64,000 nucleotides of DNA from Byssovorax sp. (GTDB taxonomy: Bacteria; Myxococcota_A; Polyangia; Polyangiales; Polyangiaceae): contig JANYGI010000087.1 of assembly GCA_025362495.1 (NCBI GenBank), positions 1 through 64,000 on the forward strand, read 5' to 3'. The notes beneath the pieces are model-generated. The model did no database searches. It was not told the DNA's origin and saw only the letters and a program-made list of their open reading frames with translations. A program made the translations under genes and the position numbers. Every line of letters begins with the position of its first letter. The first letter of the stretch is position 1. Positions 1 through 64,000 of the stretch are shown piece by piece.

Positions 1-150
1 CGCGAGCAGCCCCCACAGCAGCGACGCCAGGTAGCTCTTCCCGCTGTCATTATCCCCGACGAAAAGCATCAGCGGGTGGATCTCGACGTCGGCCTCGCGG
101 ATCTTCCCGAGCCCCTCCACGTGCAGCTTCCACCGCGGCGTCTTCGTCAT
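1..150 (-). CDS. P-loop (AAA-type) ATPase, N-terminal fragment
   Basis: Fifty codons of an uninterrupted minus-strand frame run from an ATG at 150-148 off the left edge. The N-terminus begins MTKTPRWKLHVEGLG, followed by a hydrophobic strand and a Walker A-like motif GDNDSGKSYLASLL at residues 32-45. A short strand, then GxNxSGKS within the first 50 residues, is typical of AAA-family ATPases of the AAA15/AAA21, SMC-like type found in defence and mobile-element genes. GAGG lies just upstream of the ATG. The Walker B region and any C-terminal nuclease or partner gene are outside the window, so the biological role cannot be given. It is divergent from gap. Confidence 0.6.
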   Translation of the reverse strand, partial: MTKTPRWKLHVEGLGKIREADVEIHPLMLFVGDNDSGKSYLASLLWGLLA

Positions 151-300
151 GCCTCGCACGCTACCCCAGCCCTCGGCGAAGCGGGAGGGGGCGGGCCCTT
201 CCGCAGCGTCACCCGGCGCCAAATCGCGCGGCTTGACCCCCCCTGCCGGGGTGACTAACTAGCGCCCCTCACCCTCACTAATTTGCCGGGAGTTCTACCG

Positions 301-1329
<1,029 letters not shown>

Positions 1330-1336
1330 GCGCACC

Positions 1337-2608
1337 ATGAAGCTCACCGGGATCCGCTCGATCGAGGAGCTGAACAAGGGCACGGGCGAGAACCCCGCGC
1401 TCTTCGGGAAGCGCGTCTTCATCCGCGTCGATTTCAACTGCCCGCTCGACAAGAAGACGGGCGAGATCACCGACGACGCGCGCATCCGCGAGGCGATCCC
1501 GACGATCAAGTACGCGATGGATGCGGGGGCGAAGGTGATCATCGCCTCCCACCTCGGCCGCCCCAAGCCCGGCAAGCACGAAGGGCTCTCGCTCGAAGTG
1601 TGCGGCGCCCGGCTCGCCGAGCTGACGAGCTACGAGGTTCTCCTGCCCGAGGACTGCGTCGGCGACGCGCCGAAGAAGGTGATCCACGATCTCCGCGCCG
1701 GGCAGGTCTGCCTCCTCGAGAACCTTCGCTTTCACGAGGAAGAAGAGGCCGACGACGAGACCTTCGCGAAGCAGCTCGCCGAGCTCTGCGACGTCTACGT
1801 CGACGACGCGTTCGGCTGCGTTCACCGCGCGCACGCGTCGGTCCACGCGCTGCCGCGGCTGATGCGCGAGCGCGGCATGGGCATGCTCCTCCGCAAGGAG
1901 CTGGAGTCGCTGAGCAAGCTCGTCGACAAGCCCGCGAAGCCCTACGTCGCCGTCCTCGGCGGCGCCAAGGTCTCCGACAAGATCGACGTCGTCGAGGCGC
2001 TGCTCAACGTCGTCGACACGCTGGCGATCGGCGGCGCGATGGCCAACACCTTCCTCGCGGCGCAGGGCCGCGACATGCAGAAGAGCCGCATCGAGGAGGA
2101 CAAGCTCCCCCTCGCGCGGACCATCCTCGGCAAGGCCCGCGACAAGAACGTCGAGATCTTGTTGCCCGTCGATCTCGTCTGCGCGACCGCGCTCGACGCC
2201 GACGCCGGCAACATCGTCGCGGCCGATCGCGTCCTCGAAGGCACGATGGCGCTCGACATCGGCCCGAAGACGATCGAGCTCTTCAACAAGGCTGTTTCCA
2301 GGGCCAAGACGGTGTTCTGGAACGGCCCGATGGGCCTCTTCGAGACGCCCGCGTTCTCGAAGGGCACCTTCGAGGTCGCGCGCGCGATGAGCGCCGCGCC
2401 CGGCTTCACGGTCGTCGGCGGCGGCGACAGCGCCTCGGCGGTGAAGCTCGCGGGCGACGGCGTCGCGGCGGGCTTCAAGCACATCTCGACGGGCGGCGGC
2501 GCCTCGCTCGAGCTCATCGAAGGCAAGAAGCTCCCGGGCGTCGAGGCGCTCCGCACCAACGCTCCCCCGAGCGACGACCGCACGAACGAGAAAGCCCCGT
2601 CCCGATGA
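1337..2608 (+). CDS. pgk: phosphoglycerate kinase
   Basis: Cytosolic kinase (423 aa) that transfers phosphate from 1,3-bisphosphoglycerate to ADP. The N-terminal domain shows the signature RVDFNCPLD, the substrate-binding SHLGRP and the hinge region. The C-terminal nucleotide domain shows GGAKVSDKIDVV, NGPMGLFE and GGGDSASAV. The protein is about 25 residues longer than typical PGK, the extra length being mainly a polar C-terminal tail. It follows gap by 7 bases and its stop overlaps the tpiA start as ATGA, indicating translational coupling within the glycolytic operon. Confidence 0.97.
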   Translation: MKLTGIRSIEELNKGTGENPALFGKRVFIRVDFNCPLDKKTGEITDDARIREAIPTIKYAMDAGAKVIIASHLGRPKPGKHEGLSLEVCGARLAELTSYEVLLPEDCVGDAPKKVIHDLRAGQVCLLENLRFHEEEEADDETFAKQLAELCDVYVDDAFGCVHRAHASVHALPRLMRERGMGMLLRKELESLSKLVDKPAKPYVAVLGGAKVSDKIDVVEALLNVVDTLAIGGAMANTFLAAQGRDMQKSRIEEDKLPLARTILGKARDKNVEILLPVDLVCATALDADAGNIVAADRVLEGTMALDIGPKTIELFNKAVSRAKTVFWNGPMGLFETPAFSKGTFEVARAMSAAPGFTVVGGGDSASAVKLAGDGVAAGFKHISTGGGASLELIEGKKLPGVEALRTNAPPSDDRTNEKAPSR

Positions 2609-3396
2609 ACCCGATCCGCAGGCCCCTCATCGCGGGCAACTGGAAGATGAACGCCGGTGGGCAAGACGGCTGCGCCCTCGCCGACGCCGTCGCCAAGAGC
2701 GTGAAGGACAGCGATCAGGTCGACGTCGTCGTCAGCCCGCCGTTCACCGCGCTCGCCGCCGTCGCGCACGTGCTCGACGAGAACAAGAGCAAGGTCACGA
2801 TCGCCGCTCAGAACATGCACGCCGAGCCCTCGGGCGCGTTCACCGGCGAGATCTCGTCGAGCATGCTGAAAGAGTCCGGCGCGAGCTGGGTGATCCTCGG
2901 CCACAGCGAGCGTCGTCAGCTCTTCGGCGAGACCGACGAGATGGTGGCGCGCAAGGTCTCCGCGGCGCTCGCCTCGGGCCTGCGCCCCATCGCCTGCGTC
3001 GGCGAGACGCTCGATCAGCGCGACGCCGAGGCCACGCTCGAGGTCGTCGCCCGCCAGGTCCGCGCCTTCGTCGACGAGCTCGCGAAGCAGCCCGGCTTCG
3101 GCGTCATCGCCTACGAGCCCGTATGGGCCATCGGCACCGGCCTCGTCGCCACGCCGGAAGACGCGCAGGCCGTCCACGCGATGATCCGCGGGATCCTCGG
3201 CGAGTCGTCGGACGAGCTCGCGCAGCAGACGCGCATCCTCTACGGCGGCAGCGTCAAGGCCGACAACGCCGAGGGCCTCCTCGACCAGGCCGACATCGAC
3301 GGTGCCCTGGTCGGCGGCGCGTCCCTCGACGCGGCCGGATTCGGGAAGATCGTCGAAGCCGCCCAGCGACTGGCCCCCCGCACCGATCAAGGGTAA
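2605..3396 (+). CDS. tpiA: triosephosphate isomerase
   Basis: Interconverts dihydroxyacetone phosphate and glyceraldehyde-3-phosphate (263 aa TIM barrel, usual length about 250). Catalytic residues are visible: K14 in NWKMN, H100 in GHSERR, and E171 in the signature AYEPVWAIGTG, with the phosphate-binding YGGSVK and GGAS loops near the C-terminus. The start overlaps the pgk stop in ATGA. It is the third gene of gap-pgk-tpiA and is followed after 32 bases by secG, a common bacterial order. Confidence 0.97.
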   Translation: MNPIRRPLIAGNWKMNAGGQDGCALADAVAKSVKDSDQVDVVVSPPFTALAAVAHVLDENKSKVTIAAQNMHAEPSGAFTGEISSSMLKESGASWVILGHSERRQLFGETDEMVARKVSAALASGLRPIACVGETLDQRDAEATLEVVARQVRAFVDELAKQPGFGVIAYEPVWAIGTGLVATPEDAQAVHAMIRGILGESSDELAQQTRILYGGSVKADNAEGLLDQADIDGALVGGASLDAAGFGKIVEAAQRLAPRTDQG

Positions 3397-3428
3397 GACC
3401 CCGCTCCCTCTCCTCTCGAAAGACGCCG

Positions 3429-3698
3429 ATGCTCCAGACGTTCGTCAATGTCATCCACGTGCTCGTATGCGTGTTCCTGATCCTCGTCGTCCTGCTTCAG
3501 CAGGGCAAAGGCGGCGGTCTCGGCGCGCTGAGCGGGGCGACGGCGCAGGTCTTCGGCGGGCGCGGCGCGGGCAACTTCATGACGCGGTTGACGGCGATTT
3601 GCGCGGCGATCTTCATGATCACCTCGATGTCGCTGGCCTACCTCTCCTCGGCCGGCGACCGCGAGCTGCGCAAGTACGAGAACAGCCAGTCCAAGTAG
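3429..3698 (+). CDS. secG: preprotein translocase subunit SecG
   Basis: Small inner-membrane protein of 89 aa, auxiliary to SecYE. It has two hydrophobic segments (about residues 3-22 and 53-73) separated by the conserved cytoplasmic loop LLQQGKGGGLGALSG followed by GGRGA, which is diagnostic for SecG. The ATG at 3429 is chosen because it puts the first transmembrane helix at the N-terminus; the frame remains open far upstream only as a shadow of tpiA. Its position right after tpiA is commonly seen in bacterial genomes. Confidence 0.93.
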   Translation: MLQTFVNVIHVLVCVFLILVVLLQQGKGGGLGALSGATAQVFGGRGAGNFMTRLTAICAAIFMITSMSLAYLSSAGDRELRKYENSQSK

Positions 3699-3747
3699 TC
3701 GCGTCGCGCGGGCCATCGCGCCCGCCACGCGAGACGCAACGGGCACC

Positions 3748-5214
3748 GTGAGCCGAGACTCCGCCGCCCGTCCCGCTCTCCTCATCGCCCTGATCAAGGC
3801 AGTCACCTCTGCCACCATTCTCCTCACGGGCTTCCGCGCCGTGAGCGACGACGACTTCGCGCGCACGGTGATCGCCGAGTCGTGGGCGCACGCTCCGAAG
3901 CTCGATCCCACCGGCACGAGCTGGCTCCCCTTCCCCTTCTGGATCCAGGGCGCCGTCCTCGCGATCGCCGGCCGCAGCCTCGACGTCGCGCGGGCAACCT
4001 GGTTCGTTCTGGGCTTGTTTTCTGCGGTGATCGTGTACGTCGCGGCGCGCTGGATCACGCGCTCGCCGCGCGCCGCGCTCGTCGGCGCCGGGCTCGCGGC
4101 GATCTTCCCGTGGAGCGCGCGCCTCGGCGTCGCCACCGTCCCCGAGCTCCTCACGGCCGCGCTGACGCTCCTCGCGCTCGCCGCGCTGGTGCCGGGCAAC
4201 GGCGCTCGCACGATCGCGTCGCGACGCCTCCTCGGCGCGCTCGCGCTCCTCGCCGCTACCCTCTCGCGCTACGAACCCTGGCCGATCGCCGCGGGGTTCG
4301 CGCTGCTCACGATCCTCGACGCCCGTCGCGCCTCACGCGCCGATCGTCCTCGCCTCGTCGCCTCGGCCGCGCTCGCGCTCACCGGCCCGATCGCCTGGAT
4401 CGCCTGGAATCAAAGTGCCCACGGCGAAGCGCTCCATTTCCTCACGCGCGTCGCCGCGTACAAGCGAGCCCTCGGCGCGGGCGGCGACGAGAGCGCGCTG
4501 ACGCGGCTCCTCGCCTATCCCGTCGCCCTCGTCCGCGAGGAGCCGGAGCTCTTCCTCGCCCTCGCGACGATCGTTGCGATCGCCACGATCACGCGCCTCC
4601 CCGCGCTGCGATCGCGCCTCGATCGCTTCAGGCGCCCGGTGATCCTCGGCCTCGCGCAGCTCGCGGCGCTCTCGCTGGCGATGGTCAAGGACGGCGCACC
4701 CACGCACCACCCCGAGCGCGCCGTCCTCGTCGTGATGCTCCTCGCGGCCTTGATCGCAGGCGATCTCGTCACGTCGCTCCTCGCCTCGACCTCGACGCGC
4801 GCCCTCGCGCTCGGCTCCACCGCGGCCGCCGTCGTCGTCGCTGCTCTCGTGATCCGGCCGCGGATCACCGCCGATGAGAGCTTCACGCCGCGCGCCGATG
4901 AGGTCGCGATCGGCCGCGCCGCCCGCGCTCGCATGGCTCCAGGAGATCACGCGCTCGTCGAGATCGCCGACTACGGCCACCTGGCGATCGTCGCCGCGCT
5001 CGGCCGTCCCGAGGACGCCGTGCTCGATCGCTCCATCGATCCACGCGACACCCCGACCCCCTCCAGCTTCGACGACGCCGCCACGCTGCGCGAACGAATC
5101 GATCGCTCGGGCGCCGCGTACGTCCTCGCCAGGCCCTCCGCCACGACCCGGCAAGTGTTGCGCGATCCCCTTGAAATTCAGGGTAACTGGGCTCTCTTCG
5201 AGGCTCGACCGTAG
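3748..5214 (+). CDS. GT-C family polytopic membrane glycosyltransferase-like protein
   Basis: 488 aa starting at a GTG. About eleven hydrophobic segments span most of the length and a soluble tail follows from roughly residue 375. After the first helix there is an acidic motif SDDDFAR at residues 32-38, placed as the catalytic Asp-containing first periplasmic loop of GT-C enzymes (PMT/ArnT/dolichyl-phosphate mannosyltransferase relatives). The tail contains ARARMAPGDHALVEIADYGH, similar to the soluble tails of such proteins. The donor and acceptor cannot be deduced. It is separated from secG by 49 bases and from hutU by 33 bases, on the same strand. It could alternatively be a non-catalytic relative of this fold. 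Confidence 0.7.
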   Translation: MSRDSAARPALLIALIKAVTSATILLTGFRAVSDDDFARTVIAESWAHAPKLDPTGTSWLPFPFWIQGAVLAIAGRSLDVARATWFVLGLFSAVIVYVAARWITRSPRAALVGAGLAAIFPWSARLGVATVPELLTAALTLLALAALVPGNGARTIASRRLLGALALLAATLSRYEPWPIAAGFALLTILDARRASRADRPRLVASAALALTGPIAWIAWNQSAHGEALHFLTRVAAYKRALGAGGDESALTRLLAYPVALVREEPELFLALATIVAIATITRLPALRSRLDRFRRPVILGLAQLAALSLAMVKDGAPTHHPERAVLVVMLLAALIAGDLVTSLLASTSTRALALGSTAAAVVVAALVIRPRITADESFTPRADEVAIGRAARARMAPGDHALVEIADYGHLAIVAALGRPEDAVLDRSIDPRDTPTPSSFDDAATLRERIDRSGAAYVLARPSATTRQVLRDPLEIQGNWALFEARP

Positions 5215-5247
5215 TCGCGCCCGCGCCTCCGTACTAAGCCCCTCGGC

Positions 5248-6930
5248 ATGGCGAACAGCGACAGCGCCCATCTCCCCCGCCCCGTCCGCGCGCCTCGCGG
5301 CACCGAGCTCACCTGCAAGGGCTGGATCCAGGAGGCCGTCCTCCGCATGCTCCACAACAACCTCGACGCCGAGGTGGCGGAGCGCCCCGACGATCTCGTG
5401 GTCTACGGCGGCACCGGCAAGGCCGTGCGCTCGTGGGAGGCCTTCGACGTGCTGGTGCGCGAGCTGCGCGATCTCGGCAACGACGAGACGCTCCTCGTGC
5501 AGTCGGGCAAGGCCGTCGGCCGCTTTCGCACCCACGAAGACGCGCCGCGCGTGCTCATCGCCAACAGTAACCTCGTGGGCCGCTGGGCCACCTGGGACGA
5601 GTTTCGCCGCCTCGAAGGCCTCGGCCTGATCATGTACGGCCAGATGACGGCCGGCTCGTGGATCTACATCGGCTCGCAAGGCATCGTTCAAGGCACGTTC
5701 GAAACGTTCGTGGCGGCGCGCAAGGCCCACGAGAAGCGCACTGGCCGCGCGGGCGGGCGCTGGGCGCTCACGGCCGGCCTCGGCGGCATGGGCGGCGCTC
5801 AGCCCCTCGCCGCGACCATGGCGGGGCTTGCCTGCCTGGGTATCGAGATCGATCCCACGCGCATCGAGAAGCGCTTGAAGACCCGCTACGTCGACGAGCG
5901 GATTGACGATCTCGATCGCGCCCTCGCCGCCGTGCAGGAGTCGGCCGCGAGCGGCAAACCGCGCTCGATCGCCATGTGCGCCAACGCGGCGGACGTGTAT
6001 CCCGAGCTGGTTCGCCGGGGAATCACCCCGGATCTCGTCACCGAGCAGACGGCAGCGCACGATCCGCTCGTCGGATACATCCCCCAGGGCTACACGCTCG
6101 AGTCGGCCGCGGCTTTGCGCGCGAGCGATCCGAAGCGCTATGTCGATCTCGCCAGGGCGGGTATGCGCGCCGAGGTCGAGGCGATGCTGACGATGCAGCA
6201 GCGCGGCGCCGAGGCGTTCGACTACGGCAACAACATCCGTACGTGCGCTCTGGAAGCGGGCTGCGAGAAGGCCTTCGACATCCCGGGGTTCGTCCCCGCC
6301 TACGTGCGCGAGCTGTTCTGTCAGGGCAAAGGCCCCTTCCGCTGGGTGGCCCTCTCCGGCGATCCGGCCGACATCGCCGCCACCGACAGGGCCGTCCTCG
6401 AGGCGGTCCCCAACGATCCCGATCTCCACCGCTGGATCGCCATGGCCCAGGAGCGGATCGCCTTTCAGGGTCTCCCGGCGCGCATCTGCTGGCTCGGCTA
6501 CGGCGACCGCGCCAAGGTGGGACTGGCCTTCAACGAGCTCGTCCGCACCGGCAAAGTCAAAGCCCCGATCGTGATTGGCCGCGATCACCTCGACTGCGGC
6601 TCGGTCGCCTCGCCCTTCCGCGAGACCGAGGCCATGAAAGACGGCTCCGACGCCATCGCCGACTGGCCGATCCTGAACGCGCTGGCCAACACCGCGGGCG
6701 GCGCCTCCTGGGTGAGCTTTCACCACGGCGGCGGCGTCGGCATCGGCAACTCGCTCCATGCGGGCATGGTGATCGTGGCCGACGGCACGGACGCCGCGGC
6801 ACGACGGCTCGAGCGCGTGCTCACGATTGACCCGGGAATGGGCGTGATCCGCCACGCCGACGCCGGCTACGAGACGGCGATCCGGGTGGCCGAGGAGAAG
6901 GGCGTCCACGTCCCGCACCGCGTGAAGTGA
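5248..6930 (+). CDS. hutU: urocanate hydratase
   Basis: Second enzyme of histidine degradation, converting urocanate to imidazolonepropionate with NAD as a tightly bound electrophilic cofactor (560 aa, normal length). The N-terminal block [18 protein letters not shown] is conserved. [14 protein letters not shown] is the dinucleotide-binding loop, and the family signature [16 protein letters not shown] carries the active-site cysteine C414. [17 protein letters not shown] and [18 protein letters not shown] near the C-terminus are also typical. No hutH, hutI or hutG lies nearby, so the gene is detached from a hut operon here. Confidence 0.97.
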
Positions 6931-6988
6931 CGCGTCCGCGCGCAAGCGGGTGCTGAAAGGCGGAGCCCGGAGTATCGTTGCCAGAACC

Positions 6989-7732
6989 ATGAAGCATCCG
7001 CGCGCCGTCCTCGTGTTCCTCGCGCCGGTGCTGCTCACCGCCTGCCCGCAGCGCGACGAGGTTGCTCCACCGCAGCAGCCAGGCGCCGGCTACACCGCGC
7101 AAGGGCAGTGGCAGACGCCGCGACCGGGCCCCGCGCCCCAGCAAGGGTATTCGCAGCAGCCCGCCTACCCGCAGCCGCAACCGGGCCAGTGGACACCGCC
7201 GCCTCCCGCGCCGGCCCCTGCGCCGTGGTGGCAGCCGCAGCCCGGCGCCTTCCCCTTTCCGTTCCCGTTTCCCACGGCGCAACCGCAGGGCCAGACTCCG
7301 CAGCTCCCGACGTTTCCTGGGCTCCCCGGCCTGCCGACGATCCCGACCCCCTTCGGCCCCGACCTCGGCCAGCAGTGCGTCAACAGCGTCAACGAGCACC
7401 GGGCGACAATCGGGTTACCGGCGCTCCAGCGCTGGGTACAAACCGAAACGTGCGCGGCGAGCCAGGCGCGCGATGGAGCTGCCTCGGGGCAACCTCACGG
7501 CGCCTTCGGTCGCTGCTCGGAGCAAGGCCAGAACGTCTGTCCCTCGTGGCCTGGACCCGACAAGCAGATGATCGCGCCCTGCATCCAGAGCATGTGGAAC
7601 GAAGGCCCCGGCGCTGATTTCGCCGCGCACGGCCACTATCTCAACCTGGCGAGCGCTCGGTTCACCCGGGTGGCGTGCGGCCTCTACACCGCACCTTCAG
7701 GACAGGTGTCGCTCGTCCAGGACTTCCTGTAG
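6989..7732 (+). CDS. lipoprotein with Pro/Gln-rich linker and CAP (SCP/PR-1) domain
   Basis: 247 aa exported protein. Residues 1-19 form a lipoprotein signal peptide with lipobox LTAC. Residues 20-125 are a low-complexity Pro/Gln/Gly linker. Residues about 128-247 resemble a CAP/SCP domain: CVNSVNEHRATIGLPAL at its start, then MWNEGPG, HGHYLNL, TRVACGLY and a C-terminal VQDFL. The first two correspond to the helix 1 and later signature blocks of the PR-1 fold, with several cysteines likely to form disulfides. CAP proteins bind lipids or act as proteases in some families; no specific role can be inferred here. The ATG at 6989 is chosen because it gives a proper signal peptide. Confidence 0.75.
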   Translation: MKHPRAVLVFLAPVLLTACPQRDEVAPPQQPGAGYTAQGQWQTPRPGPAPQQGYSQQPAYPQPQPGQWTPPPPAPAPAPWWQPQPGAFPFPFPFPTAQPQGQTPQLPTFPGLPGLPTIPTPFGPDLGQQCVNSVNEHRATIGLPALQRWVQTETCAASQARDGAASGQPHGAFGRCSEQGQNVCPSWPGPDKQMIAPCIQSMWNEGPGADFAAHGHYLNLASARFTRVACGLYTAPSGQVSLVQDFL

Positions 7733-7738
7733 ATCGAC

Positions 7739-7763
7739 GCGCCGGCTCTCTTCGGAGCGGCGC
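7739..7763. terminator. terminator-like hairpin between convergent genes
   Basis: GCGCCG, a bulged G, CTC, a short loop, then GAG and CGGCGC form a 9-bp stem between the convergent stops at 7732 and 7766. There is no T-tract on either side, so it may act only as an RNA-stabilising or weak bidirectional structure. Confidence 0.4.
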
Positions 7764-7765
7764 GG

Positions 7766-8017
7766 CTACAGGTTCTCGACCGACTTGAGCATCTCGGTGA
7801 CGAACTGCACGCGCGGGCGCAGCAGCATCTCCCGGGCGCGCAGCGGTCGCACCTTGATCATCGGCGTGTTGCCGCCTCCGTCAGGCGCGCTCAGCAGATC
7901 ATCCTTGAACGTGTACCCGTAGTTCTCGTCTTTCTTCGGCGTATCGGCGTGAGCGCTCGGCGCGACGGCGCTGAGGATCATGCCGAGTGCCAGGGATGCG
8001 AGGATCTTCTTGGTCAT
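7766..8017 (-). CDS. small exported protein of unknown function
   Basis: 83 aa. The ATG at 8017 is favoured over an upstream extension because AAGGAG lies seven bases before it and it starts a clean signal peptide (MTKKILASLALGMILSAV, cleavage predicted after SAHA). The mature part is about 60 residues, acidic then basic: DENYGYTFKDDLLSA, a Gly-rich turn, then IKVRPLRAREMLLRPRVQFVTEMLKSVENL with helix-like heptads. No domain is recognised. It is convergent with the CAP lipoprotein gene and has its own ribosome binding site, so it is probably a real monocistronic gene. Confidence 0.7.
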   Translation of the reverse strand: MTKKILASLALGMILSAVAPSAHADTPKKDENYGYTFKDDLLSAPDGGGNTPMIKVRPLRAREMLLRPRVQFVTEMLKSVENL

Positions 8018-8131
8018 GGTCGTCTCCTTGGGAGCACGTGAGCACGCGCCCACGTGAGCCCTTCGGACACGCGCTGGGGCCGGCGGCTTGGTTCGCGTCG
8101 CGAAATCTCTCCAGGAGGCGCGCGGCGAGCG

Positions 8132-9061
8132 CTACTTCGACGCGGGCGTGCACCCGAGATCGAAGGGCACCGACTCGATCTTGTCCTTCTCTTCTTCCTC
8201 GACCCAGCGCGAGAACAGCTTCGCCGTCGCGGAGCCGTCGAACCGCAGCAACCGCGGGGTGTTGTTGCCCTGCGAGCCGTCGTCGTCGTTGTTCAGGAGT
8301 ACGAAGCCGCCGGCCTCGGGACAGCCCTTGCCGCAGTGGCGATAGCCCGCCGTCTCGGCGACCCAGGTGACTCCCTGGCTCTCGATCGTCCCCGTGGATC
8401 GCTCCAGGCTCGGCGAGGTCGTGGCAAAATCCGCGCAATGACCGCTGTCCGCGTAGACGGACAGGACGCCGGGCAATGTGTACTGGATGTCGTCGAAGGT
8501 GAAGCGATGGCCCTCTTTCGAGGTGCCGGTGCTCTTGGTGCTCACGGTGAGGTTCCGCGCGCCGGGCCCGGCGACCTGCGCCGGCGGCAAAAGGCTGTTC
8601 GGATCGGAGGCGGAGTCATCGACGGTCGCCTTCAGCTCGAACGTCGCGCCGTCGAGCGAAACACCGCTCCCGCTGGCCGTCATCGAGGTGAAGAACCCGT
8701 GGTCGACGGCGCTGACGGCGTACGTCGCCGTGACGACGCCGCTCGCCCTGGCGAGGCCATAAGGCAAGTCGGTGCAATCGCTGAACGTGTATTTGACGCG
8801 GGGACCGGTGACCGTCGCGGCGACGCAGGCGCCCACCTTCATCTGCACCAGCGCCGCGCTTTGCTGGGCCGCTTGCTCCGACGCGGACGAGCCGGAGCTG
8901 CCCTCGTAAAGGATCGCCAGCAGCGCCGATTGGGACTCCGTGGCTCGCGCCCACTCGAGCCCGCTGCCCTCGTCGGGCACGACCGCCCCGCAACCCGCGA
9001 GCGTCGAGAGCTGCCCGAGCAGGAGCGGAGCCACGAGAACGCCGGCTTTCGAGCTCTTCAT
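8132..9061 (-). CDS. lipoprotein of unknown function
   Basis: 309 aa from the ATG at 9061. An alternative start at 9103 adds a non-signal extension and is less likely. The signal peptide ends in a lipobox LAGC (residues about 19-22). The mature part begins with an acidic linker and an alpha segment rich in Ala/Gln/Ser, followed by beta-rich sequence with paired cysteines (CVAATV...FSDCTDL, GHCADF, GYRHCGKGCPEAG) and an acidic stretch NNDDDGSQGN. No known family is recognised. It has 114 bases to the next gene on the same strand. Confidence 0.7.
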   Translation of the reverse strand: MKSSKAGVLVAPLLLGQLSTLAGCGAVVPDEGSGLEWARATESQSALLAILYEGSSGSSASEQAAQQSAALVQMKVGACVAATVTGPRVKYTFSDCTDLPYGLARASGVVTATYAVSAVDHGFFTSMTASGSGVSLDGATFELKATVDDSASDPNSLLPPAQVAGPGARNLTVSTKSTGTSKEGHRFTFDDIQYTLPGVLSVYADSGHCADFATTSPSLERSTGTIESQGVTWVAETAGYRHCGKGCPEAGGFVLLNNDDDGSQGNNTPRLLRFDGSATAKLFSRWVEEEEKDKIESVPFDLGCTPASK

Positions 9062-9336
9062 TCGATCACTACAGCGAACCACAAGCCGGCTGTCAACAAG
9101 CATGCACGAATCAATCGACGATCGCTCACGGGTGGATTCACCGGCGATGAAGGTGTCAGTAATTCGTCGCCGTCACCGGCTCTTCGCGGCGGCGAGCTCC
9201 GAGGCAGACTCGGTATCGACAGATCGTGGTCCTGGCGTGGAGCGCGCGCGAGATCGGTGAGGGACCGTCGATGGCGCACGACGCGGTGTGAACGACGACG
9301 CGCGCCGGGATTACCATCGGATTCACCGCAGCGGCA

Positions 9337-9669
9337 GTGACGGGGAGGATCGCCGTCCTCCTTCCGCCGCTCCGCTCGAACGTTCTACTCCCGGGCTGGG
9401 CCGTGTACGGCTGCGCCCTGGCGTGGACGATCCTGCGGTGGAGCTACCGAGTGGCCAGCCGTTTGCCGCGGGAGGAAGGCATCCCGAAGCACCTGCAAGG
9501 CGTGTTCGTCGGTATTCTCTTCCTGACGGGCTCGATGACGATTGCCAGCTTCGAGCTCCACCCGCGCTCGGCGAGCTTGCTGGTGGGGCTCATCTACCTG
9601 CTGGCGGCCGCCCAGGGGATCATGCGCTGGAACGGTCGTCGGCCCTCCGGGGCGTCTTCCTCGAAGTGA
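9337..9669 (+). CDS. small membrane protein of unknown function
   Basis: 110 aa from a GTG at 9337. The frame is open back to 9292 without an ATG, so the start is uncertain. Three hydrophobic segments are visible (about residues 16-36, 53-74 and 79-96) with the basic loop RVASRLPREEGIPKH between the first two. No family is recognised. A hairpin follows the stop. The hydrophobic pattern and the absence of overlap with another gene support it as coding. Confidence 0.5.
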   Translation: MTGRIAVLLPPLRSNVLLPGWAVYGCALAWTILRWSYRVASRLPREEGIPKHLQGVFVGILFLTGSMTIASFELHPRSASLLVGLIYLLAAAQGIMRWNGRRPSGASSSK

Positions 9670-9675
9670 CGCGAG

Positions 9676-9699
9676 GAGCCCGAACCGAGGTCCGGGCTC
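9676..9699. terminator. terminator-like hairpin between convergent genes
   Basis: A perfect 7-bp stem, GAGCCCG paired with CGGGCTC, surrounds a 10-base loop between the convergent stops at 9669 and 9734. No T-run follows. Confidence 0.4.
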
Positions 9700-9733
9700 T
9701 CGTGAATGCCTCCGAATCCTCAGCGCGGCGCAA

Positions 9734-10789
9734 TCACGGCCCCGGGGGATACTCCGCCGCCGACCGCGTGTAGATCTCCTCGTACTTGGCCATCGAGCCG
9801 GTCGGGATGAAGATCCCGAACACCCCGGTCACCGAAGCAAACGAGAGCTTCACGCCCATGTTCATGGCCACGGAGCCCGTGAACACGCCGCCGGGCATGA
9901 AGTACGGCGACAGGCTCGTCACCGAGGAGACGCCGCCGTCGTCGAAGGGGCCCTTGGTGTTGAAGAGGCCGAACGTCTCGGCGGGCATCTGCGGGGTTCC
10001 AGACACCTTGTCGACCGTGATCAGCATCGGTCCCAGCGTGTCCTCGTAGGCCGCGACCGAGAGATCCGACAGCAGCGCTTTCACCGGCACCGGGTTACCC
10101 GTGCCAACCACCTTCGCGCAACCCGGCAGGGCGAGGCTCACCTGGAGCAGGAGCTCGTGCTCGCCACCCACGTTGTAGCGCCAGGCGTGGGCGTCGACGT
10201 CGACCTTGTCGCCCACCTTCACGCCGATGAAATGAAAGGCCGTGTTCGCCGAGATGAACATCTTGAGGGACTGCTGCGTGGCGCCGGCGAGATTGACCAG
10301 GTTCTCGGCCTGCTGCACGAAGATCTGGCAGGCGACGCCGGCCTGACAGCCATTCTTCGAGACGCCGGTCACGAACAGGCCCGGGGACCACACCTCGGTT
10401 GGGGCAGCGGGGTTGTCTTGCCAGATCTCGTGCAGCGTCTTCTTCACGGCGCCGGGCTCGGGCGCATCGCACGTCGGCCACATGAAGCCGCCGCTGCTGC
10501 TCGATCCGCTGCCGCTCCCGCTCGGATCGCCGCCGGCGCCCGTGGTGGCGCTCGCGCTCGCGCTCGCCGTGCTGCTCGCGGTCGAGGTCGCTCCGCCGCC
10601 GTTCCCGCCCGCGCTCGCGGTGGTCGTGCCCGTCATCGACGGCGAGCCGCCGGTGCCCGCGGCCGAGGCCGTCGACTGCGTCGTCGCGTCGGTGCCGCCA
10701 CAACCCGCGTACATGCCGGCGAGGCCCATTGATGCGAAAAAGCCCAGCGTCGCCGCCCGGGAAGCGATGTTCGTGAAAGATCGGTCCAT
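9734..10789 (-). CDS. lipoprotein with Ser/Thr/Gly/Ala-rich linker
   Basis: 351 aa from the ATG at 10789. An earlier ATG at 10801 sits directly against the only GAGG and is less likely. The signal peptide carries lipobox YAGC followed by about 70 residues of Thr/Ser/Ala/Gly low complexity, a typical myxobacterial surface-lipoprotein stalk. The globular part starts at MWPTCDAPEPGAVKKTLHEIWQDNP and contains two Cys pairs and repeated hydrophobic beta segments. No domain is recognised. The gene is divergent from the HCCA-isomerase pair, with a 49-base shared promoter region. Confidence 0.7.
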   Translation of the reverse strand: MDRSFTNIASRAATLGFFASMGLAGMYAGCGGTDATTQSTASAAGTGGSPSMTGTTTASAGGNGGGATSTASSTASASASATTGAGGDPSGSGSGSSSSGGFMWPTCDAPEPGAVKKTLHEIWQDNPAAPTEVWSPGLFVTGVSKNGCQAGVACQIFVQQAENLVNLAGATQQSLKMFISANTAFHFIGVKVGDKVDVDAHAWRYNVGGEHELLLQVSLALPGCAKVVGTGNPVPVKALLSDLSVAAYEDTLGPMLITVDKVSGTPQMPAETFGLFNTKGPFDDGGVSSVTSLSPYFMPGGVFTGSVAMNMGVKLSFASVTGVFGIFIPTGSMAKYEEIYTRSAAEYPPGP

Positions 10790-10838
10790 GCTCGCGAGCA
10801 TACCTCAAGCGCGCTTTCTCGTACTAGGCTCCGCCCCC

Positions 10839-11468
10839 GTGAAGCGCGTCGACTTCTTCTACGACTTCTCGTGCCCGTACGCGTACCTCGCGCACACGCA
10901 GATCGAGGCCCTGTGCGCCCGCGCGGGCGCCGAGCTCGCGTGGCGACCGATGCTGCTCGGCGGCGTCTTCCAGGCCGTGGGGACCGTGCAGGTCCCCTTC
11001 GCCGTGATGTCGACCGCGAAGGCCCGGCACAACGCCTTCGACATGATGCGCTGGGCCGATTTTTTCGGCGTTCCGCTGACGATGCCTGCCACGCACCCGA
11101 ACCGCACGGTGCTCGCGCTCCGGGCCACGCTCGCGGCCGACGCCGCCGACATTCCTCGCGCGAGCAAGGCGATCTTCGCCGCGTACTGGGTCCACGGGCG
11201 CGACGTCGCCGAGCCCGACGTGGTGCGGCAAGCCCTCGACGGCGCCGGGCTCGACGGCAAGGAGCTCGTCGCGCGCGCCGACGATCCCGCGATCAAGGCG
11301 GCCCTCCGCGTCCGCACCGACGAGGCGGTAGCGCACGGCGTCTTCGGCGCGCCGGCCTTCGTCGTCACCGCGCCCGGCGTCTCGGGCGATCTGTTCTGGG
11401 GCCAGGATCGCCTCGATTTCGTCGAGAAGGCCCTCGGCGGCTGGTCCGTGAAAGAAGGAAACCCATGA
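10839..11468 (+). CDS. DsbA-fold 2-hydroxychromene-2-carboxylate isomerase/kappa-GST family protein (copy 1)
   Basis: 209 aa from a GTG at 10839. The opening VDFFYDFSCPYAYLAHTQIEAL is the family signature, with the residue after the DF motif at the catalytic/glutathione position. The central MRWADFFGVPL and the C-terminal GVFGAPAFVV...FWGQDRLDFVEKAL complete the thioredoxin-like fold with inserted helical domain. The family contains glutathione-dependent isomerases of naphthalene-type catabolism and general kappa-class GSTs; no ring-cleavage genes are nearby, so substrate is unknown. The gene stop overlaps the next start as ATGA. Confidence 0.87.
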   Translation: MKRVDFFYDFSCPYAYLAHTQIEALCARAGAELAWRPMLLGGVFQAVGTVQVPFAVMSTAKARHNAFDMMRWADFFGVPLTMPATHPNRTVLALRATLAADAADIPRASKAIFAAYWVHGRDVAEPDVVRQALDGAGLDGKELVARADDPAIKAALRVRTDEAVAHGVFGAPAFVVTAPGVSGDLFWGQDRLDFVEKALGGWSVKEGNP

Positions 11469-12073
11469 AAGAGCTGTCGTTCTTCTTCGATTTTTCAAGC
11501 CCCTTCGCCTACCTCGCGTCGACGCAGGTCGAGGCCGTCGCGGCGCGCGCCGGGGCCACGGTGCGCTACCGCCCGTTCCTCCTCGGCGCCCTCTTCAAGG
11601 CCCTCGGCGGGCCCGACGTCCCGCTCTTCGCGATGCCGCCGACCAAGCAGCGCCACGCGCGCGACGACATGTTCCGCTGGGCCGATTTCCACGGCGTCCC
11701 GCTGAAGTTTCCGAGCCGCTTCCCGATCAACACCGTCAAATCGCTGCGGATGATCCTCCAGCTCGACGAGGCCTCGCGTGCGCCGCTGCTGCACGCGCTC
11801 TTCCACGCGGCCTGGGTCGACGATCGCGATCTCAACGACGACGCCGTGCTCATCGACATCGCAGCGAGCGTGGGCCTCGACGGCGCGGCGCTCGTGGCCG
11901 GTACGAAGAACGATGCCGTGAAGGCGCAGCTCAAGGCCGCCACCGATGAGGCCGTGAAGCTGGGCTTGTTTGGTGCCCCCACGTTCATGGTGGGCGACCT
12001 GCTCTTCTGGGGTCAGGACCGCCTCGCGTTCGTCGAAAAAGCCCTGCACGGCTGGCGACCGCGCGGCGAATGA
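11465..12073 (+). CDS. DsbA-fold 2-hydroxychromene-2-carboxylate isomerase/kappa-GST family protein (copy 2)
   Basis: 202 aa paralogue of the preceding gene, translationally coupled through an ATGA overlap. It has the same landmarks: FFFDFSSPFAYLASTQVEAV at the N-terminus (SSP where copy 1 has SCP), MFRWADFHGVPLKFP in the middle, and GLFGAPTFMVGDLLFWGQDRLAFVEKAL at the end. The SSP form matches the catalytic serine of characterised HCCA isomerases, so this copy is the likelier isomerase-type enzyme. A heterodimeric or divided-labour arrangement is possible but not shown. Confidence 0.87.
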   Translation: MKELSFFFDFSSPFAYLASTQVEAVAARAGATVRYRPFLLGALFKALGGPDVPLFAMPPTKQRHARDDMFRWADFHGVPLKFPSRFPINTVKSLRMILQLDEASRAPLLHALFHAAWVDDRDLNDDAVLIDIAASVGLDGAALVAGTKNDAVKAQLKAATDEAVKLGLFGAPTFMVGDLLFWGQDRLAFVEKALHGWRPRGE

Positions 12074-12179
12074 CCACGTCGAGACGCCTCGAACGGTTGT
12101 CCTACATTGTCCGACTTAAGTGAGGCTCAGGTCGGCATTGAGGGATGACTTCCGAGTCCTCCCGCGTACCTTCGTTCGC

Positions 12180-12491
12180 ATGACGAAATTGCCCCACGTC
12201 GTTCTCGCCACACTCTTCGGCCTCCTGGCCGCCCCGGTGCTGGACGCGACGCTCGGCAACAACATCGCCCAGGCCTCCGAAGAGGCCGACCTCGTCGTCG
12301 GCACCGAGCTGGTCGCCACGGCCGACGTCGCGCTTCACAAGGCCGAGATCGCCAAAGGCTCACACGTCAGCGTCACGAAGCTGCGCCTCAGCGCCGGCCA
12401 CCTCGACGGCGTCGACGTGGCCCTCGCCGACGGCCACGTCGTGAAGGTCACGATGGGCACCGTGCGCAGCTACTTCCAGGTCGCGCAGTAG
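12180..12491 (+). CDS. small exported protein of unknown function
   Basis: 103 aa from the ATG at 12180. The frame extends upstream to 12120 but without a sensible N-terminus. A signal peptide covers about the first 30 residues (a hydrophobic core followed by a possible cleavage after AQA). The mature part, about 70 residues, is made of short beta strands: VGTELVATADVALHKAEIAKGSHVSVTKLRL, then VDVALADGHVVKVTMGTVRSYF, suggesting a small SH3-like or beta-barrel domain. No family is assigned. It is convergent with the RegA gene, whose stop is only 5 bases away. Confidence 0.6.
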   Translation: MTKLPHVVLATLFGLLAAPVLDATLGNNIAQASEEADLVVGTELVATADVALHKAEIAKGSHVSVTKLRLSAGHLDGVDVALADGHVVKVTMGTVRSYFQVAQ

Positions 12492-12496
12492 CCTCT

Positions 12497-13039
12497 TCAG
12501 CTGATCTTCTTCAGCTTTCGCTGGAGCGTGCGCCGGTCGATCCCCAGCATCTTCGCCGCGCTCGCGACCACGCCGCCCGAGTCCACAAGCGCCTTGCGGA
12601 TGGTGTCGCGCTCGAGCTCGTCGAGGTTGTAGACGCGCACCGGCTGCTCCATCAGCGCCTCGCCCACGGGGCGCTCCGGGAGCGCGGCGGCCTCGCGCAG
12701 CAGGCGATCGGCGTCGATCGGCTTCGTCATCAGCGTGTCGGCGCCCTCCTTCACGGCGGCCACCGCGAGCGGGATGTCGCCGTAGCCGGTGAGCATCACG
12801 ATGATCGCCGAGGGGCGCATGCGCCGGTAGCTCGACAGCGCCGAGAGGCCGTCGCGCTTCGGCATCCGGTAGTCGATGATGACCAGATCGGCGGGCTCGT
12901 ACTCCAGCGCGACCAGGCCCTCTTCCACCGTGGCCGCCGTCCGCGCGCGCACGCCGCGACGCCGCAGCGCGCCGCCGAGCGTGGTGCGGAACGCGTCGTC
13001 GTCGTCGATCACCAGCGCCGTCTCGAGCTTCCGCGTCAC
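12497..13039 (-). CDS. regA: RegA/PrrA/ActR-type response regulator
   Basis: 180 aa redox-response regulator. Receiver domain: acidic pocket DDDD at residues 12-15, phosphoacceptor D56 in LVIIDYRMP, conserved Thr in MLTGYGD and Lys in TKPID. A short Pro-rich linker leads to a Fis-type helix-turn-helix (ERDTIRKALVDSGGVVASAAKMLGIDRRTLQRKLKKI) with no AAA+ domain between. That two-domain layout is characteristic of RegA/PrrA/ActR. The GTG start at 13039 overlaps the kinase stop as GTGA, and the longer upstream frame is a shadow of the kinase gene. It lies at the end of the ACIII-caa3 operon and probably controls it. Confidence 0.88.
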   Translation of the reverse strand: MTRKLETALVIDDDDAFRTTLGGALRRRGVRARTAATVEEGLVALEYEPADLVIIDYRMPKRDGLSALSSYRRMRPSAIIVMLTGYGDIPLAVAAVKEGADTLMTKPIDADRLLREAAALPERPVGEALMEQPVRVYNLDELERDTIRKALVDSGGVVASAAKMLGIDRRTLQRKLKKIS

Positions 13040-14412
13040 GATCGCACCTCGGTCTTCGCGTCGGCGTTCACGACGGGGAGCAGCAGCGTCACCCGCGCTC
13101 CGCCCTCCACCGCGTTCTCGATCCGCAGCGTCGCGCGCATCCGCTTCGCCAGGACCGAGCTCACGTACAGGCCGAGGCCCATGCCGCCCTGGTCTTCTTT
13201 TGTCGTGTGGAATGGCTCGCCGAGGCGCTCCAAGATCTCCGCGCTGAAGCCCGGGCCGTCGTCGGTCACGCTCACCTCGATCCACTTCGGCCGCGCGGTG
13301 ACGGCGATCTCGAGGCGGCGCGCGACGTGCCCCTCGGGCGACGTGGCCTGCACCGCGTTGCTGAGCAGGTTCGTCAGCACCTGGCAGAGGCCGACCTCGA
13401 GCACCGTGGCCACCACCGGCTCGGGGCCGAGGAACACGCGCTCACCCTTGAAACCAAGCCGATCCAGCTCCTTCTCGGCGTACTCCGAGACCAGCTCGCA
13501 GAGGTCGACCCGGGTGGCGCGCTGATCGGGCCGGATGTGGCCGCGCAGCAAGCCGACGATGTCGCTGGCGCGGCGCGCCTCCTTGGCGATGGTCTGGGCC
13601 ATCGTCGGCGCCTCGGGATCGCCGTCGCGGATCATGTCGACGAGCTCGTTGCTGCCGAGCAAGATCGTCGCGAGCGGGGTCGAGAGCTCGTGCGACATGC
13701 CGCCGACGAGGCGCCCCAGCATCGCCAGCTTCTCGTTGCGCGCGCCCTCGCGCCGGAGCTCGTCGAGCCGCCGCGTGTAGACGACCGACACGAAGCCGAG
13801 GAACCAGATCAGCGACGCGAGCGAGCCGAGGCCGCCGAGCACCTCGAGGCGATCGCGGCCGAGCGGCGCCGAGTCGAGCGGGAGCGGCGGAGCCCAGCAG
13901 AGCACCGCGACCATCGCCACCGCGACGAGCGCGATCCGCACCGCCGTACGGCTCGCGCAGAGGAAGCCGGCGAGCACGATCTGGAACGCGAGGAACACCG
14001 CGAAGGGATTGTGGAGGCCGCCCGACCACCAGAGCAGCGCCCCGAGCAGCACCGCGTCGAGCGTGATCTGCGCCGACACCCAGCGCGGCGCCCCGTCGCG
14101 CGGCGCCCACCGCAACGCGACCATCCATCCGACGTTGACCGCCAAGATCCCCGACAGAACGAGGAGCAGCGGCGTGAGCGCCATCGCCGGCACCAGCAGC
14201 CGCGCGACCACCACCGTCGCCGTCATGCCCACGAGCGCCAGCCAGCGGAGCTGGATCAGCCAGCCCGCGGCCGACTCCGACGAGGCGGGCGGCGGCCCCG
14301 AGACGAGCGCGGCGAGCCGCCAGCGACGACGCGGAGCCGGCGATCGAGCCGTGCCTTCGAGCGGCGTAGCGAGGGCGGAGGCCGGGTTCCATCTGTCCAC
14401 GAAGGTGCTCAC
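13036..14412 (-). CDS. regB: RegB/PrrB-type membrane redox sensor histidine kinase
   Basis: 458 aa from a GTG with AGGAG seven bases upstream. An N-terminal region of about six hydrophobic helices (residues 50-215) contains GGLHNPF at 131-137, the GGxxNPF heptapeptide that in RegB proteins lies by the quinone-sensing site. The H-box GGMSHELSTPLATI places the phosphoaccepting histidine at H241. The N, G1 and G2 boxes follow as NLLSNAVQA, DDGPGF and GMGLGLY. The dimerisation helix reads ARRASDIVGLL where RegB/PrrB enzymes have the redox-active cysteine (ADRCRDIL), so this position (A282) is not cysteine. It lies 52 bases after ctaF on the same strand. Confidence 0.88.
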   Translation of the reverse strand: MSTFVDRWNPASALATPLEGTARSPAPRRRWRLAALVSGPPPASSESAAGWLIQLRWLALVGMTATVVVARLLVPAMALTPLLLVLSGILAVNVGWMVALRWAPRDGAPRWVSAQITLDAVLLGALLWWSGGLHNPFAVFLAFQIVLAGFLCASRTAVRIALVAVAMVAVLCWAPPLPLDSAPLGRDRLEVLGGLGSLASLIWFLGFVSVVYTRRLDELRREGARNEKLAMLGRLVGGMSHELSTPLATILLGSNELVDMIRDGDPEAPTMAQTIAKEARRASDIVGLLRGHIRPDQRATRVDLCELVSEYAEKELDRLGFKGERVFLGPEPVVATVLEVGLCQVLTNLLSNAVQATSPEGHVARRLEIAVTARPKWIEVSVTDDGPGFSAEILERLGEPFHTTKEDQGGMGLGLYVSSVLAKRMRATLRIENAVEGGARVTLLLPVVNADAKTEVRS

Positions 14413-14464
14413 CGTAGGGCTCCTGTCTTACGACGTGAACAGGCATCCGGCGAGCGCGCACCGA

Positions 14465-14911
14465 TCAAGGTGTCGGCGCGCTCTCGCCCGGGATCTTCAG
14501 CGCTCCGCGCTGCTCCTTGAGCTTTTGTTCGGCCTGCGTCCCCGCGAACGGCGCCTTGATGTCTGCCGGGCGCTCGCGCTCGATGCCGTCGGCCCGCCCA
14601 CGCGTCTGGGTATCGAACATCGTGAAGATGATGAAGATGGCCAGAAACACCAGCGACACCCCGAAGATCACCGCGTGAAACTTGTGATCGTAATAGAGGT
14701 GCATGAACACGAGAGCCACCGTCGCGGCCTTGACCGAGGCGATGAGCAGCGCGATCCACAGGTTCGCCGCGCCGAAGTTCACGTAGCTCGCGCCCACAGT
14801 GACCGCGGTGAGGACGAGCAGCGCGCCCCACGTCTTCAGGTACGTGGAGAGCGGTAGTACGTGAGGGACATGGTCTTTCCCGTGAGCGGCCGGGTTTGCG
14901 TGAGCATCCAT
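14465..14911 (-). CDS. ctaF: caa3 cytochrome oxidase subunit IV
   Basis: 148 aa with three hydrophobic helices (about residues 26-48, 52-73 and 79-101) and a polar C-terminal tail of some 45 residues. HVLPLSTYLKTWGALLVLTAVTVGASYVNFG followed by KAATVALVFMHLYYDHK is the conserved pattern of prokaryotic cytochrome c oxidase subunit IV. This non-catalytic subunit stabilises the CuB/haem a3 site in related enzymes. It is the last oxidase gene of the operon, 3 bases after ctaE and 52 bases before regB. Confidence 0.9.
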   Translation of the reverse strand: MDAHANPAAHGKDHVPHVLPLSTYLKTWGALLVLTAVTVGASYVNFGAANLWIALLIASVKAATVALVFMHLYYDHKFHAVIFGVSLVFLAIFIIFTMFDTQTRGRADGIERERPADIKAPFAGTQAEQKLKEQRGALKIPGESAPTP

Positions 14912-14914
14912 GAT

Positions 14915-15570
14915 TCAACCGATCAGGTAGAGGAGCGGAAAGAGGTAGATCCACACGAGATCGACGAGGTGCCAGTAGAGCCCGAAGCCCTCGACAGGGG
15001 CGTAGTACCGGCTCGAGAACTCGCCGCGCATGTTCCGCCGGAGGAGCCAGATCATCAGGCCCATCCCGATCAGGATGTGAATCCCGTGGATCCCCGTCAT
15101 CATGAAGTAGACGGCGAAGAAGATGCCGGCGTGATGGCCGTGGAAGCCTTCGGCGGTGAAGTATCTCCCGGGGAGCAACCCCTCGTGGAACTTGTGGCTG
15201 TACTCGAAGAACTTGATGGTGAGGAACACGCACGAGAGCGCCAGCGTGACCCCGATGAGCAAGCTTGTGAGTTTGGTTTTGCTCATCTGCGCCGACCGCA
15301 CGGCGAGGGCCATCGTCAGGCTGGAGCAGATCAGGACCACGGTGTTGACGGCGCCCATCACGCGGTTCAGGTGGTGATGCGCCTCGACGAAATCGGCGTA
15401 GTACCAGCTCCGGAACACGGCGAAGGCGCAGAACAGGCCGCCGAACAGCAAGATCTCGGTGACGAGGAAGAGCCAGATACCCATCCGGCCTGCGTCGAAC
15501 TGCACGTCGGCGCTGTCGAAATGGTGGGCGACCTGGAACTCGTTCTCCCGGGCGGGCTTGTCGGTGGCGC

Positions 15571-15574
<4 letters not shown>
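14915..15574 (-). CDS. ctaE: caa3 cytochrome oxidase subunit III
   Basis: 219 aa integral membrane protein with five helices, the shorter five-helix form of haem-copper oxidase subunit III. Recognisable blocks are [57 protein letters not shown] and [20 protein letters not shown]. The GTG start overlaps the ctaD stop in GTGA, giving translational coupling. Subunit III assists assembly and proton uptake but carries no metal. Confidence 0.93.
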
Positions 15575-17205
<1,631 letters not shown>

Positions 17206-17239
17206 GGTGCTTCTGCTTTCCAGATCTCTCGTGCGACGC

Positions 17240-18190
17240 TCAGTTGACCGACTTGAGGTAGGCGATGAGCGCGTCGATTTCCCTGTCCTTGAGCAACCCC
17301 TGGAACGTGGGCATCGCGGCCGGATAGCCGCGGACGATCTTCGCGCCGGGGTTCAAGATGCTCTCGCGAATGTAGTTCTCGTCGACCTTCACCGACGCTC
17401 CGCCCTCGAGGTCTTCGCTCCGGCCAATCAGCCCCTTGAGCGAGGGGCCTTGAATGCGCGAGCCATCGAGCGAGTGGCAGGTGGCGCAGCTCCGCTGCGT
17501 GAAGAGCTTCTTTCCGAGCTCGGCCGGCGGGAGATCGCTGGCCCCGCCGCCCTTCTCGAGCCAGTCTTTGTACACCGGCTCATCCATCACGATGATCTTC
17601 GCGCCCATGTCGGAGTGGCCGGTGCCGCAGTACTCCGCGCAGAGGACGGCGACGTCCTTGGCCTCGGTGGCCTGAAACCACGTGGTGGTGTAGGCCCCGG
17701 GGACGAGGTCTTGCTTGATGCGAAACTCGGGGACGAAGAAGCTGTGGACGATGTCCTTCGACGACATCACCAGACGAACCGGCCTGTCCTTCGGGACGCC
17801 GAGCTCGTTCACCGTCGTCGTGCCGTTGGGGTAGGTGAAGGTCCAGAGCCACTTCTCCGCGGTGACCTGGATCTCGAGCGCCTCGGCGGGCGCGACGGCG
17901 GCGCTCGCGTACCCCTTGAGTCCCATCGCGAAGAGGCCGAGCAGCATCAGCGCGGGGATCGTCGTCCACACGATCTCCAGCGCCGTGCTGTGGTCGATCG
18001 ACGACGTCTTCTCGCCCTCGCGGCGGCGGCGGTAGCGCACGGCGAAATACGCCATCGCGCCCACGACGAGCACGAAGAAGCCGACGGAGAGCCAGTAGAC
18101 GACGTGGAACCCGGCGTCGACCTCGGGCGCCAGGGTGGACGTCTGTCGAGGGAGCCAGAACGAGCCGATGTCGATGGGGGTGAGTCTCAT
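17240..18190 (-). CDS. ctaC: caa3 cytochrome oxidase subunit II with fused cytochrome c domain
   Basis: 316 aa. Two N-terminal helices (about residues 28-49 and 71-92) anchor a periplasmic cupredoxin domain whose CuA site is visible as [11 protein letters not shown] plus [12 protein letters not shown]. From about residue 220 a class I cytochrome c domain follows with haem motif CATCH and a distal methionine region AAMPTFQG. The fusion defines the enzyme as caa3. It would take electrons from the ACIII cytochromes encoded upstream in the same operon. The start overlaps the SCO stop as ATGA. Confidence 0.95.
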
Positions 18191-19032
18191 GACGAGTGCT
18201 CCGCTTCCGGCGTGGACAGCGGCTTTCGCTCCCTGCGCCAGAAGCGCAGGAGCCAGAGCGCGAGGACCGCGAGGGTGACGACGCCCGACGCCCGCACGAG
18301 GCGCGTCGTGGCGATTACATAGCCGCGCGCGAGAGGATCGTAGTGGAAGCAGAAGAGCAGGACGCGGTCGACTACCGTGCCGATCTTGCCCTCCGACGCC
18401 TCGAGCAGAGCGAGCTTGAAGCCCGGGAACGTGATGCCGTAGAGCGTGCGCGACAGCCGCCCGTCAGGCGTGTACACGAAGGAGCCCGCCGCGTGGGCGA
18501 ACTGCTTGGTGGACTCGTCCCATCGATAGTGAAAGCCGGCCGCCGAGGCCAGTGCCTTGACCTGCGCCTCGTCGCCGACCAGGAAATCGAAGCCGTTTTC
18601 GCCGACGGGGCGGCCATAGGCGTCGAGGTAATTCATCCGCTTCTTCGCGGCGCTCTCCACGGTGTCGCGCGGATCGAAGCTGACGACGACGACGCGGTAC
18701 TCGTCGCCCGCCGTCCAGCGGAGCTTCTTCATCTCGTCGAGCGCGCCGTTGATCACCAGCGTGCAGAGCATCGGACACTCGTAGTAGGCGAGCACCAGCA
18801 CGACAGGTCGCTTGCCGTCGAGGTAATCCCCGATGGTGACGGCGCGGCCGGATTGATCGCGGAGGGCGATGTCGCGCGGGAGCGCCGCGCCCTGCCGATC
18901 TTCGATGTCGATGCCCTGGAGCTCCGCCGGGACAGTGGAGTCCTTGGCCGACGCCGGGCGCGCCGCGACGAGCGCCACCAGCGCGAGCGCGAGCGCCGAG
19001 ACGAGGACTCGAATCCTGGAGCCCGGCGCCAT
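18187..19032 (-). CDS. SCO1/SenC-family copper chaperone
   Basis: 281 aa from the ATG at 19032. A longer upstream frame is a shadow of the preceding gene. A signal peptide or anchor (residues 7-27) precedes a thioredoxin-like domain with the copper-binding CPMLC in YYECPMLCTLV. A later segment, FAHAAGSFVYTPDGRLSRTLYG, includes a candidate third ligand histidine. A second hydrophobic helix near the C-terminus (VVTLAVLALWLLRFW) would anchor it. SCO proteins deliver copper to the CuA site of subunit II, and the gene lies directly before ctaC with an ATGA overlap. Confidence 0.88.
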   Translation of the reverse strand: MAPGSRIRVLVSALALALVALVAARPASAKDSTVPAELQGIDIEDRQGAALPRDIALRDQSGRAVTIGDYLDGKRPVVLVLAYYECPMLCTLVINGALDEMKKLRWTAGDEYRVVVVSFDPRDTVESAAKKRMNYLDAYGRPVGENGFDFLVGDEAQVKALASAAGFHYRWDESTKQFAHAAGSFVYTPDGRLSRTLYGITFPGFKLALLEASEGKIGTVVDRVLLFCFHYDPLARGYVIATTRLVRASGVVTLAVLALWLLRFWRRERKPLSTPEAEHSS

Positions 19033-19034
19033 GA

Positions 19035-19472
19035 CTACCGGGTCCCCATCGGCGCGCGGGGAGCCTCGACCGGAGCCGCGGCGCGGGCCCGGTAGGCGGC
19101 CAGCGTCAGCTCGCGGGCGCGGTCGACCGGGATGCGGACGACTCCATCCTTGCGATTCACCCACTGGTAACGCGAGAGCTTGGCCTGCTCCTCGGCGCGC
19201 AGCTCCCGGAGCTCGGTCCCCTGGGGCTCGAGCTGCTTGGCCGAGATCTCGTGGTTGAACACCGATCGAAAGATCTCGTTGACGCCGATGACCACGCCCA
19301 CGAGCAGCGCCAGGGTGGAGACGACGATGGCGCCGATCATCCGGTTCTTCGGCTGGTCTTGCTCGCACTCCGGCTCCTCGTGGGGCGCGGCGACGACCTC
19401 GGCCAGAGATCCGGACTCCGGCGCGGCCGGGATCGGGAGAGGCGTCTTGTCGGAGACTGCTTCGGTGTCCAT
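19035..19472 (-). CDS. single-TM protein of the ACIII/caa3 operon
   Basis: 145 aa if translation starts at the ATG at 19472. An ATG two codons earlier abuts the AGAGGA ribosome binding site, so the inner one is preferred. The cytoplasmic N-terminus is acidic and Pro-rich (about 50 residues). One transmembrane helix follows (IGAIVVSTLALLVGVVIGV), then a periplasmic segment ending YQWVNRKDGVVRIPVDRARELTLAAY and a short tail. The VNRKxGVVRIPxDRA block is seen in small proteins encoded beside ACIII and caa3 oxidases, but the function is not known. It lies 13 bases after actF and 2 bases before SCO. Confidence 0.75.
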   Translation of the reverse strand: MDTEAVSDKTPLPIPAAPESGSLAEVVAAPHEEPECEQDQPKNRMIGAIVVSTLALLVGVVIGVNEIFRSVFNHEISAKQLEPQGTELRELRAEEQAKLSRYQWVNRKDGVVRIPVDRARELTLAAYRARAAAPVEAPRAPMGTR

Positions 19473-19485
19473 ATCCATTCTCCTC

Positions 19486-20694
19486 TCAGGTGTTCTGGAA
19501 CTGGAGCGACTCGGCCAGGCGCGGATCGCGGACGGGGTAGAGCGGCCCGCCGGCGGCGCGGCGCGCGATGACGAGAAGGCCGGCGCTGAGCGGGCCAATC
19601 AGGCCACAGACATCGACCCAGCTCGGCACGGCGCCGCGCTCACCGAGCGTGGGCATCACCAGCCAGTAGATGTCGACGTAGTGCATGGCCAGGATCAGGG
19701 CCGCGGCGGCGCCGAGCACGAAGCGGCTCCGCTTGGCGGTGCGCGAGATCAGGGCGATGAACGGCACCACGAAGTGGCCGAACACGAGCACCAGGCTCAC
19801 CACCTTCCACGGCCCCTCCCAGCGCTCGCGGAAGTACACCGTCTCTTCGGGGATGTTGCCGTACCAGATGATGAGGTACTGCGAGAAGCCGATGTAGGCC
19901 CAGAAGACGGTGAATCCGAAGAGCAGCTTGCCAATGTCGTGGCGGTGCTCGACCGTGGTGATCCCTTCGAGGATGCCTTTGCGCTCGAGCGCGAGCGTCA
20001 GGAGCGCGAGGGCGGCCAGCGACGAGACCGCACTCCCGGAGAACACCTGAACGCCGTAGATCGTCGAGTACCAGTGCGGATCGAGGCTCATCAGCCAGTC
20101 GAAGGCCGCGAACGTGAGCGTGAGGCCGAGCAGGATTATCGCGGGCGCGCTCCGGGCGGCCATCCGCAGCGTCAGCTCTTTATCGCCGGACTCGTCCTGC
20201 TTGCGCGAGGTGCGCCAGAACCAGAGCGAGAGGCCCGACCAGACCGCGAGGAACACCGCGGCTCGCACGAAGAAGAACGTCGGGTTGAGGTAGGCTGCCT
20301 TCTTCTGGATCAGCGGATCGCCGTGGGCCTCGGGCCCCATCCAGTGGTGGTAGAGGTCGTGCGCGAAGAACGCGACGGGCAGGAACAGCGCCGCGGACGC
20401 CGGGAGCAGGCCAGTCAGCCACTCGAGCTGACGGCGCGGGATCACAGACCAGCCAGCCCTGGTGAGGTGCTGGATCAGCACGAAGAACAGCGCCCCGAGC
20501 CCGATGGTCGCGAGCCACACGAAGCCGGTGAGGTACGAGAAGGCGAAGCGCTGGCGATCCACGAGGGCCGCGACGATCGACAGCGCGACCGAGGCCACGA
20601 GGAGCGCCGTCGCCGCCCCGACGAGCTTCTTCGCGCGCGCCGGATCGAGCGAGGTTATCCGCGCCTTCGACGCGTCGTTGATGGGAGTGCTCAT
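19486..20694 (-). CDS. actF: alternative complex III subunit ActF (NrfD-like)
   Basis: 402 aa, about ten transmembrane helices, a homologue of ActC of the polysulfide reductase NrfD-type. Typical ActF stretches are LIQHLTRAGWSVIPRRQLEW, FFAHDLYHHWM, FDWLMSLDPHWYSTIYG, FWAYIGFSQYLIIWYGNIPEET and HYVDIYWLVMP. The complex replaces cytochrome bc1, oxidising menaquinol or ubiquinol and passing electrons to periplasmic cytochrome c. The start overlaps the actE stop as ATGA. Confidence 0.93.
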   Translation of the reverse strand: MSTPINDASKARITSLDPARAKKLVGAATALLVASVALSIVAALVDRQRFAFSYLTGFVWLATIGLGALFFVLIQHLTRAGWSVIPRRQLEWLTGLLPASAALFLPVAFFAHDLYHHWMGPEAHGDPLIQKKAAYLNPTFFFVRAAVFLAVWSGLSLWFWRTSRKQDESGDKELTLRMAARSAPAIILLGLTLTFAAFDWLMSLDPHWYSTIYGVQVFSGSAVSSLAALALLTLALERKGILEGITTVEHRHDIGKLLFGFTVFWAYIGFSQYLIIWYGNIPEETVYFRERWEGPWKVVSLVLVFGHFVVPFIALISRTAKRSRFVLGAAAALILAMHYVDIYWLVMPTLGERGAVPSWVDVCGLIGPLSAGLLVIARRAAGGPLYPVRDPRLAESLQFQNT

Positions 20695-21314
20695 GGCGTT
20701 CCGCTCTCCGGGTCGATCTTGCCGCGCTGCTCGCCGGGCACGTCGTCGATGGTGGCGTGCTGGCTGCGCCCGAGGACGCGAACCCAGGTGACGATCGCCC
20801 AGCGATCGGCCACCGGGATCTGCTTCCGGTACGAGGGCATGTTGCGGACTCCGCTGGTGATGACGTCGAAGATCTGCCCGTCGGGGAGCCCGCGGACGCG
20901 ATCCGACGCGAGATCGATGGGGATCGGATATCCCCGCTTGACGGCCATCCCGTGCCCGCTGCCCGATTTGTCGTGGCAGGGCGTGCAGTAGATGTTGAAG
21001 CGATCTTGCCCGCGCGCGAGCAGCGCCTCGTCCACCGGCACAGGCACCGTCACCACGTAGGCGTCACCGGTCTTGCCGCGGTACATCGCGTCGTCCTCGC
21101 GCAATTCGCCCTGGGCCACGGTGCCGTCGACGAGAGGCCGCATGGCCCGTCCGTCCTCGAAGAGCGGGCTCGCCTGGTTGGCCTGGTACTTCGGTTGCCA
21201 GTCCATGTCGCCGATGAAGTGAATCGGCGGATCTGCGCTCGTCTCGCCGCGACAGCCAGCGACGATCGCCGCGGCCGCCATCGCGAGAGCGAGGGTCAGA
21301 GGAGCGCGCTTCAC
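20691..21314 (-). CDS. actE: alternative complex III subunit ActE, monohaem cytochrome c lipoprotein
   Basis: 207 aa from a GTG at 21314 that overlaps the actD stop as GTGA. A lipoprotein signal ends in VAGC. The mature protein begins with HFIGDMDWQPKYQANQASPLFEDGRAMRPLVDGTVAQGEL, diagnostic of ActE. It then shows a cytochrome c domain with CTPCH as haem site and a distal Met within RNMPSYRKQI. It is the periplasmic electron carrier of ACIII, handing electrons towards the caa3 cytochrome domain. Confidence 0.94.
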   Translation of the reverse strand: MKRAPLTLALAMAAAAIVAGCRGETSADPPIHFIGDMDWQPKYQANQASPLFEDGRAMRPLVDGTVAQGELREDDAMYRGKTGDAYVVTVPVPVDEALLARGQDRFNIYCTPCHDKSGSGHGMAVKRGYPIPIDLASDRVRGLPDGQIFDVITSGVRNMPSYRKQIPVADRWAIVTWVRVLGRSQHATIDDVPGEQRGKIDPESGTP

Positions 21315-21958
21315 GACCCCACCTCGCAGAGCTCGTGCGCGCCGAGCGACGCCAGGAGGCGTTTGGTCGCGACCCGGTCGTACTTCGGATCGGCGGCCTC
21401 GACGCTGATGAAGAAGAGATCGTCGGTCGCGCGCTCGAACGAGGGGTGCGTCTGCACCGGGTGGAAGAACCGAGGGAGCTTGTTCATCGACCACATGCCG
21501 AAGAAGGTCGCGAACGCCGCGCAGAGCACCGTCAGCTCGAAGAAGACCGGGATGAAGGCCTGGTACGAGAACGCCTCTTTGCCGCTGATGTTCTGCGGGT
21601 AATCGACGCCCTGCGTGTACCAGGCCAGCAGCACCGAGCCGACGAGGCCGAAGAGCCCGCCGCCGAGCACGATCCAGGGCAGCCGCGAGGGGCGGAGCCC
21701 CATGGCGTGCTCCAGCCCGTGCACGGCAAAAGGAGTGTGGGCGTCGAAGCGCTGGTAGCCCGCGTCGCGGAGCGCCTCGCAGGCCTTGTAGAGCTCGCCC
21801 GGCGTCTCGTACCAGCCCATGAGGGCGTGCACGCTGGCCGGCGCGACGCTCGGCGAGGCGCCGCTCCTCGCCGAGTCGATGACCTCGGAGGGGACGTGAT
21901 TGCCGTTGAGAGGCTTCTTCGCTCGCCTGGGTTCGCGACTCTGAGTCTCAGGATTCAT
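21311..21958 (-). CDS. actD: alternative complex III subunit ActD (DUF3341)
   Basis: 215 aa. A cytoplasmic domain begins [49 protein letters not shown] and is followed by two transmembrane helices (about residues 93-113 and 137-158). The C-terminal cytoplasmic part ends [29 protein letters not shown]. This is the DUF3341 pattern of ActD. Its role in the complex is structural or proton-related and not well defined. It overlaps the actC end by 11 bases and the actE start by 4. Confidence 0.92.
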
Positions 21959-23354
21959 GACGCGCCTCCGTGTGGTCGTGCGCCGCGTGCGGATCGGCCG
22001 CGGGCAGGATGCTCTTCACCTCGCCGATCGCCACCATCGGCAGATACCGGACGAAGAGGAGCAGCATGGTGAAGAAGAGCCCGAAGGTGCCAATGAACGT
22101 CGAGATGTCGAAGAGGCTCGGCTTGAAGTAAGTCCAGCTCGACGGGAGGTAATCGCGGTGGAGGCTGGTCACCACGATCACGAAGCGCTCGAACCACATG
22201 CCGATGTTGACGAGGATCGAGATCACGAACATCAGCGGGACGCTGGTGCGCACCTTCTTGAACCAGAAGAGCTGCGGGAAGATCACGTTGCAGCTCACCA
22301 TTGTCCAGTAAGCCCAGGAGTACGGGCCGAAGGCGCGGTTCAGGAAGACGAACTTCTCGTAGGGGTTACCGCTGTACCAGGCGGTGAAGAACTCGATCCC
22401 GTACGCGTACCCGACGATGCTGCCGGTCGCGAGGATGATCTTGTTCATGTTCTCGAGGTGATGAATCGTGATCAGGTTCCCGAGGCCGAGGAACCTCCGC
22501 GCCATCACCATCAGCGTGACGACCATCGCGAAGCCGCTGAACACGGCGCCGGCCACGAAGTACGGTGGGAAGATCGTGGTGTGCCAGCCCGGCACCACCG
22601 AGACGGCGAAGTCGAACGAGACGATGGTGTGGACGCTGAGCACGAGCGGCGTCGAGAGTCCGGCGAAGATCTGATAGGCCTTCTCGTAGTTGAGCCAGTG
22701 CCGGTGCGAGCCGCGCCAGCCCAGCGCGAGGATGCCATAGACGATCTGCTTGGTCTTCGTGTCGGCCCGGTCCCGCAGCGTCGCGAGATCCGGCACGAGG
22801 CCGACGAACCAGAAGAGCAGCGACACCGTCGCGTAGGTCGAGACGGCGCAGACGTCCCAGAACAGAGGGCTCTTGAAGTTCGGCCAGACCTGCATCTGGT
22901 TCGGCACCGGGAAGAGCCAGTAGGCGAACCACACTCGACCGACGTGGAACACGGGGTAGATGGCGGCCGACATCACGGCGAAGATCGTCATCGCCTCGGC
23001 GGCGCGGTTGATCGAGGTGCGCCACTTCTGCCGGAACAGGAAGAGGATGGCGCTGATCAGCGTGCCTGCGTGGCCGATACCGACCCAGAAGACGAAGCCG
23101 GTGATGTCCCAGGCCCAGCCGACGGTGGTGTTGAGTCCCCAGACGCCGGTGCCCTTCGTGACCAGGCGAAACAGCGATCCGAAGAGGATCATCAACACGC
23201 TGAGGGTGAAGGCGATCGCGAGCTTCCAGCCCGTCGGCGTCTTCGCCTCGACGATACCCGACACCTGTCGGGTGATGCCGCGGAAGTCCCGCTTGCCGGG
23301 GAGGAGCTCGGGGCGCACCGCCGGATCGTCGTGGGGATAGCTGAGCGTGCTCAT
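21948..23354 (-). CDS. actC: alternative complex III subunit ActC (NrfD-like quinol-binding subunit)
   Basis: 468 aa from the ATG at 23354; the longer upstream frame is a shadow of actB. About ten helices of the NrfD/PsrC family. Landmarks are [86 protein letters not shown] and [10 protein letters not shown]. This subunit holds the likely quinol site facing the ActB iron-sulfur domain. A His/Glu-rich C-terminal tail ends the protein. The start overlaps actB as ATGA. Confidence 0.94.
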
Positions 23355-26344
23355 GCGCCCTCGAGAGCGGGGTTCGGGTTCTTGATCCGGGCCAGGTACG
23401 AGACCCGAGGCTTGATGTTGAGCTCTTCGAGGAGGCGATACATGCGCGGGCTCTGGAGGCGCTTGGCCACCTTGCTCCCCACGTCGTTGAGGTCGCCGAA
23501 GCGGATGGCCTGCGTCGGACAGGCCTGCTGACAGGCGGTGACGATCGCGCCGTCCTTCACGTGACCCTGGCCGTCTTTCTTGGCGTCGATCTTCGCGTGG
23601 TTGATCCGCTGCACGCAGAACGTGCATTTCTCCATGACGCCGCGGGAGCGCACGGTGACGTCGGGGTTGATCTGCATCTTCCCGATCTCGGTGATCCCCG
23701 AGGTGTAGTCGAGGAAGTTGAAGCGGCGGACCTTGAACGGGCAGTTGTTGGCGCAGTAGCGGGTGCCGATGCAGCGGTTGTAGGCCATGTCGTTGAGGCC
23801 TTCGGGGCTGTGCGTCGTGGCGCCGACCGGACAGACCTGCTCGCACGGCGCGTTCTCGCAGTGGCTGCACATCGTGGGCTGGGCGATGCTCGCCGGCTCG
23901 TCCGCCTCTTCGCCCGTGAAGTAGCGGTCGATGCGGAGCCAGTGCATCTCGCGAGTCCCCTCGACGCCCTCGGCGCCGACGATGGGGATGTTGTTCTCGG
24001 CCTGGCAGGCCGTGACACACGCGTTGCAGCCGATGCAGGTGTTGAGATCGATGTTGAGACCCCAGGCCTGTCCTTCGTAGCTGCGCTCCTTCCAGAGGCT
24101 CAGGAGCGGCGGGTGCTCGGGCGCCTCCTTCGCGAACCCGGGCTCCTTCGTGAACTCCTCGGCGGTGCCCTCGCGAGCGAGGTTGCGGCCCTCCATCGCG
24201 AAGTGCTCCTGGGTGCGGGCGAGCTGGGTGTGCTCGCCCGTCTTCGTCAGGACCACACCGGTGACGATGTTGAACGCCGTGCTCGCGCGGAGCGGATTGA
24301 CGTCGACGCCGACCCCCTTGCCGACGCGGCCGACGTGGGTCCGGCCGTGGCCGAGCGTGAGCGCGATCGAGCCCTCGGCCTGGCCCGGAGCGATCAACAC
24401 CGGGACATGGATCTCGGCGCCCGACGCGGCGAGCTTGACGACGTCGCCGTCCGAGAGGCCGTGCTCGCGCGCCATCGCCGGCGAGATCGCCGCGGCGTTG
24501 CCCCAGGTGAGCTTGTGCATCGGACAGGGCAGCTCCTGGAGCCAGCCGTTGTTGGCGAAGCGCCCATCGAGGACGTGCGGATCGGAGTTGAACGTCACCT
24601 CGATGCCTTCGGCGGGAGCCGGGAGCGCGCGAGTCGCCTTCGCGATGTCGGCGAAGCGCGGGCTCACGTCCTCGGCGGGTAACGCGCTGTCGGCCCAGAG
24701 GCCGTCGTGGAGCGCGCGGCGAAAGCCCTTGTCGAAGTCGAGCGCGCGGGCGCCGGTTTGCCAGGTCGCGCGCACCAGCTCGTACGCCTTGCGGCCGCGG
24801 CCGAGGAGCATTTCCACGACCTCGCAGTCGGTGCGGCCGCCGAAGATCGGGGCGATCAACGGCTGGACGATCGACGCCGTCCCGTCCTCGGAACGGACGT
24901 CACCCCACGACTCGAGCGAGTGAGCGCGATTGAGGTGCCAGGTCGCCCGAGCGCTGGTATCGTCGACGTGGGTCGCGAGGTGAATCGATTGCTTCACCTT
25001 GCCGAGCGCGTCGGCAAAATGGCCGTCGGCCGGAGCGTCATAGGCGGGGTTTCCGCCGAGGATCACCAGCGTATCCACCTCTCCGCTGCGCATCGCGGCG
25101 GCGAGCTCCACGACCTTCGCCGGGCCCGAGGCCGAGGCCGAGTCGTCGAACGCGGCCACGTAGCGCACCGTCTTGCCCGCGTTGCCGAGAGCGTGGTTGA
25201 TGGCCTGGACCACCGCGTGGACCGCCGCGGGCTGCCCGCGCCCGGCGACGACGAGGCCCTCGCCCCGGCGCGCCGCGAGATCGGCGGCCATGGCCTTCAC
25301 CATCCGCTCCGCGCGAGCGTCGAGAGCGGGAGTCGCGGCGACGGCGGCCGCGAGATCGCCGAGCTCGATACCCAGCTTCGAGAGCTCGCGGGCGAGGGCG
25401 AACGCGAGGCGGGGAACGAGGCGGCTCGCGAGGCGCAAACGATGATCGGCAGCGGCGCCCGTGATCGAGAACGCGCTCTCGACGGCGTAGAGTCGGCTCA
25501 TCCCGGCGGCGCCGAGGCCTTCGATGTCACGGCCCGCGGCGAAGCCCCGCGCCTGCTTGAGCGGGCTGCCCTCGGCCACGAGGAGGTCGGCATCGAGGGA
25601 GATAATGACCCTGGCTCTGGCGACATCAATGACTGTCTCCAATGCGCGACCGGAGGCCACGCGGGAACCTTCGAGCGCCTCGTCGCGGCCGAGAGGCTCG
25701 TAGCGGACGACCCGCGCCTCCGGCAGCGCCGCGCGCAGATCGCCGAGGAGGCCGGCCAGCGTGGGTGAGCGATGAGCCTCGGTGAGAATGACGAGGCCCT
25801 TGCCCTTCTTCGATTTCGCGTCCTCACCAATCTTGCGGAGGAGCGCGGCGGCCTCGTCCCAGGTGCGCTTCTCGGAGCCCTGCTGCGGAGAGTCGCTGCG
25901 ATCGGGATCGTAGAGATCGAGCACCGAAGCCTGGAGAAATGCGCTCGTCGCGCCGAGGCTCTCCGGGTGTCGGGGGTTGCCCTCGATCTTGGTCGGGCGC
26001 CCCTCGTGACTCTCGACGATCAGGCCAACCGACGTTCCCAGCATCGGGAGCGCGGTGGCGAAATAGAGCGGTCGGCCCGGGATGACCTCCTCGGGAGCGC
26101 GGGTGTAGGGGACGATCGTCTCCTCGGGCCGGCGGCACCCGACGAGGCCGCCCAGCGCGAGCGACGCGCCCATGAGCGAGATGAACCGCCGACGTCCAAA
26201 GCCCGAGACCGCGTCACTGGCCCCCTCGGGGAACTCGCGCGCCGCGGCGCCCGCGAAGGCCTCGGAGCCGTGGAGCTCGCCCAGGCTGCGCCAGTGAGTC
26301 TTGCCCGAGGTCTCGGGAGCGTGGGAGTACGGTGCGCGTTTCAT
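23351..26344 (-). CDS. actB: alternative complex III subunit ActB, molybdopterin-type/iron-sulfur fusion
   Basis: 997 aa from the ATG at 26344, which overlaps the actA stop as ATGA. A GTG three codons earlier is less likely. A twin-arginine signal [10 protein letters not shown] lies at about residue 52, with a Cys following its hydrophobic core (GLVGC). Residues about 75-720 resemble the molybdopterin oxidoreductase fold. As in other ActB proteins this half carries no evident cofactor-binding Cys. The C-terminal third is a ferredoxin-like domain with [37 protein letters not shown] and CTFC...CQQACP, enough for four iron-sulfur clusters. It conducts electrons between the quinol site and ActA/ActE. 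Confidence 0.95.
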
Positions 26345-27000
26345 CGGTGACACCCCGAGCAGTGGAGCGGCGGTTTGACCGTCCGGCCATTGAGGCTCGC
26401 CAGGCCCGTTCCGAGCGATACGGCGGTCGACTTCGTATCCAGATCCATCTTCGTGATCAGCGAGGGATCGCGGAGGCTCGGCGCGGGATCACGGTGGCAA
26501 TCGAGGCAGAACCCCATGCTGAGCGGCTCGACCTGCTTCACCTGCGGCATCTGGTCGACGCGCCCATGGCAGCTCACGCAGCCCACGCCCGCGCTCGTGT
26601 GAGCGCTGTGATCGAAGTAGGCATAGTCGGGCAAATTGTGGACGCGGATCCAGGGGATGGGCGTGTCGTTGGCGAAGCTCTCGCGCACCGGCAGCAGCTT
26701 GAGGCTGTCGGTCCGCACCTTGGCGTGGCAGTTCATGCACGTCTCGGTGGGCGGCACAGAGGCCTTGGCGGAGCGCTCGACGTTGGAGTGGCAGTAACGG
26801 CAGTCGATGCCGAGATCCCCGGCGTGGAGCTTGTGGCTGTAGGCCACCGGCTGCTCCGGGGAATAACCGACCTCCAGGTGCTTGTTGCCCCCGTAGTAGT
26901 AGAGGCCGCCGCCGGCCGCCGCCGCGAGGGGGACGAGCCCGAAGGCGATCACCATCGGGAAGACCTTGTTGGACCAGCGTGGAAAGAGGTATCGGGCCAT
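26341..27000 (-). CDS. actA: alternative complex III subunit ActA, pentahaem cytochrome c
   Basis: 219 aa from the ATG at 27000. One N-terminal transmembrane helix (about residues 12-31) anchors a periplasmic domain with five haem motifs: CRYCH, CMNCH, CVSCH, CLDCH and CSGCH. That number and order, with HNLPDYAYFDHSAHTSAGVGCVSCHG between, identify ActA. It is the first gene of the minus-strand respiratory operon, and 269 bases upstream of it are free of genes. The longer frame beyond 27000 has no family resemblance and runs through the regulatory region. Confidence 0.95.
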   Translation of the reverse strand: MARYLFPRWSNKVFPMVIAFGLVPLAAAAGGGLYYYGGNKHLEVGYSPEQPVAYSHKLHAGDLGIDCRYCHSNVERSAKASVPPTETCMNCHAKVRTDSLKLLPVRESFANDTPIPWIRVHNLPDYAYFDHSAHTSAGVGCVSCHGRVDQMPQVKQVEPLSMGFCLDCHRDPAPSLRDPSLITKMDLDTKSTAVSLGTGLASLNGRTVKPPLHCSGCHR

Positions 27001-27094
27001 GGAATCGCCGCCCGAGGCCCAGTGCGTGTGGCCCCGTTGTGCCGAGAGATAGCGGGGCACCCGGAGCCGACAAGGTGTCAAATCGCCGCGTGGT

Positions 27095-27109
27095 GCGGCA
27101 GTTTGCCGC
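27095..27109. promoter_or_regulatory. RegA/PrrA-box-like palindrome, proximal to actA
   Basis: GCGGCAGTTTGCCGC is a perfect 5-bp inverted repeat separated by five bases. RegA, PrrA and RegR boxes are described as GCGGC-N5-GNCGC-like imperfect palindromes, and this site fits that half-site pattern. It lies 95 bases upstream of the actA ATG and is one of two copies. Binding is inferred. Confidence 0.5.
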
Positions 27110-27162
27110 GCCCCCTCGTGGATGGTTGCGGCGATGCGATCCGTCGTTGCACGCTTGCAAGC

Positions 27163-27177
27163 GCGGCAATCTGCCGC
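27163..27177. promoter_or_regulatory. RegA/PrrA-box-like palindrome, distal to actA
   Basis: GCGGCAATCTGCCGC repeats the proximal site with the same GCGGC-N5-GCCGC frame, 68 bp away centre to centre. With flanks included, the two copies match 18 of 19 bases when one is read on the opposite strand. The duplicated spacing supports a real operator pair rather than a chance GC palindrome, but no binding data exist. Confidence 0.5.
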
Positions 27178-27269
27178 ACCGCTGCCCGGATCATCACGCA
27201 CTCATGGAATTGTTTGCGCGCCCCTGGACACGGCGGATCGCCGGCCCATAAGGCGCGAATTCCGGCCGA

Positions 27270-27941
27270 TCAGTGGCAGTGGCCGGTCGCGCGGAGCAGC
27301 GGGCGAGCCGCGATCCAGAGCGCCAGCGCGCACCAAGCGACGCCGTAGACGTAGCCCGGTAGGCGCGCGATCAGCTGCTGGAAGATGCGCCGACCCACCA
27401 CCGGAACGACGAGACCCGGCAAGGTCGCGAAGGAAAAAATCGTCATCACGAGGGCGCCGGCAGGGGCGGTGGCCGTCCCCGCGGCGAGGGCCCAGGCGGG
27501 AAAGAGCAGACCGCACGGCATGATGCCGGTGGCGAGGCCGAGGCCGAGGCCGCGTCGCGGGAGGAGCTCGACGACGAGGCCGAGGAGGGACGACGGACGT
27601 CGCTTGCCGAGCTGGACGAGGCGCGGCGAAGGCGCCTTCTTCGGGCGGAGCAGCTTGATGCCGCGATAGGCCGCCGCGCCGGCGACCATCGTTATCGCGA
27701 CGCCTTCGAGCACGCCCATCGGGAGGATGCAGAGGGCATGGTGACCGAGGTGCCCGAGGACGGCGCCGACAGTGCCATACGCGAGGGTTCGCCCGACGAA
27801 ATAGCCGGCGGTGCGGCGCGGCGAGAGGCCGTCTTCTCCGCTGCACCCGGCCACCGCGAGCGGTCCACACATCGCGGCGCAGTGGGCGCTCCCGAGGACG
27901 CCTGTCGCCAGCGCGGTCATCACGGCGGTCTCGACGATCAT
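27270..27941 (-). CDS. DsbD_2/TauE-SafE-like membrane protein of the cbb3 cluster
   Basis: 223 aa from the ATG at 27941, overlapping the ccoI stop as ATGA. About six hydrophobic helices. The N-terminal LGSAHCAAMCGPLAVAGC carries the HCxxMCG motif of the UreH/DsbD_2 group, and GIMPCGLLFPAWALA is the matching repeat in the second half. Such proteins are commonly encoded next to ccoI and ccoNO and are thought to help copper or haem handling in cbb3 maturation. The exact role is unknown. The last six residues include CH, which could bind metal. Confidence 0.8.
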   Translation of the reverse strand: MIVETAVMTALATGVLGSAHCAAMCGPLAVAGCSGEDGLSPRRTAGYFVGRTLAYGTVGAVLGHLGHHALCILPMGVLEGVAITMVAGAAAYRGIKLLRPKKAPSPRLVQLGKRRPSSLLGLVVELLPRRGLGLGLATGIMPCGLLFPAWALAAGTATAPAGALVMTIFSFATLPGLVVPVVGRRIFQQLIARLPGYVYGVAWCALALWIAARPLLRATGHCH

Positions 27942-30082
27942 ACGACCTCTGCCGCCACGGGCCGCGCCGTTCGCGGCTGTTCGTCGAGGATCGCCGCCTC
28001 GGGCTGCGAGCCCTCGGGGCCTTCGATGGCGTTGATCCGCAGCGAGCTCGCCAGCGTCAGGAGCGACGAGGTGAGCATGGATAAGCCCGCCCAGACCGGC
28101 CGGAGAGCGCCAGACGCCGCGAGGCCGAGGAAGACGAGGTTGTACGCCGTGGAGGCATAGAGGTTCTGGTAGCCGACCGCGGTGGCGCGGCGCGCGAGGG
28201 CGATGGTCCACGGGACGAGGCGGAGATCGGGGCGGAGCAGCGTCACTTGCGCCATCCCGCGAGCGAGGCCGGTCCCGCCATCCATGGCGAAGCTCGGGCC
28301 GGTGCCGGCGAGGGCGGGAGCATCGTTGAGGCCGTCACCCACCATGGCGATCTGCTTGCCGCGGGTCGCGAGGAGATCGACCTTGCCCATCGGCGTGAGC
28401 GCGGCGTGCGCCGTGATGCCGAGCGAAGCTGCGATGTCGGAAGCGCCTTCGGCGGTGTCGCCGGTGAGGATCATGGCCTCGATCCCCTGGGCGCGGAGAG
28501 CAGCTATCGTCTCCTGCGCCTCGGGGCGCAGGGCCTCACCGATGGAGAAGCGCGCGAGGAGCACGCCGTCGCCCGCGAGGGCGACGCGAGCCGCGGCGGT
28601 GTCGCCGGCGGTCGAGCCCACGGCGACGCCCTCGTCGATCAACCATTGCAGCGAGCCGAGGAGCAGCGTGCGCCCGGCGGCGTCGCGGGCGCTCACTCCT
28701 TTTCCAACGACCATTCTGCGATCGGAGAGAGCCGCGGGCGCAGAATGGTTGTCGCTGGACCAGCCGAGGAGCGCCTGCGCGACCGGATGGCGGCTTCCCT
28801 CTTCGAGGGCGGCGAGGAGCCCGGGGATCTCGGCCTCGGCGGCGCTGGCCGTGAGATCGGCGCGGAGCACGGCGAGCCGCGGATCCGTCAGAGTGCCTGT
28901 CTTGTCGAAGGCCACGGCGCTCACGGCGGAGAGCTCCTCCAGCGCGGACGCGTTGCGCACGCAGACGCCGTGGGCGAGGGCCTTGCGGAGAGCGAGCCAG
29001 AGCACGAGCGGAGTCGCCACGCCATAGGTGCACGGGCAGGCGGCGAGGACGACGGCCAGCGACGTGACCACCGCGTGATCGAGCGAGCCGCGAACGAGCG
29101 TGAGAACAAACGTCGCCACCGCGAGCAGCCCGACGAGCGGGACGAGCGCACCGGCAAAAGCATCTCCCAGGCGCTGCAGGCGCGACGGGCGCTCTTTCAG
29201 GCTGCGGGCGAGCTCCGCGAGGCGCTCCAGCGTCGACTCGCGCGCTCCGCGGAGCGCGATACCGTGCAATGGGCCCGAGACCACCACCGCGCCGGCGGGG
29301 ATCTCGTCACCGGGCTTCATGGTCACCGGGGCCGCGGCGCCGGTGAGCACGCCGAGCGTGACCTCGACAGGACCGCTGCTCGGCGCGACGCGCAGATCGA
29401 CGGGGACAGTCTCCTCGAGGTTGATGAGGAGCGTCATGCCCGCGAGAATGGATGAAGCCCCGAGGCGGCGGGCGATTCCATCATCGCCTGTCGCCAGGAA
29501 CTCGGCGCTGGTGAGCTGGAGCGAGGGCGCGATGACCCGGCTCGCCCGCGCGCGGGCGCTGGCCTCGAGATACCGACCGAGCGTGGTGAGGACGAGGGCC
29601 GAGGTGGCGCTGTCGAAATAGACGCCCTGGCGGCCGCGGACGAGGTTGAAGATCGACAGGCCATAGGCCGCCGCGGCGCCGGCCGCGACGAGCAGATCCA
29701 TCGAGGGCTGACGCTCGCGGAAGGACTGGAGTGATCGCCGGAGCAGCGGTATCCCGAGCAGGAGCACCACCGGCGTCGAGAGCACGCCCGAGGCGACGCG
29801 GTACGCCTGGCGCATCCAGCCGAGGCCGTCGCCGGCGGTCGGCGGATAGACGTCCTCGGCGAAGAGGAACAGCGACAGCATCATCACGATCATCGAGAGG
29901 AGCAGGCAGAAGGTGATGAGCCCGTAGAGCTCGCCCCTCCGCTGCTCGCCCTCGCCGGCGATTTGCGCCGCGAGCTCGCACCCGTAGCAGCAGTATCCCC
30001 CGGTGGACGCAGCGCCGAGTCCGCAGTGACGGCACGCTGCCTTCACGGCCTGCTCGGCGCTGACATCCAGGGTGGGAATCAC
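27938..30082 (-). CDS. ccoI: copper-translocating P1B-type ATPase of the CcoI/FixI type
   Basis: 714 aa from a GTG at 30082, overlapping the upstream small gene as GTGA. The N-terminus is a Cys-rich metal-binding module (CRHCGLG...GYCCYGCELA) as in CcoI proteins. Eight helices, the translocation motif ACPCTYGVATPL, phosphorylation site DKTGTLTD, ATP-binding GSRHP and hinge MVGDGLNDAPALA follow. CcoI exports copper used to build CuB of cbb3 oxidase. The gene lies downstream of ccoN and ccoO in the same operon, and TauE-like follows. Confidence 0.92.
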   Translation of the reverse strand: MIPTLDVSAEQAVKAACRHCGLGAASTGGYCCYGCELAAQIAGEGEQRRGELYGLITFCLLLSMIVMMLSLFLFAEDVYPPTAGDGLGWMRQAYRVASGVLSTPVVLLLGIPLLRRSLQSFRERQPSMDLLVAAGAAAAYGLSIFNLVRGRQGVYFDSATSALVLTTLGRYLEASARARASRVIAPSLQLTSAEFLATGDDGIARRLGASSILAGMTLLINLEETVPVDLRVAPSSGPVEVTLGVLTGAAAPVTMKPGDEIPAGAVVVSGPLHGIALRGARESTLERLAELARSLKERPSRLQRLGDAFAGALVPLVGLLAVATFVLTLVRGSLDHAVVTSLAVVLAACPCTYGVATPLVLWLALRKALAHGVCVRNASALEELSAVSAVAFDKTGTLTDPRLAVLRADLTASAAEAEIPGLLAALEEGSRHPVAQALLGWSSDNHSAPAALSDRRMVVGKGVSARDAAGRTLLLGSLQWLIDEGVAVGSTAGDTAAARVALAGDGVLLARFSIGEALRPEAQETIAALRAQGIEAMILTGDTAEGASDIAASLGITAHAALTPMGKVDLLATRGKQIAMVGDGLNDAPALAGTGPSFAMDGGTGLARGMAQVTLLRPDLRLVPWTIALARRATAVGYQNLYASTAYNLVFLGLAASGALRPVWAGLSMLTSSLLTLASSLRINAIEGPEGSQPEAAILDEQPRTARPVAAEVV

Positions 30083-30318
30083 GGCGCGCGCCAGGCCGCG
30101 AGATCGGGGAAGTAGAACGAAGCGCAGTAGAGGCCGAGGCTGGCGACGGCGCACACCCACACCAGCACGACGAGGACGGGGAGACGCGCCGAGGGATCGT
30201 ACGCCATCTTCGTCTCGTGGTCGTCGGTCGCGCTCTCCACGAGATCGGGGAGGCCCGCCTCCATCGCGTCCGGACCGGCGACGGCCGCGGATTTCGACTT
30301 ACTCGCCAAGGCGCTCAT
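30079..30318 (-). CDS. small single-TM protein in the cbb3 operon
   Basis: 79 aa from the ATG at 30318, which overlaps the previous gene by 20 bases; a start at an internal Met near residue 19 is also possible. A polar acidic N-terminal half precedes one helix (LPVLVVLVWVCAVASLGLYCASF). No family is recognised. Its place between the two-TM protein and ccoI suggests a cbb3 assembly or accessory role, comparable in position to ccoH or ccoS, but there is no sequence proof of either. Confidence 0.55.
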   Translation of the reverse strand: MSALASKSKSAAVAGPDAMEAGLPDLVESATDDHETKMAYDPSARLPVLVVLVWVCAVASLGLYCASFYFPDLAAWRAP

Positions 30319-30580
30319 ATTCGGCCTCCATCTCCAGCATCTCGTACTTGGAGCGTTCCACGTCGACGAACTGCTTGGTCACATAACACCACACCAGCAG
30401 GCAGAGCCAGCCGGCCGCGACGATGAAGTAGATCGTCACCGGGATCTCGGCGAAGCCCTTCACCTCGGTACCGCCGAGGGTGAAGATGAACTCGGCGATC
30501 TTGTAGACGAAGGCGATGCCCGAGAGGCCGATGCCGACGACCATGACGACCCACAGGAGGATCTTCTCCCGGCTCTCCAT
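30299..30580 (-). CDS. small two-TM protein in the cbb3 operon (possible CcoQ-like)
   Basis: 93 aa from the ATG at 30580. A GTG at 30622 would overlap the end of ccoO and is less likely. Two hydrophobic segments (about residues 8-27 and 40-64) are followed by a charged, Glu-rich C-terminal helix EMLEMEAEYERLGE. It occupies the usual place of ccoQ directly after ccoO, but the canonical one-helix CcoQ layout is not matched, so the assignment is positional. Confidence 0.6.
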   Translation of the reverse strand: MESREKILLWVVMVVGIGLSGIAFVYKIAEFIFTLGGTEVKGFAEIPVTIYFIVAAGWLCLLVWCYVTKQFVDVERSKYEMLEMEAEYERLGE

Positions 30581-30605
30581 CCGCCCCGTGGCGTTGTAGC
30601 GACTG

Positions 30606-31238
30606 TCACTTTGCTTCTGCACTGGCTTGCCTTTCTTCGCGCGCGATCACCTCGGGGGTCGCCCAGCTTCCCAGCCATTGAACGTAGGTGATCACGGCCA
30701 TTCCCTTCTTGTTCGGGACCTCGCCTTCGAAGAACCAGGAGTACTTCGGCATCACCGACGACGGGACGACGATCGTCGGATCGTAGAGGTGGGCAACATG
30801 CCAGTCGTTGGAGTGGCGCCCGCTCTCGCGGATGAGATCCGGCCCGACCCGGCGCGTGCCGAAGAGGTGGGGCAGAAACATCTCGTTCATGTACTCGCCG
30901 GCATACGACACCTTGCCGAAGCGCCCGTCCTCGTTGGAGACGGGGCGCACGAACTGGGAGTGGCAGTGCCAGCACGCCTCCGCGATGTACATGTCGCGGC
31001 CGAGCTTGAGCGCCTCGCGGAAGGAAGCGCCATTGGCCTCGCCGTAGTACTGCTTGAACTCGGCCGGGTAGCGGCGGGCGAGGTCCTTGAAGTCGAGGCT
31101 CGCCTCGGGGGCGATCTCCTCGAGCTTCTTGTAGGGGATCTTCGACAGGTGGGTTATCGGGAGCACTCCCTCGACCACGACCGAGAGGGCGAAGCAGCCG
31201 AGTCCACCGGCGAGCAAGATGGTTGCGATCTTTTCCAT
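30606..31238 (-). CDS. ccoO: cbb3 cytochrome oxidase subunit II, monohaem (CcoO)
   Basis: 210 aa with an N-terminal helix (about residues 5-25) and one haem c site CWHCH in IAEACWHCHSQFVRP. Conserved surroundings include GRDMYIAEACW, YAGEYMNEMFLPHLFGTRRVGPDL and VMPKYSWFFEG, the last carrying a likely distal Met. CcoO passes electrons into CcoN. It follows ccoN with 12 bases between. Confidence 0.93.
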   Translation of the reverse strand: MEKIATILLAGGLGCFALSVVVEGVLPITHLSKIPYKKLEEIAPEASLDFKDLARRYPAEFKQYYGEANGASFREALKLGRDMYIAEACWHCHSQFVRPVSNEDGRFGKVSYAGEYMNEMFLPHLFGTRRVGPDLIRESGRHSNDWHVAHLYDPTIVVPSSVMPKYSWFFEGEVPNKKGMAVITYVQWLGSWATPEVIAREERQASAEAK

Positions 31239-31250
31239 GGTGCGCCTCGT

Positions 31251-32672
31251 TCAGCTCGCCGCCGCGATGGGCTCGCCGGCCGCGGGTTCGGCCGCGCCAG
31301 AGTGTCCGCGCGCAGTCATCCACATGTTGTAAACCTGCATGAGCTGCCCGCTGATGATCAGGAGCCCGGCGATGGTGCGAAGGTGCCAGAAGGGCATCGA
31401 CGCCGTCAGCGAGCGCTCCCACGGAGCGAGGTTCTGCCAGAGGTAGCCCTGGACGACACCCGCGATGGTGAGGTCGAGGAACATCACGAGGAGGCCGATG
31501 GTGCTGAACCAGTAGTTGAGGTGGTTCAAGCGCTCGCTCCACCAGGCGAAGCCGGTGAGCTTCGGCCAGAGATAGACCACCATGCCGATGATCCAGAAGC
31601 TGAACACGCCGAACATGACGAGGTGGGCGTGGGCCACGACCCAGTCGGTGAAGTGGATCAGGCGCTGGAACGTGAGCGTCGTCTGGAAGGCGCACTGGAG
31701 GCAGGTGATGAAGTACATCACCATCCCGGTGTAGAACCAGCGGATCGGCAGGCTGGTGCGGAGCATGTCGCCCTTGCCACGCAGGGTGACGAAGAAGTTG
31801 ACGATGACGGTGAAGACCACGATCTCCACGGCGATGGTGCTCATGACGGCGCCGTACTGCGCGTACATGGGGATCGGGCTGTAGAAGAAGTGGTGGACCC
31901 CGTTGAGGGGGTAGAAGAAGGCCAGACCCCAGAAGCCCACGAGCGAGAGCGTGTGGCTCCAGACCGGCTTCTTGAGGATGACCGGCACGAAGTAGTACAT
32001 CATGCCCCAGCCGAGCGGCGTCACCGTGAGGCCGACGAGATCATGAATGTAGAGGCCCGTCACCGCCGCTCCGCCCGCGCCGGGGACGAAGTACTGCGGG
32101 ACGAAGTTGCCCATGATGTACGTTAGCGGCATCCACACCATCATGGCGCCGAAGTACCAGAGGGTGACGTAGAGCTTGCGCGCCCGGATCCGCAGGATCG
32201 GCGTCGCCACGTTGGCGATCAGGAGGGCGGCGCCGAGGACCACGAACGGATCGACGAACGTGGGAGTCTCTCCCCACTCGATCCCTTGGGCCTTGCCACC
32301 GATGATACCGAGCATGGCCCCGCCGATGATCAGCTGCCAAGCGCCGAAGACCAGCCACGAGAGCTTCTTCGAGAGGACCTTCTGGCCCGTGAGCCGGGGG
32401 ACGATCCAGTAGAGCGCCGCCATGAAGTTGTTGAGCAAGAAGCCGTAGGCGATGGCGTTGGTGTGCACCATGCGCAGGCGCCCGGGAGAGAGCAGCTGGA
32501 CGCCGGGGAACGGGTAGAGCCGGCTGAGCTGGAGGGCGTAGAACAGCCCCGCGAAGAGCGAGAGGAAGAAGAACGAGAATCCGGCGATGATGTGCGCCTT
32601 GACGATCGGTCTCTCGACCAGCGGTCCGGCGTCGGCCTGAGGGGTTGTAGCGGTTGCGGTTGCGGTGGTCAT
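31251..32672 (-). CDS. ccoN: cbb3 cytochrome oxidase catalytic subunit I (CcoN)
   Basis: 473 aa, twelve helices. This is the high-affinity O2-reducing subunit of C-type haem-copper oxidases. GRLRMVHTNAIAYGFLLNNFMAALYWIVPRLTG carries a haem ligand, GLYIHDLVGLTVTPLGWGMMYYFVP and GVHHFFYSPIP the CuB/haem b3 environment, and HFTDWVVAHAHLVMFGVFSFWIIG the final ligands. The first residues are a short Thr/Ala-rich stretch. It lies 10 bases from the dihaem cytochrome gene and is followed by ccoO. Confidence 0.95.
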   Translation of the reverse strand: MTTATATATTPQADAGPLVERPIVKAHIIAGFSFFFLSLFAGLFYALQLSRLYPFPGVQLLSPGRLRMVHTNAIAYGFLLNNFMAALYWIVPRLTGQKVLSKKLSWLVFGAWQLIIGGAMLGIIGGKAQGIEWGETPTFVDPFVVLGAALLIANVATPILRIRARKLYVTLWYFGAMMVWMPLTYIMGNFVPQYFVPGAGGAAVTGLYIHDLVGLTVTPLGWGMMYYFVPVILKKPVWSHTLSLVGFWGLAFFYPLNGVHHFFYSPIPMYAQYGAVMSTIAVEIVVFTVIVNFFVTLRGKGDMLRTSLPIRWFYTGMVMYFITCLQCAFQTTLTFQRLIHFTDWVVAHAHLVMFGVFSFWIIGMVVYLWPKLTGFAWWSERLNHLNYWFSTIGLLVMFLDLTIAGVVQGYLWQNLAPWERSLTASMPFWHLRTIAGLLIISGQLMQVYNMWMTARGHSGAAEPAAGEPIAAAS

Positions 32673-32682
32673 GGATCCTCGC

Positions 32683-33717
32683 CTACTTGCCCTTGGGCGC
32701 CGTCAGGGGTTTGGCCGGAGGAGCGGCGCCGGCCGACGCGCTGGCCGACGGAGCTGCCGTGGCGGCGGGAGGGGGCTCCGGCGCAGGGGGCGGAGGCGGA
32801 GGCGGGTTCCAGGCCGGCTGATCCGCCATGGCCTTCTTCATCGCGTACCCCTCGGCGCTGTCGCGCTTCTGGATCAGCGACTCGACATAATAGGCGAGGC
32901 CCCAGAGCTGCTGGTGAGTCAGCGTCGCGCCCCACGAGGGCATCGCCGTGCCGCCGACGCCGGCGGCGATCACCCGCACGAGCTCGTCCTTCGTGGTCGC
33001 GCTCTTGGTGCGATCGATGAGGAAATCCGGCGGGCGAATGGGAGCACCCCAGTCGCTGTCCTTCTCGACCGAGGCGTACTGGTCGGGGCGAAAGCCCGTC
33101 AGGGTGATCTCGTAGGCCTTCATGTGCTCGGCGATCGTCGGCATCGTCACGTAGGCCGGGTGGCAGCTCGAGCACGCCGCGAGGCCGTGATAGACCTTCT
33201 CGCCCTCCTCGATGCCGCGCTCCGGGTGCTTGCGCCAGGGATCGGGCTTGACGGCCACGACGGCTCCGGGGGTCTCCTTCTGCCAGACCTCGGAGAAGGT
33301 CTTGATGTAGGCCACGATGGCGCGCTTGTCCTCTTCACCGATCAGCTTCCACGACGGCATCGAGGTGCCGTTGAGGCCGTGGTTGATGGTGACGAGGAGG
33401 TCCTCGTCGCGCGGCAGCGTGCCCGCGGGCACGGCGGCGAACTTGACGCGGCCCTTGCGGAAATCACGGGGCTTGGGGTCGAGGAAGCGCGCGGCTTGCC
33501 CCTCGCCATCGCCGTTCTCTCCGTGGCAACCGACGCAGTAGAGCGAGTATTGCTCGCGCCCGCGCTTGAGGGTGGCAGCCTCCCTGGACGACGAGCCGCG
33601 CAGGAGCTCGTCCGGGCCCCAGACGTCGGTCGTGCAGGATGCGAGGGCGCCGCCGAGGCCAATCAACCCCAGCAGCGGGGCGACTCTCCAGGCGAGCGAT
33701 GGATGGTGACGAGTCAC
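32683..33717 (-). CDS. lipid-anchored dihaem cytochrome c, probable CcoP substitute
   Basis: 344 aa from the GTG at 33717, with AAGGAG nine bases upstream. A signal peptide ends in lipobox ALASC. Two cytochrome c domains follow: the first with CVGCH and a distal Met in GTSMPSWK, the second with CSSCH and GTAMPSWG. The tail from about residue 295 is Pro/Ala-rich (a run of Pro then Ala/Ser). Canonical CcoP has two haems too but is anchored by an N-terminal transmembrane domain, which is missing here. Its location directly before ccoN makes it the likely third subunit or electron donor of the cbb3 enzyme. Confidence 0.85.
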   Translation of the reverse strand: MTRHHPSLAWRVAPLLGLIGLGGALASCTTDVWGPDELLRGSSSREAATLKRGREQYSLYCVGCHGENGDGEGQAARFLDPKPRDFRKGRVKFAAVPAGTLPRDEDLLVTINHGLNGTSMPSWKLIGEEDKRAIVAYIKTFSEVWQKETPGAVVAVKPDPWRKHPERGIEEGEKVYHGLAACSSCHPAYVTMPTIAEHMKAYEITLTGFRPDQYASVEKDSDWGAPIRPPDFLIDRTKSATTKDELVRVIAAGVGGTAMPSWGATLTHQQLWGLAYYVESLIQKRDSAEGYAMKKAMADQPAWNPPPPPPPAPEPPPAATAAPSASASAGAAPPAKPLTAPKGK

Positions 33718-33809
33718 GTGGATTGGCTCCTTGGCTGGGTGAATGAAGAGCGCACGAGTCCACGGCCCTCCGGGTCGAGAGCGCGTCCGTGCGGGGTCGA
33801 GATCGGGTG

Positions 33810-34757
33810 TTAGCGGGCGCTCTCGCGCAGATCGGCGAGGTCGAGAGTGAGCTCGGAGCGGTCGCTTTGCCCCACCGAGGCCTGCGTCTCGGCGCGCTGG
33901 GCGCCCGCGTAGCCGGCGGCGACCGCGACGACGCGCGCCGGGCCGACGGGCACGTCGGCGAGGACGAACTCCCCTCCTTCGCCGGTGGTGGTCACGTACG
34001 GGTGGTCGGCGACGACGATCCAGGCGCCCTCGCCAGGGTGGTTGTCGCAGCGCACCTGGTAAAACCCCGGCTCCGGCAGCTCCAGCGTCCGGGGCTCGGC
34101 CTGGGGAGGCAAGGGGCGATTGGCCGGCAAGCGCCCCACCCCGTGAAAATGCAGGGTGTGCAGCGACGAGTCGCGGTTGACGAGGCGCACGCGGTCCTCC
34201 CCCTCTACGACGTAGAGCGGCTTCTCGTAGCGCGAGCCCTGGATGACGAGATCCACCGCGGCGGTCTGGAGGACTGGCTTTCCGGGACCGGGGGCGTCGA
34301 GGTAGACAATCGCACCGACGACGCCCTTGCCGCCCGCGACCACGCGCCCATGAATCGAGCCGGACGCAAAAGGCCCTGTTGCCGGGCGGTACTCGGTGCC
34401 TTGCGCCACCGTGCCCGAGGGGTGCGGAGGAGCGACGGCGATGACCTCGGTGGCGGTGCCGCGGGCGAAGGCCTGATAGAGCACCACGGTGATGACCATC
34501 TTCAGCGCCCAGACCGATCCGGTGGTCGCCACGAGGTGCGCCCACGAGAGGCGCCTCGCCCCGGCGAGGAGCAGCATCCCCGCCGGGATCACGGCCAGGT
34601 ACGAGACCGCGAATCGGAGGACGTGAGACGCCTCGCGAGGTGCCTTCCAGAGGGCGCCGCCGAAGAACAGGAACAGGGCCACGGAGAAGGTGACGAGCGC
34701 CGCATAGGCGACGATCGAAAGGCCAGTACCTGGAACGACGGACGAGCGCTTCTGCAC
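33810..34757 (-). CDS. membrane protein with a C-terminal cupredoxin/methylamine-utilisation-like domain
   Basis: 315 aa from a GTG at 34757. The N-terminus has about four hydrophobic segments (residues 12-120). The periplasmic C-terminal part resembles the carboxypeptidase-regulatory/plastocyanin-like group. It has SIHGRVVAGGKGVVGAIVYLDAPGPG, then RLVNRDSSLHTLHFHGVGRLP and YQVRCDNHPGEGAWIVVADHPY. His in LHTLHFHG plus Cys and His in RCDNHP could form a copper site. The segment EGGEFVLADVPVGPARVVAVAAGY has the turn of a carboxypeptidase-regulatory-like fold. It begins the cbb3 operon, 92 bases before the cytochrome gene, so a role in copper delivery or electron supply is plausible. Confidence 0.7.
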   Translation of the reverse strand: MQKRSSVVPGTGLSIVAYAALVTFSVALFLFFGGALWKAPREASHVLRFAVSYLAVIPAGMLLLAGARRLSWAHLVATTGSVWALKMVITVVLYQAFARGTATEVIAVAPPHPSGTVAQGTEYRPATGPFASGSIHGRVVAGGKGVVGAIVYLDAPGPGKPVLQTAAVDLVIQGSRYEKPLYVVEGEDRVRLVNRDSSLHTLHFHGVGRLPANRPLPPQAEPRTLELPEPGFYQVRCDNHPGEGAWIVVADHPYVTTTGEGGEFVLADVPVGPARVVAVAAGYAGAQRAETQASVGQSDRSELTLDLADLRESAR

Positions 34758-34870
34758 GGTGACGAGCCGTTTAGCAAGGGGCAGACCACCGCTCGATCGA
34801 GGCGAATCACGTATGTTTCGGTTTCAATCGGCGCAGCGCGCGCGCTGAAAACGCAGGGCTTGCGCGGCGC

Positions 34871-36097
34871 TCAATGATGGATCGTGATCGAGATGGCGTA
34901 GGCCAGCACGCCAAGTGACGCACCCAGGAGCACGCAAACTGCGATGATCATTGCAATCTCGCGGACCCGCGCCAAGCGCGCGAGGTTTGCGGGGGCGCGC
35001 GTGGGGCGCAGCTGGATCCCGGAGGTCGGCGGACTCACACGCACGGAACGCGCGGACCTGGGCTCGACGGCGAGGAGCGTATCGGGGAGGAGCGTCCCGA
35101 CCCACTCGGCGTCGATGGGGCGAATCTGGCTGATGTCGCGGTCGCCGGCGATCGGGCTGGGCGCGGCCATCGGCGAGCGATCGCGCTGCGAGGCACGGGC
35201 AGGCTCGACCTTCGAGAGCTGCGGTAGCAGGCGGAGCAGCTCGACCCGGAGCTCGCGCGCGCTCTGCTGCCGGTCTTGAGGGCGCTTGGCCATCGCCTTG
35301 AGGATCACCGCCTCGAGCCCGGGGTGGAGGCCTGGCAGGAGCAGGCTCGGCGGCCGCGGCACCTCGCTCATGTGGGCAATCCAGGCGGCCATGGGGTTCT
35401 GGTGCTCGAAGGGGAGATGGCCAGTCACGAGCTGATAGAGCAGCACGCCGCACGCATAGAGGTCAGTCAGGGCTGTGACGTCGGTGCCCTGGCACTGCTC
35501 CGGTGCCATGTACGCCGGAGTGCCGATGAGCGAGCCAGCGACGGTGATGGCGTCCACGTCCTGATCGAGGTCAATCGCTCGATCGATCTGCTTGGCGATG
35601 CCGAAATCGAGGAGCTTGACCCGATCGCCGGCGGCGTCGACGGCGAGCATCACGTTCTCGGGCTTGAGATCCCGGTGAACGATGCCCTCGGCGTGGGCCG
35701 CGCCGAGCGCGCCCGCGATCTGGATGACGATGCGCACGGCGCGCTCCTCCGAGAGGCGCCCGCGCGCCGCGAGCTCGGCAAACAGGTCTTGTCCCTCGAG
35801 CAGCTCCATCACGAGGAACGCCATGCCACGATCGACGCCGTACTCGAAGACGCGGACGCAGTTGGGGTGGCGGATCCGCATCGCCGCCGAGGCCTCGCGG
35901 TCGAAGCGGGCGCGCATCTGATCGTGGGCGATCAGGTGCGGCAAAAGGACCTTGATGGCCACGGGGCGACGAGTCCCGATCTCCACACCACGATAGACCG
36001 CCCCCATCGAACCTTCGCCCAGCAGCGTCAGGATCTCGTAGCGGCCCACGAGCACCGAGCCGAGGAGAGGGTCCGAGAGTTTTTTGCGTGCATGCAT
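34871..36097 (-). CDS. serine/threonine protein kinase with C-terminal transmembrane helix
   Basis: 408 aa from the ATG at 36097; an upstream in-frame extension has no kinase features. The Hanks-type domain covers about residues 20-290: glycine loop LGEGSMGAVY, K49 in VAIKVL, catalytic loop HRDLKPEN, DFG in LLDFGIAKQ, GTPAYMAPEQ and the P+1 region. A roughly 90-residue Pro/Ser/Arg-rich linker follows, then a C-terminal helix (IAMIIAVCVLLGASLGVLAYAISI) with almost no external domain, so sensing would be cytoplasmic or membrane-based. This is the common myxobacterial Pkn layout. The gene is divergent from ddl. Confidence 0.93.
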   Translation of the reverse strand: MHARKKLSDPLLGSVLVGRYEILTLLGEGSMGAVYRGVEIGTRRPVAIKVLLPHLIAHDQMRARFDREASAAMRIRHPNCVRVFEYGVDRGMAFLVMELLEGQDLFAELAARGRLSEERAVRIVIQIAGALGAAHAEGIVHRDLKPENVMLAVDAAGDRVKLLDFGIAKQIDRAIDLDQDVDAITVAGSLIGTPAYMAPEQCQGTDVTALTDLYACGVLLYQLVTGHLPFEHQNPMAAWIAHMSEVPRPPSLLLPGLHPGLEAVILKAMAKRPQDRQQSARELRVELLRLLPQLSKVEPARASQRDRSPMAAPSPIAGDRDISQIRPIDAEWVGTLLPDTLLAVEPRSARSVRVSPPTSGIQLRPTRAPANLARLARVREIAMIIAVCVLLGASLGVLAYAISITIHH

Positions 36098-36297
36098 TGG
36101 CGCGCCGCCCTTGGCAATGTTGGTGCCAGCGAATGATGGAGTTATCGAAGCTCTTGCAATTGATTGCCTATTCGCAGGCACCACGCCTGGACGGATGGCT
36201 CCGGTGTAGGCAACGGGTTGCGTGAATCGCGCGGGCACAGGCGCCGCGGATGCTCTTCATTTCGACCTGGGCGCGGTTCGAGGTAGCCTCCCGCGCC

Positions 36298-37422
36298 ATG
36301 TCCGCCCCCAGGAAGCTCCGCGTCGCCGTCCTGTTCGGAGGCCGCTCGGCCGAGCACGAGATCTCGCTGCTGTCCGCTCGCAACGTCGTCGAAGCGCTCG
36401 ACCGCGAGCGCTTCGAGCCGATCCTCGTCGGCATCGACAAGAGCGGGCGCTGGCTGCTCCAGGAAGAGGCGTTGCTGCTCGGCGCCGCGCGCGATCCGCG
36501 GCTGGCGAAGCTCAACCAGAGCATGCCCGACGTGACGCTCGCGGCCCACCCGGGCGCGAGCGGCGCTGGCTCGCTCACCATCGGCGGAGCGGCCCCGGCC
36601 GGCATCGACGTGGTCTTCCCGGTCCTCCACGGGCCCATGGGGGAGGACGGCTGCATTCAAGGCCTCCTCGAGCTGGCGGGCGTGCCCTACGTCGGCGCGG
36701 GCGTGCTCGGCTCGTCGGTCGGCATGGATAAAGACGTGATGAAGCGGCTCCTGATCGAGGCCGAGATCCCGATCGTGCCCCACGTCACGCTCCGCCGCGC
36801 CGAGTGCGAGCGCAGCCCGCAGAAGGCCCTCGATCGCTGCGAGGAGATGGGCGGATACCCGCTCTTCGTCAAGCCGGCGAACCTCGGCTCCTCGGTCGGG
36901 GTGAGCCGCGCGAAAGACAGGCAATCTCTCGCCGACGCGATCGAGCATGCCTTCGAGTTCGATCTCAAGGTGATCGTCGAGAAGGCCGTGGACTCGCCCC
37001 GTGAGATCGAGTGTGCGGTGCTCGGCAACGACGAGCCGATCGCGTCGATCCCGGGGGAGATCGTGGTCGATCACCCGGACGGGTTCTACTCGTACACGGC
37101 GAAATACATCGACGACAAGGGCACGACGACGAAGATCCCCGCCGATCTGACGGGCGGGGAGATCAACGCCATCCAGCTCCTCTCGCTCCAGACGTTCCGT
37201 ACGCTGGAGTGCGCGGGCCTGGCGCGGATCGATTTCTTCCGGTCGAAGACGGGCGAGCTCTTCGTGAACGAGATCAACACCCTGCCTGGCTTCACCGCGA
37301 TATCGATGTACCCGAAGCTGTGGGAGGCGAGCGGGATCCCGCCGCGCGAGCTGGTGGGGAAGCTCATCGATCTGGCGCTGGAGCGCGGCGCGCGGCGGGC
37401 CAAGCTGCGGACGAGCACCTGA
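36298..37422 (+). CDS. ddl: D-alanine--D-alanine ligase
   Basis: 374 aa cytosolic ATP-grasp enzyme joining two D-alanines for peptidoglycan precursors. The N-terminal VAVLFGGRSAEHEISLLSA, the Gly-rich HGPMGEDGCIQGLLELAGVPYVGAG, the ATP-grasp core KPANLGSSVGVS and the C-terminal FVNEINTLPGFTAISMYPKLWEASG are diagnostic. The length and the long N-terminal domain match the DdlA subgroup. The ATG at 36298 is chosen because the family N-terminus starts there. The zinc dehydrogenase starts 4 bases downstream. Confidence 0.96.
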   Translation: MSAPRKLRVAVLFGGRSAEHEISLLSARNVVEALDRERFEPILVGIDKSGRWLLQEEALLLGAARDPRLAKLNQSMPDVTLAAHPGASGAGSLTIGGAAPAGIDVVFPVLHGPMGEDGCIQGLLELAGVPYVGAGVLGSSVGMDKDVMKRLLIEAEIPIVPHVTLRRAECERSPQKALDRCEEMGGYPLFVKPANLGSSVGVSRAKDRQSLADAIEHAFEFDLKVIVEKAVDSPREIECAVLGNDEPIASIPGEIVVDHPDGFYSYTAKYIDDKGTTTKIPADLTGGEINAIQLLSLQTFRTLECAGLARIDFFRSKTGELFVNEINTLPGFTAISMYPKLWEASGIPPRELVGKLIDLALERGARRAKLRTST

Positions 37423-37426
37423 GCCG

Positions 37427-38458
37427 GTGCGTGCCGTCGTCCTCCGCCAGCCCGGCGGCCCCGAAAAGCTGATCCTCGAGGAGGCGCCCGATCCGAGGGC
37501 CGAAGCCGACGACGTGCTCGTGCGCGTGCGCGCCTCGGCGGTGTGCGGGCGCGATCTCATCGATCGTCGCGGCGGCTTCCCGATGATGAAGCTGCCAATG
37601 ATCCTCGGGCACGAGTTCGCCGGTGAAGTCGTCGCGCTCGGGCCAGGCGCGGCCACGAGCGGATTCTCGGTCGGCGACCGCGTGGTGAATCTGCACCTCC
37701 CGAGCTGCGGCAACTGCCGTCGTTGCCTGGCGGGCGAAACGATCCTCTGCGAGAGGGCCTGGCAGAGCTTCGGTCACACCGTCGATGGGGGCTATGCCGA
37801 GCTGGTGGCGGCGCACCACCGCGCCCTCGTGAAGATCCCCGATACGCTGCCCTTCGAGCCGGCCTCGACGCTGATGTGCACCGCCGCGGTGGCCCTCCAG
37901 GCGCTGCGTACGCGCGGTCGCCTCTCGCTCGGAGAGACGGTGCTGATCACCGGCGCGAGCGGTGGAGTCGGCGTCATGGCCATCCAGGTGGCGCGGCGGA
38001 TGGGTGCGCGGGTGATCGCCACGACGACGAGCCCGGCCAAGGTCGACGCGCTCCTGGCGCTCGGCGCGCACGACGTGATCGTGAGCAAGGACGGGACGTT
38101 CCACAACGAGGTGATGCGGCGCAACGACGGCGGCGTCGATCTGGCGCTGGAGCTCACCGGGAGCGCGACCTTCAATGGCGCGCTCCGCAGCCTCCGGCGC
38201 GGCGGCCGCATCGTCGTGGTCGGCAACATCGAGACCGAGAAGCTCGCCGTGAACCCGGGCGCCCTCATCGTCTACGGGTATTCGATCATCGGCTCGGGCC
38301 GGTGCACGCACCGCGATCTGGAAGACGTGATCCAGATGGTGGGATCTGGCGAGATCCTGGCGCAGGTCGACCGCATTCTGCCGCTCGCCGAGGCCGCCCT
38401 TGCCCACCGGTTGCTGGCCGATCGGGCCGTCGTCGGCCGCGTGGTGCTGGTGCCGTGA
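37427..38458 (+). CDS. zinc-containing medium-chain alcohol dehydrogenase-like enzyme
   Basis: 343 aa from a GTG at 37427. The N-terminal GroES-like domain carries a catalytic-zinc Cys and His-Glu (VCGRD, GHEFAGEVV), and the structural zinc site LPSCGNCRRCLAGETILCE with four cysteines. The Rossmann domain has GASGGVGVMAIQVARRMGARVIATTTS as dinucleotide-binding loop, and the Rx at the end of its second strand is compatible with NADP. It reduces or oxidises an unidentified aldehyde or alcohol. It follows ddl by four bases, probably co-transcribed, and is convergent with the next gene. Confidence 0.9.
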   Translation: MRAVVLRQPGGPEKLILEEAPDPRAEADDVLVRVRASAVCGRDLIDRRGGFPMMKLPMILGHEFAGEVVALGPGAATSGFSVGDRVVNLHLPSCGNCRRCLAGETILCERAWQSFGHTVDGGYAELVAAHHRALVKIPDTLPFEPASTLMCTAAVALQALRTRGRLSLGETVLITGASGGVGVMAIQVARRMGARVIATTTSPAKVDALLALGAHDVIVSKDGTFHNEVMRRNDGGVDLALELTGSATFNGALRSLRRGGRIVVVGNIETEKLAVNPGALIVYGYSIIGSGRCTHRDLEDVIQMVGSGEILAQVDRILPLAEAALAHRLLADRAVVGRVVLVP

Positions 38459-38474
38459 TCCGGCATCCGCCGAG

Positions 38475-40211
38475 TCACTTGTAGATGATGAGGTAGCTCG
38501 ACAGATCGATGTTGCCCGAGTTGTCGGGCGGCACGGCCATCTTGTAGAGCGCGGCGTACTCCAGAGCGGCCATGTTGTTGCCGCTCTTCACGTCGGCGGT
38601 GACGTCGACCGACCACGGATCGACCTGCTGCCCGGGGCACCAGCCGCCGCGGCCCGTCCACCAGGTGCCGCCCTGGTTGGGGATCATGCCGTTGTCGACG
38701 TGGGCAATGCACTTGTCGAGGGTGCCCGCCTCCTTGTGCTCCTTGAGGTACGTGGTGCCGTTGACCTTGAACTGGTGCTGATGATTGCAGAACTCGGAGC
38801 AGTTGTTGGTGGCGCCGCCGTGGCCGGTGACGAGGGCCCAGAGCTCGACGCGCTTGGCGTCCGCGTCGACGGGGACCTGCGTCGGTAAATGCTCCGCGGC
38901 ATAGGTCGAGTCGAAGTTGCCGCCGGGCCAGAGGTACACGGCCTGGACGGGGCGATAGCCCTTGTTCTTGTTCGAGAAGCGGAGCGAGAACGTGGTCGAG
39001 GTGGGCTGCACGTTCCACGAAGGAGCGAAGTCGTAGCGAAAGTGCCGCGTACCGCCGCTCTGCAGCAGGGCGAGCATGGGAGAGATGTCCTCTACCCAGT
39101 GCGTCTCGCGGTGGTAGCTGGTGATGAACCGGGCGATCTCCACGTTGGCCATCGTCGTCGGATCTTGCACGCCGAGCGAGGCGATGTAGTCCCACGCGCC
39201 GCAGTTGCCGAACTCGGGCTTCTCGGCGTCGGGGCAGCCGCTCCAGACCTCGACCTCCAGCGTATCGAACGTCGCCATCTCGGCGGCCGAGGGGAGGACG
39301 ATGTCTTTCTCGGCGAGCTCGGACAGCGTCTCTCCCGTCCAGAAGGGGACGACAGTGGCCTTCTCGGCGGCGAGCGCGGCCTCTTTGTCGGCCTCCCAGT
39401 TGAAGAAGCGGGCCTCGTAGGAGGCATAGGCGAGGTTGGCCTTCCAGGGCCACTGCATCGCGTCGCTCAGCGCCTGATTGTACTGCTTCACGTCGGCGAA
39501 GTTGCCAATCCCGCGGACCCGCTGGGCGCGATCGATGGTGAAGCCGGGCTGCCCGTGGCCCGCGAGCACGTCCTTGATCCAGTTGTCGAGGGCGCCCGCG
39601 CGCTTGGCCACCACATGGAGGCGCGATTTCCAGGGCTCGGCCTTCTCGGGAGTGAGCTTGGCCAGATCGGCGTCGATCTTCGCGCGCATCGCGTCGGTCG
39701 AGGCCTTGGCCTTGTCGTCGGTGGAGTACCGCGACACGAAGAAGTAATGCACGTTGGCCGGCGAGATCGCGACGAGCTTGGCGATGCCCTGCTCCCAGAT
39801 TGACGTCTTGTCGAGGCCGGAGACCGGGAGCACGTCGGGGATGAACACGTAGCTCTCGCAGCCGGACCAGCGCTCCTTGAAATTCCAGGCGTCTTCGTTG
39901 ACGAGATCGAGGGTGAAATCCGCGGCGATGTCGCGCCGGTGGGTGCCATAGGGCCCCTCGGAGAATGGCACCGAGGCGAGGTTCAGCGTCGTGCAGACCG
40001 CGGGAGGCGGGGGCGGCGCGTCGACTCCCGCGTCGACCGGCTCGCCGCCCGCGCCCGTCGACGTCGCGGCGGACGAGCTCGACGACACGGCCGACGTCGC
40101 GCTCGATCCGCCGGGCCCCGTGATCTGGGGCGGCGAGGAGCACGCGAGTCCGACGAAAATCGCGAGAAGGAGGCCTGCCTGGGCCGCACGGCGAGCGATC
40201 GATTCGCGCAT
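38475..40211 (-). CDS. lipoprotein with PNGase F C-terminal-type domain
   Basis: 578 aa from the ATG at 40211. A lipobox VGLAC ends the signal, then a Ser/Thr/Gly/Ala- and Pro-rich linker of about 50 residues. The C-terminal half, from about residue 330, resembles the peptide:N-glycosidase F domain that co-forms the active site: SGCPDAEKPEFGNCGAWDY, FITSYHRETHWVEDISPM, FRYDFAPSW and NNCSEFCNHQHQFKVNG. PNQGGTWWTGRGGWCPGQQVDPW completes the set. The N-terminal half shows no family. Canonical PNGase F has another eight-stranded domain and specific acidic residues that I could not confirm, so glycan cleavage is likely but not certain. Confidence 0.8.
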   Translation of the reverse strand: MRESIARRAAQAGLLLAIFVGLACSSPPQITGPGGSSATSAVSSSSSAATSTGAGGEPVDAGVDAPPPPPAVCTTLNLASVPFSEGPYGTHRRDIAADFTLDLVNEDAWNFKERWSGCESYVFIPDVLPVSGLDKTSIWEQGIAKLVAISPANVHYFFVSRYSTDDKAKASTDAMRAKIDADLAKLTPEKAEPWKSRLHVVAKRAGALDNWIKDVLAGHGQPGFTIDRAQRVRGIGNFADVKQYNQALSDAMQWPWKANLAYASYEARFFNWEADKEAALAAEKATVVPFWTGETLSELAEKDIVLPSAAEMATFDTLEVEVWSGCPDAEKPEFGNCGAWDYIASLGVQDPTTMANVEIARFITSYHRETHWVEDISPMLALLQSGGTRHFRYDFAPSWNVQPTSTTFSLRFSNKNKGYRPVQAVYLWPGGNFDSTYAAEHLPTQVPVDADAKRVELWALVTGHGGATNNCSEFCNHQHQFKVNGTTYLKEHKEAGTLDKCIAHVDNGMIPNQGGTWWTGRGGWCPGQQVDPWSVDVTADVKSGNNMAALEYAALYKMAVPPDNSGNIDLSSYLIIYK

Positions 40212-40365
40212 GGAGGCCACGATATCACCTGTCGAGGAGAGAATGGTGGCGTCACCGGGCCTCCCGCGGGGCCGCGTTCTCCGGGCTCCGGGGCACATCC
40301 CACGCCGTCGCCGCGGTGCTAAGGGAAGCCGCCCCTCGGCCGCGCGCCGGGGAACGCGGAGAACC

Positions 40366-43300
40366 ATGGCTCGACACACGCACGGCTCGCCCACCTCGAC
40401 GTCCTCTCGCTCGCGCGCGGCGCGCCTCTGGCTCTTCGCTGCCGCCGCGTGCGTCTCGGCGTGCAATGCCGCGCCGCCGGCCGAGTCGCCGAAGACGCCC
40501 GACGCGCCGAGCCTCGCGAAGGGCTACGCAGCAGCGCTCGCGGCCGAAGCGCAGGACTCGACCGCGGCGGGGCCGTACCTCGACCTGCTCGATCTGGCGA
40601 TCGCCAACCCCTACGCGCCGGGCGCCCTGCCCGCGGGGTTCGCGGCGCTCGACGCGCTGGTGACGGGCTCGACCGGAGGCTTCGACGCGCAGGGGCCGAC
40701 GGCGATCGCGTTCCGATCGCGCGAGGGCTTTCCGATCGTGGTCGAGCGCCTGCGCAGCGCCTGGGCCGCCGCCGATCGCGCGCCCCTGCCCGGCCCCGAC
40801 GGGAGCATGGCGCGGCCGCCGGCGCTCGGGTTCCTGCGCGGCAGCGTCGCGGCCGCGCTGCACGAAATGGCTATATTTCAAGGCGATTCCGCCGCTGCCG
40901 AGGTGTGGAGCGCGCGGCGCGGGTGCGCGGCGACGGCGACGGCGATCGCCCCCCTCGACTGGACGCCGCTCCGCGGACTCGACACCAGGCTGCCCATCGG
41001 ACCGGACGATCCGATCCAGAAGAGCTACCCGGGGATCCAGCCCTTCGCCGCGGCGATCGAGCCCGAGGTGCTGCACGCCGATCGTTGCCTGCTCGACGTG
41101 AACACCACGAGCTACCTCCAGGGGACGCGGGCGATCGTGGTCGACGTCATCGTGCCGTTCGCGCAGACGATTCACCTCGCGCTGACGTCGGCGTCGGCCG
41201 CGATCGTCGAGGTCGGCGGGGTCCCGGCGCTGACGCGCGCCTTCGAGGCCGGCGGGCGCCCCGTCGAGCGCCTGGCGTCGATCCGTGTCCCCGAGGGGAC
41301 GGTGCGCGTCGTCGTGAAGATCGCGCAGAAAGGCGAGCCCAGCCAGGTCGAGCTCGACATCGTCGGCGACGACGGCTTGCCGCTCCGCACCCACGCGCCG
41401 CGCCCCGGCGAGTCCGCGAAGTCGCGCGCGATCAAGGCCAGCGCCGTGGAGATCACGCCGCTCGGTGCGAGCGAGGACGAGGCCCTGCTGACGGCGGCGG
41501 GGCTGCTCGCGCTCGGCGAGGTGCGCGCGGCCGAGCACCTCCTCGAAGAGCAGAAGGCGCCCGGCTCGGGGGCGACGGCGCCCTCGTCGAGCCCCGGGCT
41601 CGCGCTCCTGTACTCGCGCGCGATCGAGTCCGCGGAAGACTTGCCCGAGACGAAGATGACCGAGCGCATCCGCGCCGCGCTCGATCGCGTGCTCGCAGCG
41701 TGGCCGAGATCGTGGGAGGGCGTCGTCGGCCACGCGCGCGCGACGGAGCGACGACGTGGCCTCGGCGAGGGCGCGACCCAGGCGCTGCGCGAGCTCGGCG
41801 CGACGCCCACCGACGCCGCACCGGGAGACAAGAGCGACAGAGTCGCGGCGCGTGACCGGATGTTGACAGCGTACACCGCCGTCACCGCGCGGCGAACGAG
41901 CCTCCCCGACGTCGCCGAGAAGGCCTATACCGAGCTTGCGGCGCAGGCCCCGGGCTCTCCGCTGCTGGCCGGCGTCGACGCTCGCCTTCACGCGCGCGTG
42001 GGCGCCGCCGCGGTCGACGCCGCCTGCCACGGCGGGCTCCCCCGGGGCGAGACCGACTGCCTCGACGCGCTCCGCGATCGGGGCGATTTCGCGGCCGCGC
42101 TCGTGGAGATCGACCGCCTGCGCAAGCTCCGCGACGCGCCGGAGGGGCTGCGCGATCTGGAGCTCAACGTCCGCATTCGCAGCGGCGATCTCCCGGGCGC
42201 GCTGGCCCTCCACGACGCGATGCACCCGGCGGAGCGGCGCCTCCTCGACGCCCTCGGCCTCAGCGCGGGCCGCGGCGATCGCCGCGCGACGCAGCAGCGG
42301 CTGATGCGCGATCGGCTCACCTCGCGCGACGCGCCCTACGCCATCGATCCGCTGGTGCGCCTGCTCGGGCTCGAGCTGGATCCAGCCCCGCGCTTCGAGG
42401 CCGAGGGGCGCAAGCTGGTGCTCGCCGATCAGAAAGAAGCCTTTTTGCCGGGCGCGGCGACGGCGGTGCTCCGTCACACCGAGCAGTACAAGATCGACGC
42501 GACCGGCCTCGTTCACTACACGACCTACGATCTGCGGCGCGTCTCGGGCACCACCGACGTGGCCGGCGGCGGCGTGACCTACGGGCCGACGGTCGACGGC
42601 CGCGGCGCGCCGAAGCTCCTGCGCAAGCGGATCCACAAGGTCGATGGGCGCGTGCTCGAGCCCGACGCCGCGGCCAACGCCGCGCAGGCGAGCGATCTCT
42701 CGCAGCTCGAGGCGGGCGACTACATCGAGCAGATCACCGACGGCTGGGCGCTCCCCGGCGACACCGGGCAGCTGGTGATCGACACGCCGGACCTCTTGCC
42801 GGAGCGCACCAGCGTGCGCGAGGCGACGATCGAGATCCGCCGCGCGACGTCGATCCCGTTCACGATCTGGGCGCACCCGCTGCTCGGCGCGGCGAAGGAG
42901 CGCGTCGAGAACGGCTTCACGGTGAGCACCTGGGAGATGAAGAACCAGGCGCCTCGTCGCATCGAGGACGGCGTGCCGAAGCTCGAGCGGAGCTGCTCGG
43001 TGAGCCTCGGGACGCAGACGTGGGAGCAGGTCGCGCGCGCCGCCGAGGAGAACCTCCTCTCACTCGAAGAGCAGGATCCGTACGTGACGCGGTGGGCGAA
43101 CGAGGCGGCGGGTGACGACAAAAAGCCTTCGCGCGCCCTCGTGGAGCGTATCGTCGCCGCGGTCGGCAAGAAGGTGAAGATCGCCAGCTCGGGCGAGCTC
43201 TCCGACGTGGCCGCGGTGTACGGCGGCGGCTCGCAGCACCTGACGGCGCGCACCATCCTCGAGCTCGGTCAGGGCAGCCGATCGTGGGTCGTCTACCGCG

Positions 43301-44232
43301 CGCTCCGCGAGCTCGGCGTGAAGGTCGAGCTCGGCATCGCCGAGACCGAACCCTTCAGCGCGTCGGCCAATTTCCCGCCGCATGTCGGGCGTTTTCGTCA
43401 CGCGCTGGTGATAGCTCACCCGCCCGAGGGCGACCTCTGGATCGACGCCGACGTCGAGGGGCCGCCGCTGCCTCCCGGTCGGATCAGCCCTGAATTGCGC
43501 GGGCGATCGGCGCTCGTGGCGTCGCGCGGGATCGTCACCGTCGAGGGCGCGAGCAGCGAAGCCGGCGACGAGGTCGACGTGCGGCTCGCGCTCGACGACA
43601 AGGGCGACGCCAAGGGCACGTTCACGGTGCTGCTGCACGGGCGCACGGCGCAGACGCTGGCCGAGGCCTTCGAGACGGTGGTCGGCAGCGATCGGCAAGA
43701 GATGCTGCGCGGCGTGGTGCTCGGCTGGGTGCCGTGGGCCGACGTGGACGACGTGACGGTGTCGTCGACCGAGGGCTCGTGGGAGGTGGCGCTGCGCGCG
43801 TCGATCGCCGTGCACGGCTACGGTCGGCCCGAAGGCAAGGGCGCCAAGACCTGGGTGCTCGCCGGGCTCGAGCCCGTCCACATCGTGTTCCCGCGGGCAA
43901 CAGTGGGGACGCTGGGAGCCACGTACGCGTCGCGCGGCGCGCGGCAGAACGCGCTCTCGATCGACGCGCCGATCCAGTACCACATGCACCGCCGCATCGA
44001 GCTGCCGGCCGGGGCGAAGATCACTCGCGCGCCCACGAATCTCGACGTGCGCGGGCCCAACCTCGTGGCGAGCCGCAAGACGACGAGCACCGGGCAAGTG
44101 CTCGAAGACAGCTTCACGCTGAGCCTGCCGACGGGCACTGTTACTGCCGAGAGCTACCCGATCTTCGTGAGCAAGGTGCAGGCGGTCGACGACGGCTTCA
44201 TGGCCGGCACGCGCGTGCAGGTGAAGCCCTGA
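40366..44232 (+). CDS. large DUF3857/transglutaminase-like lipoprotein
   Basis: 1288 aa from the ATG at 40366. The signal ends in lipobox VSAC. Residues about 25-800 are Ala-rich and probably helical with TPR-like repeats (regularly spaced ARERL/ALAELD helices). Beyond about 700 a DUF3857 domain starts: YKIDATGLVHYTTYDLRRVSG, DGRGAPKLLRKRIHKVDGR and LEAGDYIEQITDGWALPG. A transglutaminase-like segment follows, GQGSRSWVVYRALRELGVKVELGIAE and FRHALVIAHPPEGDLWIDADVEG. The usual catalytic Cys position reads Ser, while the His and Asp are present. It is translated towards murB, and the two overlap. Confidence 0.8.
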   Translation: MARHTHGSPTSTSSRSRAARLWLFAAAACVSACNAAPPAESPKTPDAPSLAKGYAAALAAEAQDSTAAGPYLDLLDLAIANPYAPGALPAGFAALDALVTGSTGGFDAQGPTAIAFRSREGFPIVVERLRSAWAAADRAPLPGPDGSMARPPALGFLRGSVAAALHEMAIFQGDSAAAEVWSARRGCAATATAIAPLDWTPLRGLDTRLPIGPDDPIQKSYPGIQPFAAAIEPEVLHADRCLLDVNTTSYLQGTRAIVVDVIVPFAQTIHLALTSASAAIVEVGGVPALTRAFEAGGRPVERLASIRVPEGTVRVVVKIAQKGEPSQVELDIVGDDGLPLRTHAPRPGESAKSRAIKASAVEITPLGASEDEALLTAAGLLALGEVRAAEHLLEEQKAPGSGATAPSSSPGLALLYSRAIESAEDLPETKMTERIRAALDRVLAAWPRSWEGVVGHARATERRRGLGEGATQALRELGATPTDAAPGDKSDRVAARDRMLTAYTAVTARRTSLPDVAEKAYTELAAQAPGSPLLAGVDARLHARVGAAAVDAACHGGLPRGETDCLDALRDRGDFAAALVEIDRLRKLRDAPEGLRDLELNVRIRSGDLPGALALHDAMHPAERRLLDALGLSAGRGDRRATQQRLMRDRLTSRDAPYAIDPLVRLLGLELDPAPRFEAEGRKLVLADQKEAFLPGAATAVLRHTEQYKIDATGLVHYTTYDLRRVSGTTDVAGGGVTYGPTVDGRGAPKLLRKRIHKVDGRVLEPDAAANAAQASDLSQLEAGDYIEQITDGWALPGDTGQLVIDTPDLLPERTSVREATIEIRRATSIPFTIWAHPLLGAAKERVENGFTVSTWEMKNQAPRRIEDGVPKLERSCSVSLGTQTWEQVARAAEENLLSLEEQDPYVTRWANEAAGDDKKPSRALVERIVAAVGKKVKIASSGELSDVAAVYGGGSQHLTARTILELGQGSRSWVVYRALRELGVKVELGIAETEPFSASANFPPHVGRFRHALVIAHPPEGDLWIDADVEGPPLPPGRISPELRGRSALVASRGIVTVEGASSEAGDEVDVRLALDDKGDAKGTFTVLLHGRTAQTLAEAFETVVGSDRQEMLRGVVLGWVPWADVDDVTVSSTEGSWEVALRASIAVHGYGRPEGKGAKTWVLAGLEPVHIVFPRATVGTLGATYASRGARQNALSIDAPIQYHMHRRIELPAGAKITRAPTNLDVRGPNLVASRKTTSTGQVLEDSFTLSLPTGTVTAESYPIFVSKVQAVDDGFMAGTRVQVKP

Positions 44233-44243
44233 TCCCCGAGGGG

Positions 44244-45332
44244 TTGCGCGAGCACGTGGCGCTCGCCCCGCTGACGACGCTCGGCGTGGGCGGGCCGGCG
44301 CGCTGGTTCGTCGAGGCGAGCACCGAGGCCGCCGTGAGCGCCGCGCTCGGGTGGGCGCGCGAGCAGCGCATCCCCGTGCTGGTGCTCGGCGGCGGCTCGA
44401 ACTTGCTGGTGGCCGATCGCGGCGTCGAGGCGCTCGTGTTGCGCGTGCGCGTCGCGGGGATCACGGCGGAGCGCCGCGGCGATGTGATGCTCGTCGAGGC
44501 CGGCGCGGGCGAGCGCTGGGACGATCTGGTGGCGCGCGCGGTCACCGAAGGATGGGCGGGGATCGAGTGCCTCGCGGGGATCCCCGGCGATGTCGGCGCG
44601 ACCCCGATCCAGAACGTCGGCGCCTACGGGCAAGACGTGGCAGGGGCGATCGTTCACGTCCGTACGATCGAGCGCGCGAGCGGCAAGGTCGTGGAGATGA
44701 GCGCGGCCGAGTGCGCGTTCGGCTACCGCGACAGCGTCTTCAAGCGCGCGGCGAAGGGGCTGCTCGTGGTCACCCGCGTGACGTTCGCGCTGCGCCCCGG
44801 CGGCGCGCCCGGGGTGCGCTACGCCGAGCTCGCAAAGCAGCTCGGATCGAACGGATCGCCTTCGCTTTCCGAGGTGAGAGCGACGGTGCTCGCGCTCCGG
44901 AAGAGCAAATCGATGCTGCTCGATCCCGGCGGCGAGAACGGGCAGAGCGCGGGATCGTTCTTCATGAACCCGACGCTCGACGACGCCGAGCTCGCCCGCG
45001 TGGCCGCGCGCGTCGCCTCGTCGGGCGTGCTCCGCGCGGGCGAGGCGATGCCGTCCCACCCTGCAAATGAAGGGCGAACCAAGCTCGCGGCGGGGTGGCT
45101 GATCGAGCGCGCCGGCTTCGGCAAGGGCGCGGGCACAGGCCGCGTCGGCCTCTCGACGAAGCACGCTCTGGCGATCGTGAACCGCGGCGGCGCGACGGCG
45201 GCCGAGATCGTGGCCTTCGCGCGCACGGTGAAAGAAGGCGTCCGCGATCGCTTCGGGGTCGAGCTCCATGCGGAGCCGGTGCTGGTGGGGTTCAGCCTGG
45301 AAGAGACCGCCGGCTTGATCACCGACGGGTGA
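44244..45332 (+). CDS. murB: UDP-N-acetylenolpyruvoylglucosamine reductase
   Basis: 362 aa if started at TTG 44244; CTG at 44229 or GTG at 44256 are alternatives, since no ATG fits and the frame continues into the upstream gene. Family landmarks are LTTLGVGGPARW, LGGGSNLLVAD, GIECLAGIPGDVGATPIQNVGAYGQ (FAD/NADPH site), FGYRDSVFK and GSFFMNPT (catalytic Ser). AGWLIERAGFGKG and a C-terminal AEPVLVGF carry the final Glu. It reduces UDP-GlcNAc-enolpyruvate to UDP-MurNAc in the cytosol. The start lies 12 bases after the DUF3857 stop, suggesting coupling. Confidence 0.93.
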   Translation: MREHVALAPLTTLGVGGPARWFVEASTEAAVSAALGWAREQRIPVLVLGGGSNLLVADRGVEALVLRVRVAGITAERRGDVMLVEAGAGERWDDLVARAVTEGWAGIECLAGIPGDVGATPIQNVGAYGQDVAGAIVHVRTIERASGKVVEMSAAECAFGYRDSVFKRAAKGLLVVTRVTFALRPGGAPGVRYAELAKQLGSNGSPSLSEVRATVLALRKSKSMLLDPGGENGQSAGSFFMNPTLDDAELARVAARVASSGVLRAGEAMPSHPANEGRTKLAAGWLIERAGFGKGAGTGRVGLSTKHALAIVNRGGATAAEIVAFARTVKEGVRDRFGVELHAEPVLVGFSLEETAGLITDG

Positions 45333-45335
45333 CGC

Positions 45336-45923
45336 TCACTCGTCGAGCGGGTTACCGAGATCGTCGATGATCCCGGTGCCGCCTTCGATCGGGATCGCGC
45401 GGGCCAGGGCGACGCGTTCGAGCATGACGCCGAGCTCCAGCGCCTTGGCGACATCGGGCAGCCAGGTCTGCGTACCATCCCAGAGATCGAGGCGGATCGG
45501 GCGCGGCTCCGTGCCCGGCGCTTCCTCGGCCGGCGGCACGAAGACGCGATCGATCTGCGACCAGTGGAAGCGACGCACGCGCGGCCAGCCGAGCGTGAGC
45601 AGCTCGCGCATCTCGATGCCGTCGGGGTGGAGGATGACGCCGCGCATCTGCTCGCGGAGCACGGCGGCGAGGGCGCTCGTGAAGAGGATGATCGCGCATA
45701 CGCTCGACGGGATCATCCGCGTGCGATCGCCCTCGACGACGTAGTGGAAGAAGCGCGAGCTCGACGGGGCATGCTGTCCGTAGACGATGACGGTCGTGAC
45801 GAGCAGCGCGAAGGCGAGATAGCCAATCGACGGGAGGCGTTGCCGGAGCGGCGGCCCGAAGGCCATGCGACGCTCCGGCCGATACGTCATGTCGAAGCCG
45901 GGTGGACGGGAAATACGCGCCAT
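45336..45923 (-). CDS. two-TM membrane protein with PH-like domain
   Basis: 195 aa. Two N-terminal hydrophobic segments (about residues 33-49 and 73-90) precede a cytoplasmic or periplasmic domain of about 100 residues with GVILHPDGIEMRELLTLGWPRVRRFHWSQIDRVFVPP, a fold typical of bacterial PH-like (bPH) membrane proteins. The family is only tentatively assigned. The gene is convergent with murB, with three bases between stops. Function unknown. Confidence 0.6.
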   Translation of the reverse strand: MARISRPPGFDMTYRPERRMAFGPPLRQRLPSIGYLAFALLVTTVIVYGQHAPSSSRFFHYVVEGDRTRMIPSSVCAIILFTSALAAVLREQMRGVILHPDGIEMRELLTLGWPRVRRFHWSQIDRVFVPPAEEAPGTEPRPIRLDLWDGTQTWLPDVAKALELGVMLERVALARAIPIEGGTGIIDDLGNPLDE

Positions 45924-45997
45924 GACTGGAGTCTACACGCGACGCGAACGATCGCTTGGGTCACCCTCGCGAAGAACGATCGTGCTGCGCCCTCAGG

Positions 45998-46360
45998 CTA
46001 TTTGCACTCCGACGCCATGGTTTTTTTGCCGCGAAAGTGTTCGAGGCACACCATGTCGAGGGCGTCGGTGAAGTCGGCGCAAGGGATGGTGTTGGGCGCC
46101 GCGCCGGTGCGGTCCTTCGAGAGCCCCTGCTTGCACTGGCCGCAGCACTTCGCGTGGATCTTCTCGGCGTTGTCGACCGACGCGGCGGCGTTGGCCTCGA
46201 CGTTGCCATTTCGCGCGTCCTCGCCCGTCGCCATGTCGGAGCCCTTGTCGCTGAGCGCGTCGGGCACCTCGGCTTGCTTCGGCGGCTTGGAGCTGCAGGC
46301 GGCGGTGGCGAGGGCGAAGGCCAGGAAGAGGCCGGCGGTGGCGCTGATCTTGAGCATCAT
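45998..46360 (-). CDS. small cysteine-rich lipoprotein
   Basis: 120 aa from the ATG at 46360, with a second ATG immediately behind. The signal peptide ends in ATAAC. The mature part is acidic and polar, then KCCGQCKQG, IPCADF and MVCLEHF give at least five cysteines likely to form disulfides or bind a metal, with GxKxMASECK at the end. No family is recognised. The neighbours are unrelated. Confidence 0.65.
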   Translation of the reverse strand: MMLKISATAGLFLAFALATAACSSKPPKQAEVPDALSDKGSDMATGEDARNGNVEANAAASVDNAEKIHAKCCGQCKQGLSKDRTGAAPNTIPCADFTDALDMVCLEHFRGKKTMASECK

Positions 46361-46488
46361 GCGGCCATCGGTAACGGAGCTTTCCGCGGGACGCAAAGGC
46401 GGATCGCACCTGCTCCTCGCTGCCCCCGTCGCGTCGCGATCGCTGGATTGAGTTGCGCTTTTCGTCGCGGTGTGCGGTCACCCGCGGA

Positions 46489-47025
46489 TCAGACCTTCAG
46501 CTTCCCCTCGATGGAGTCGTCCAGGGTCTTCCCGAGCACCGCGCCGATCAGCATCTTGACGCCGGCCACGGCGTTGCCGTGCTTGTTGTCCCAGTAGTAC
46601 CCCTCGGAAGGGGCCACCTTGATCGCCGTGATCCGCGCGTCGTCGACGCCGTCCGTGAACCACGTCTTGAGCAAGGGCTCCCACAGCTCTTTGATCTTGG
46701 CCTTGTCGGTCGAGACCGTCGCGCGGCCGATCAGCTCCAGGAAGCCAGAATGATCCGACCTTTGAAAGAAGAGCTTCACCGAGGGATCTCGCGCCAGCTC
46801 CTGGTTCTTGTGGCTGTCGCTCGCGCTCAGGAACCAGAGGTTCCCCTCGTCATCGACCTCCTGAACGCTCATGGGGCGCGCTCCGATGGAGCCCGCGGCT
46901 GCCCGAGCCGTGCAGAAAAAGCAGCTGGGAGCGCTCTTGATCATCTCCTGAATCCGGCTGATCGCCGCCTTGCCCTGGAGGTCTTTGTGGTTTTCTTCCG
47001 GTTGATTCTTGTTGATTGAATCCAT
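46489..47025 (-). CDS. pyridoxamine 5'-phosphate oxidase-like protein (general stress protein 26 type)
   Basis: 178 aa cytosolic protein. The flavin-binding split-barrel pattern is visible: IQEMIKSAPSCFFCTA, RPMSVQEVDDEGNLWFLSASDSHKNQELARDPSVKLFFQRSD, FLELIGRATVS and LWEPLLKTWFTDGVDDARITAIKVAPSEGYYWD. The last blocks place it with the general stress protein 26 branch, which binds FMN or F420-like cofactors and whose substrates are mostly unknown. The first 20 residues are polar. It is divergent from hemE, with a 288-base shared upstream region. Confidence 0.87.
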   Translation of the reverse strand: MDSINKNQPEENHKDLQGKAAISRIQEMIKSAPSCFFCTARAAAGSIGARPMSVQEVDDEGNLWFLSASDSHKNQELARDPSVKLFFQRSDHSGFLELIGRATVSTDKAKIKELWEPLLKTWFTDGVDDARITAIKVAPSEGYYWDNKHGNAVAGVKMLIGAVLGKTLDDSIEGKLKV

Positions 47026-47313
47026 GATGAAGGCCCCCTGGCACCTTCCGGGCCATCCTCGCCAGTCGACGATGTGCTCGATTCACCCGAGGCTCCAAGG
47101 CGGACGCAAAGCCAGGATGCCTCGAAATCGATCGGCGCTCGCAAAGGTGCCTCACGAGCGAAGTGAGCCTCCGCAGGCGACGCGGGTGATCGCGGCGATG
47201 GCGCGCGCAAGGCCGGCGTCTCGTGGGCCGGAGCGAAGAGGTCCGGTCGATCGCGGAGGCCTGTCCGATATTTCGGATTGCGCGCGCGGAGCAGCGCAGA
47301 CATTAATCGCGCG

Positions 47314-48351
47314 ATGAAGGACCGTTTCCTGCGCGCTTGTCGCCGCGAGCCGACCGACGTGACGCCCGTCTGGTTCATGCGCCAGGCCGGCCGCTACATG
47401 CCGGAGTACCGCGAGCTGCGGAAGAAGCACACGCTGCTCGAGATCTGCAGGACGCCGGAGCTGGCGCTCGAGGTGACGCTGCAGCCGCTCAAGCTCGGCA
47501 TGGACGCGGCGATCTTGTTCGCCGACATCCTGCTCGTGCTCGAGCCGATGGGCGCGTCGTTCGAGTTCGCCAAGGGCGAAGGCCCGGTGATCCACGAGCC
47601 GATCCGCACCCGCGCCGCCATCGACAAGCTCCGCGTCTTCGAGGCCGAAGAGGGCCTGCCGCACGTGCTCGAGGCCATCCGCCTCATCCGGCGCGAGCTC
47701 GACGGGAAGACGCCGCTCATCGGCTTCGCCGGCGCCCCGTTCACGATCGCGAGCTACATGATCGAGGGCGGCAAATCGAGCGACTACCGGCTGACCAAGC
47801 AGATGATGTGGTGCGAGCCGGAGACGTGGTCGGTGCTCATGACCAAGATCTCCGAGGTGGTGCGCCGCTACCTGCGCGCGCAGGTCGAGGCCGGCGCGCA
47901 GGCGATCCAGCTCTTCGATTCGTGGATCGGCGCGCTCTCGCCCGACGACTACCGCGATCACGTCGCGCCGCACGTTCGCCACATTCTGAAGGACATCGAG
48001 AGCACGGGCGTCCCGGTGATCCACTTCGGTACGAACACGTCGACGCTGCTCGAACAGCAGCGCGACGCGGGCGGCACGGTCATCGGCGTCGACTGGCGCG
48101 TCCGCCTCGGCGAAGCCTGGAAGCGCATCGGCTACGACCGCGCCATCCAGGGCAACCTCGATCCGATGCTGCTGCTCGCGCCACCCGCGGTGGCGGAGCG
48201 CCACGTGCGCGCGGTGATCGCCGAGGCCGGCGGGCGGCCCGGCCACATCTTCAACCTGGGCCACGGGATCGTCCCGGAAATCCCGGTCGAGAACGTGAAG
48301 GCGATGATCGATCTCATCCACTCGATCCCGCTCGCGAAGGCCAGCGCCTGA
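47314..48351 (+). CDS. hemE: uroporphyrinogen decarboxylase
   Basis: 345 aa cytosolic enzyme converting uroporphyrinogen III to coproporphyrinogen III. The ATG at 47314 is chosen over an upstream frame start because the family begins here. The signature PVWFMRQAGRYMPEYREL places R23 and R27 at the substrate carboxylate site, and AAILFADIL gives the catalytic D71. GFAGAPFTIASYMIEGG and FNLGHGIVPEIPVENVKAMID are further hallmarks. hemY starts one base after the stop, indicating a haem operon that may serve the abundant c-type cytochromes encoded in the window. Confidence 0.96.
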   Translation: MKDRFLRACRREPTDVTPVWFMRQAGRYMPEYRELRKKHTLLEICRTPELALEVTLQPLKLGMDAAILFADILLVLEPMGASFEFAKGEGPVIHEPIRTRAAIDKLRVFEAEEGLPHVLEAIRLIRRELDGKTPLIGFAGAPFTIASYMIEGGKSSDYRLTKQMMWCEPETWSVLMTKISEVVRRYLRAQVEAGAQAIQLFDSWIGALSPDDYRDHVAPHVRHILKDIESTGVPVIHFGTNTSTLLEQQRDAGGTVIGVDWRVRLGEAWKRIGYDRAIQGNLDPMLLLAPPAVAERHVRAVIAEAGGRPGHIFNLGHGIVPEIPVENVKAMIDLIHSIPLAKASA

Positions 48352-48352
48352 C

Positions 48353-49786
48353 ATGAGCACCCGGCGCGTCGTCGTCATCGGGGGGGGCGTCACCGGCCTC
48401 ACCGTCGCGTACCGGATCCTTGCCGCGCGGCAGGACGCGCGCGGCACGAAGCTCGAGGTCACCGTCCTCGAAGAGCGCCCGCGTCTCGGTGGCAACATCG
48501 TCACCGAGCGCCGCGACGGCTTCGTCATCGACGGCGGGCCCGACTCGTTCGTCGCGATGCGCCCGCAAGCGAAGGCGCTCTGCGACGATCTCGGCCTCGG
48601 CGATCGCCTCATCCCGACCACGCCGCGCAACCGCCGCGTCTTCGTCGCGCTGAACGGCGGCCTCGTGCAGATGCCCGAAGGCCTGTCGCTCGGCGTCCCG
48701 ACGCGCGTGTGGCCGATGGTGCGAACCCCCCTCGTTTCGTGGCTCGGCAAGGCCCGCATGGCGCTCGACCTGCTGATCCCGAAGGGCCCCACCGACGGCG
48801 ACGAGTCCATCGGTCACTTCGTGCGCCGACGCCTCGGCACCGAGGCCGCGAGCCAGCTCGCCGAGCCGATCCTCGGCGGCATCTACGTCGGCAACGTCGA
48901 CGCGCTCAGCCTGCGCGCCACGTTCCCGCAGCTCCTCGAGCAAGAGCAAAAGTACGGGAGCCTGATCCGCGGGGCGATAGCGCAGATGGCGGCGCGCAAG
49001 CTCGCCTCGGGCGACAAGGAGACGCCGAGCGCGTTCCTCTCGCTCCTCGGCGGCATGGGCGAGCTCATCGACACCCTCGCGAGCGCGATCGGAAAGCTCG
49101 GCGGGACGATCCGCGTGGGCGCCCCGGTCGCGGCGATCAGCGCCGGCTCCGACAGCGCGAAATCGCCTCGTTTTCTCGTGCGGATCGGCGGCGACGCGGC
49201 CGAGACGATCGCGGCCGACGACGTGATCGTCTGCACGCCGGCGTACGCCGCGGCCGACGCGCTCGACACGCTCGACCGGCCGCTGTCGGCGCTGCTCCGC
49301 CAGACGCCGTACATCTCGTCGGCCACGGTGGTCGTCGCGTACCGCCGCGCCGACGTGCCCCACGCGCTCGACGCGACGGGCCTCGTGGTGCCGAAGAGCG
49401 AGAAGCGCCGCGTCCTCGCCGCGACGTTCATCTCCAGCAAGTGGGCGGGCCGCGCGCCGTCGGACGCCGTGCTCCTGCGCGTGTTCGTCGGCGGCCACCG
49501 CGATCCCGGCGCGCTGGCGCTGAGCGACGACGCGTTGATCGCCCTCGCGCGCGAAGAGCTCGGCGCGTTCGTCGGCGTCCGCGTCACGCCGATGCTCGCG
49601 CGCGTGTTCCGCTACGAGCGCGCCAACGCCCAGCCTTCCATCGGCCACCTCGGCCGCGTGAAGCGAGCGCGCGCCCTCGCCGAGACGCACCCGGGGCTTC
49701 AATTTGCGGGCGCTGCGTTCGACGGCGTCGGCATCCCCGACTGCGTGCGCCAGGCCAACGACGCCGCGAAGAACGTCGTCGGCTGA
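48353..49786 (+). CDS. hemY: FAD-dependent protoporphyrinogen (or coproporphyrinogen) oxidase
   Basis: 477 aa HemY/PgoX family. The N-terminal VVVIGGGVTGLTVAYRIL is the FAD dinucleotide-binding loop and LGGNIVTERRDGFVIDGGPDSFV the conserved second motif. AEPILGGIYVGNVDALSLRATFPQL is the membrane- and substrate-binding region, and FAGAAFDGVGIPDCVRQA closes the FAD site. Depending on the haem route it makes protoporphyrin IX or coproporphyrin III; family and Gram-negative context favour protoporphyrin. It is coupled to hemE by a one-base gap. Confidence 0.92.
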   Translation: MSTRRVVVIGGGVTGLTVAYRILAARQDARGTKLEVTVLEERPRLGGNIVTERRDGFVIDGGPDSFVAMRPQAKALCDDLGLGDRLIPTTPRNRRVFVALNGGLVQMPEGLSLGVPTRVWPMVRTPLVSWLGKARMALDLLIPKGPTDGDESIGHFVRRRLGTEAASQLAEPILGGIYVGNVDALSLRATFPQLLEQEQKYGSLIRGAIAQMAARKLASGDKETPSAFLSLLGGMGELIDTLASAIGKLGGTIRVGAPVAAISAGSDSAKSPRFLVRIGGDAAETIAADDVIVCTPAYAAADALDTLDRPLSALLRQTPYISSATVVVAYRRADVPHALDATGLVVPKSEKRRVLAATFISSKWAGRAPSDAVLLRVFVGGHRDPGALALSDDALIALAREELGAFVGVRVTPMLARVFRYERANAQPSIGHLGRVKRARALAETHPGLQFAGAAFDGVGIPDCVRQANDAAKNVVG

Positions 49787-49858
49787 GCGAGAAACCGGCG
49801 CCCGAGCTCGCTGAAGGCGCGGCCGGCGGGGCACGCTCGATGATAGCCTCATGCCCGC

Positions 49859-50695
49859 ATGTGCGAGCTGCTCGGGATGGAGTGCAACGTCCCCACCGAC
49901 ATCGTGTTTTCGTTCAGCGGCCTGCGTCAGCGCGGCGGCAAGACCGGTCCCCACGCCGACGGCTGGGGCCTCGCGTTCTACGAGGGCCGCGCGACGCGCG
50001 TCTTCCTCGATCCCACGCCCGCGTGTCAGAGCCCGCTCGCGCGCTTCCTCGGTGAGAACCCGATCAAGACGCTGCTCGCCGTCGGCCACATTCGTCGGCG
50101 CACGCGCGGACCGACGACGCTCGCGAACACCCACCCGTTCGTGCGCGAGCTCTGGGGAAGGCACTGGGTCTTCGCGCACAACGGCACGCTCCCGCGCGTC
50201 CGCCGCCACAAGCTCGGGCGCTTCGATCCGATCGGCACGACCGACAGCGAGCACGCGTTCTGCGTGCTCCTCGAGGGCCTGCGCAAGCGCTTCCCCGCCT
50301 ACCCGACGCGCCGTCGCGAGCTGTGGTCCGCGGTCGCGGAGATCGGCGCCCAGCTCGGCGACGACGGCACGTTCAACTTCCTCCTCGGCGACGGGCGGCA
50401 CCTCTTCGCGCGCTGCGCGACCAAGCTCAGCCACATCATCCGCAAGGCGCCGTTCGGCCTCGCGGCGCTCGCCGACGACGACGTGCGGATCGACTTCTCG
50501 ACGGTGACGACGCCGAACGATCGCGTCGCCGTGATCGCGACCTGCCCGCTGACGACGAACGAGGCCTGGACGGTTGGCAAGCCCGGCGAGCTCTGGGTGT
50601 TCGAGAAGGGCACGCTCCGCGCGACGCTTCCGTCCAAGACGGACACAATTCGCGCGTCCCGAAGGGTCATTCAGCGCTCGCGGAAGCAAAGATGA
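49859..50695 (+). CDS. class II glutamine amidotransferase (YafJ/EgtC-like)
   Basis: 278 aa starting MC, with Cys2 as the N-terminal nucleophile once the Met is removed. HADGWGLAFYEG, GHIRRRTRG (Arg of the glutamine site), NTHPF and HNGTL are the conserved Ntn-hydrolase blocks. Such stand-alone GATase domains occur in ergothioneine synthesis and in uncharacterised hydrolases; no ergothioneine genes are nearby. It lies 72 bases downstream of hemY. Its stop opens the sRNA-bearing intergenic region. Confidence 0.9.
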   Translation: MCELLGMECNVPTDIVFSFSGLRQRGGKTGPHADGWGLAFYEGRATRVFLDPTPACQSPLARFLGENPIKTLLAVGHIRRRTRGPTTLANTHPFVRELWGRHWVFAHNGTLPRVRRHKLGRFDPIGTTDSEHAFCVLLEGLRKRFPAYPTRRRELWSAVAEIGAQLGDDGTFNFLLGDGRHLFARCATKLSHIIRKAPFGLAALADDDVRIDFSTVTTPNDRVAVIATCPLTTNEAWTVGKPGELWVFEKGTLRATLPSKTDTIRASRRVIQRSRKQR

Positions 50696-50770
50696 AGGCT
50701 GCTCCCGACGGCAATTGCACGGCTGAAATCTAGACGATCGCCAACATCTCGATGCGTGGCTGATTCGAGC

Positions 50771-50786
50771 TGGCACGACAGCTGCA
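50771..50786 (+). promoter_or_regulatory. sigma-54 (-24/-12) promoter of the first small-RNA cassette
   Basis: TGGCACGACAGCTGCA has the invariant GG and GC exactly ten bases apart and matches TGGCAC-N5-TTGC except for one base (CTGC). Counting 12 bases from the GC puts transcription start near 50797, immediately before the hairpin. A dedicated activator of the NtrC type would be needed; none is encoded in the window. Confidence 0.8.
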
Positions 50787-50796
50787 TTGTCTGGAG

Positions 50797-50850
50797 ACGC
50801 GCCGCGACGGAGACCTTCCCCCCCAGGTCCGTTGCGGCGCTTTTCTTTTG
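50797..50850 (+). ncRNA. sigma-54-driven C7-loop hairpin RNA, copy 1 (Pxr-like)
   Basis: From the predicted start, almost the whole transcript folds: a 12-bp stem (50799-50810 with 50829-50840), an AG bulge, four more pairs, and an eight-base loop of T plus seven C. TTTTCTTTT follows, so the RNA may be about 50 nt and ends as an intrinsic terminator. Twenty-nine bases (50804-50832) are identical to copy 2. The Myxococcus xanthus Pxr sRNA has a sigma-54 promoter and a functionally crucial run of seven cytosines in a loop, which is the nearest known parallel. A C-rich loop could pair with ribosome-binding sites. Homology to Pxr is inferred from features, not alignment. Confidence 0.75.
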
Positions 50851-51123
50851 TCCTCGCGCCCGCCCGGCGGTGGATGCTCGCGAGTGCGACAGTCCTGCCA
50901 ACCGCGATGGGCGCCTGAGGCGATGCTGCGACCCGCCTCGCGCCGGTGTTGCGAGCCACCAGCGCGGCGTTTCACGCGCGGAAATCGACGCCGCTTCGCG
51001 CGAAAGCACGCTCCATCGCCGGCCTCCGGCGGCGTGAATCAGAAGCGACGCGACAGATTCACCGTTGAAATCGGTAACTTCCGTGATGCGGGCCAACCCC
51101 ATGGAATCGTTGAGGGTAACACT
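50851..51123. other. spacer between the two sRNA cassettes with short palindromes
   Basis: No open frame with coding character is seen. It contains TTTC-N7-GAAA at 50970-50984, the 10-bp palindrome TTCGCGCGAA at 50995-51004, and CGCCGG-CCT-CCGGCG at 51017-51031. These lie 94-155 bp upstream of the second -24 element, the usual position of enhancer-binding protein sites, so they are candidate activator sites. No repeat or IS sequence is recognised. Confidence 0.35.
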
Positions 51124-51139
51124 TGGCACGCTGTCTGCT
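51124..51139 (+). promoter_or_regulatory. sigma-54 (-24/-12) promoter of the second small-RNA cassette
   Basis: TGGCACGCTGTCTGCT keeps the GG-N10-GC spacing and the same CTGC -12 element as the first promoter, 353 bp downstream of it. Predicted start is near 51150, four bases before the hairpin. Confidence 0.8.
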
Positions 51140-51149
51140 ACCTCTTTCA

Positions 51150-51212
51150 TCGAGCGTTGCGACGGAGACCTTCCCCCCCAGGTCCGTCGTGACGCTTTTT
51201 TCATTTTCCGGC
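51150..51212 (+). ncRNA. sigma-54-driven C7-loop hairpin RNA, copy 2 (Pxr-like)
   Basis: Same architecture as copy 1: 12-bp stem (51154-51165 with 51184-51195), AG bulge, four pairs, loop of T plus seven C, then TTTTTTCATTTT. The outer stem differs from copy 1 by compensatory changes: C-G at 50802/50837 becomes T-A at 51157/51192, and GT wobble replaces or is replaced by Watson-Crick pairs at two places. So structure is conserved beyond sequence. Identity is 29 bases across the loop and inner stem, 51159-51187. It lies about 270 bases before the diguanylate cyclase start and might also be read as a terminator for anything upstream, but the promoter makes an sRNA likelier. Confidence 0.75.
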
Positions 51213-51478
51213 GTGATTTCAGCCTCTTACCTCTGAACCCGCTGTCGCCTCTGTGCGTTCCTTTGCGACAAACGCCGTTTTTCTCGCACCTCGGCACCTC
51301 CTTGACGGGCCCAAGACCGGGCGGATACGGTTAGGTCTCGGCTGATTCGGCTGGTCCCCGGACCCGACCCCGCAAGAGGGGATGGGACGCGGACCGGGGC
51401 CCATCACGGCGGGCTCGCAAGCGGGCCCGACGCATCGAGGAAGGGTCACACCAGTCACTTCAGGCCGGGCTACCACGC
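51213..51478 (+). other. GC-rich, hairpin-forming leader of the FHA-GGDEF gene
   Basis: No coding frame. Several strong pairs can form: GGTCCCCGG at 51353-51361 with a near-complement around 51393-51401 enclosing CCCC-GCAAGA-GGGG, then GGGCTC-GCAAGC-GGGCCC. Both small loops start GCAA. A GGGACGC string occurs after the first hairpin. It may be a structured 5' untranslated region, but it does not match a riboswitch family I can name. Confidence 0.35.
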
Positions 51479-52381
51479 GTGAACGACTTCGACGAAAAGA
51501 CACGTGTGACACAGGTGGTTCAGCCACCTCCGGGCTCGGGCGGCCCGCGCGCGACCACCGACTGCCTCGTGGTCATCTACACGAAGGAGCCGACGCTGCT
51601 CGGCAAGCGCTTCGTGCTCGAGCACAACTCCACGCGCGTGGGGCGCGGCGCCGACAACCACATCGTCCTCGATGGCGACTCGGTCTCGCGCCGGCACGCC
51701 CACTTCGAGCAGCGCGCCGCCGCGTGGCTCGTCGTCGACCTCGGCAGCACCAACGGCACCTACTGCAACGACGAGCAGATCTCGCGCGAGGTGGTGCTCA
51801 AGAACGGTGACCGCGTGAAGATCGGCCCCACGATCTTCAAGTTCCTCTCGGGCGCCGACGTCGAGGCGCAGTACCACGAAGAGATCTACCGGATGACCAT
51901 CATGGATGGTCTCACCCAGATCCACAACAAGCGGTACCTGTACGAGGCGCTCGACCGCGAGATCATCCGCAGCCGCCGCCACGAGCGCGATCTGTCGATC
52001 CTGATGTTCGACATCGATCACTTCAAGCGCATCAACGACGTGCACGGCCACCTGGCGGGCGACTTCGTGCTGAAGGAGCTCGCGCGCGTGGTTCAGGCGC
52101 GCATCCGCCGCGACGAGGTCTTCGCGCGCTACGGCGGCGAAGAGTTCTCGATCATCCTCCCGGAGACGTCGCTCGACGGCGCGGCGGCGCTCGCCGAGAC
52201 GCTCCGCCAGAAGGTCTCCGAGCACCTCTTCGTGTTCCAGGCCGACTCGATCCGCGTGACGATCAGCGTGGGCGCGGCGCTGCTGCAAGAGCCCGATCGC
52301 GGCGCGACCGATCTCATCAAGCGCGCCGACGAGAAGCTCTACGCGGCGAAGAACTCCGGCCGAAACCGGGTCTGCCACTAG
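51479..52381 (+). CDS. FHA domain diguanylate cyclase
   Basis: 300 aa from a GTG at 51479. An FHA domain (about residues 25-120; VGRGADNHIVLDGDSVSRRHAHFE and DLGSTNGTYCND) would bind phosphothreonine, linking it to Ser/Thr kinases. The GGDEF domain (about 140-300) has DGLTQIHNKRYLYEAL, FDIDHFKRINDVHGH and the catalytic ARYGGEEF, so c-di-GMP synthesis is expected. The allosteric I-site position reads RRDE rather than RxxD, so feedback control may be changed. It is cytosolic with no transmembrane segments. The aminotransferase gene lies 50 bases downstream. Confidence 0.92.
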   Translation: MNDFDEKTRVTQVVQPPPGSGGPRATTDCLVVIYTKEPTLLGKRFVLEHNSTRVGRGADNHIVLDGDSVSRRHAHFEQRAAAWLVVDLGSTNGTYCNDEQISREVVLKNGDRVKIGPTIFKFLSGADVEAQYHEEIYRMTIMDGLTQIHNKRYLYEALDREIIRSRRHERDLSILMFDIDHFKRINDVHGHLAGDFVLKELARVVQARIRRDEVFARYGGEEFSIILPETSLDGAAALAETLRQKVSEHLFVFQADSIRVTISVGAALLQEPDRGATDLIKRADEKLYAAKNSGRNRVCH

Positions 52382-52431
52382 CCTCGCGCGCTCGCGCTGG
52401 TCAACGTAGTCCGCTTTCGAAAGGACCGAAC

Positions 52432-53787
52432 ATGGCTCTCAGCGAGATCCCGCTCCCCTCGGCGGACGCCACCGGCGACGACCCGCCCGAGATCCGCATC
52501 GACCCGCCGGGGCCGATGTCCCGCGCCGCCGTGACCCGCCTCGAGCAGGTCGAGTGCCCCGCCTTCGGGCACCGACGCGACGCGCGCGCGGCCGTGAGCG
52601 GCGCCGACATGCTCCCGATCGTGCTCGCGTCGGGGCGCGGATCGAACCTCTACGACGTCGACGGTAACCGCTACGTCGACCTCGTGGCGGGCTTCGGCTC
52701 GCTCTTGCTCGGCCACGCGTACTCGTCGGTGCTGCGCGCGATCGAGGGGCAATCGACCCGCCTCATCCAGGCCCTCGGCGACGTGTACTCGGCCGACGCC
52801 AAGCTCGCGCTGCTCGAGCGCGTGGCCTCGCTCCACCCCGGCGTGCGCCCGCGCGTGCTGCTCGGGCAGAGCGGCAGCGACGCGGTCACGGCGGCGATCA
52901 AGACCGCGGCGCTCTTCACTGGCAAGCCCGGCCTCGTGGCGTTCGAGGGCGCCTACCACGGGCTCGGCTACGCGCCGCTCCCGGCGTGCGGCCTGCGCGA
53001 GAGCTACCGCGCGCCCTTCCGCGAGCAGCTCAACCCCCACGTCAGCTTCGCGCCCTACGCCCGCACCGAGGCCGACGTCGATCGCGCCCTCGGCGGAGTC
53101 GCAACCGCGTTGCAAAAAGGGAACGTCGGCGCCGTGCTGATCGAGCCGGTCCTCGGCCGCGGCGGGTGCGTCGTGCCTCCCGACGCGTTCCTCACGGGCG
53201 TCTCCGAGCTGGCCGCGAAGCATGGCGCTCTGGTGATCGCCGACGAGATCTGGACCGCGCTCGGCCGCACCGGTTCGATGGTGCGCAGCACGACCGTCGG
53301 CGCCCACGTCGACATCCTCTGCTTCGGCAAGGGCCTCGGCGGCGGCCTCGCGCTCTCGGCGTGCGTCGCGCCCGACGAGATCATGTCGGCCTGGGCTCGC
53401 GCCGACGAGGTCGTCCACACCTCGACCCACGCGGGCTCGCCGCTCGCGTGCGCCGCGGCGATCGCCACCCTCGACGCGCTCCGCTTCCGCCGCTTGGTGA
53501 TCCGCGCCCGCGAGATCGGGCCTTCGATCCTCGATCATTTCCGGAGCGAGCTCGGCGGCCTGCGTGACGTCGTCGAGGTGCGCGGCGTCGGCCTGATGAT
53601 CGGGATCGAGCTCGCGAGCGGCGCCGTCGGGCTGCGCGTCAGCCGCGACATGCTCGCGCGCGGCTACATCGTCCTCACGGGCGGCACGAAGGGCGAGGTC
53701 CTCACGCTCACGCCGGCCCTCAACATCAGCGAGGATCGCCTCCGCGACGCGGCGGCCGCGCTGCGCGAGATCCTCTCGGCGCCGTGA
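52432..53787 (+). CDS. class III PLP-dependent aminotransferase
   Basis: 451 aa. A fold-type I enzyme with GNRYVDLVAGFGSLLLGHAY, GQSGSDAVTAAIKTAA, EGAYHGLGY, VIADEIWTALGRTG (Asp pairing with the pyridine nitrogen) and the Schiff-base lysine K300 in CFGKGLGGGLALS. Class III members move an amino group between an omega-amine or amino acid and a keto acid or aldehyde. The N-terminal 55 residues are an unconserved extension. It precedes the LuxE- and LuxC-like genes by 22 bases; the aldehyde expected from LuxC would suit this aminotransferase. Confidence 0.92.
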   Translation: MALSEIPLPSADATGDDPPEIRIDPPGPMSRAAVTRLEQVECPAFGHRRDARAAVSGADMLPIVLASGRGSNLYDVDGNRYVDLVAGFGSLLLGHAYSSVLRAIEGQSTRLIQALGDVYSADAKLALLERVASLHPGVRPRVLLGQSGSDAVTAAIKTAALFTGKPGLVAFEGAYHGLGYAPLPACGLRESYRAPFREQLNPHVSFAPYARTEADVDRALGGVATALQKGNVGAVLIEPVLGRGGCVVPPDAFLTGVSELAAKHGALVIADEIWTALGRTGSMVRSTTVGAHVDILCFGKGLGGGLALSACVAPDEIMSAWARADEVVHTSTHAGSPLACAAAIATLDALRFRRLVIRAREIGPSILDHFRSELGGLRDVVEVRGVGLMIGIELASGAVGLRVSRDMLARGYIVLTGGTKGEVLTLTPALNISEDRLRDAAAALREILSAP

Positions 53788-53809
53788 TTTTGCGTCAGCC
53801 GTTTCTGCC

Positions 53810-54949
53810 GTGAAATTGTTCTCCTCGCTCGACAGCGACGCGCTCCACGCCCGGGTGCAGTCGTTCCTTCGCGCGGCGATCGTCGATCCCGCGCGCACGC
53901 CCGAGGGCTTCGACGTCATCGCCGTCGACCTCGCTCGACACCAGGCGGCGCACATCCCGGCGGTGGCGCGGCTGGCCCGCGCGCGCGGGATCGATCTCGC
54001 GACGGCGACGCGCGCGGCCGAGGTGCCCGCGGTGCCGTGCGACGTCTTCCGGCTCACGCGCGTCGCGACGCATCCGGTCGAGGACGACGTCGCGGTGTTT
54101 CGCACCAGCGGGACGTCGCAGGGGCGCGAGGCCCGCGGCGAGCACGCGCTGCGCACCACGGCGACGTACGAGCTCGGCGCGCGCCTCTGGGCCGAGCGGC
54201 TCCTGTGGCCGGACACGACGCGGCTCCGCGCGATCGTCCTCGCTTCGCCGCTGGCAGAGCAGCCGGATTCGTCGCTCGGGTTCATGCTCGATCGCTTCGC
54301 GACCCTGCTCGGCGGCGGCAGCTTTCACCTGCGATCGGGCGCGCTCGACGCGGCCGGCGTCGCTGCTGCTACGGCGGCGGCGCGCGACGCGGACGAGCCC
54401 GCGCTGGTGCTCGCCACGTCGTTCGCGCTGGTCCACCTGCTCGACGCGCAGAGCGGGCTCGATCTCCGCCTGCCGCCAGGCAGCCGCGTGATGCAGACGG
54501 GCGGCTTCAAGGGCCGCTCGCGCGAGGTCGCGCCCGACGAGCTGCGCGCCGCCGTGAGCGCGGCGTTCGCGGTGCCCGAGGTGCAGGTGATCGGCGAGTA
54601 CGGGATGACCGAGCTCTCGAGCCAGCTCTACGAGACGACGCTCGCCGCGGCGCTCGGCAAATGGCCTGCAAATGAAGCGCGACACGGGGTCTACGCGGCG
54701 CCCCCGTGGGTGCGGGTGACGGCCGTCGATCCGATCACGCTGGCGGCGCTGCCCGACGGCGAGATCGGGATCGCGCGCCTCGTCGATCTCGCCAACGTCG
54801 ACTCCGCCGTGGCGATCCAGACGGCCGATCGGGTGCGCGTTCTCCAGGGCGCGACTGGCAATCACGCGATCGAGCTGCTCGGCCGCGCGCCCGGGGCGCC
54901 GCCGCGCGGATGCTCGATCGCCGTCGACGACATGCTGGGGCCGCCGTGA
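53810..54949 (+). CDS. LuxE-type acyl-protein synthetase/acyl-AMP-forming ligase
   Basis: 379 aa from a GTG at 53810. The nucleotide-binding FRTSGTSQGREARG is the AMP-forming motif, and QTGGFKGRSREVAPDEL plus IGEYGMTELSSQLYE are the later adenylation blocks as in LuxE/PaaK relatives. In fatty acid reductases the LuxE subunit activates an acid and passes the acyl group to the LuxC reductase. The stop overlaps the LuxC-like start as GTGA, so the pair is certainly co-translated. Acyl chain and purpose are unknown. Confidence 0.87.
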   Translation: MKLFSSLDSDALHARVQSFLRAAIVDPARTPEGFDVIAVDLARHQAAHIPAVARLARARGIDLATATRAAEVPAVPCDVFRLTRVATHPVEDDVAVFRTSGTSQGREARGEHALRTTATYELGARLWAERLLWPDTTRLRAIVLASPLAEQPDSSLGFMLDRFATLLGGGSFHLRSGALDAAGVAAATAAARDADEPALVLATSFALVHLLDAQSGLDLRLPPGSRVMQTGGFKGRSREVAPDELRAAVSAAFAVPEVQVIGEYGMTELSSQLYETTLAAALGKWPANEARHGVYAAPPWVRVTAVDPITLAALPDGEIGIARLVDLANVDSAVAIQTADRVRVLQGATGNHAIELLGRAPGAPPRGCSIAVDDMLGPP

Positions 54950-55995
54950 GCTCGGACGAGGCGAGGGCGCGTCGCGTGGAGCGCGCGGTGGCCCTCGGCG
55001 CGCGGCTCGCCGATCGCGACGATCCCCTTGGGAAAGAGGCCCGCCGCGATCTGGTGCTCACCAGCGGGCTCTCGCGCGAAGGCGTCGAGCTGGCGCTGAC
55101 CGAGCACCTCGAGAGCGCGATCAGCAGCGACGATATGGCGTCATTACTCGCTGCCGTGAAAACCGCGCCGCGCTGTCACGTGATCCTCGCGGCCAACGTG
55201 GGCACCGCGGCGCTGCGGGCGATCGCGCTCGCGCTCGCGGCGTCGAGCGAGGTGACGATCCGACCGTCGCGGCGCGATCCGGGGCTCGCGCCGATCCTCG
55301 CGCGCGAGCTCGGGATCGCCGTCGCCGGGGAGCTCACGGCCGCTCCCGGCGACGCGCTCCACGTCTACGGATCCGACGCGACGATCGCCGAGGTGCGCGC
55401 GGCGGCGGCGCCCGGCGTGATCGTGACCGGCCACGGGACCGGCCTCGGTGTCGCCGTCATCAGCGCGGGCGTCGATCTCCGGGAGGCCGCCCGGGCGCTC
55501 GCCGCCGATGTGATCCCGTTCGATCAGCGGGGCTGCCTCTCGCCGCGGGTGGCCGTCGTCGAGGGCGACGCCGATCGCGCGGCCGCGTTCGCCGCGGCGC
55601 TGGACGCGGCCCTGCGCGACCTCGGCGAGGTCGTCCCACGCGGAGGTCTCGACGAGGCCACGCGCGCGGCGATCGCCCTCTACGGCGCGGCGATCGACGC
55701 CGTGGGCGAGCGCTTCGCCGGGCCGCAGCACGTGGTGGGGCTCGATCCTGCGCCGCGCGCGCTCCAGCTCCCACCGCCAGCGCGCGTGGTCCACGTCGTC
55801 CCGGCGCGAGCGGTCGACGCGGCGCGGCTGCTCGGGCCGTGGGCGCGCTTCATCACGACCGTGGGCTCCGCGGGCGCGGGCGCGCTGCTCGACGCGGCCC
55901 TCGCGCTCGCGCCCGAGGCTCGCCCCGCGGCGCTCGGGCGGATGCAGCGCCCGGCGCTCGACGGGCCGGTCGATCGCCGCGGCCTCGGAAAATGA
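54946..55995 (+). CDS. LuxC-type acyl-CoA/acyl-protein reductase
   Basis: 349 aa from a GTG at 54946. LuxC-family fold with FDQRGCLSPR holding the probable catalytic cysteine C197, preceded by VILAANVGTAALRAIALALAASSEVTIRPSRRD and VTGHGTGLGVAVI for cofactor binding. It should reduce an activated acyl group to an aldehyde with NADPH. Shorter than luminous-bacteria LuxC (about 480 aa), the N-terminal domain being reduced. Coupled to the LuxE-like gene and near the aminotransferase, with only 13 bases between its stop and the convergent lipoprotein gene. Confidence 0.85.
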   Translation: MSSDEARARRVERAVALGARLADRDDPLGKEARRDLVLTSGLSREGVELALTEHLESAISSDDMASLLAAVKTAPRCHVILAANVGTAALRAIALALAASSEVTIRPSRRDPGLAPILARELGIAVAGELTAAPGDALHVYGSDATIAEVRAAAAPGVIVTGHGTGLGVAVISAGVDLREAARALAADVIPFDQRGCLSPRVAVVEGDADRAAAFAAALDAALRDLGEVVPRGGLDEATRAAIALYGAAIDAVGERFAGPQHVVGLDPAPRALQLPPPARVVHVVPARAVDAARLLGPWARFITTVGSAGAGALLDAALALAPEARPAALGRMQRPALDGPVDRRGLGK

Positions 55996-56008
55996 AGCCC
56001 CGGCGCGC

Positions 56009-57799
56009 TCAGGGCCCGAGGCCGACGATCAGCGCGTCGATGTAGAGCGAGAGCAGCGGCGGGATCCCGGCGCCCAGATCGAGGTGAGTGCCATTCTCGC
56101 TGAGGAAGTAGCCGACGAAGGCCGTGTGCCCCTTGTCGTCGGCGGCGACGCCGCGCAGCGCCTGGCCGCCCGGCGTACCGATGCGGCGCGCCCACTGGTA
56201 CTTGCCCGCGCCGTCGAAGCGCGCGACCAGGACCTCGCCGTTGTAATAGCCGCCCGTGTCGGGCCCGCTCCCGTGCAACACCCCTCCTCCGAAGTCGACG
56301 CCGAGCGAGTACGAGACGTCGTAGAGCGAACCGCCGACGGTGATGTTCGACAGGGCGTCGACGGCCACCGAGATGCCGAGCTGCTGGCCCGCGTCGCCGA
56401 ACGACTTCGCCCAGAGGGGCTTGAGCGACGAGTCGAGCTTGGCGACGAAGAGATCTTCGGAGTCGATATCGGCGGTGCCGGCGCCGGCGTCGGCGCTGAC
56501 GACCACCGTGTGCAACGTGGGTAGCAGCCCGAAGGTGAGATCGTGGGTGAAAGAGCCGGTGAGGACGACGTCACCGCAGGGATCGACCGCGACGCCCGAA
56601 GCGTACTGGGTACCGTCGTTGGGGAACTGGGCGCCGAAGATCCGCGCGTCGACGTAGTCGCCCGCCGAGGTCGTCTTGAGGATGAACACGTCCTTGGCGC
56701 CGAAGCCGACGATCGGGCCCTGGCCGAAGTTCGGCGAGGCGGCGCCGCCGGCCACGTAGATGGATCCCGCGCCGTTGTGATCGACCGCGAGCGCCACCGG
56801 GTAACCGATGGAGTCTTTGTCGGCAAAGCGGGTGTCGACGAGGTACTTGTGCTGCCAGACGCAGGTGCCTTGAGCGGCGTCGAGCTCGACCAGGAAGATG
56901 CCACTCGGAACGTCGTCGATTGGCTTGATGCAGCCGAAGTCGACGGCGCCGTTGGTCATCCCCGCGAGGACGACGTGGTCCTTGCCGTCGGAGGCGACTT
57001 GCTGGATCTGCTCGTCGCCGGCGCCGCCGAAGCTCTTGCCCCACCCGACGGCGCCGGTCGCGGCGTCGAGCTCCACCACGAAGCCATCGAGCCCGGTGGC
57101 CGTCAGCGTCGTCGCGCCGAGCTTCATCACGCCTTCCATGCGACCGCTGACGAAGACATGCCCGTTCCAGTCGACGGCGAGGCCGGTCGGGTACTGATCG
57201 AGCGTGCCTTTGAAGCCCACCGCCCAGTCGGGAGAGCCGTCGGGATGGAGCTTGAGGACGAAGAGGTTGGAGCCGTCCGTCGCGCCGTCGAGCGTGTCGT
57301 ACGGGAGCGGTGAGCCCGCGAAATAGACGTCGCCCGAGGTGTACCAGCCCGCCACGTAGACGCTGCCGTCAGCCCCGTAGGCGACGGCGTTGGCGATCTC
57401 CTGGCTGCCGCCCGCCGATTGCCGCGCGAACAGGGCCTTGCTGTTGATCGGCCCCGTCGGCCCGGTCCCGTCGCACACCGGCGCGCTGCCGCCGGTGCCG
57501 GTGCTGCTCGACGAGGCCGAGCTCGTCGTCATCGCGCTCGAGCTCGACGAGGACGACGAGGGCGCGCTGCTCGTCGTGGTCGTCGTCGCGACGCCCCCCG
57601 TGCCGCCGGCGGCGCTCGATCCGGAGGCGCTCGCGGTCGCTCCGCCGCCGGTGCCGGTGCCCCCGCTCGAGGGCTCACCAGGGGTGATTCCGAAGATGAC
57701 GTTGCACGCGGACAGGAGGCCGCCGCAGAGCGCCAGCGCCGGGATGGCGCGGCGGGTCAGCCCGTGAGTCTTCGAAGCAGAAGAAGCAGAAGCTCTCAT
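56009..57799 (-). CDS. lipoprotein with Ser/Thr-rich stalk and beta-propeller-like repeats
   Basis: 596 aa. Signal and lipobox LLSAC precede about 90 residues of Ser/Thr/Gly/Ala. The remaining part holds roughly eight repeats with the pattern VA-D--G-VYVAG or FVSGR followed by DxFVxKLD or LVELDAA, e.g. SVYVAGWYTSGD, HVFVSGRMEG and AGSIYVAGGAAS, ending in LYIDALIVGLGP. This is the SBBP/beta-propeller type common in myxobacterial surface proteins. A ligand cannot be inferred. It is convergent with the LuxC-like gene. Confidence 0.85.
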   Translation of the reverse strand: MRASASSASKTHGLTRRAIPALALCGGLLSACNVIFGITPGEPSSGGTGTGGGATASASGSSAAGGTGGVATTTTTSSAPSSSSSSSSAMTTSSASSSSTGTGGSAPVCDGTGPTGPINSKALFARQSAGGSQEIANAVAYGADGSVYVAGWYTSGDVYFAGSPLPYDTLDGATDGSNLFVLKLHPDGSPDWAVGFKGTLDQYPTGLAVDWNGHVFVSGRMEGVMKLGATTLTATGLDGFVVELDAATGAVGWGKSFGGAGDEQIQQVASDGKDHVVLAGMTNGAVDFGCIKPIDDVPSGIFLVELDAAQGTCVWQHKYLVDTRFADKDSIGYPVALAVDHNGAGSIYVAGGAASPNFGQGPIVGFGAKDVFILKTTSAGDYVDARIFGAQFPNDGTQYASGVAVDPCGDVVLTGSFTHDLTFGLLPTLHTVVVSADAGAGTADIDSEDLFVAKLDSSLKPLWAKSFGDAGQQLGISVAVDALSNITVGGSLYDVSYSLGVDFGGGVLHGSGPDTGGYYNGEVLVARFDGAGKYQWARRIGTPGGQALRGVAADDKGHTAFVGYFLSENGTHLDLGAGIPPLLSLYIDALIVGLGP

Positions 57800-57910
57800 G
57801 TTGGGCGCAGCCTACACCGGCCCGGAGCGGCTGCGGAGGCTGCGCAAAAAAGCGAATGAACCCGATGATCAAGCCATCGCGCCGGACGCTCGCGGCCCGG
57901 GCGGAGCGGG

Positions 57911-58297
57911 TCAATCGACGATCACCGCGGCGTTGTAGGCGATGGCCGCCCAGCCCGCGAGGAACAGGAGGCCGCCGAGCGGCGTGATCGCCCCGAGCGC
58001 GCGGCGCCCCGTGAGCGTCATCGCGTAGAGGCTGCCCGAGAAGAGCGCGATGCCGCCCGCGAAGAGCCACGGCGCGACGGCGCTGCCGTGGTGCATCGGA
58101 TCGGGGCGCAGCGTGGAGACGCCGATCGCGAGCGCGTGGATCAGGTGGTACTGCGCGCCGGTGTTCCACCAGGCGAGGCGTTGATCGCCGTCGGACGCGG
58201 CGGCGAGCCACTTCTTGAGCCCGTGAGCGCCGAACGCGCCGAGAGCGACGCCGAGGAAGCCCAGCACGCCGGCGAGGAGGAGAGCGGTTCGATCCAT
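57911..58297 (-). CDS. DUF423 membrane protein
   Basis: 128 aa from the ATG at 58297. Four hydrophobic helices with the family motif LGVALGAFGAHGLKKWL near the N-terminus and YHLIHALAIG plus AGGIALFSGSLYAM in the middle. The family is widespread and has no established function. The gene is divergent from the DUF2169 gene, with about 120 bases between. Confidence 0.9.
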   Translation of the reverse strand: MDRTALLLAGVLGFLGVALGAFGAHGLKKWLAAASDGDQRLAWWNTGAQYHLIHALAIGVSTLRPDPMHHGSAVAPWLFAGGIALFSGSLYAMTLTGRRALGAITPLGGLLFLAGWAAIAYNAAVIVD

Positions 58298-58417
58298 GGC
58301 GCCCACTCTGCCGTGCGGCGGGCGAAGGATCACGCTGATCGTGAGGCGGCCGTTGATCTATCCTGCGCGATCGTGGGAGCGCGCGACAGAGGAGGCGGGG
58401 ACGCCGCGACGAACCCG

Positions 58418-60556
58418 ATGTCGGTGCGGGTCGCGCGGCTGTGCGCCCTCCCGATCGGTGTGCTCGCCTGGCGCGCCCCGGAGCCGACGCTCACCGTCGT
58501 GGTCAAGGCGACGTTCCTCCTCGGCGCGGGCGGTCAAGCGACGCTCGCGGCGGAGCAAGAGCCGCTGTGGCTCGATCGACCCGTCGCCGGCGGCGCGTTC
58601 GGCGATCTCGATCACGCGTGTGATTTCGTCCCGCTCAAGGCGCGTGTCGACGTGCTGCTCACGGGGCATGCGCGCTCCGAGGCGGCGATGCGCGTACTGC
58701 CCGCGGGCTTCGCCGTCGACAAGCTGCGGCGGCGCTTCTACGCAACGACCGACGAGCCCGCGATCGCGACGCCGCTGCTCGCCGAGTACCTGCGCACGGG
58801 GACCGGCGAGGTGACCCGCGTCGGCGCGCGCGCCATGTGGGCGGGGACGCTCGACGGCGCCGCGATCGTCAACGACGACGGCGTGCCGTGCGCCCCGATC
58901 CCGCGCGGCTTCGACTACGCCGCGTTCAACGTCGCGCCGCCCGAGCAGCAGCTCGAGATGCTCTCGCTCACCGCGCAGATCGTGCTCGACGGGCTCGGCC
59001 CCGGCGGTCGCGTCACCACGCGCCTGCCCGGGATCCGGCCCCGCGTCTTCGTGCTCTCGGGCAGCGGCTTCGGCGGCGCGCGCCCGCCGGACGAGGTCGT
59101 CCTTCGCTGCGACACGATCTGGATCGACGCCGATCGCAGCCTCTGCACGCTGGTGTGGCGCGGCGTCGTCCCCGCTTCGCCAGGCTCGCGCGACGCGCCC
59201 CGGCTGGTGCTCGCGCTCGACGAGGGCGATCGCAAGAAGACCTGGGCCAGGGCTCTGACCGAGCTCGACGACGCGACCTGGACCACGGCGACGCGGCCCG
59301 AAGATGCGCGTGAAGAGCCGGAAATCGAGCTCGACGACGACGAGATCGAGGCCGCTCCCGACGAGGAGAACGACGACGAAGGGCCCGCCACCGGGCGAAT
59401 GGCGCGCGTCGCGGCCGCCGCGATCGACGAGCCCATGGCGCGCGGCGACGACGACGACGCGACGCGGACGCACGTTCGCCTGCCGAACGCGCCCGAGATC
59501 GGCATCGGGATCGACGACGAGCCCTCCACGCTCCGCCGTAGCCCTGCCATTGAAGCGCCGAGCGATCGCGCCCCGCTGCTCGTGCTCGGCGGGCCCAAGG
59601 GCACGCTCGCCTCGTTCGGGGCCGCGCGTCCGCCTGGTCGACCTCAGCGACCGACGGGCCTCCGCTTCAGCCGCGCCGAGGACGTGACCGGCGTCGCGCT
59701 CACGATGACGACTCCCGCGCTGCCCGTCAAAGCACTCTCGACGCCGAGCGCGGTGGAGACGACGGCGCCCTCCTTCAAGGCACCTGTCGCGACGAATATC
59801 CAGCAAATCAAGGCTCTTTCGTTCAACGTACCCTGCGACAGCACCGCTCTGGACACCGCGCCGCTGCCGTTCAGCGTGCCTGTCGCCACGACGACGGCGC
59901 CCGAGGTGCACTGGTCGCTCGCGAAGGTCGCGGGGCGCACCGTGGGCGAGTCGATCGCGGCCGCCGACGCCGCCGCGGCGCTCGTGAATGCGACGCTCGA
60001 GCCCGCCGTGGAGGCCGCGCCGAGCGCGCTCACGATGGAGCGTTACGCCGAGATCAAGGCTGAAATCTGGGGCGGCAGCTCCGGCGCGGCCGACGTGCTC
60101 GAGCGCTACGAGCTCGACGAGGCCGTGTTCCACGAGCACGAACGAACGCTCGCTGCGGCCCTGTCGCGCGAGGCCGCCTCGGGCCAATCGACGCTGGCGC
60201 TGGCGCTCCGCGACGCGCTCGCGCTCGCCCGCGATCAGCAGCCCTCGACGGGCGAGCGCCCGCTGCGCACGCTCGAAGAGGCCTACGTCACGCTGCTCAC
60301 GGCGATCGAACGGGCCGTCGATCCCTCGGCGATCCTCGCGGCGAAAGGCGTCAGCCCGGCGTCATGGCGGCGCCTGCGCCGTCGCTTCGAAGCGCGCGCG
60401 GCAGCCGACGCGAAGCTCCGCGACGCGCTGGCGGTGCGCCTCGCGACGGCGCGAAAGGCCAGCAGCGGCGACACCGGCGGCAGCTCGAAATGGTGGAACC
60501 GACGCGAGGCAAAGCCCGCGCAGGCCACACGCGTCCCCGCGAAGCGGCGAGGCTGA
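58418..60556 (+). CDS. DUF2169 domain protein (type VI secretion-associated)
   Basis: 712 aa from the ATG at 58418. The first roughly 300 residues match DUF2169 layout: LTVVVKATFLL, DHACDFVPLKARVDVLLTGHA, VNVAPPEQQ and IWIDADRSLCTLVWRG. This domain accompanies T6SS VgrG tips as a loading adaptor. The middle (about 310-540) is acidic and low in complexity. The C-terminal roughly 170 residues (IKAEIWGGSSGAADVLERYELDEAVFHEHERTLA) are helical and recur in myxobacterial DUF2169 proteins. No vgrG or effector is near, other than the DUF6484 gene downstream. Confidence 0.85.
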   Translation: MSVRVARLCALPIGVLAWRAPEPTLTVVVKATFLLGAGGQATLAAEQEPLWLDRPVAGGAFGDLDHACDFVPLKARVDVLLTGHARSEAAMRVLPAGFAVDKLRRRFYATTDEPAIATPLLAEYLRTGTGEVTRVGARAMWAGTLDGAAIVNDDGVPCAPIPRGFDYAAFNVAPPEQQLEMLSLTAQIVLDGLGPGGRVTTRLPGIRPRVFVLSGSGFGGARPPDEVVLRCDTIWIDADRSLCTLVWRGVVPASPGSRDAPRLVLALDEGDRKKTWARALTELDDATWTTATRPEDAREEPEIELDDDEIEAAPDEENDDEGPATGRMARVAAAAIDEPMARGDDDDATRTHVRLPNAPEIGIGIDDEPSTLRRSPAIEAPSDRAPLLVLGGPKGTLASFGAARPPGRPQRPTGLRFSRAEDVTGVALTMTTPALPVKALSTPSAVETTAPSFKAPVATNIQQIKALSFNVPCDSTALDTAPLPFSVPVATTTAPEVHWSLAKVAGRTVGESIAAADAAAALVNATLEPAVEAAPSALTMERYAEIKAEIWGGSSGAADVLERYELDEAVFHEHERTLAAALSREAASGQSTLALALRDALALARDQQPSTGERPLRTLEEAYVTLLTAIERAVDPSAILAAKGVSPASWRRLRRRFEARAAADAKLRDALAVRLATARKASSGDTGGSSKWWNRREAKPAQATRVPAKRRG

Positions 60557-60642
60557 TCGCGGCTCCGCGGCGCGCGCTCGAAATGCCGCGTCCGCTCTCG
60601 AGGCCGCGTGTTAGCCTCGAATCCAGCGGAGGCAGTGCCATC

Positions 60643-61200
60643 ATGGGTGCGCAACGACGTCGAATCGATTCCCCCGACGAAGAGCAGCTCGGCGCGCCGC
60701 GGCCCGACGCTCCGAAGCTCCATGTCGCGCCGATCGTGCTGCCGGCGCCGCCGCGCGCGCCCTTCCCGTCGCCCGCCGCCGCGACGAGCGCGCCGAGCCT
60801 CTGCACCGGCCGCATCCACGCTCTCGACGGCGACGCCGTGCAGCTGGTGATCGGGACCCAGATCGTCGACGCCGCGGTCGATCCGAGCGTGCACCCCGCC
60901 GTCCTCCGCGGCGCCTCGGAGCGGGGCGAGCGCGTCCTCGCCGAGCGCGACGAGCGCGGCGCGTGGCTCATCCTCGGCGCCCTGCGCACCCAGCCGACGC
61001 CGGGGATCGACGCGGCCGACGCCTACACCATCGAGGCCGACAAGATCACGATCCGCGGCCGCAGCGAGGTGTCGATCGTCACCGAGGCCGCGGGCCTCGT
61101 CGTCCGCGCGCTGGGCGAGGTCGAGACTTACGCCGACAAGATCATCTCGCGCGCCGAGGGCGTGCACAAGATCGTCGGCCGCATTCTCCGCCTGAACTGA
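60643..61200 (+). CDS. DUF6484-like protein, type VI secretion neighbour
   Basis: 185 aa from the ATG at 60643 with GGAGG upstream. A Pro/Ala-rich segment of about 60 residues precedes a beta-rich domain: GRIHALDGDAVQLVIGTQIVDAAVDPSV, RVLAERDERGAWLILGALRT and ADKITIRGRSEVSIVTEAAGLVVRALGEVETYADKIISRAEG. The last part looks like the repetitive beta-helix of T6SS spike-associated proteins, suggesting a spike-bound role. It lies 86 bases after DUF2169, on the same strand. Confidence 0.7.
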   Translation: MGAQRRRIDSPDEEQLGAPRPDAPKLHVAPIVLPAPPRAPFPSPAAATSAPSLCTGRIHALDGDAVQLVIGTQIVDAAVDPSVHPAVLRGASERGERVLAERDERGAWLILGALRTQPTPGIDAADAYTIEADKITIRGRSEVSIVTEAAGLVVRALGEVETYADKIISRAEGVHKIVGRILRLN

Positions 61201-61275
61201 AGGCGTTCTCGCTCACGCGGACGATTTTCTTCGTCGCCGCCCAACACTCGCCCCCGGGGCGGCATCTTCGTCCCG

Positions 61276-62268
61276 ATGCTCGCGCACGAACCCTCGCAGG
61301 TCAGCCCTGAAGACTTGCTCGCTCACGCGGGCTGGCTCCGTCAGCTCGCGGGAGGCCTCGTCCGCGGCTCGGCCGATCCCGAGGATCTCGTCCAGGCCAC
61401 GTACCTCGCGGCGCTGAAGAGCCCGCCCGAGGCCGACCTGCCGATCCGCCGCTGGCTCGCCCAGGTGCTCCGCAACGTGTGGAAGATGCGCGTGCGGTCG
61501 AGCACCCGACGCGCCTTTCGCGAGACCGAGTTCGCCGCCGTCGAGTACGCCGAGGGCGCGACGTCACCCGAGGCGCTGCTCGGCCGCTTCCAGACCCAGC
61601 GGCTGCTCGCCGATCTCGTGGCCGAGCTGGAGGAGCCCTATCGGTCCACGGTCCTCCTGCGGTATCAAGAGGGCCTGTCGTCGGCGGAGATCGCCCGGAC
61701 GCAGAACGTGCCTCCGGGCACGGTGCGCTGGCGCCTGATGACGGGCCTGGAGAAGCTGCGCGAGGCGCTCGACGCGAAGAATGAAGGCGATCGCCGCGCC
61801 TGGATGGCTGTCTTGATCCCCTTCGGCAAGCCGCTCAAGGGCGCTGTCGTCAAGACGATCTCGGTGAAGCTCTTCGTCGCCGCCGCCGCCGCCCTCGCCC
61901 TCGCCGGGAGCGTGGCAGTCGTGGAGCTCGGCCGCTCGGGATCGACTCCCCCTCTGCCGGCCATGCCGCGCGCCGCCGCGGCGCCGGGAGAGCCCATCGG
62001 CGTCCCCGCGCTCTTGCCGATGCCGATCCCGCTGCCCTCGACGACACCCTCGAACGCGCCGCCCGCCGCGCCGCCGCCGAGCGTCGCGCCCGCCGCGCCG
62101 CGGCCGAAGCCCGCGCTGATCGCGCACGACAAGCCGAGCGACGCCGCTCCGAGCGTTGCGCCCGCCCCGACCGGCGCGGCGAAGGCGCCTGCGCTCCTCG
62201 ATCCGGACGCCGTCGGCGGGACGAAGACCGAGGTCGTCAACGGCGTGCTCAACCCCGGCGCCCCGTGA
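61276..62268 (+). CDS. ECF-like RNA polymerase sigma factor with membrane-spanning tail
   Basis: 330 aa. Region 2 is at about residues 20-75 (DPEDLVQATYLAAL) and region 4 at about 110-165 (LLRYQEGLSSAEIARTQNVPPGTVRWRLMTGLEKLREAL), with no anti-sigma gene adjacent. Residues 196-212 form a transmembrane helix (KLFVAAAAALALAGSVAVVELG), after which some 115 residues are Pro/Ala-rich and would be periplasmic. Membrane-tethered sigma factors of this type may need proteolytic release or periplasmic input. The nature of the signal cannot be read from the low-complexity tail. Confidence 0.85.
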   Translation: MLAHEPSQVSPEDLLAHAGWLRQLAGGLVRGSADPEDLVQATYLAALKSPPEADLPIRRWLAQVLRNVWKMRVRSSTRRAFRETEFAAVEYAEGATSPEALLGRFQTQRLLADLVAELEEPYRSTVLLRYQEGLSSAEIARTQNVPPGTVRWRLMTGLEKLREALDAKNEGDRRAWMAVLIPFGKPLKGAVVKTISVKLFVAAAAALALAGSVAVVELGRSGSTPPLPAMPRAAAAPGEPIGVPALLPMPIPLPSTTPSNAPPAAPPPSVAPAAPRPKPALIAHDKPSDAAPSVAPAPTGAAKAPALLDPDAVGGTKTEVVNGVLNPGAP

Positions 62269-62499
62269 GATCGCCGTCGGACGAGCCGCGCGAGGGCACC
62301 GCTCCCGAGCCGGCGCCCGCGGCCGACCAAGCGCCGGGCGAGCATCCGCGAATCACCGAGAAAACAAGCCCAGCGAGCGTCCCGTCCGCCCCGCTGCGCG
62401 ACGGCTGGCCCCAGCTCGACGCGTGGTGACCTCGGGCGGGCGGCGCGAAGAGAACGCGCGCCCGGCCGCTCCACGGTTGCGCACCGGTGCCCAGGTGGA

Positions 62500-63999
<1,500 letters not shown>

Positions 64000-64000
64000 G

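Follow-up and report, generated by a model that had tools for sequence, protein, structure and literature searches.

Tandem genes predicted for minimal C-loop small RNAs in Polyangiales and a sigma-54 control system most likely shared with Pxr

In the window, the whole stretch of 64,000 nucleotides of Byssovorax sp. DNA under analysis, two similar cassettes lie between a glutamine amidotransferase gene and an FHA-GGDEF gene (Table 1). Each presents, from 5' to 3', a palindromic site, a -24/-12 element, a gap of about 12-13 nt, a bulged hairpin with a U+C7 loop and a T-rich stretch. The original prediction had placed two cassettes 353 bp apart, and this is the distance between the promoter starts. 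Its TGGCACG-type promoters with GG-N10-GC spacing and its loop of T plus seven C followed by a T-tract were read directly in both copies, and the 29 identical loop-proximal bases, GCGACGGAGACCTTCCCCCCCAGGTCCGT, are exact in both cassettes. The outer stem varies as described; as to the compensatory changes claimed for it, one double change (C-G to T-A) was found, the others being one-sided and pairing-preserving. A third copy on another contig of the same genome (G000:C218:146460-146518) was matched by the covariance model described below; its loop region, GAGACCTACCCCCCCAGGT, is similar, and it has an enhancer-like site with 9/10 positions as well as a sigma-54-like element. Past the FHA-GGDEF gene, positions 52432-55995 hold a class-III aminotransferase gene, then LuxE-like and LuxC-like (acyl-CoA reductase) genes.

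Table 1. Features of the two cassettes, their flanking genes and the regulator gene on another contig
Feature	Position	Strand	Remarks
Glutamine amidotransferase gene	49859-50695		flanks the cassette pair
Enhancer-like site, cassette A	50715..50728	+	TTGCAcggcTGAAA = TTGCA-cggc-TGAAA, palindromic, 10/10 positions
Sigma-54 (-24/-12) promoter, cassette A	50771..50786	+	TGGCACGACAGCTGCA, GG-N10-GC
C7-loop hairpin, cassette A	50799..50840	+	predicted body of a ~50-55 nt sRNA; 62.4 bits against model R1
Apical loop U+C7, cassette A	50817..50824 (C7 = 50818-50824)	+	predicted pairing site
T-rich tail (terminator), cassette A	50841..50849	+	from the sequence
Enhancer-like site, cassette B	51057..51070	+	ATTCAccgtTGAAA = ATTCA-ccgt-TGAAA, palindromic, 9/10 positions
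Sigma-54 promoter, cassette B	51124..51139	+	TGGCACGCTGTCTGCT, GG-N10-GC
C7-loop hairpin, cassette B	about 51152..51197	+	58.4 bits against model R1
Apical loop U+C7, cassette B	51172..51179 (C7 = 51173-51179)	+	from the fold
T-rich tail, cassette B	51198..51207	+	from the sequence
FHA-GGDEF gene	51479-52381	same strand as cassettes	downstream neighbour
PxrR orthologue, this genome	G000:C112:4885-6237		on another contig than the window; NtrC-family response regulator

Both loops are closed by CCU/AGG, and a GA bulge is located on the 5' side of each stem. The fold energies were -29.4 kcal/mol for cassette A and -26.8 kcal/mol for cassette B (z = -5.2 and -5.6), no shuffled sequence being equally stable. 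A simple terminator scan, restricted to loops of at most 8 nt and excluding bulges, called neither of the window hairpins. The predicted transcript is one hairpin of ~50-55 nt that starts at the predicted +1 and would also act as terminator; it is paired throughout except for the C-loop, a small bulge and the U-tail. With one hairpin acting at once as entire RNA, pairing site and terminator, the family would, if the prediction holds, add a design to those of bacterial sRNAs.

The covariance model R1 was built from 30 sequences of the hairpin alone, excluding the promoter; its E-values are rough. All 12 modelled pairs had a compensatory change in the alignment, and the covariation score of 0.746 compares with 0.255 in shuffles and at most 0.176 with the pairing partner slid. 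The C-run is nearly invariant within a freely varying stem. R1 matches occurred in 85 of 144 Polyangiales genomes and in 59 of 69 genomes of the window's taxonomic family, with up to 10 copies; two complete Sorangium genomes had 12 and 10 copies, the 12 being those of Sorangium cellulosum So ce26, and Minicystis rosea had five. The word twin, apt for the window, is thus too small for a family reaching 12 copies per genome. In a phylum sample at E 1e-4 the matches were confined to Polyangiales with the exception of one weak, borderline match. A pattern of sigma-54 element plus C7 was present in 77 of these 144 Polyangiales genomes, frequently as tandem arrays, and this pattern with a T-tract, sought in one genome per species (~85,000 species), yielded 101 stretches; among the 80 of these that were listed, many belonged to Sorangium, Minicystis and Polyangiaceae MAGs, and many folded as C-loop hairpins. 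In one genome, nine tandem C-loop units, mostly ~385 bp apart, form an array (L065, G130:C1:9574000-9577700) in which several units are nearly identical and the C-runs comprise 8 to 11 bases. At gathering score, Rfam detected only a tRNA in the window; in eight relatives no family matched at E 0.1. We regard the units as a real and widespread family of putative minimal C-loop sRNA genes, of the Pxr kind but not Pxr. An earlier account of this family was not found in the open-access literature and may exist elsewhere.

Since R1 contains no promoter, its matches give a separate test of the promoter. Of the 83 matches used, a few were already in the sigma-54 plus C7 pattern set and most lay outside it; this promoter-blind set had 97 % paired cells and a covariation score of 0.779. 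In 67 of the 83, a sigma-54 element (9 or more of 11 matches) stood at the fixed distance, with its GC 9-13 nt from the hairpin, compared with 0.56 % of random windows from the same loci. A hairpin restricted to this genome and lacking a conserved promoter had been named as the outcome that would speak against the original prediction; the opposite was observed. On visual inspection, most of the remaining 16 had a TTGCA(A/C) hexamer and, after a spacing of 17 bases, a second, TA-rich hexamer with TGC in front of it, which we read as a sigma-70-like extended -10 promoter with a putative +1 again near the hairpin foot (L203, L204, L206, L214, L241-L243, L250, L256, L267, L281, L283, L288, L289). 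That the RNA start is kept although the promoter class changes argues for the hairpin as the transcript. Four sigma-70-like members (L203, L204, L214, L241) have kept a 10/10 enhancer-like site. Altogether about one sixth of the promoter-blind units lacked a sigma-54 promoter and most of those also the enhancer-like site, hence the RNA seems able to exist outside the regulon.

Related genomes are not independent, and the upstream regions were filtered for similarity. Palindromes were sought in 134 non-redundant upstream regions, and TTCA-N4-TGAA and TGCA-N4-TGCA stood out far above the shuffled controls. Of these regions, 76 % contained the combined site TTKCA-N4-TGMAA with no more than one of its 10 positions deviating, compared with 0.8 % of random windows and 1.5 % downstream. 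The spacer between the half-sites was four in 36 regions and any other length in at most three each; exact sites mostly begin 60-105 bp upstream of the TGG. Outside the R1 family, the site also accompanies C-loop hairpins with other stems (L099, L119, L127, L132, L139, L153, L159, L169, L180, L187, L188, L198, L199), several of them from more distant delta-proteobacterial or Myxococcota MAGs, so that the regulon may extend past Polyangiales and Myxococcaceae. C-run units of the TTAAGGTACCCACATCCCCCCC type from Syntrophobacterales-like MAGs were left out; in most of them neither the enhancer-like site nor a strong hairpin is present. A separate sigma-54-preceded element, TTAAGGTACCCACATCCCCCCCTTAATC, occurs in Syntrophobacterales-like MAGs (L143, L152, L156, L160, L161, L173), sometimes in tandem ~315 bp apart, with a weak hairpin and mostly no enhancer-like site.

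The candidate activator is PxrR, which is essential for the synthesis of Pxr in Myxococcus xanthus (PMC10217877). A protein search with PxrR revealed an orthologue in 18 of 20 hand-picked genomes, including the present one. The orthologues scored 451-776 bits, all other matches at most 389 bits; those of Polyangiales shared 50-56 % identity, and paralogues stayed at or below 50 % and at least 60 bits lower. The orthologues form one clade (100/99 support) with a common recognition helix, (T/A)TLWR(K/R)M, unlike that of the paralogues. The two searched members of the window's taxonomic family without R1 matches (G020, G032) had PxrR matches at paralogue level only. In G012 and G004 an orthologue was present and an R1 match absent; each contains a site-bearing C-loop unit of another stem type, that of G004 without a clear T-tract. 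In G012 a C7 hairpin, with promoter and enhancer-like site, lies directly behind pxrR. The gene order in G389 is selB, a GAF-HisKA kinase gene and pxrR; the enhancer-like site, a sigma-54 promoter and a C-loop RNA of one hairpin plus T-tract come next, as in M. xanthus apart from the shorter RNA. In Polyangiales a CheY-like single-domain response regulator gene follows the pxrR orthologue, then queA and tgt (L375:6445-6834, L376:8351, L377:8302-8682); in Sorangium So ce26 this CheY-like gene has its own enhancer-like site and a sigma-54-like element.

Pxr prevents too early fruiting body building in Myxococcus and is a model for sRNA gating of multicellular development. The literature treats it as an innovation that arose recently in the Cystobacterineae (PMC5684412, PMC5568312). 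We located Pxr in Myxococcaceae genomes via the ancestral-allele primers printed in PMC5568312; there it has a TGGCACG...CTGCTA promoter and up to five tandem copies ~290-330 bp apart. The resemblance to the Pxr of M. xanthus, where the regulators PxrK/PxrR are SpdS/SpdR, is manifold: a sigma-54 promoter, TGGCACG...CTGC(T/A), directly upstream; the enhancer-like site TTKCA-N4-TGMAA, with 10/10 positions in all 40 Pxr promoters examined (at -87 to -103) and 10/10 and 9/10 in the window; a hairpin beginning near +1 with a 5'-side bulge, a 3-bp inner helix and a U+C7 loop; the identical decamer UUCCCCCCCA; in some lineages tandem copies about 300-390 bp apart; and the orthologous activator in the genome. 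The seven-cytosine loops read GGU[UCCCCCCC]ACC in the 5' hairpin of Pxr and CCU[UCCCCCCC]AGG in the window. Pxr comprises ~108 nt in three stem-loops with a separate terminator, SL3, and is processed from a longer form, whereas the window RNA is one predicted hairpin with the T-tract directly behind it, without SL2 and without SL3 and its conserved 8-bp segment. The stem sequences are unrelated. Pxr occupies a single locus, flanked by pxrR and NADH dehydrogenase genes, with one to five copies in tandem; the C-loop family is dispersed (two plus one copies in this genome, 10 and 12 in the two Sorangium), and the window units have other neighbours, the pxr-type location being partly found only for the C-loop RNAs behind pxrR in G389 and G012. 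R1 did not match SL1 of Pxr, its best Pxr matches being SL3-type terminators at ~17 bits, and the 64-nt 3' part of Pxr had no match in this genome and chance matches only in the phylum sample. The likeness to Pxr proposed at the outset is borne out for loop, promoter class and control site, whereas identity with Pxr is contradicted by the missing SL2/SL3, the other locus and the blindness of R1 to SL1.

With R1 blind to SL1, the RNA bodies are tied by architecture, control sites and synteny rather than by alignable sequence, and a common descent of the RNAs has to be argued from position, control sites and architecture. An independent origin of the Polyangiales RNAs and Pxr, with separate recruitment by the same ancient PxrR, would account for RNA bodies that are unalignable outside the loop, and C-loop RNAs have arisen independently elsewhere (6C/B11, sX13). 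We consider such a convergence a real but minor chance: it would have to produce the same enhancer-like site, promoter class, hairpin near +1, 5'-side bulge, 3-bp inner helix and decamer, and it leaves aside the single-hairpin C-loop RNAs right behind pxrR in G012 and, within the selB-kinase-pxrR context, in G389. For the control system, the data speak for an older common origin: most likely Pxr shares it, and it is older than the literature states. The older-origin option of the original prediction is largely supported by the common site, the PxrR orthologues with the same helix and the C-loop RNAs behind pxrR in two other lineages. From the latter we infer an older state with a single C-loop hairpin behind pxrR, to which SL2 and SL3 of Pxr were added later. 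It is on the whole probable that PxrR/SpdR and sigma-54-driven C-loop RNAs make up one ancient system, in place before Myxococcaceae and Polyangiales diverged; in this view the ancestral RNA, a single C7 terminator hairpin behind pxrR, was multiplied and scattered in Polyangiales and enlarged into Pxr in Cystobacterineae. The developmental gatekeeper would then be a late specialisation of an older system. Should regulator, site, promoter class and C-loop prove common to Polyangiales, Sorangium and Minicystis can serve for the study of the system, and the family would offer a very small sRNA design in bacteria without Hfq, with its exact site and regulator given.

For the cassettes themselves we favour, with a probability of about 0.78, tandem minimal sRNA genes that are activated by the PxrR orthologue and sigma-54 and whose C-loop masks G-rich ribosome-binding regions in trans. 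Bound to TTKCA-N4-TGMAA ~55-65 bp upstream of the -24 box, the PxrR orthologue would activate the sigma-54 RNA polymerase. Transcription would start at the hairpin foot and end in the unit's own T-tract, releasing a bulged hairpin with U-tail in which the U+C7 loop is held open. The loop may then pair in trans, free of Hfq, with G-runs at the ribosome-binding regions of mRNAs and lower their translation, and scattered and tandem copies would raise the dose of one common effector. Sequence comparison shows the family, its structure, the promoter class, the enhancer-like site also found at Pxr and the orthology of the regulator; transcription, binding of PxrR, base pairing, targets and a part in deciding between growth and development are predictions. 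Hfq was absent in 20 of 20 relatives, and the same search detected it in control genomes. B11 pairs with G-tracts that flank ribosome-binding sites by way of its C-rich terminator loop (PMC12395582), the C-rich loops of sX13 act on G-rich motifs without need of Hfq (PMC3771888), and a C-to-A change in the SL1 loop of Pxr abolishes its function (PMC5684412). Together with loop, bulge and tail as sole unpaired parts and the absence of Hfq, these precedents make masking of G-rich translation starts without Hfq our preferred reading. Runs of G located 4-10 nt before ATG were about twice as frequent as in the reversed control whether or not a genome contains the family, so that the target idea gains no support from the genome-wide count.

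The many C-loops could instead act as protein-binding decoys of the CsrB or CrcZ kind, titrating a poly-C-binding protein rather than pairing with mRNAs. High copy numbers, as in the two Sorangium strains, and a near-invariant C-run within a freely varying stem would suit such a function, for which the sigma-54-dependent multi-copy decoy RNAs CrcZ and CrcY are a precedent, and the loss of Pxr function by one loop base fits either decoy or pairing. Each RNA, however, has one C-run where decoys usually carry many sites, and the studied C-loop RNAs found in the literature work by base pairing; we therefore hold titration to be unlikely. A leader or attenuator that controls read-through into the downstream gene is suggested by the same-strand FHA-GGDEF gene of the window, but the next gene lay on the same strand in 64 and on the opposite strand in 55 of 119 units, and neighbours were not shared beyond close relatives. 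With the next gene so often opposite, the units are not leaders; this reading, now very improbable, was dropped for want of a strand bias. Most units, 144 of 165 different ones, fell between genes as predicted by a crude gene caller. A common neighbour gene was sought as well: hemE is nearby in the window genome and two other genera, and apart from this synteny none was common beyond close relatives. Ordinary intrinsic terminators of upstream genes, with C-rich loops and promoter matches by chance, would likewise combine hairpin and T-tract, and the upstream gene was on the same strand in 76 of the 119 units. In the other 43 it was on the opposite strand, and neither the enhancer-like site upstream nor the promoter frequency at fixed distance in the promoter-blind matches, far above the random windows, is expected of terminators, an explanation that can practically be dismissed.

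Besides Pxr, three kinds of known sRNA come closest to the family. Mycobacterial 6C/B11 resembles it in the C-rich loop of a Rho-independent terminator and the chaperone-free binding of G-tracts by ribosome-binding sites; it is a longer actinobacterial RNA with several C-rich loops and no sigma-54 control, and the 6C Rfam model matched neither the window (gathering score) nor the eight relatives (E 0.1). The sX13 RNA of Xanthomonas is likewise structured and Hfq-independent, with C-rich loops acting on G-rich motifs near translation starts, but has 115 nt, three stems and C4/C5 loops and is not a sigma-54 multi-copy family. The Qrr RNAs of Vibrio depend on Hfq and have another structure, in contrast to the single C-loop hairpin in a host without Hfq. 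They share with the family several copies per genome, sigma-54, an NtrC-family activator, LuxO, and the half-sites TTGCA/TGCAA; the LuxO site of the qrr genes is TTGCA-W3-TGCAA (PMC11443567), with a spacer of three instead of four.
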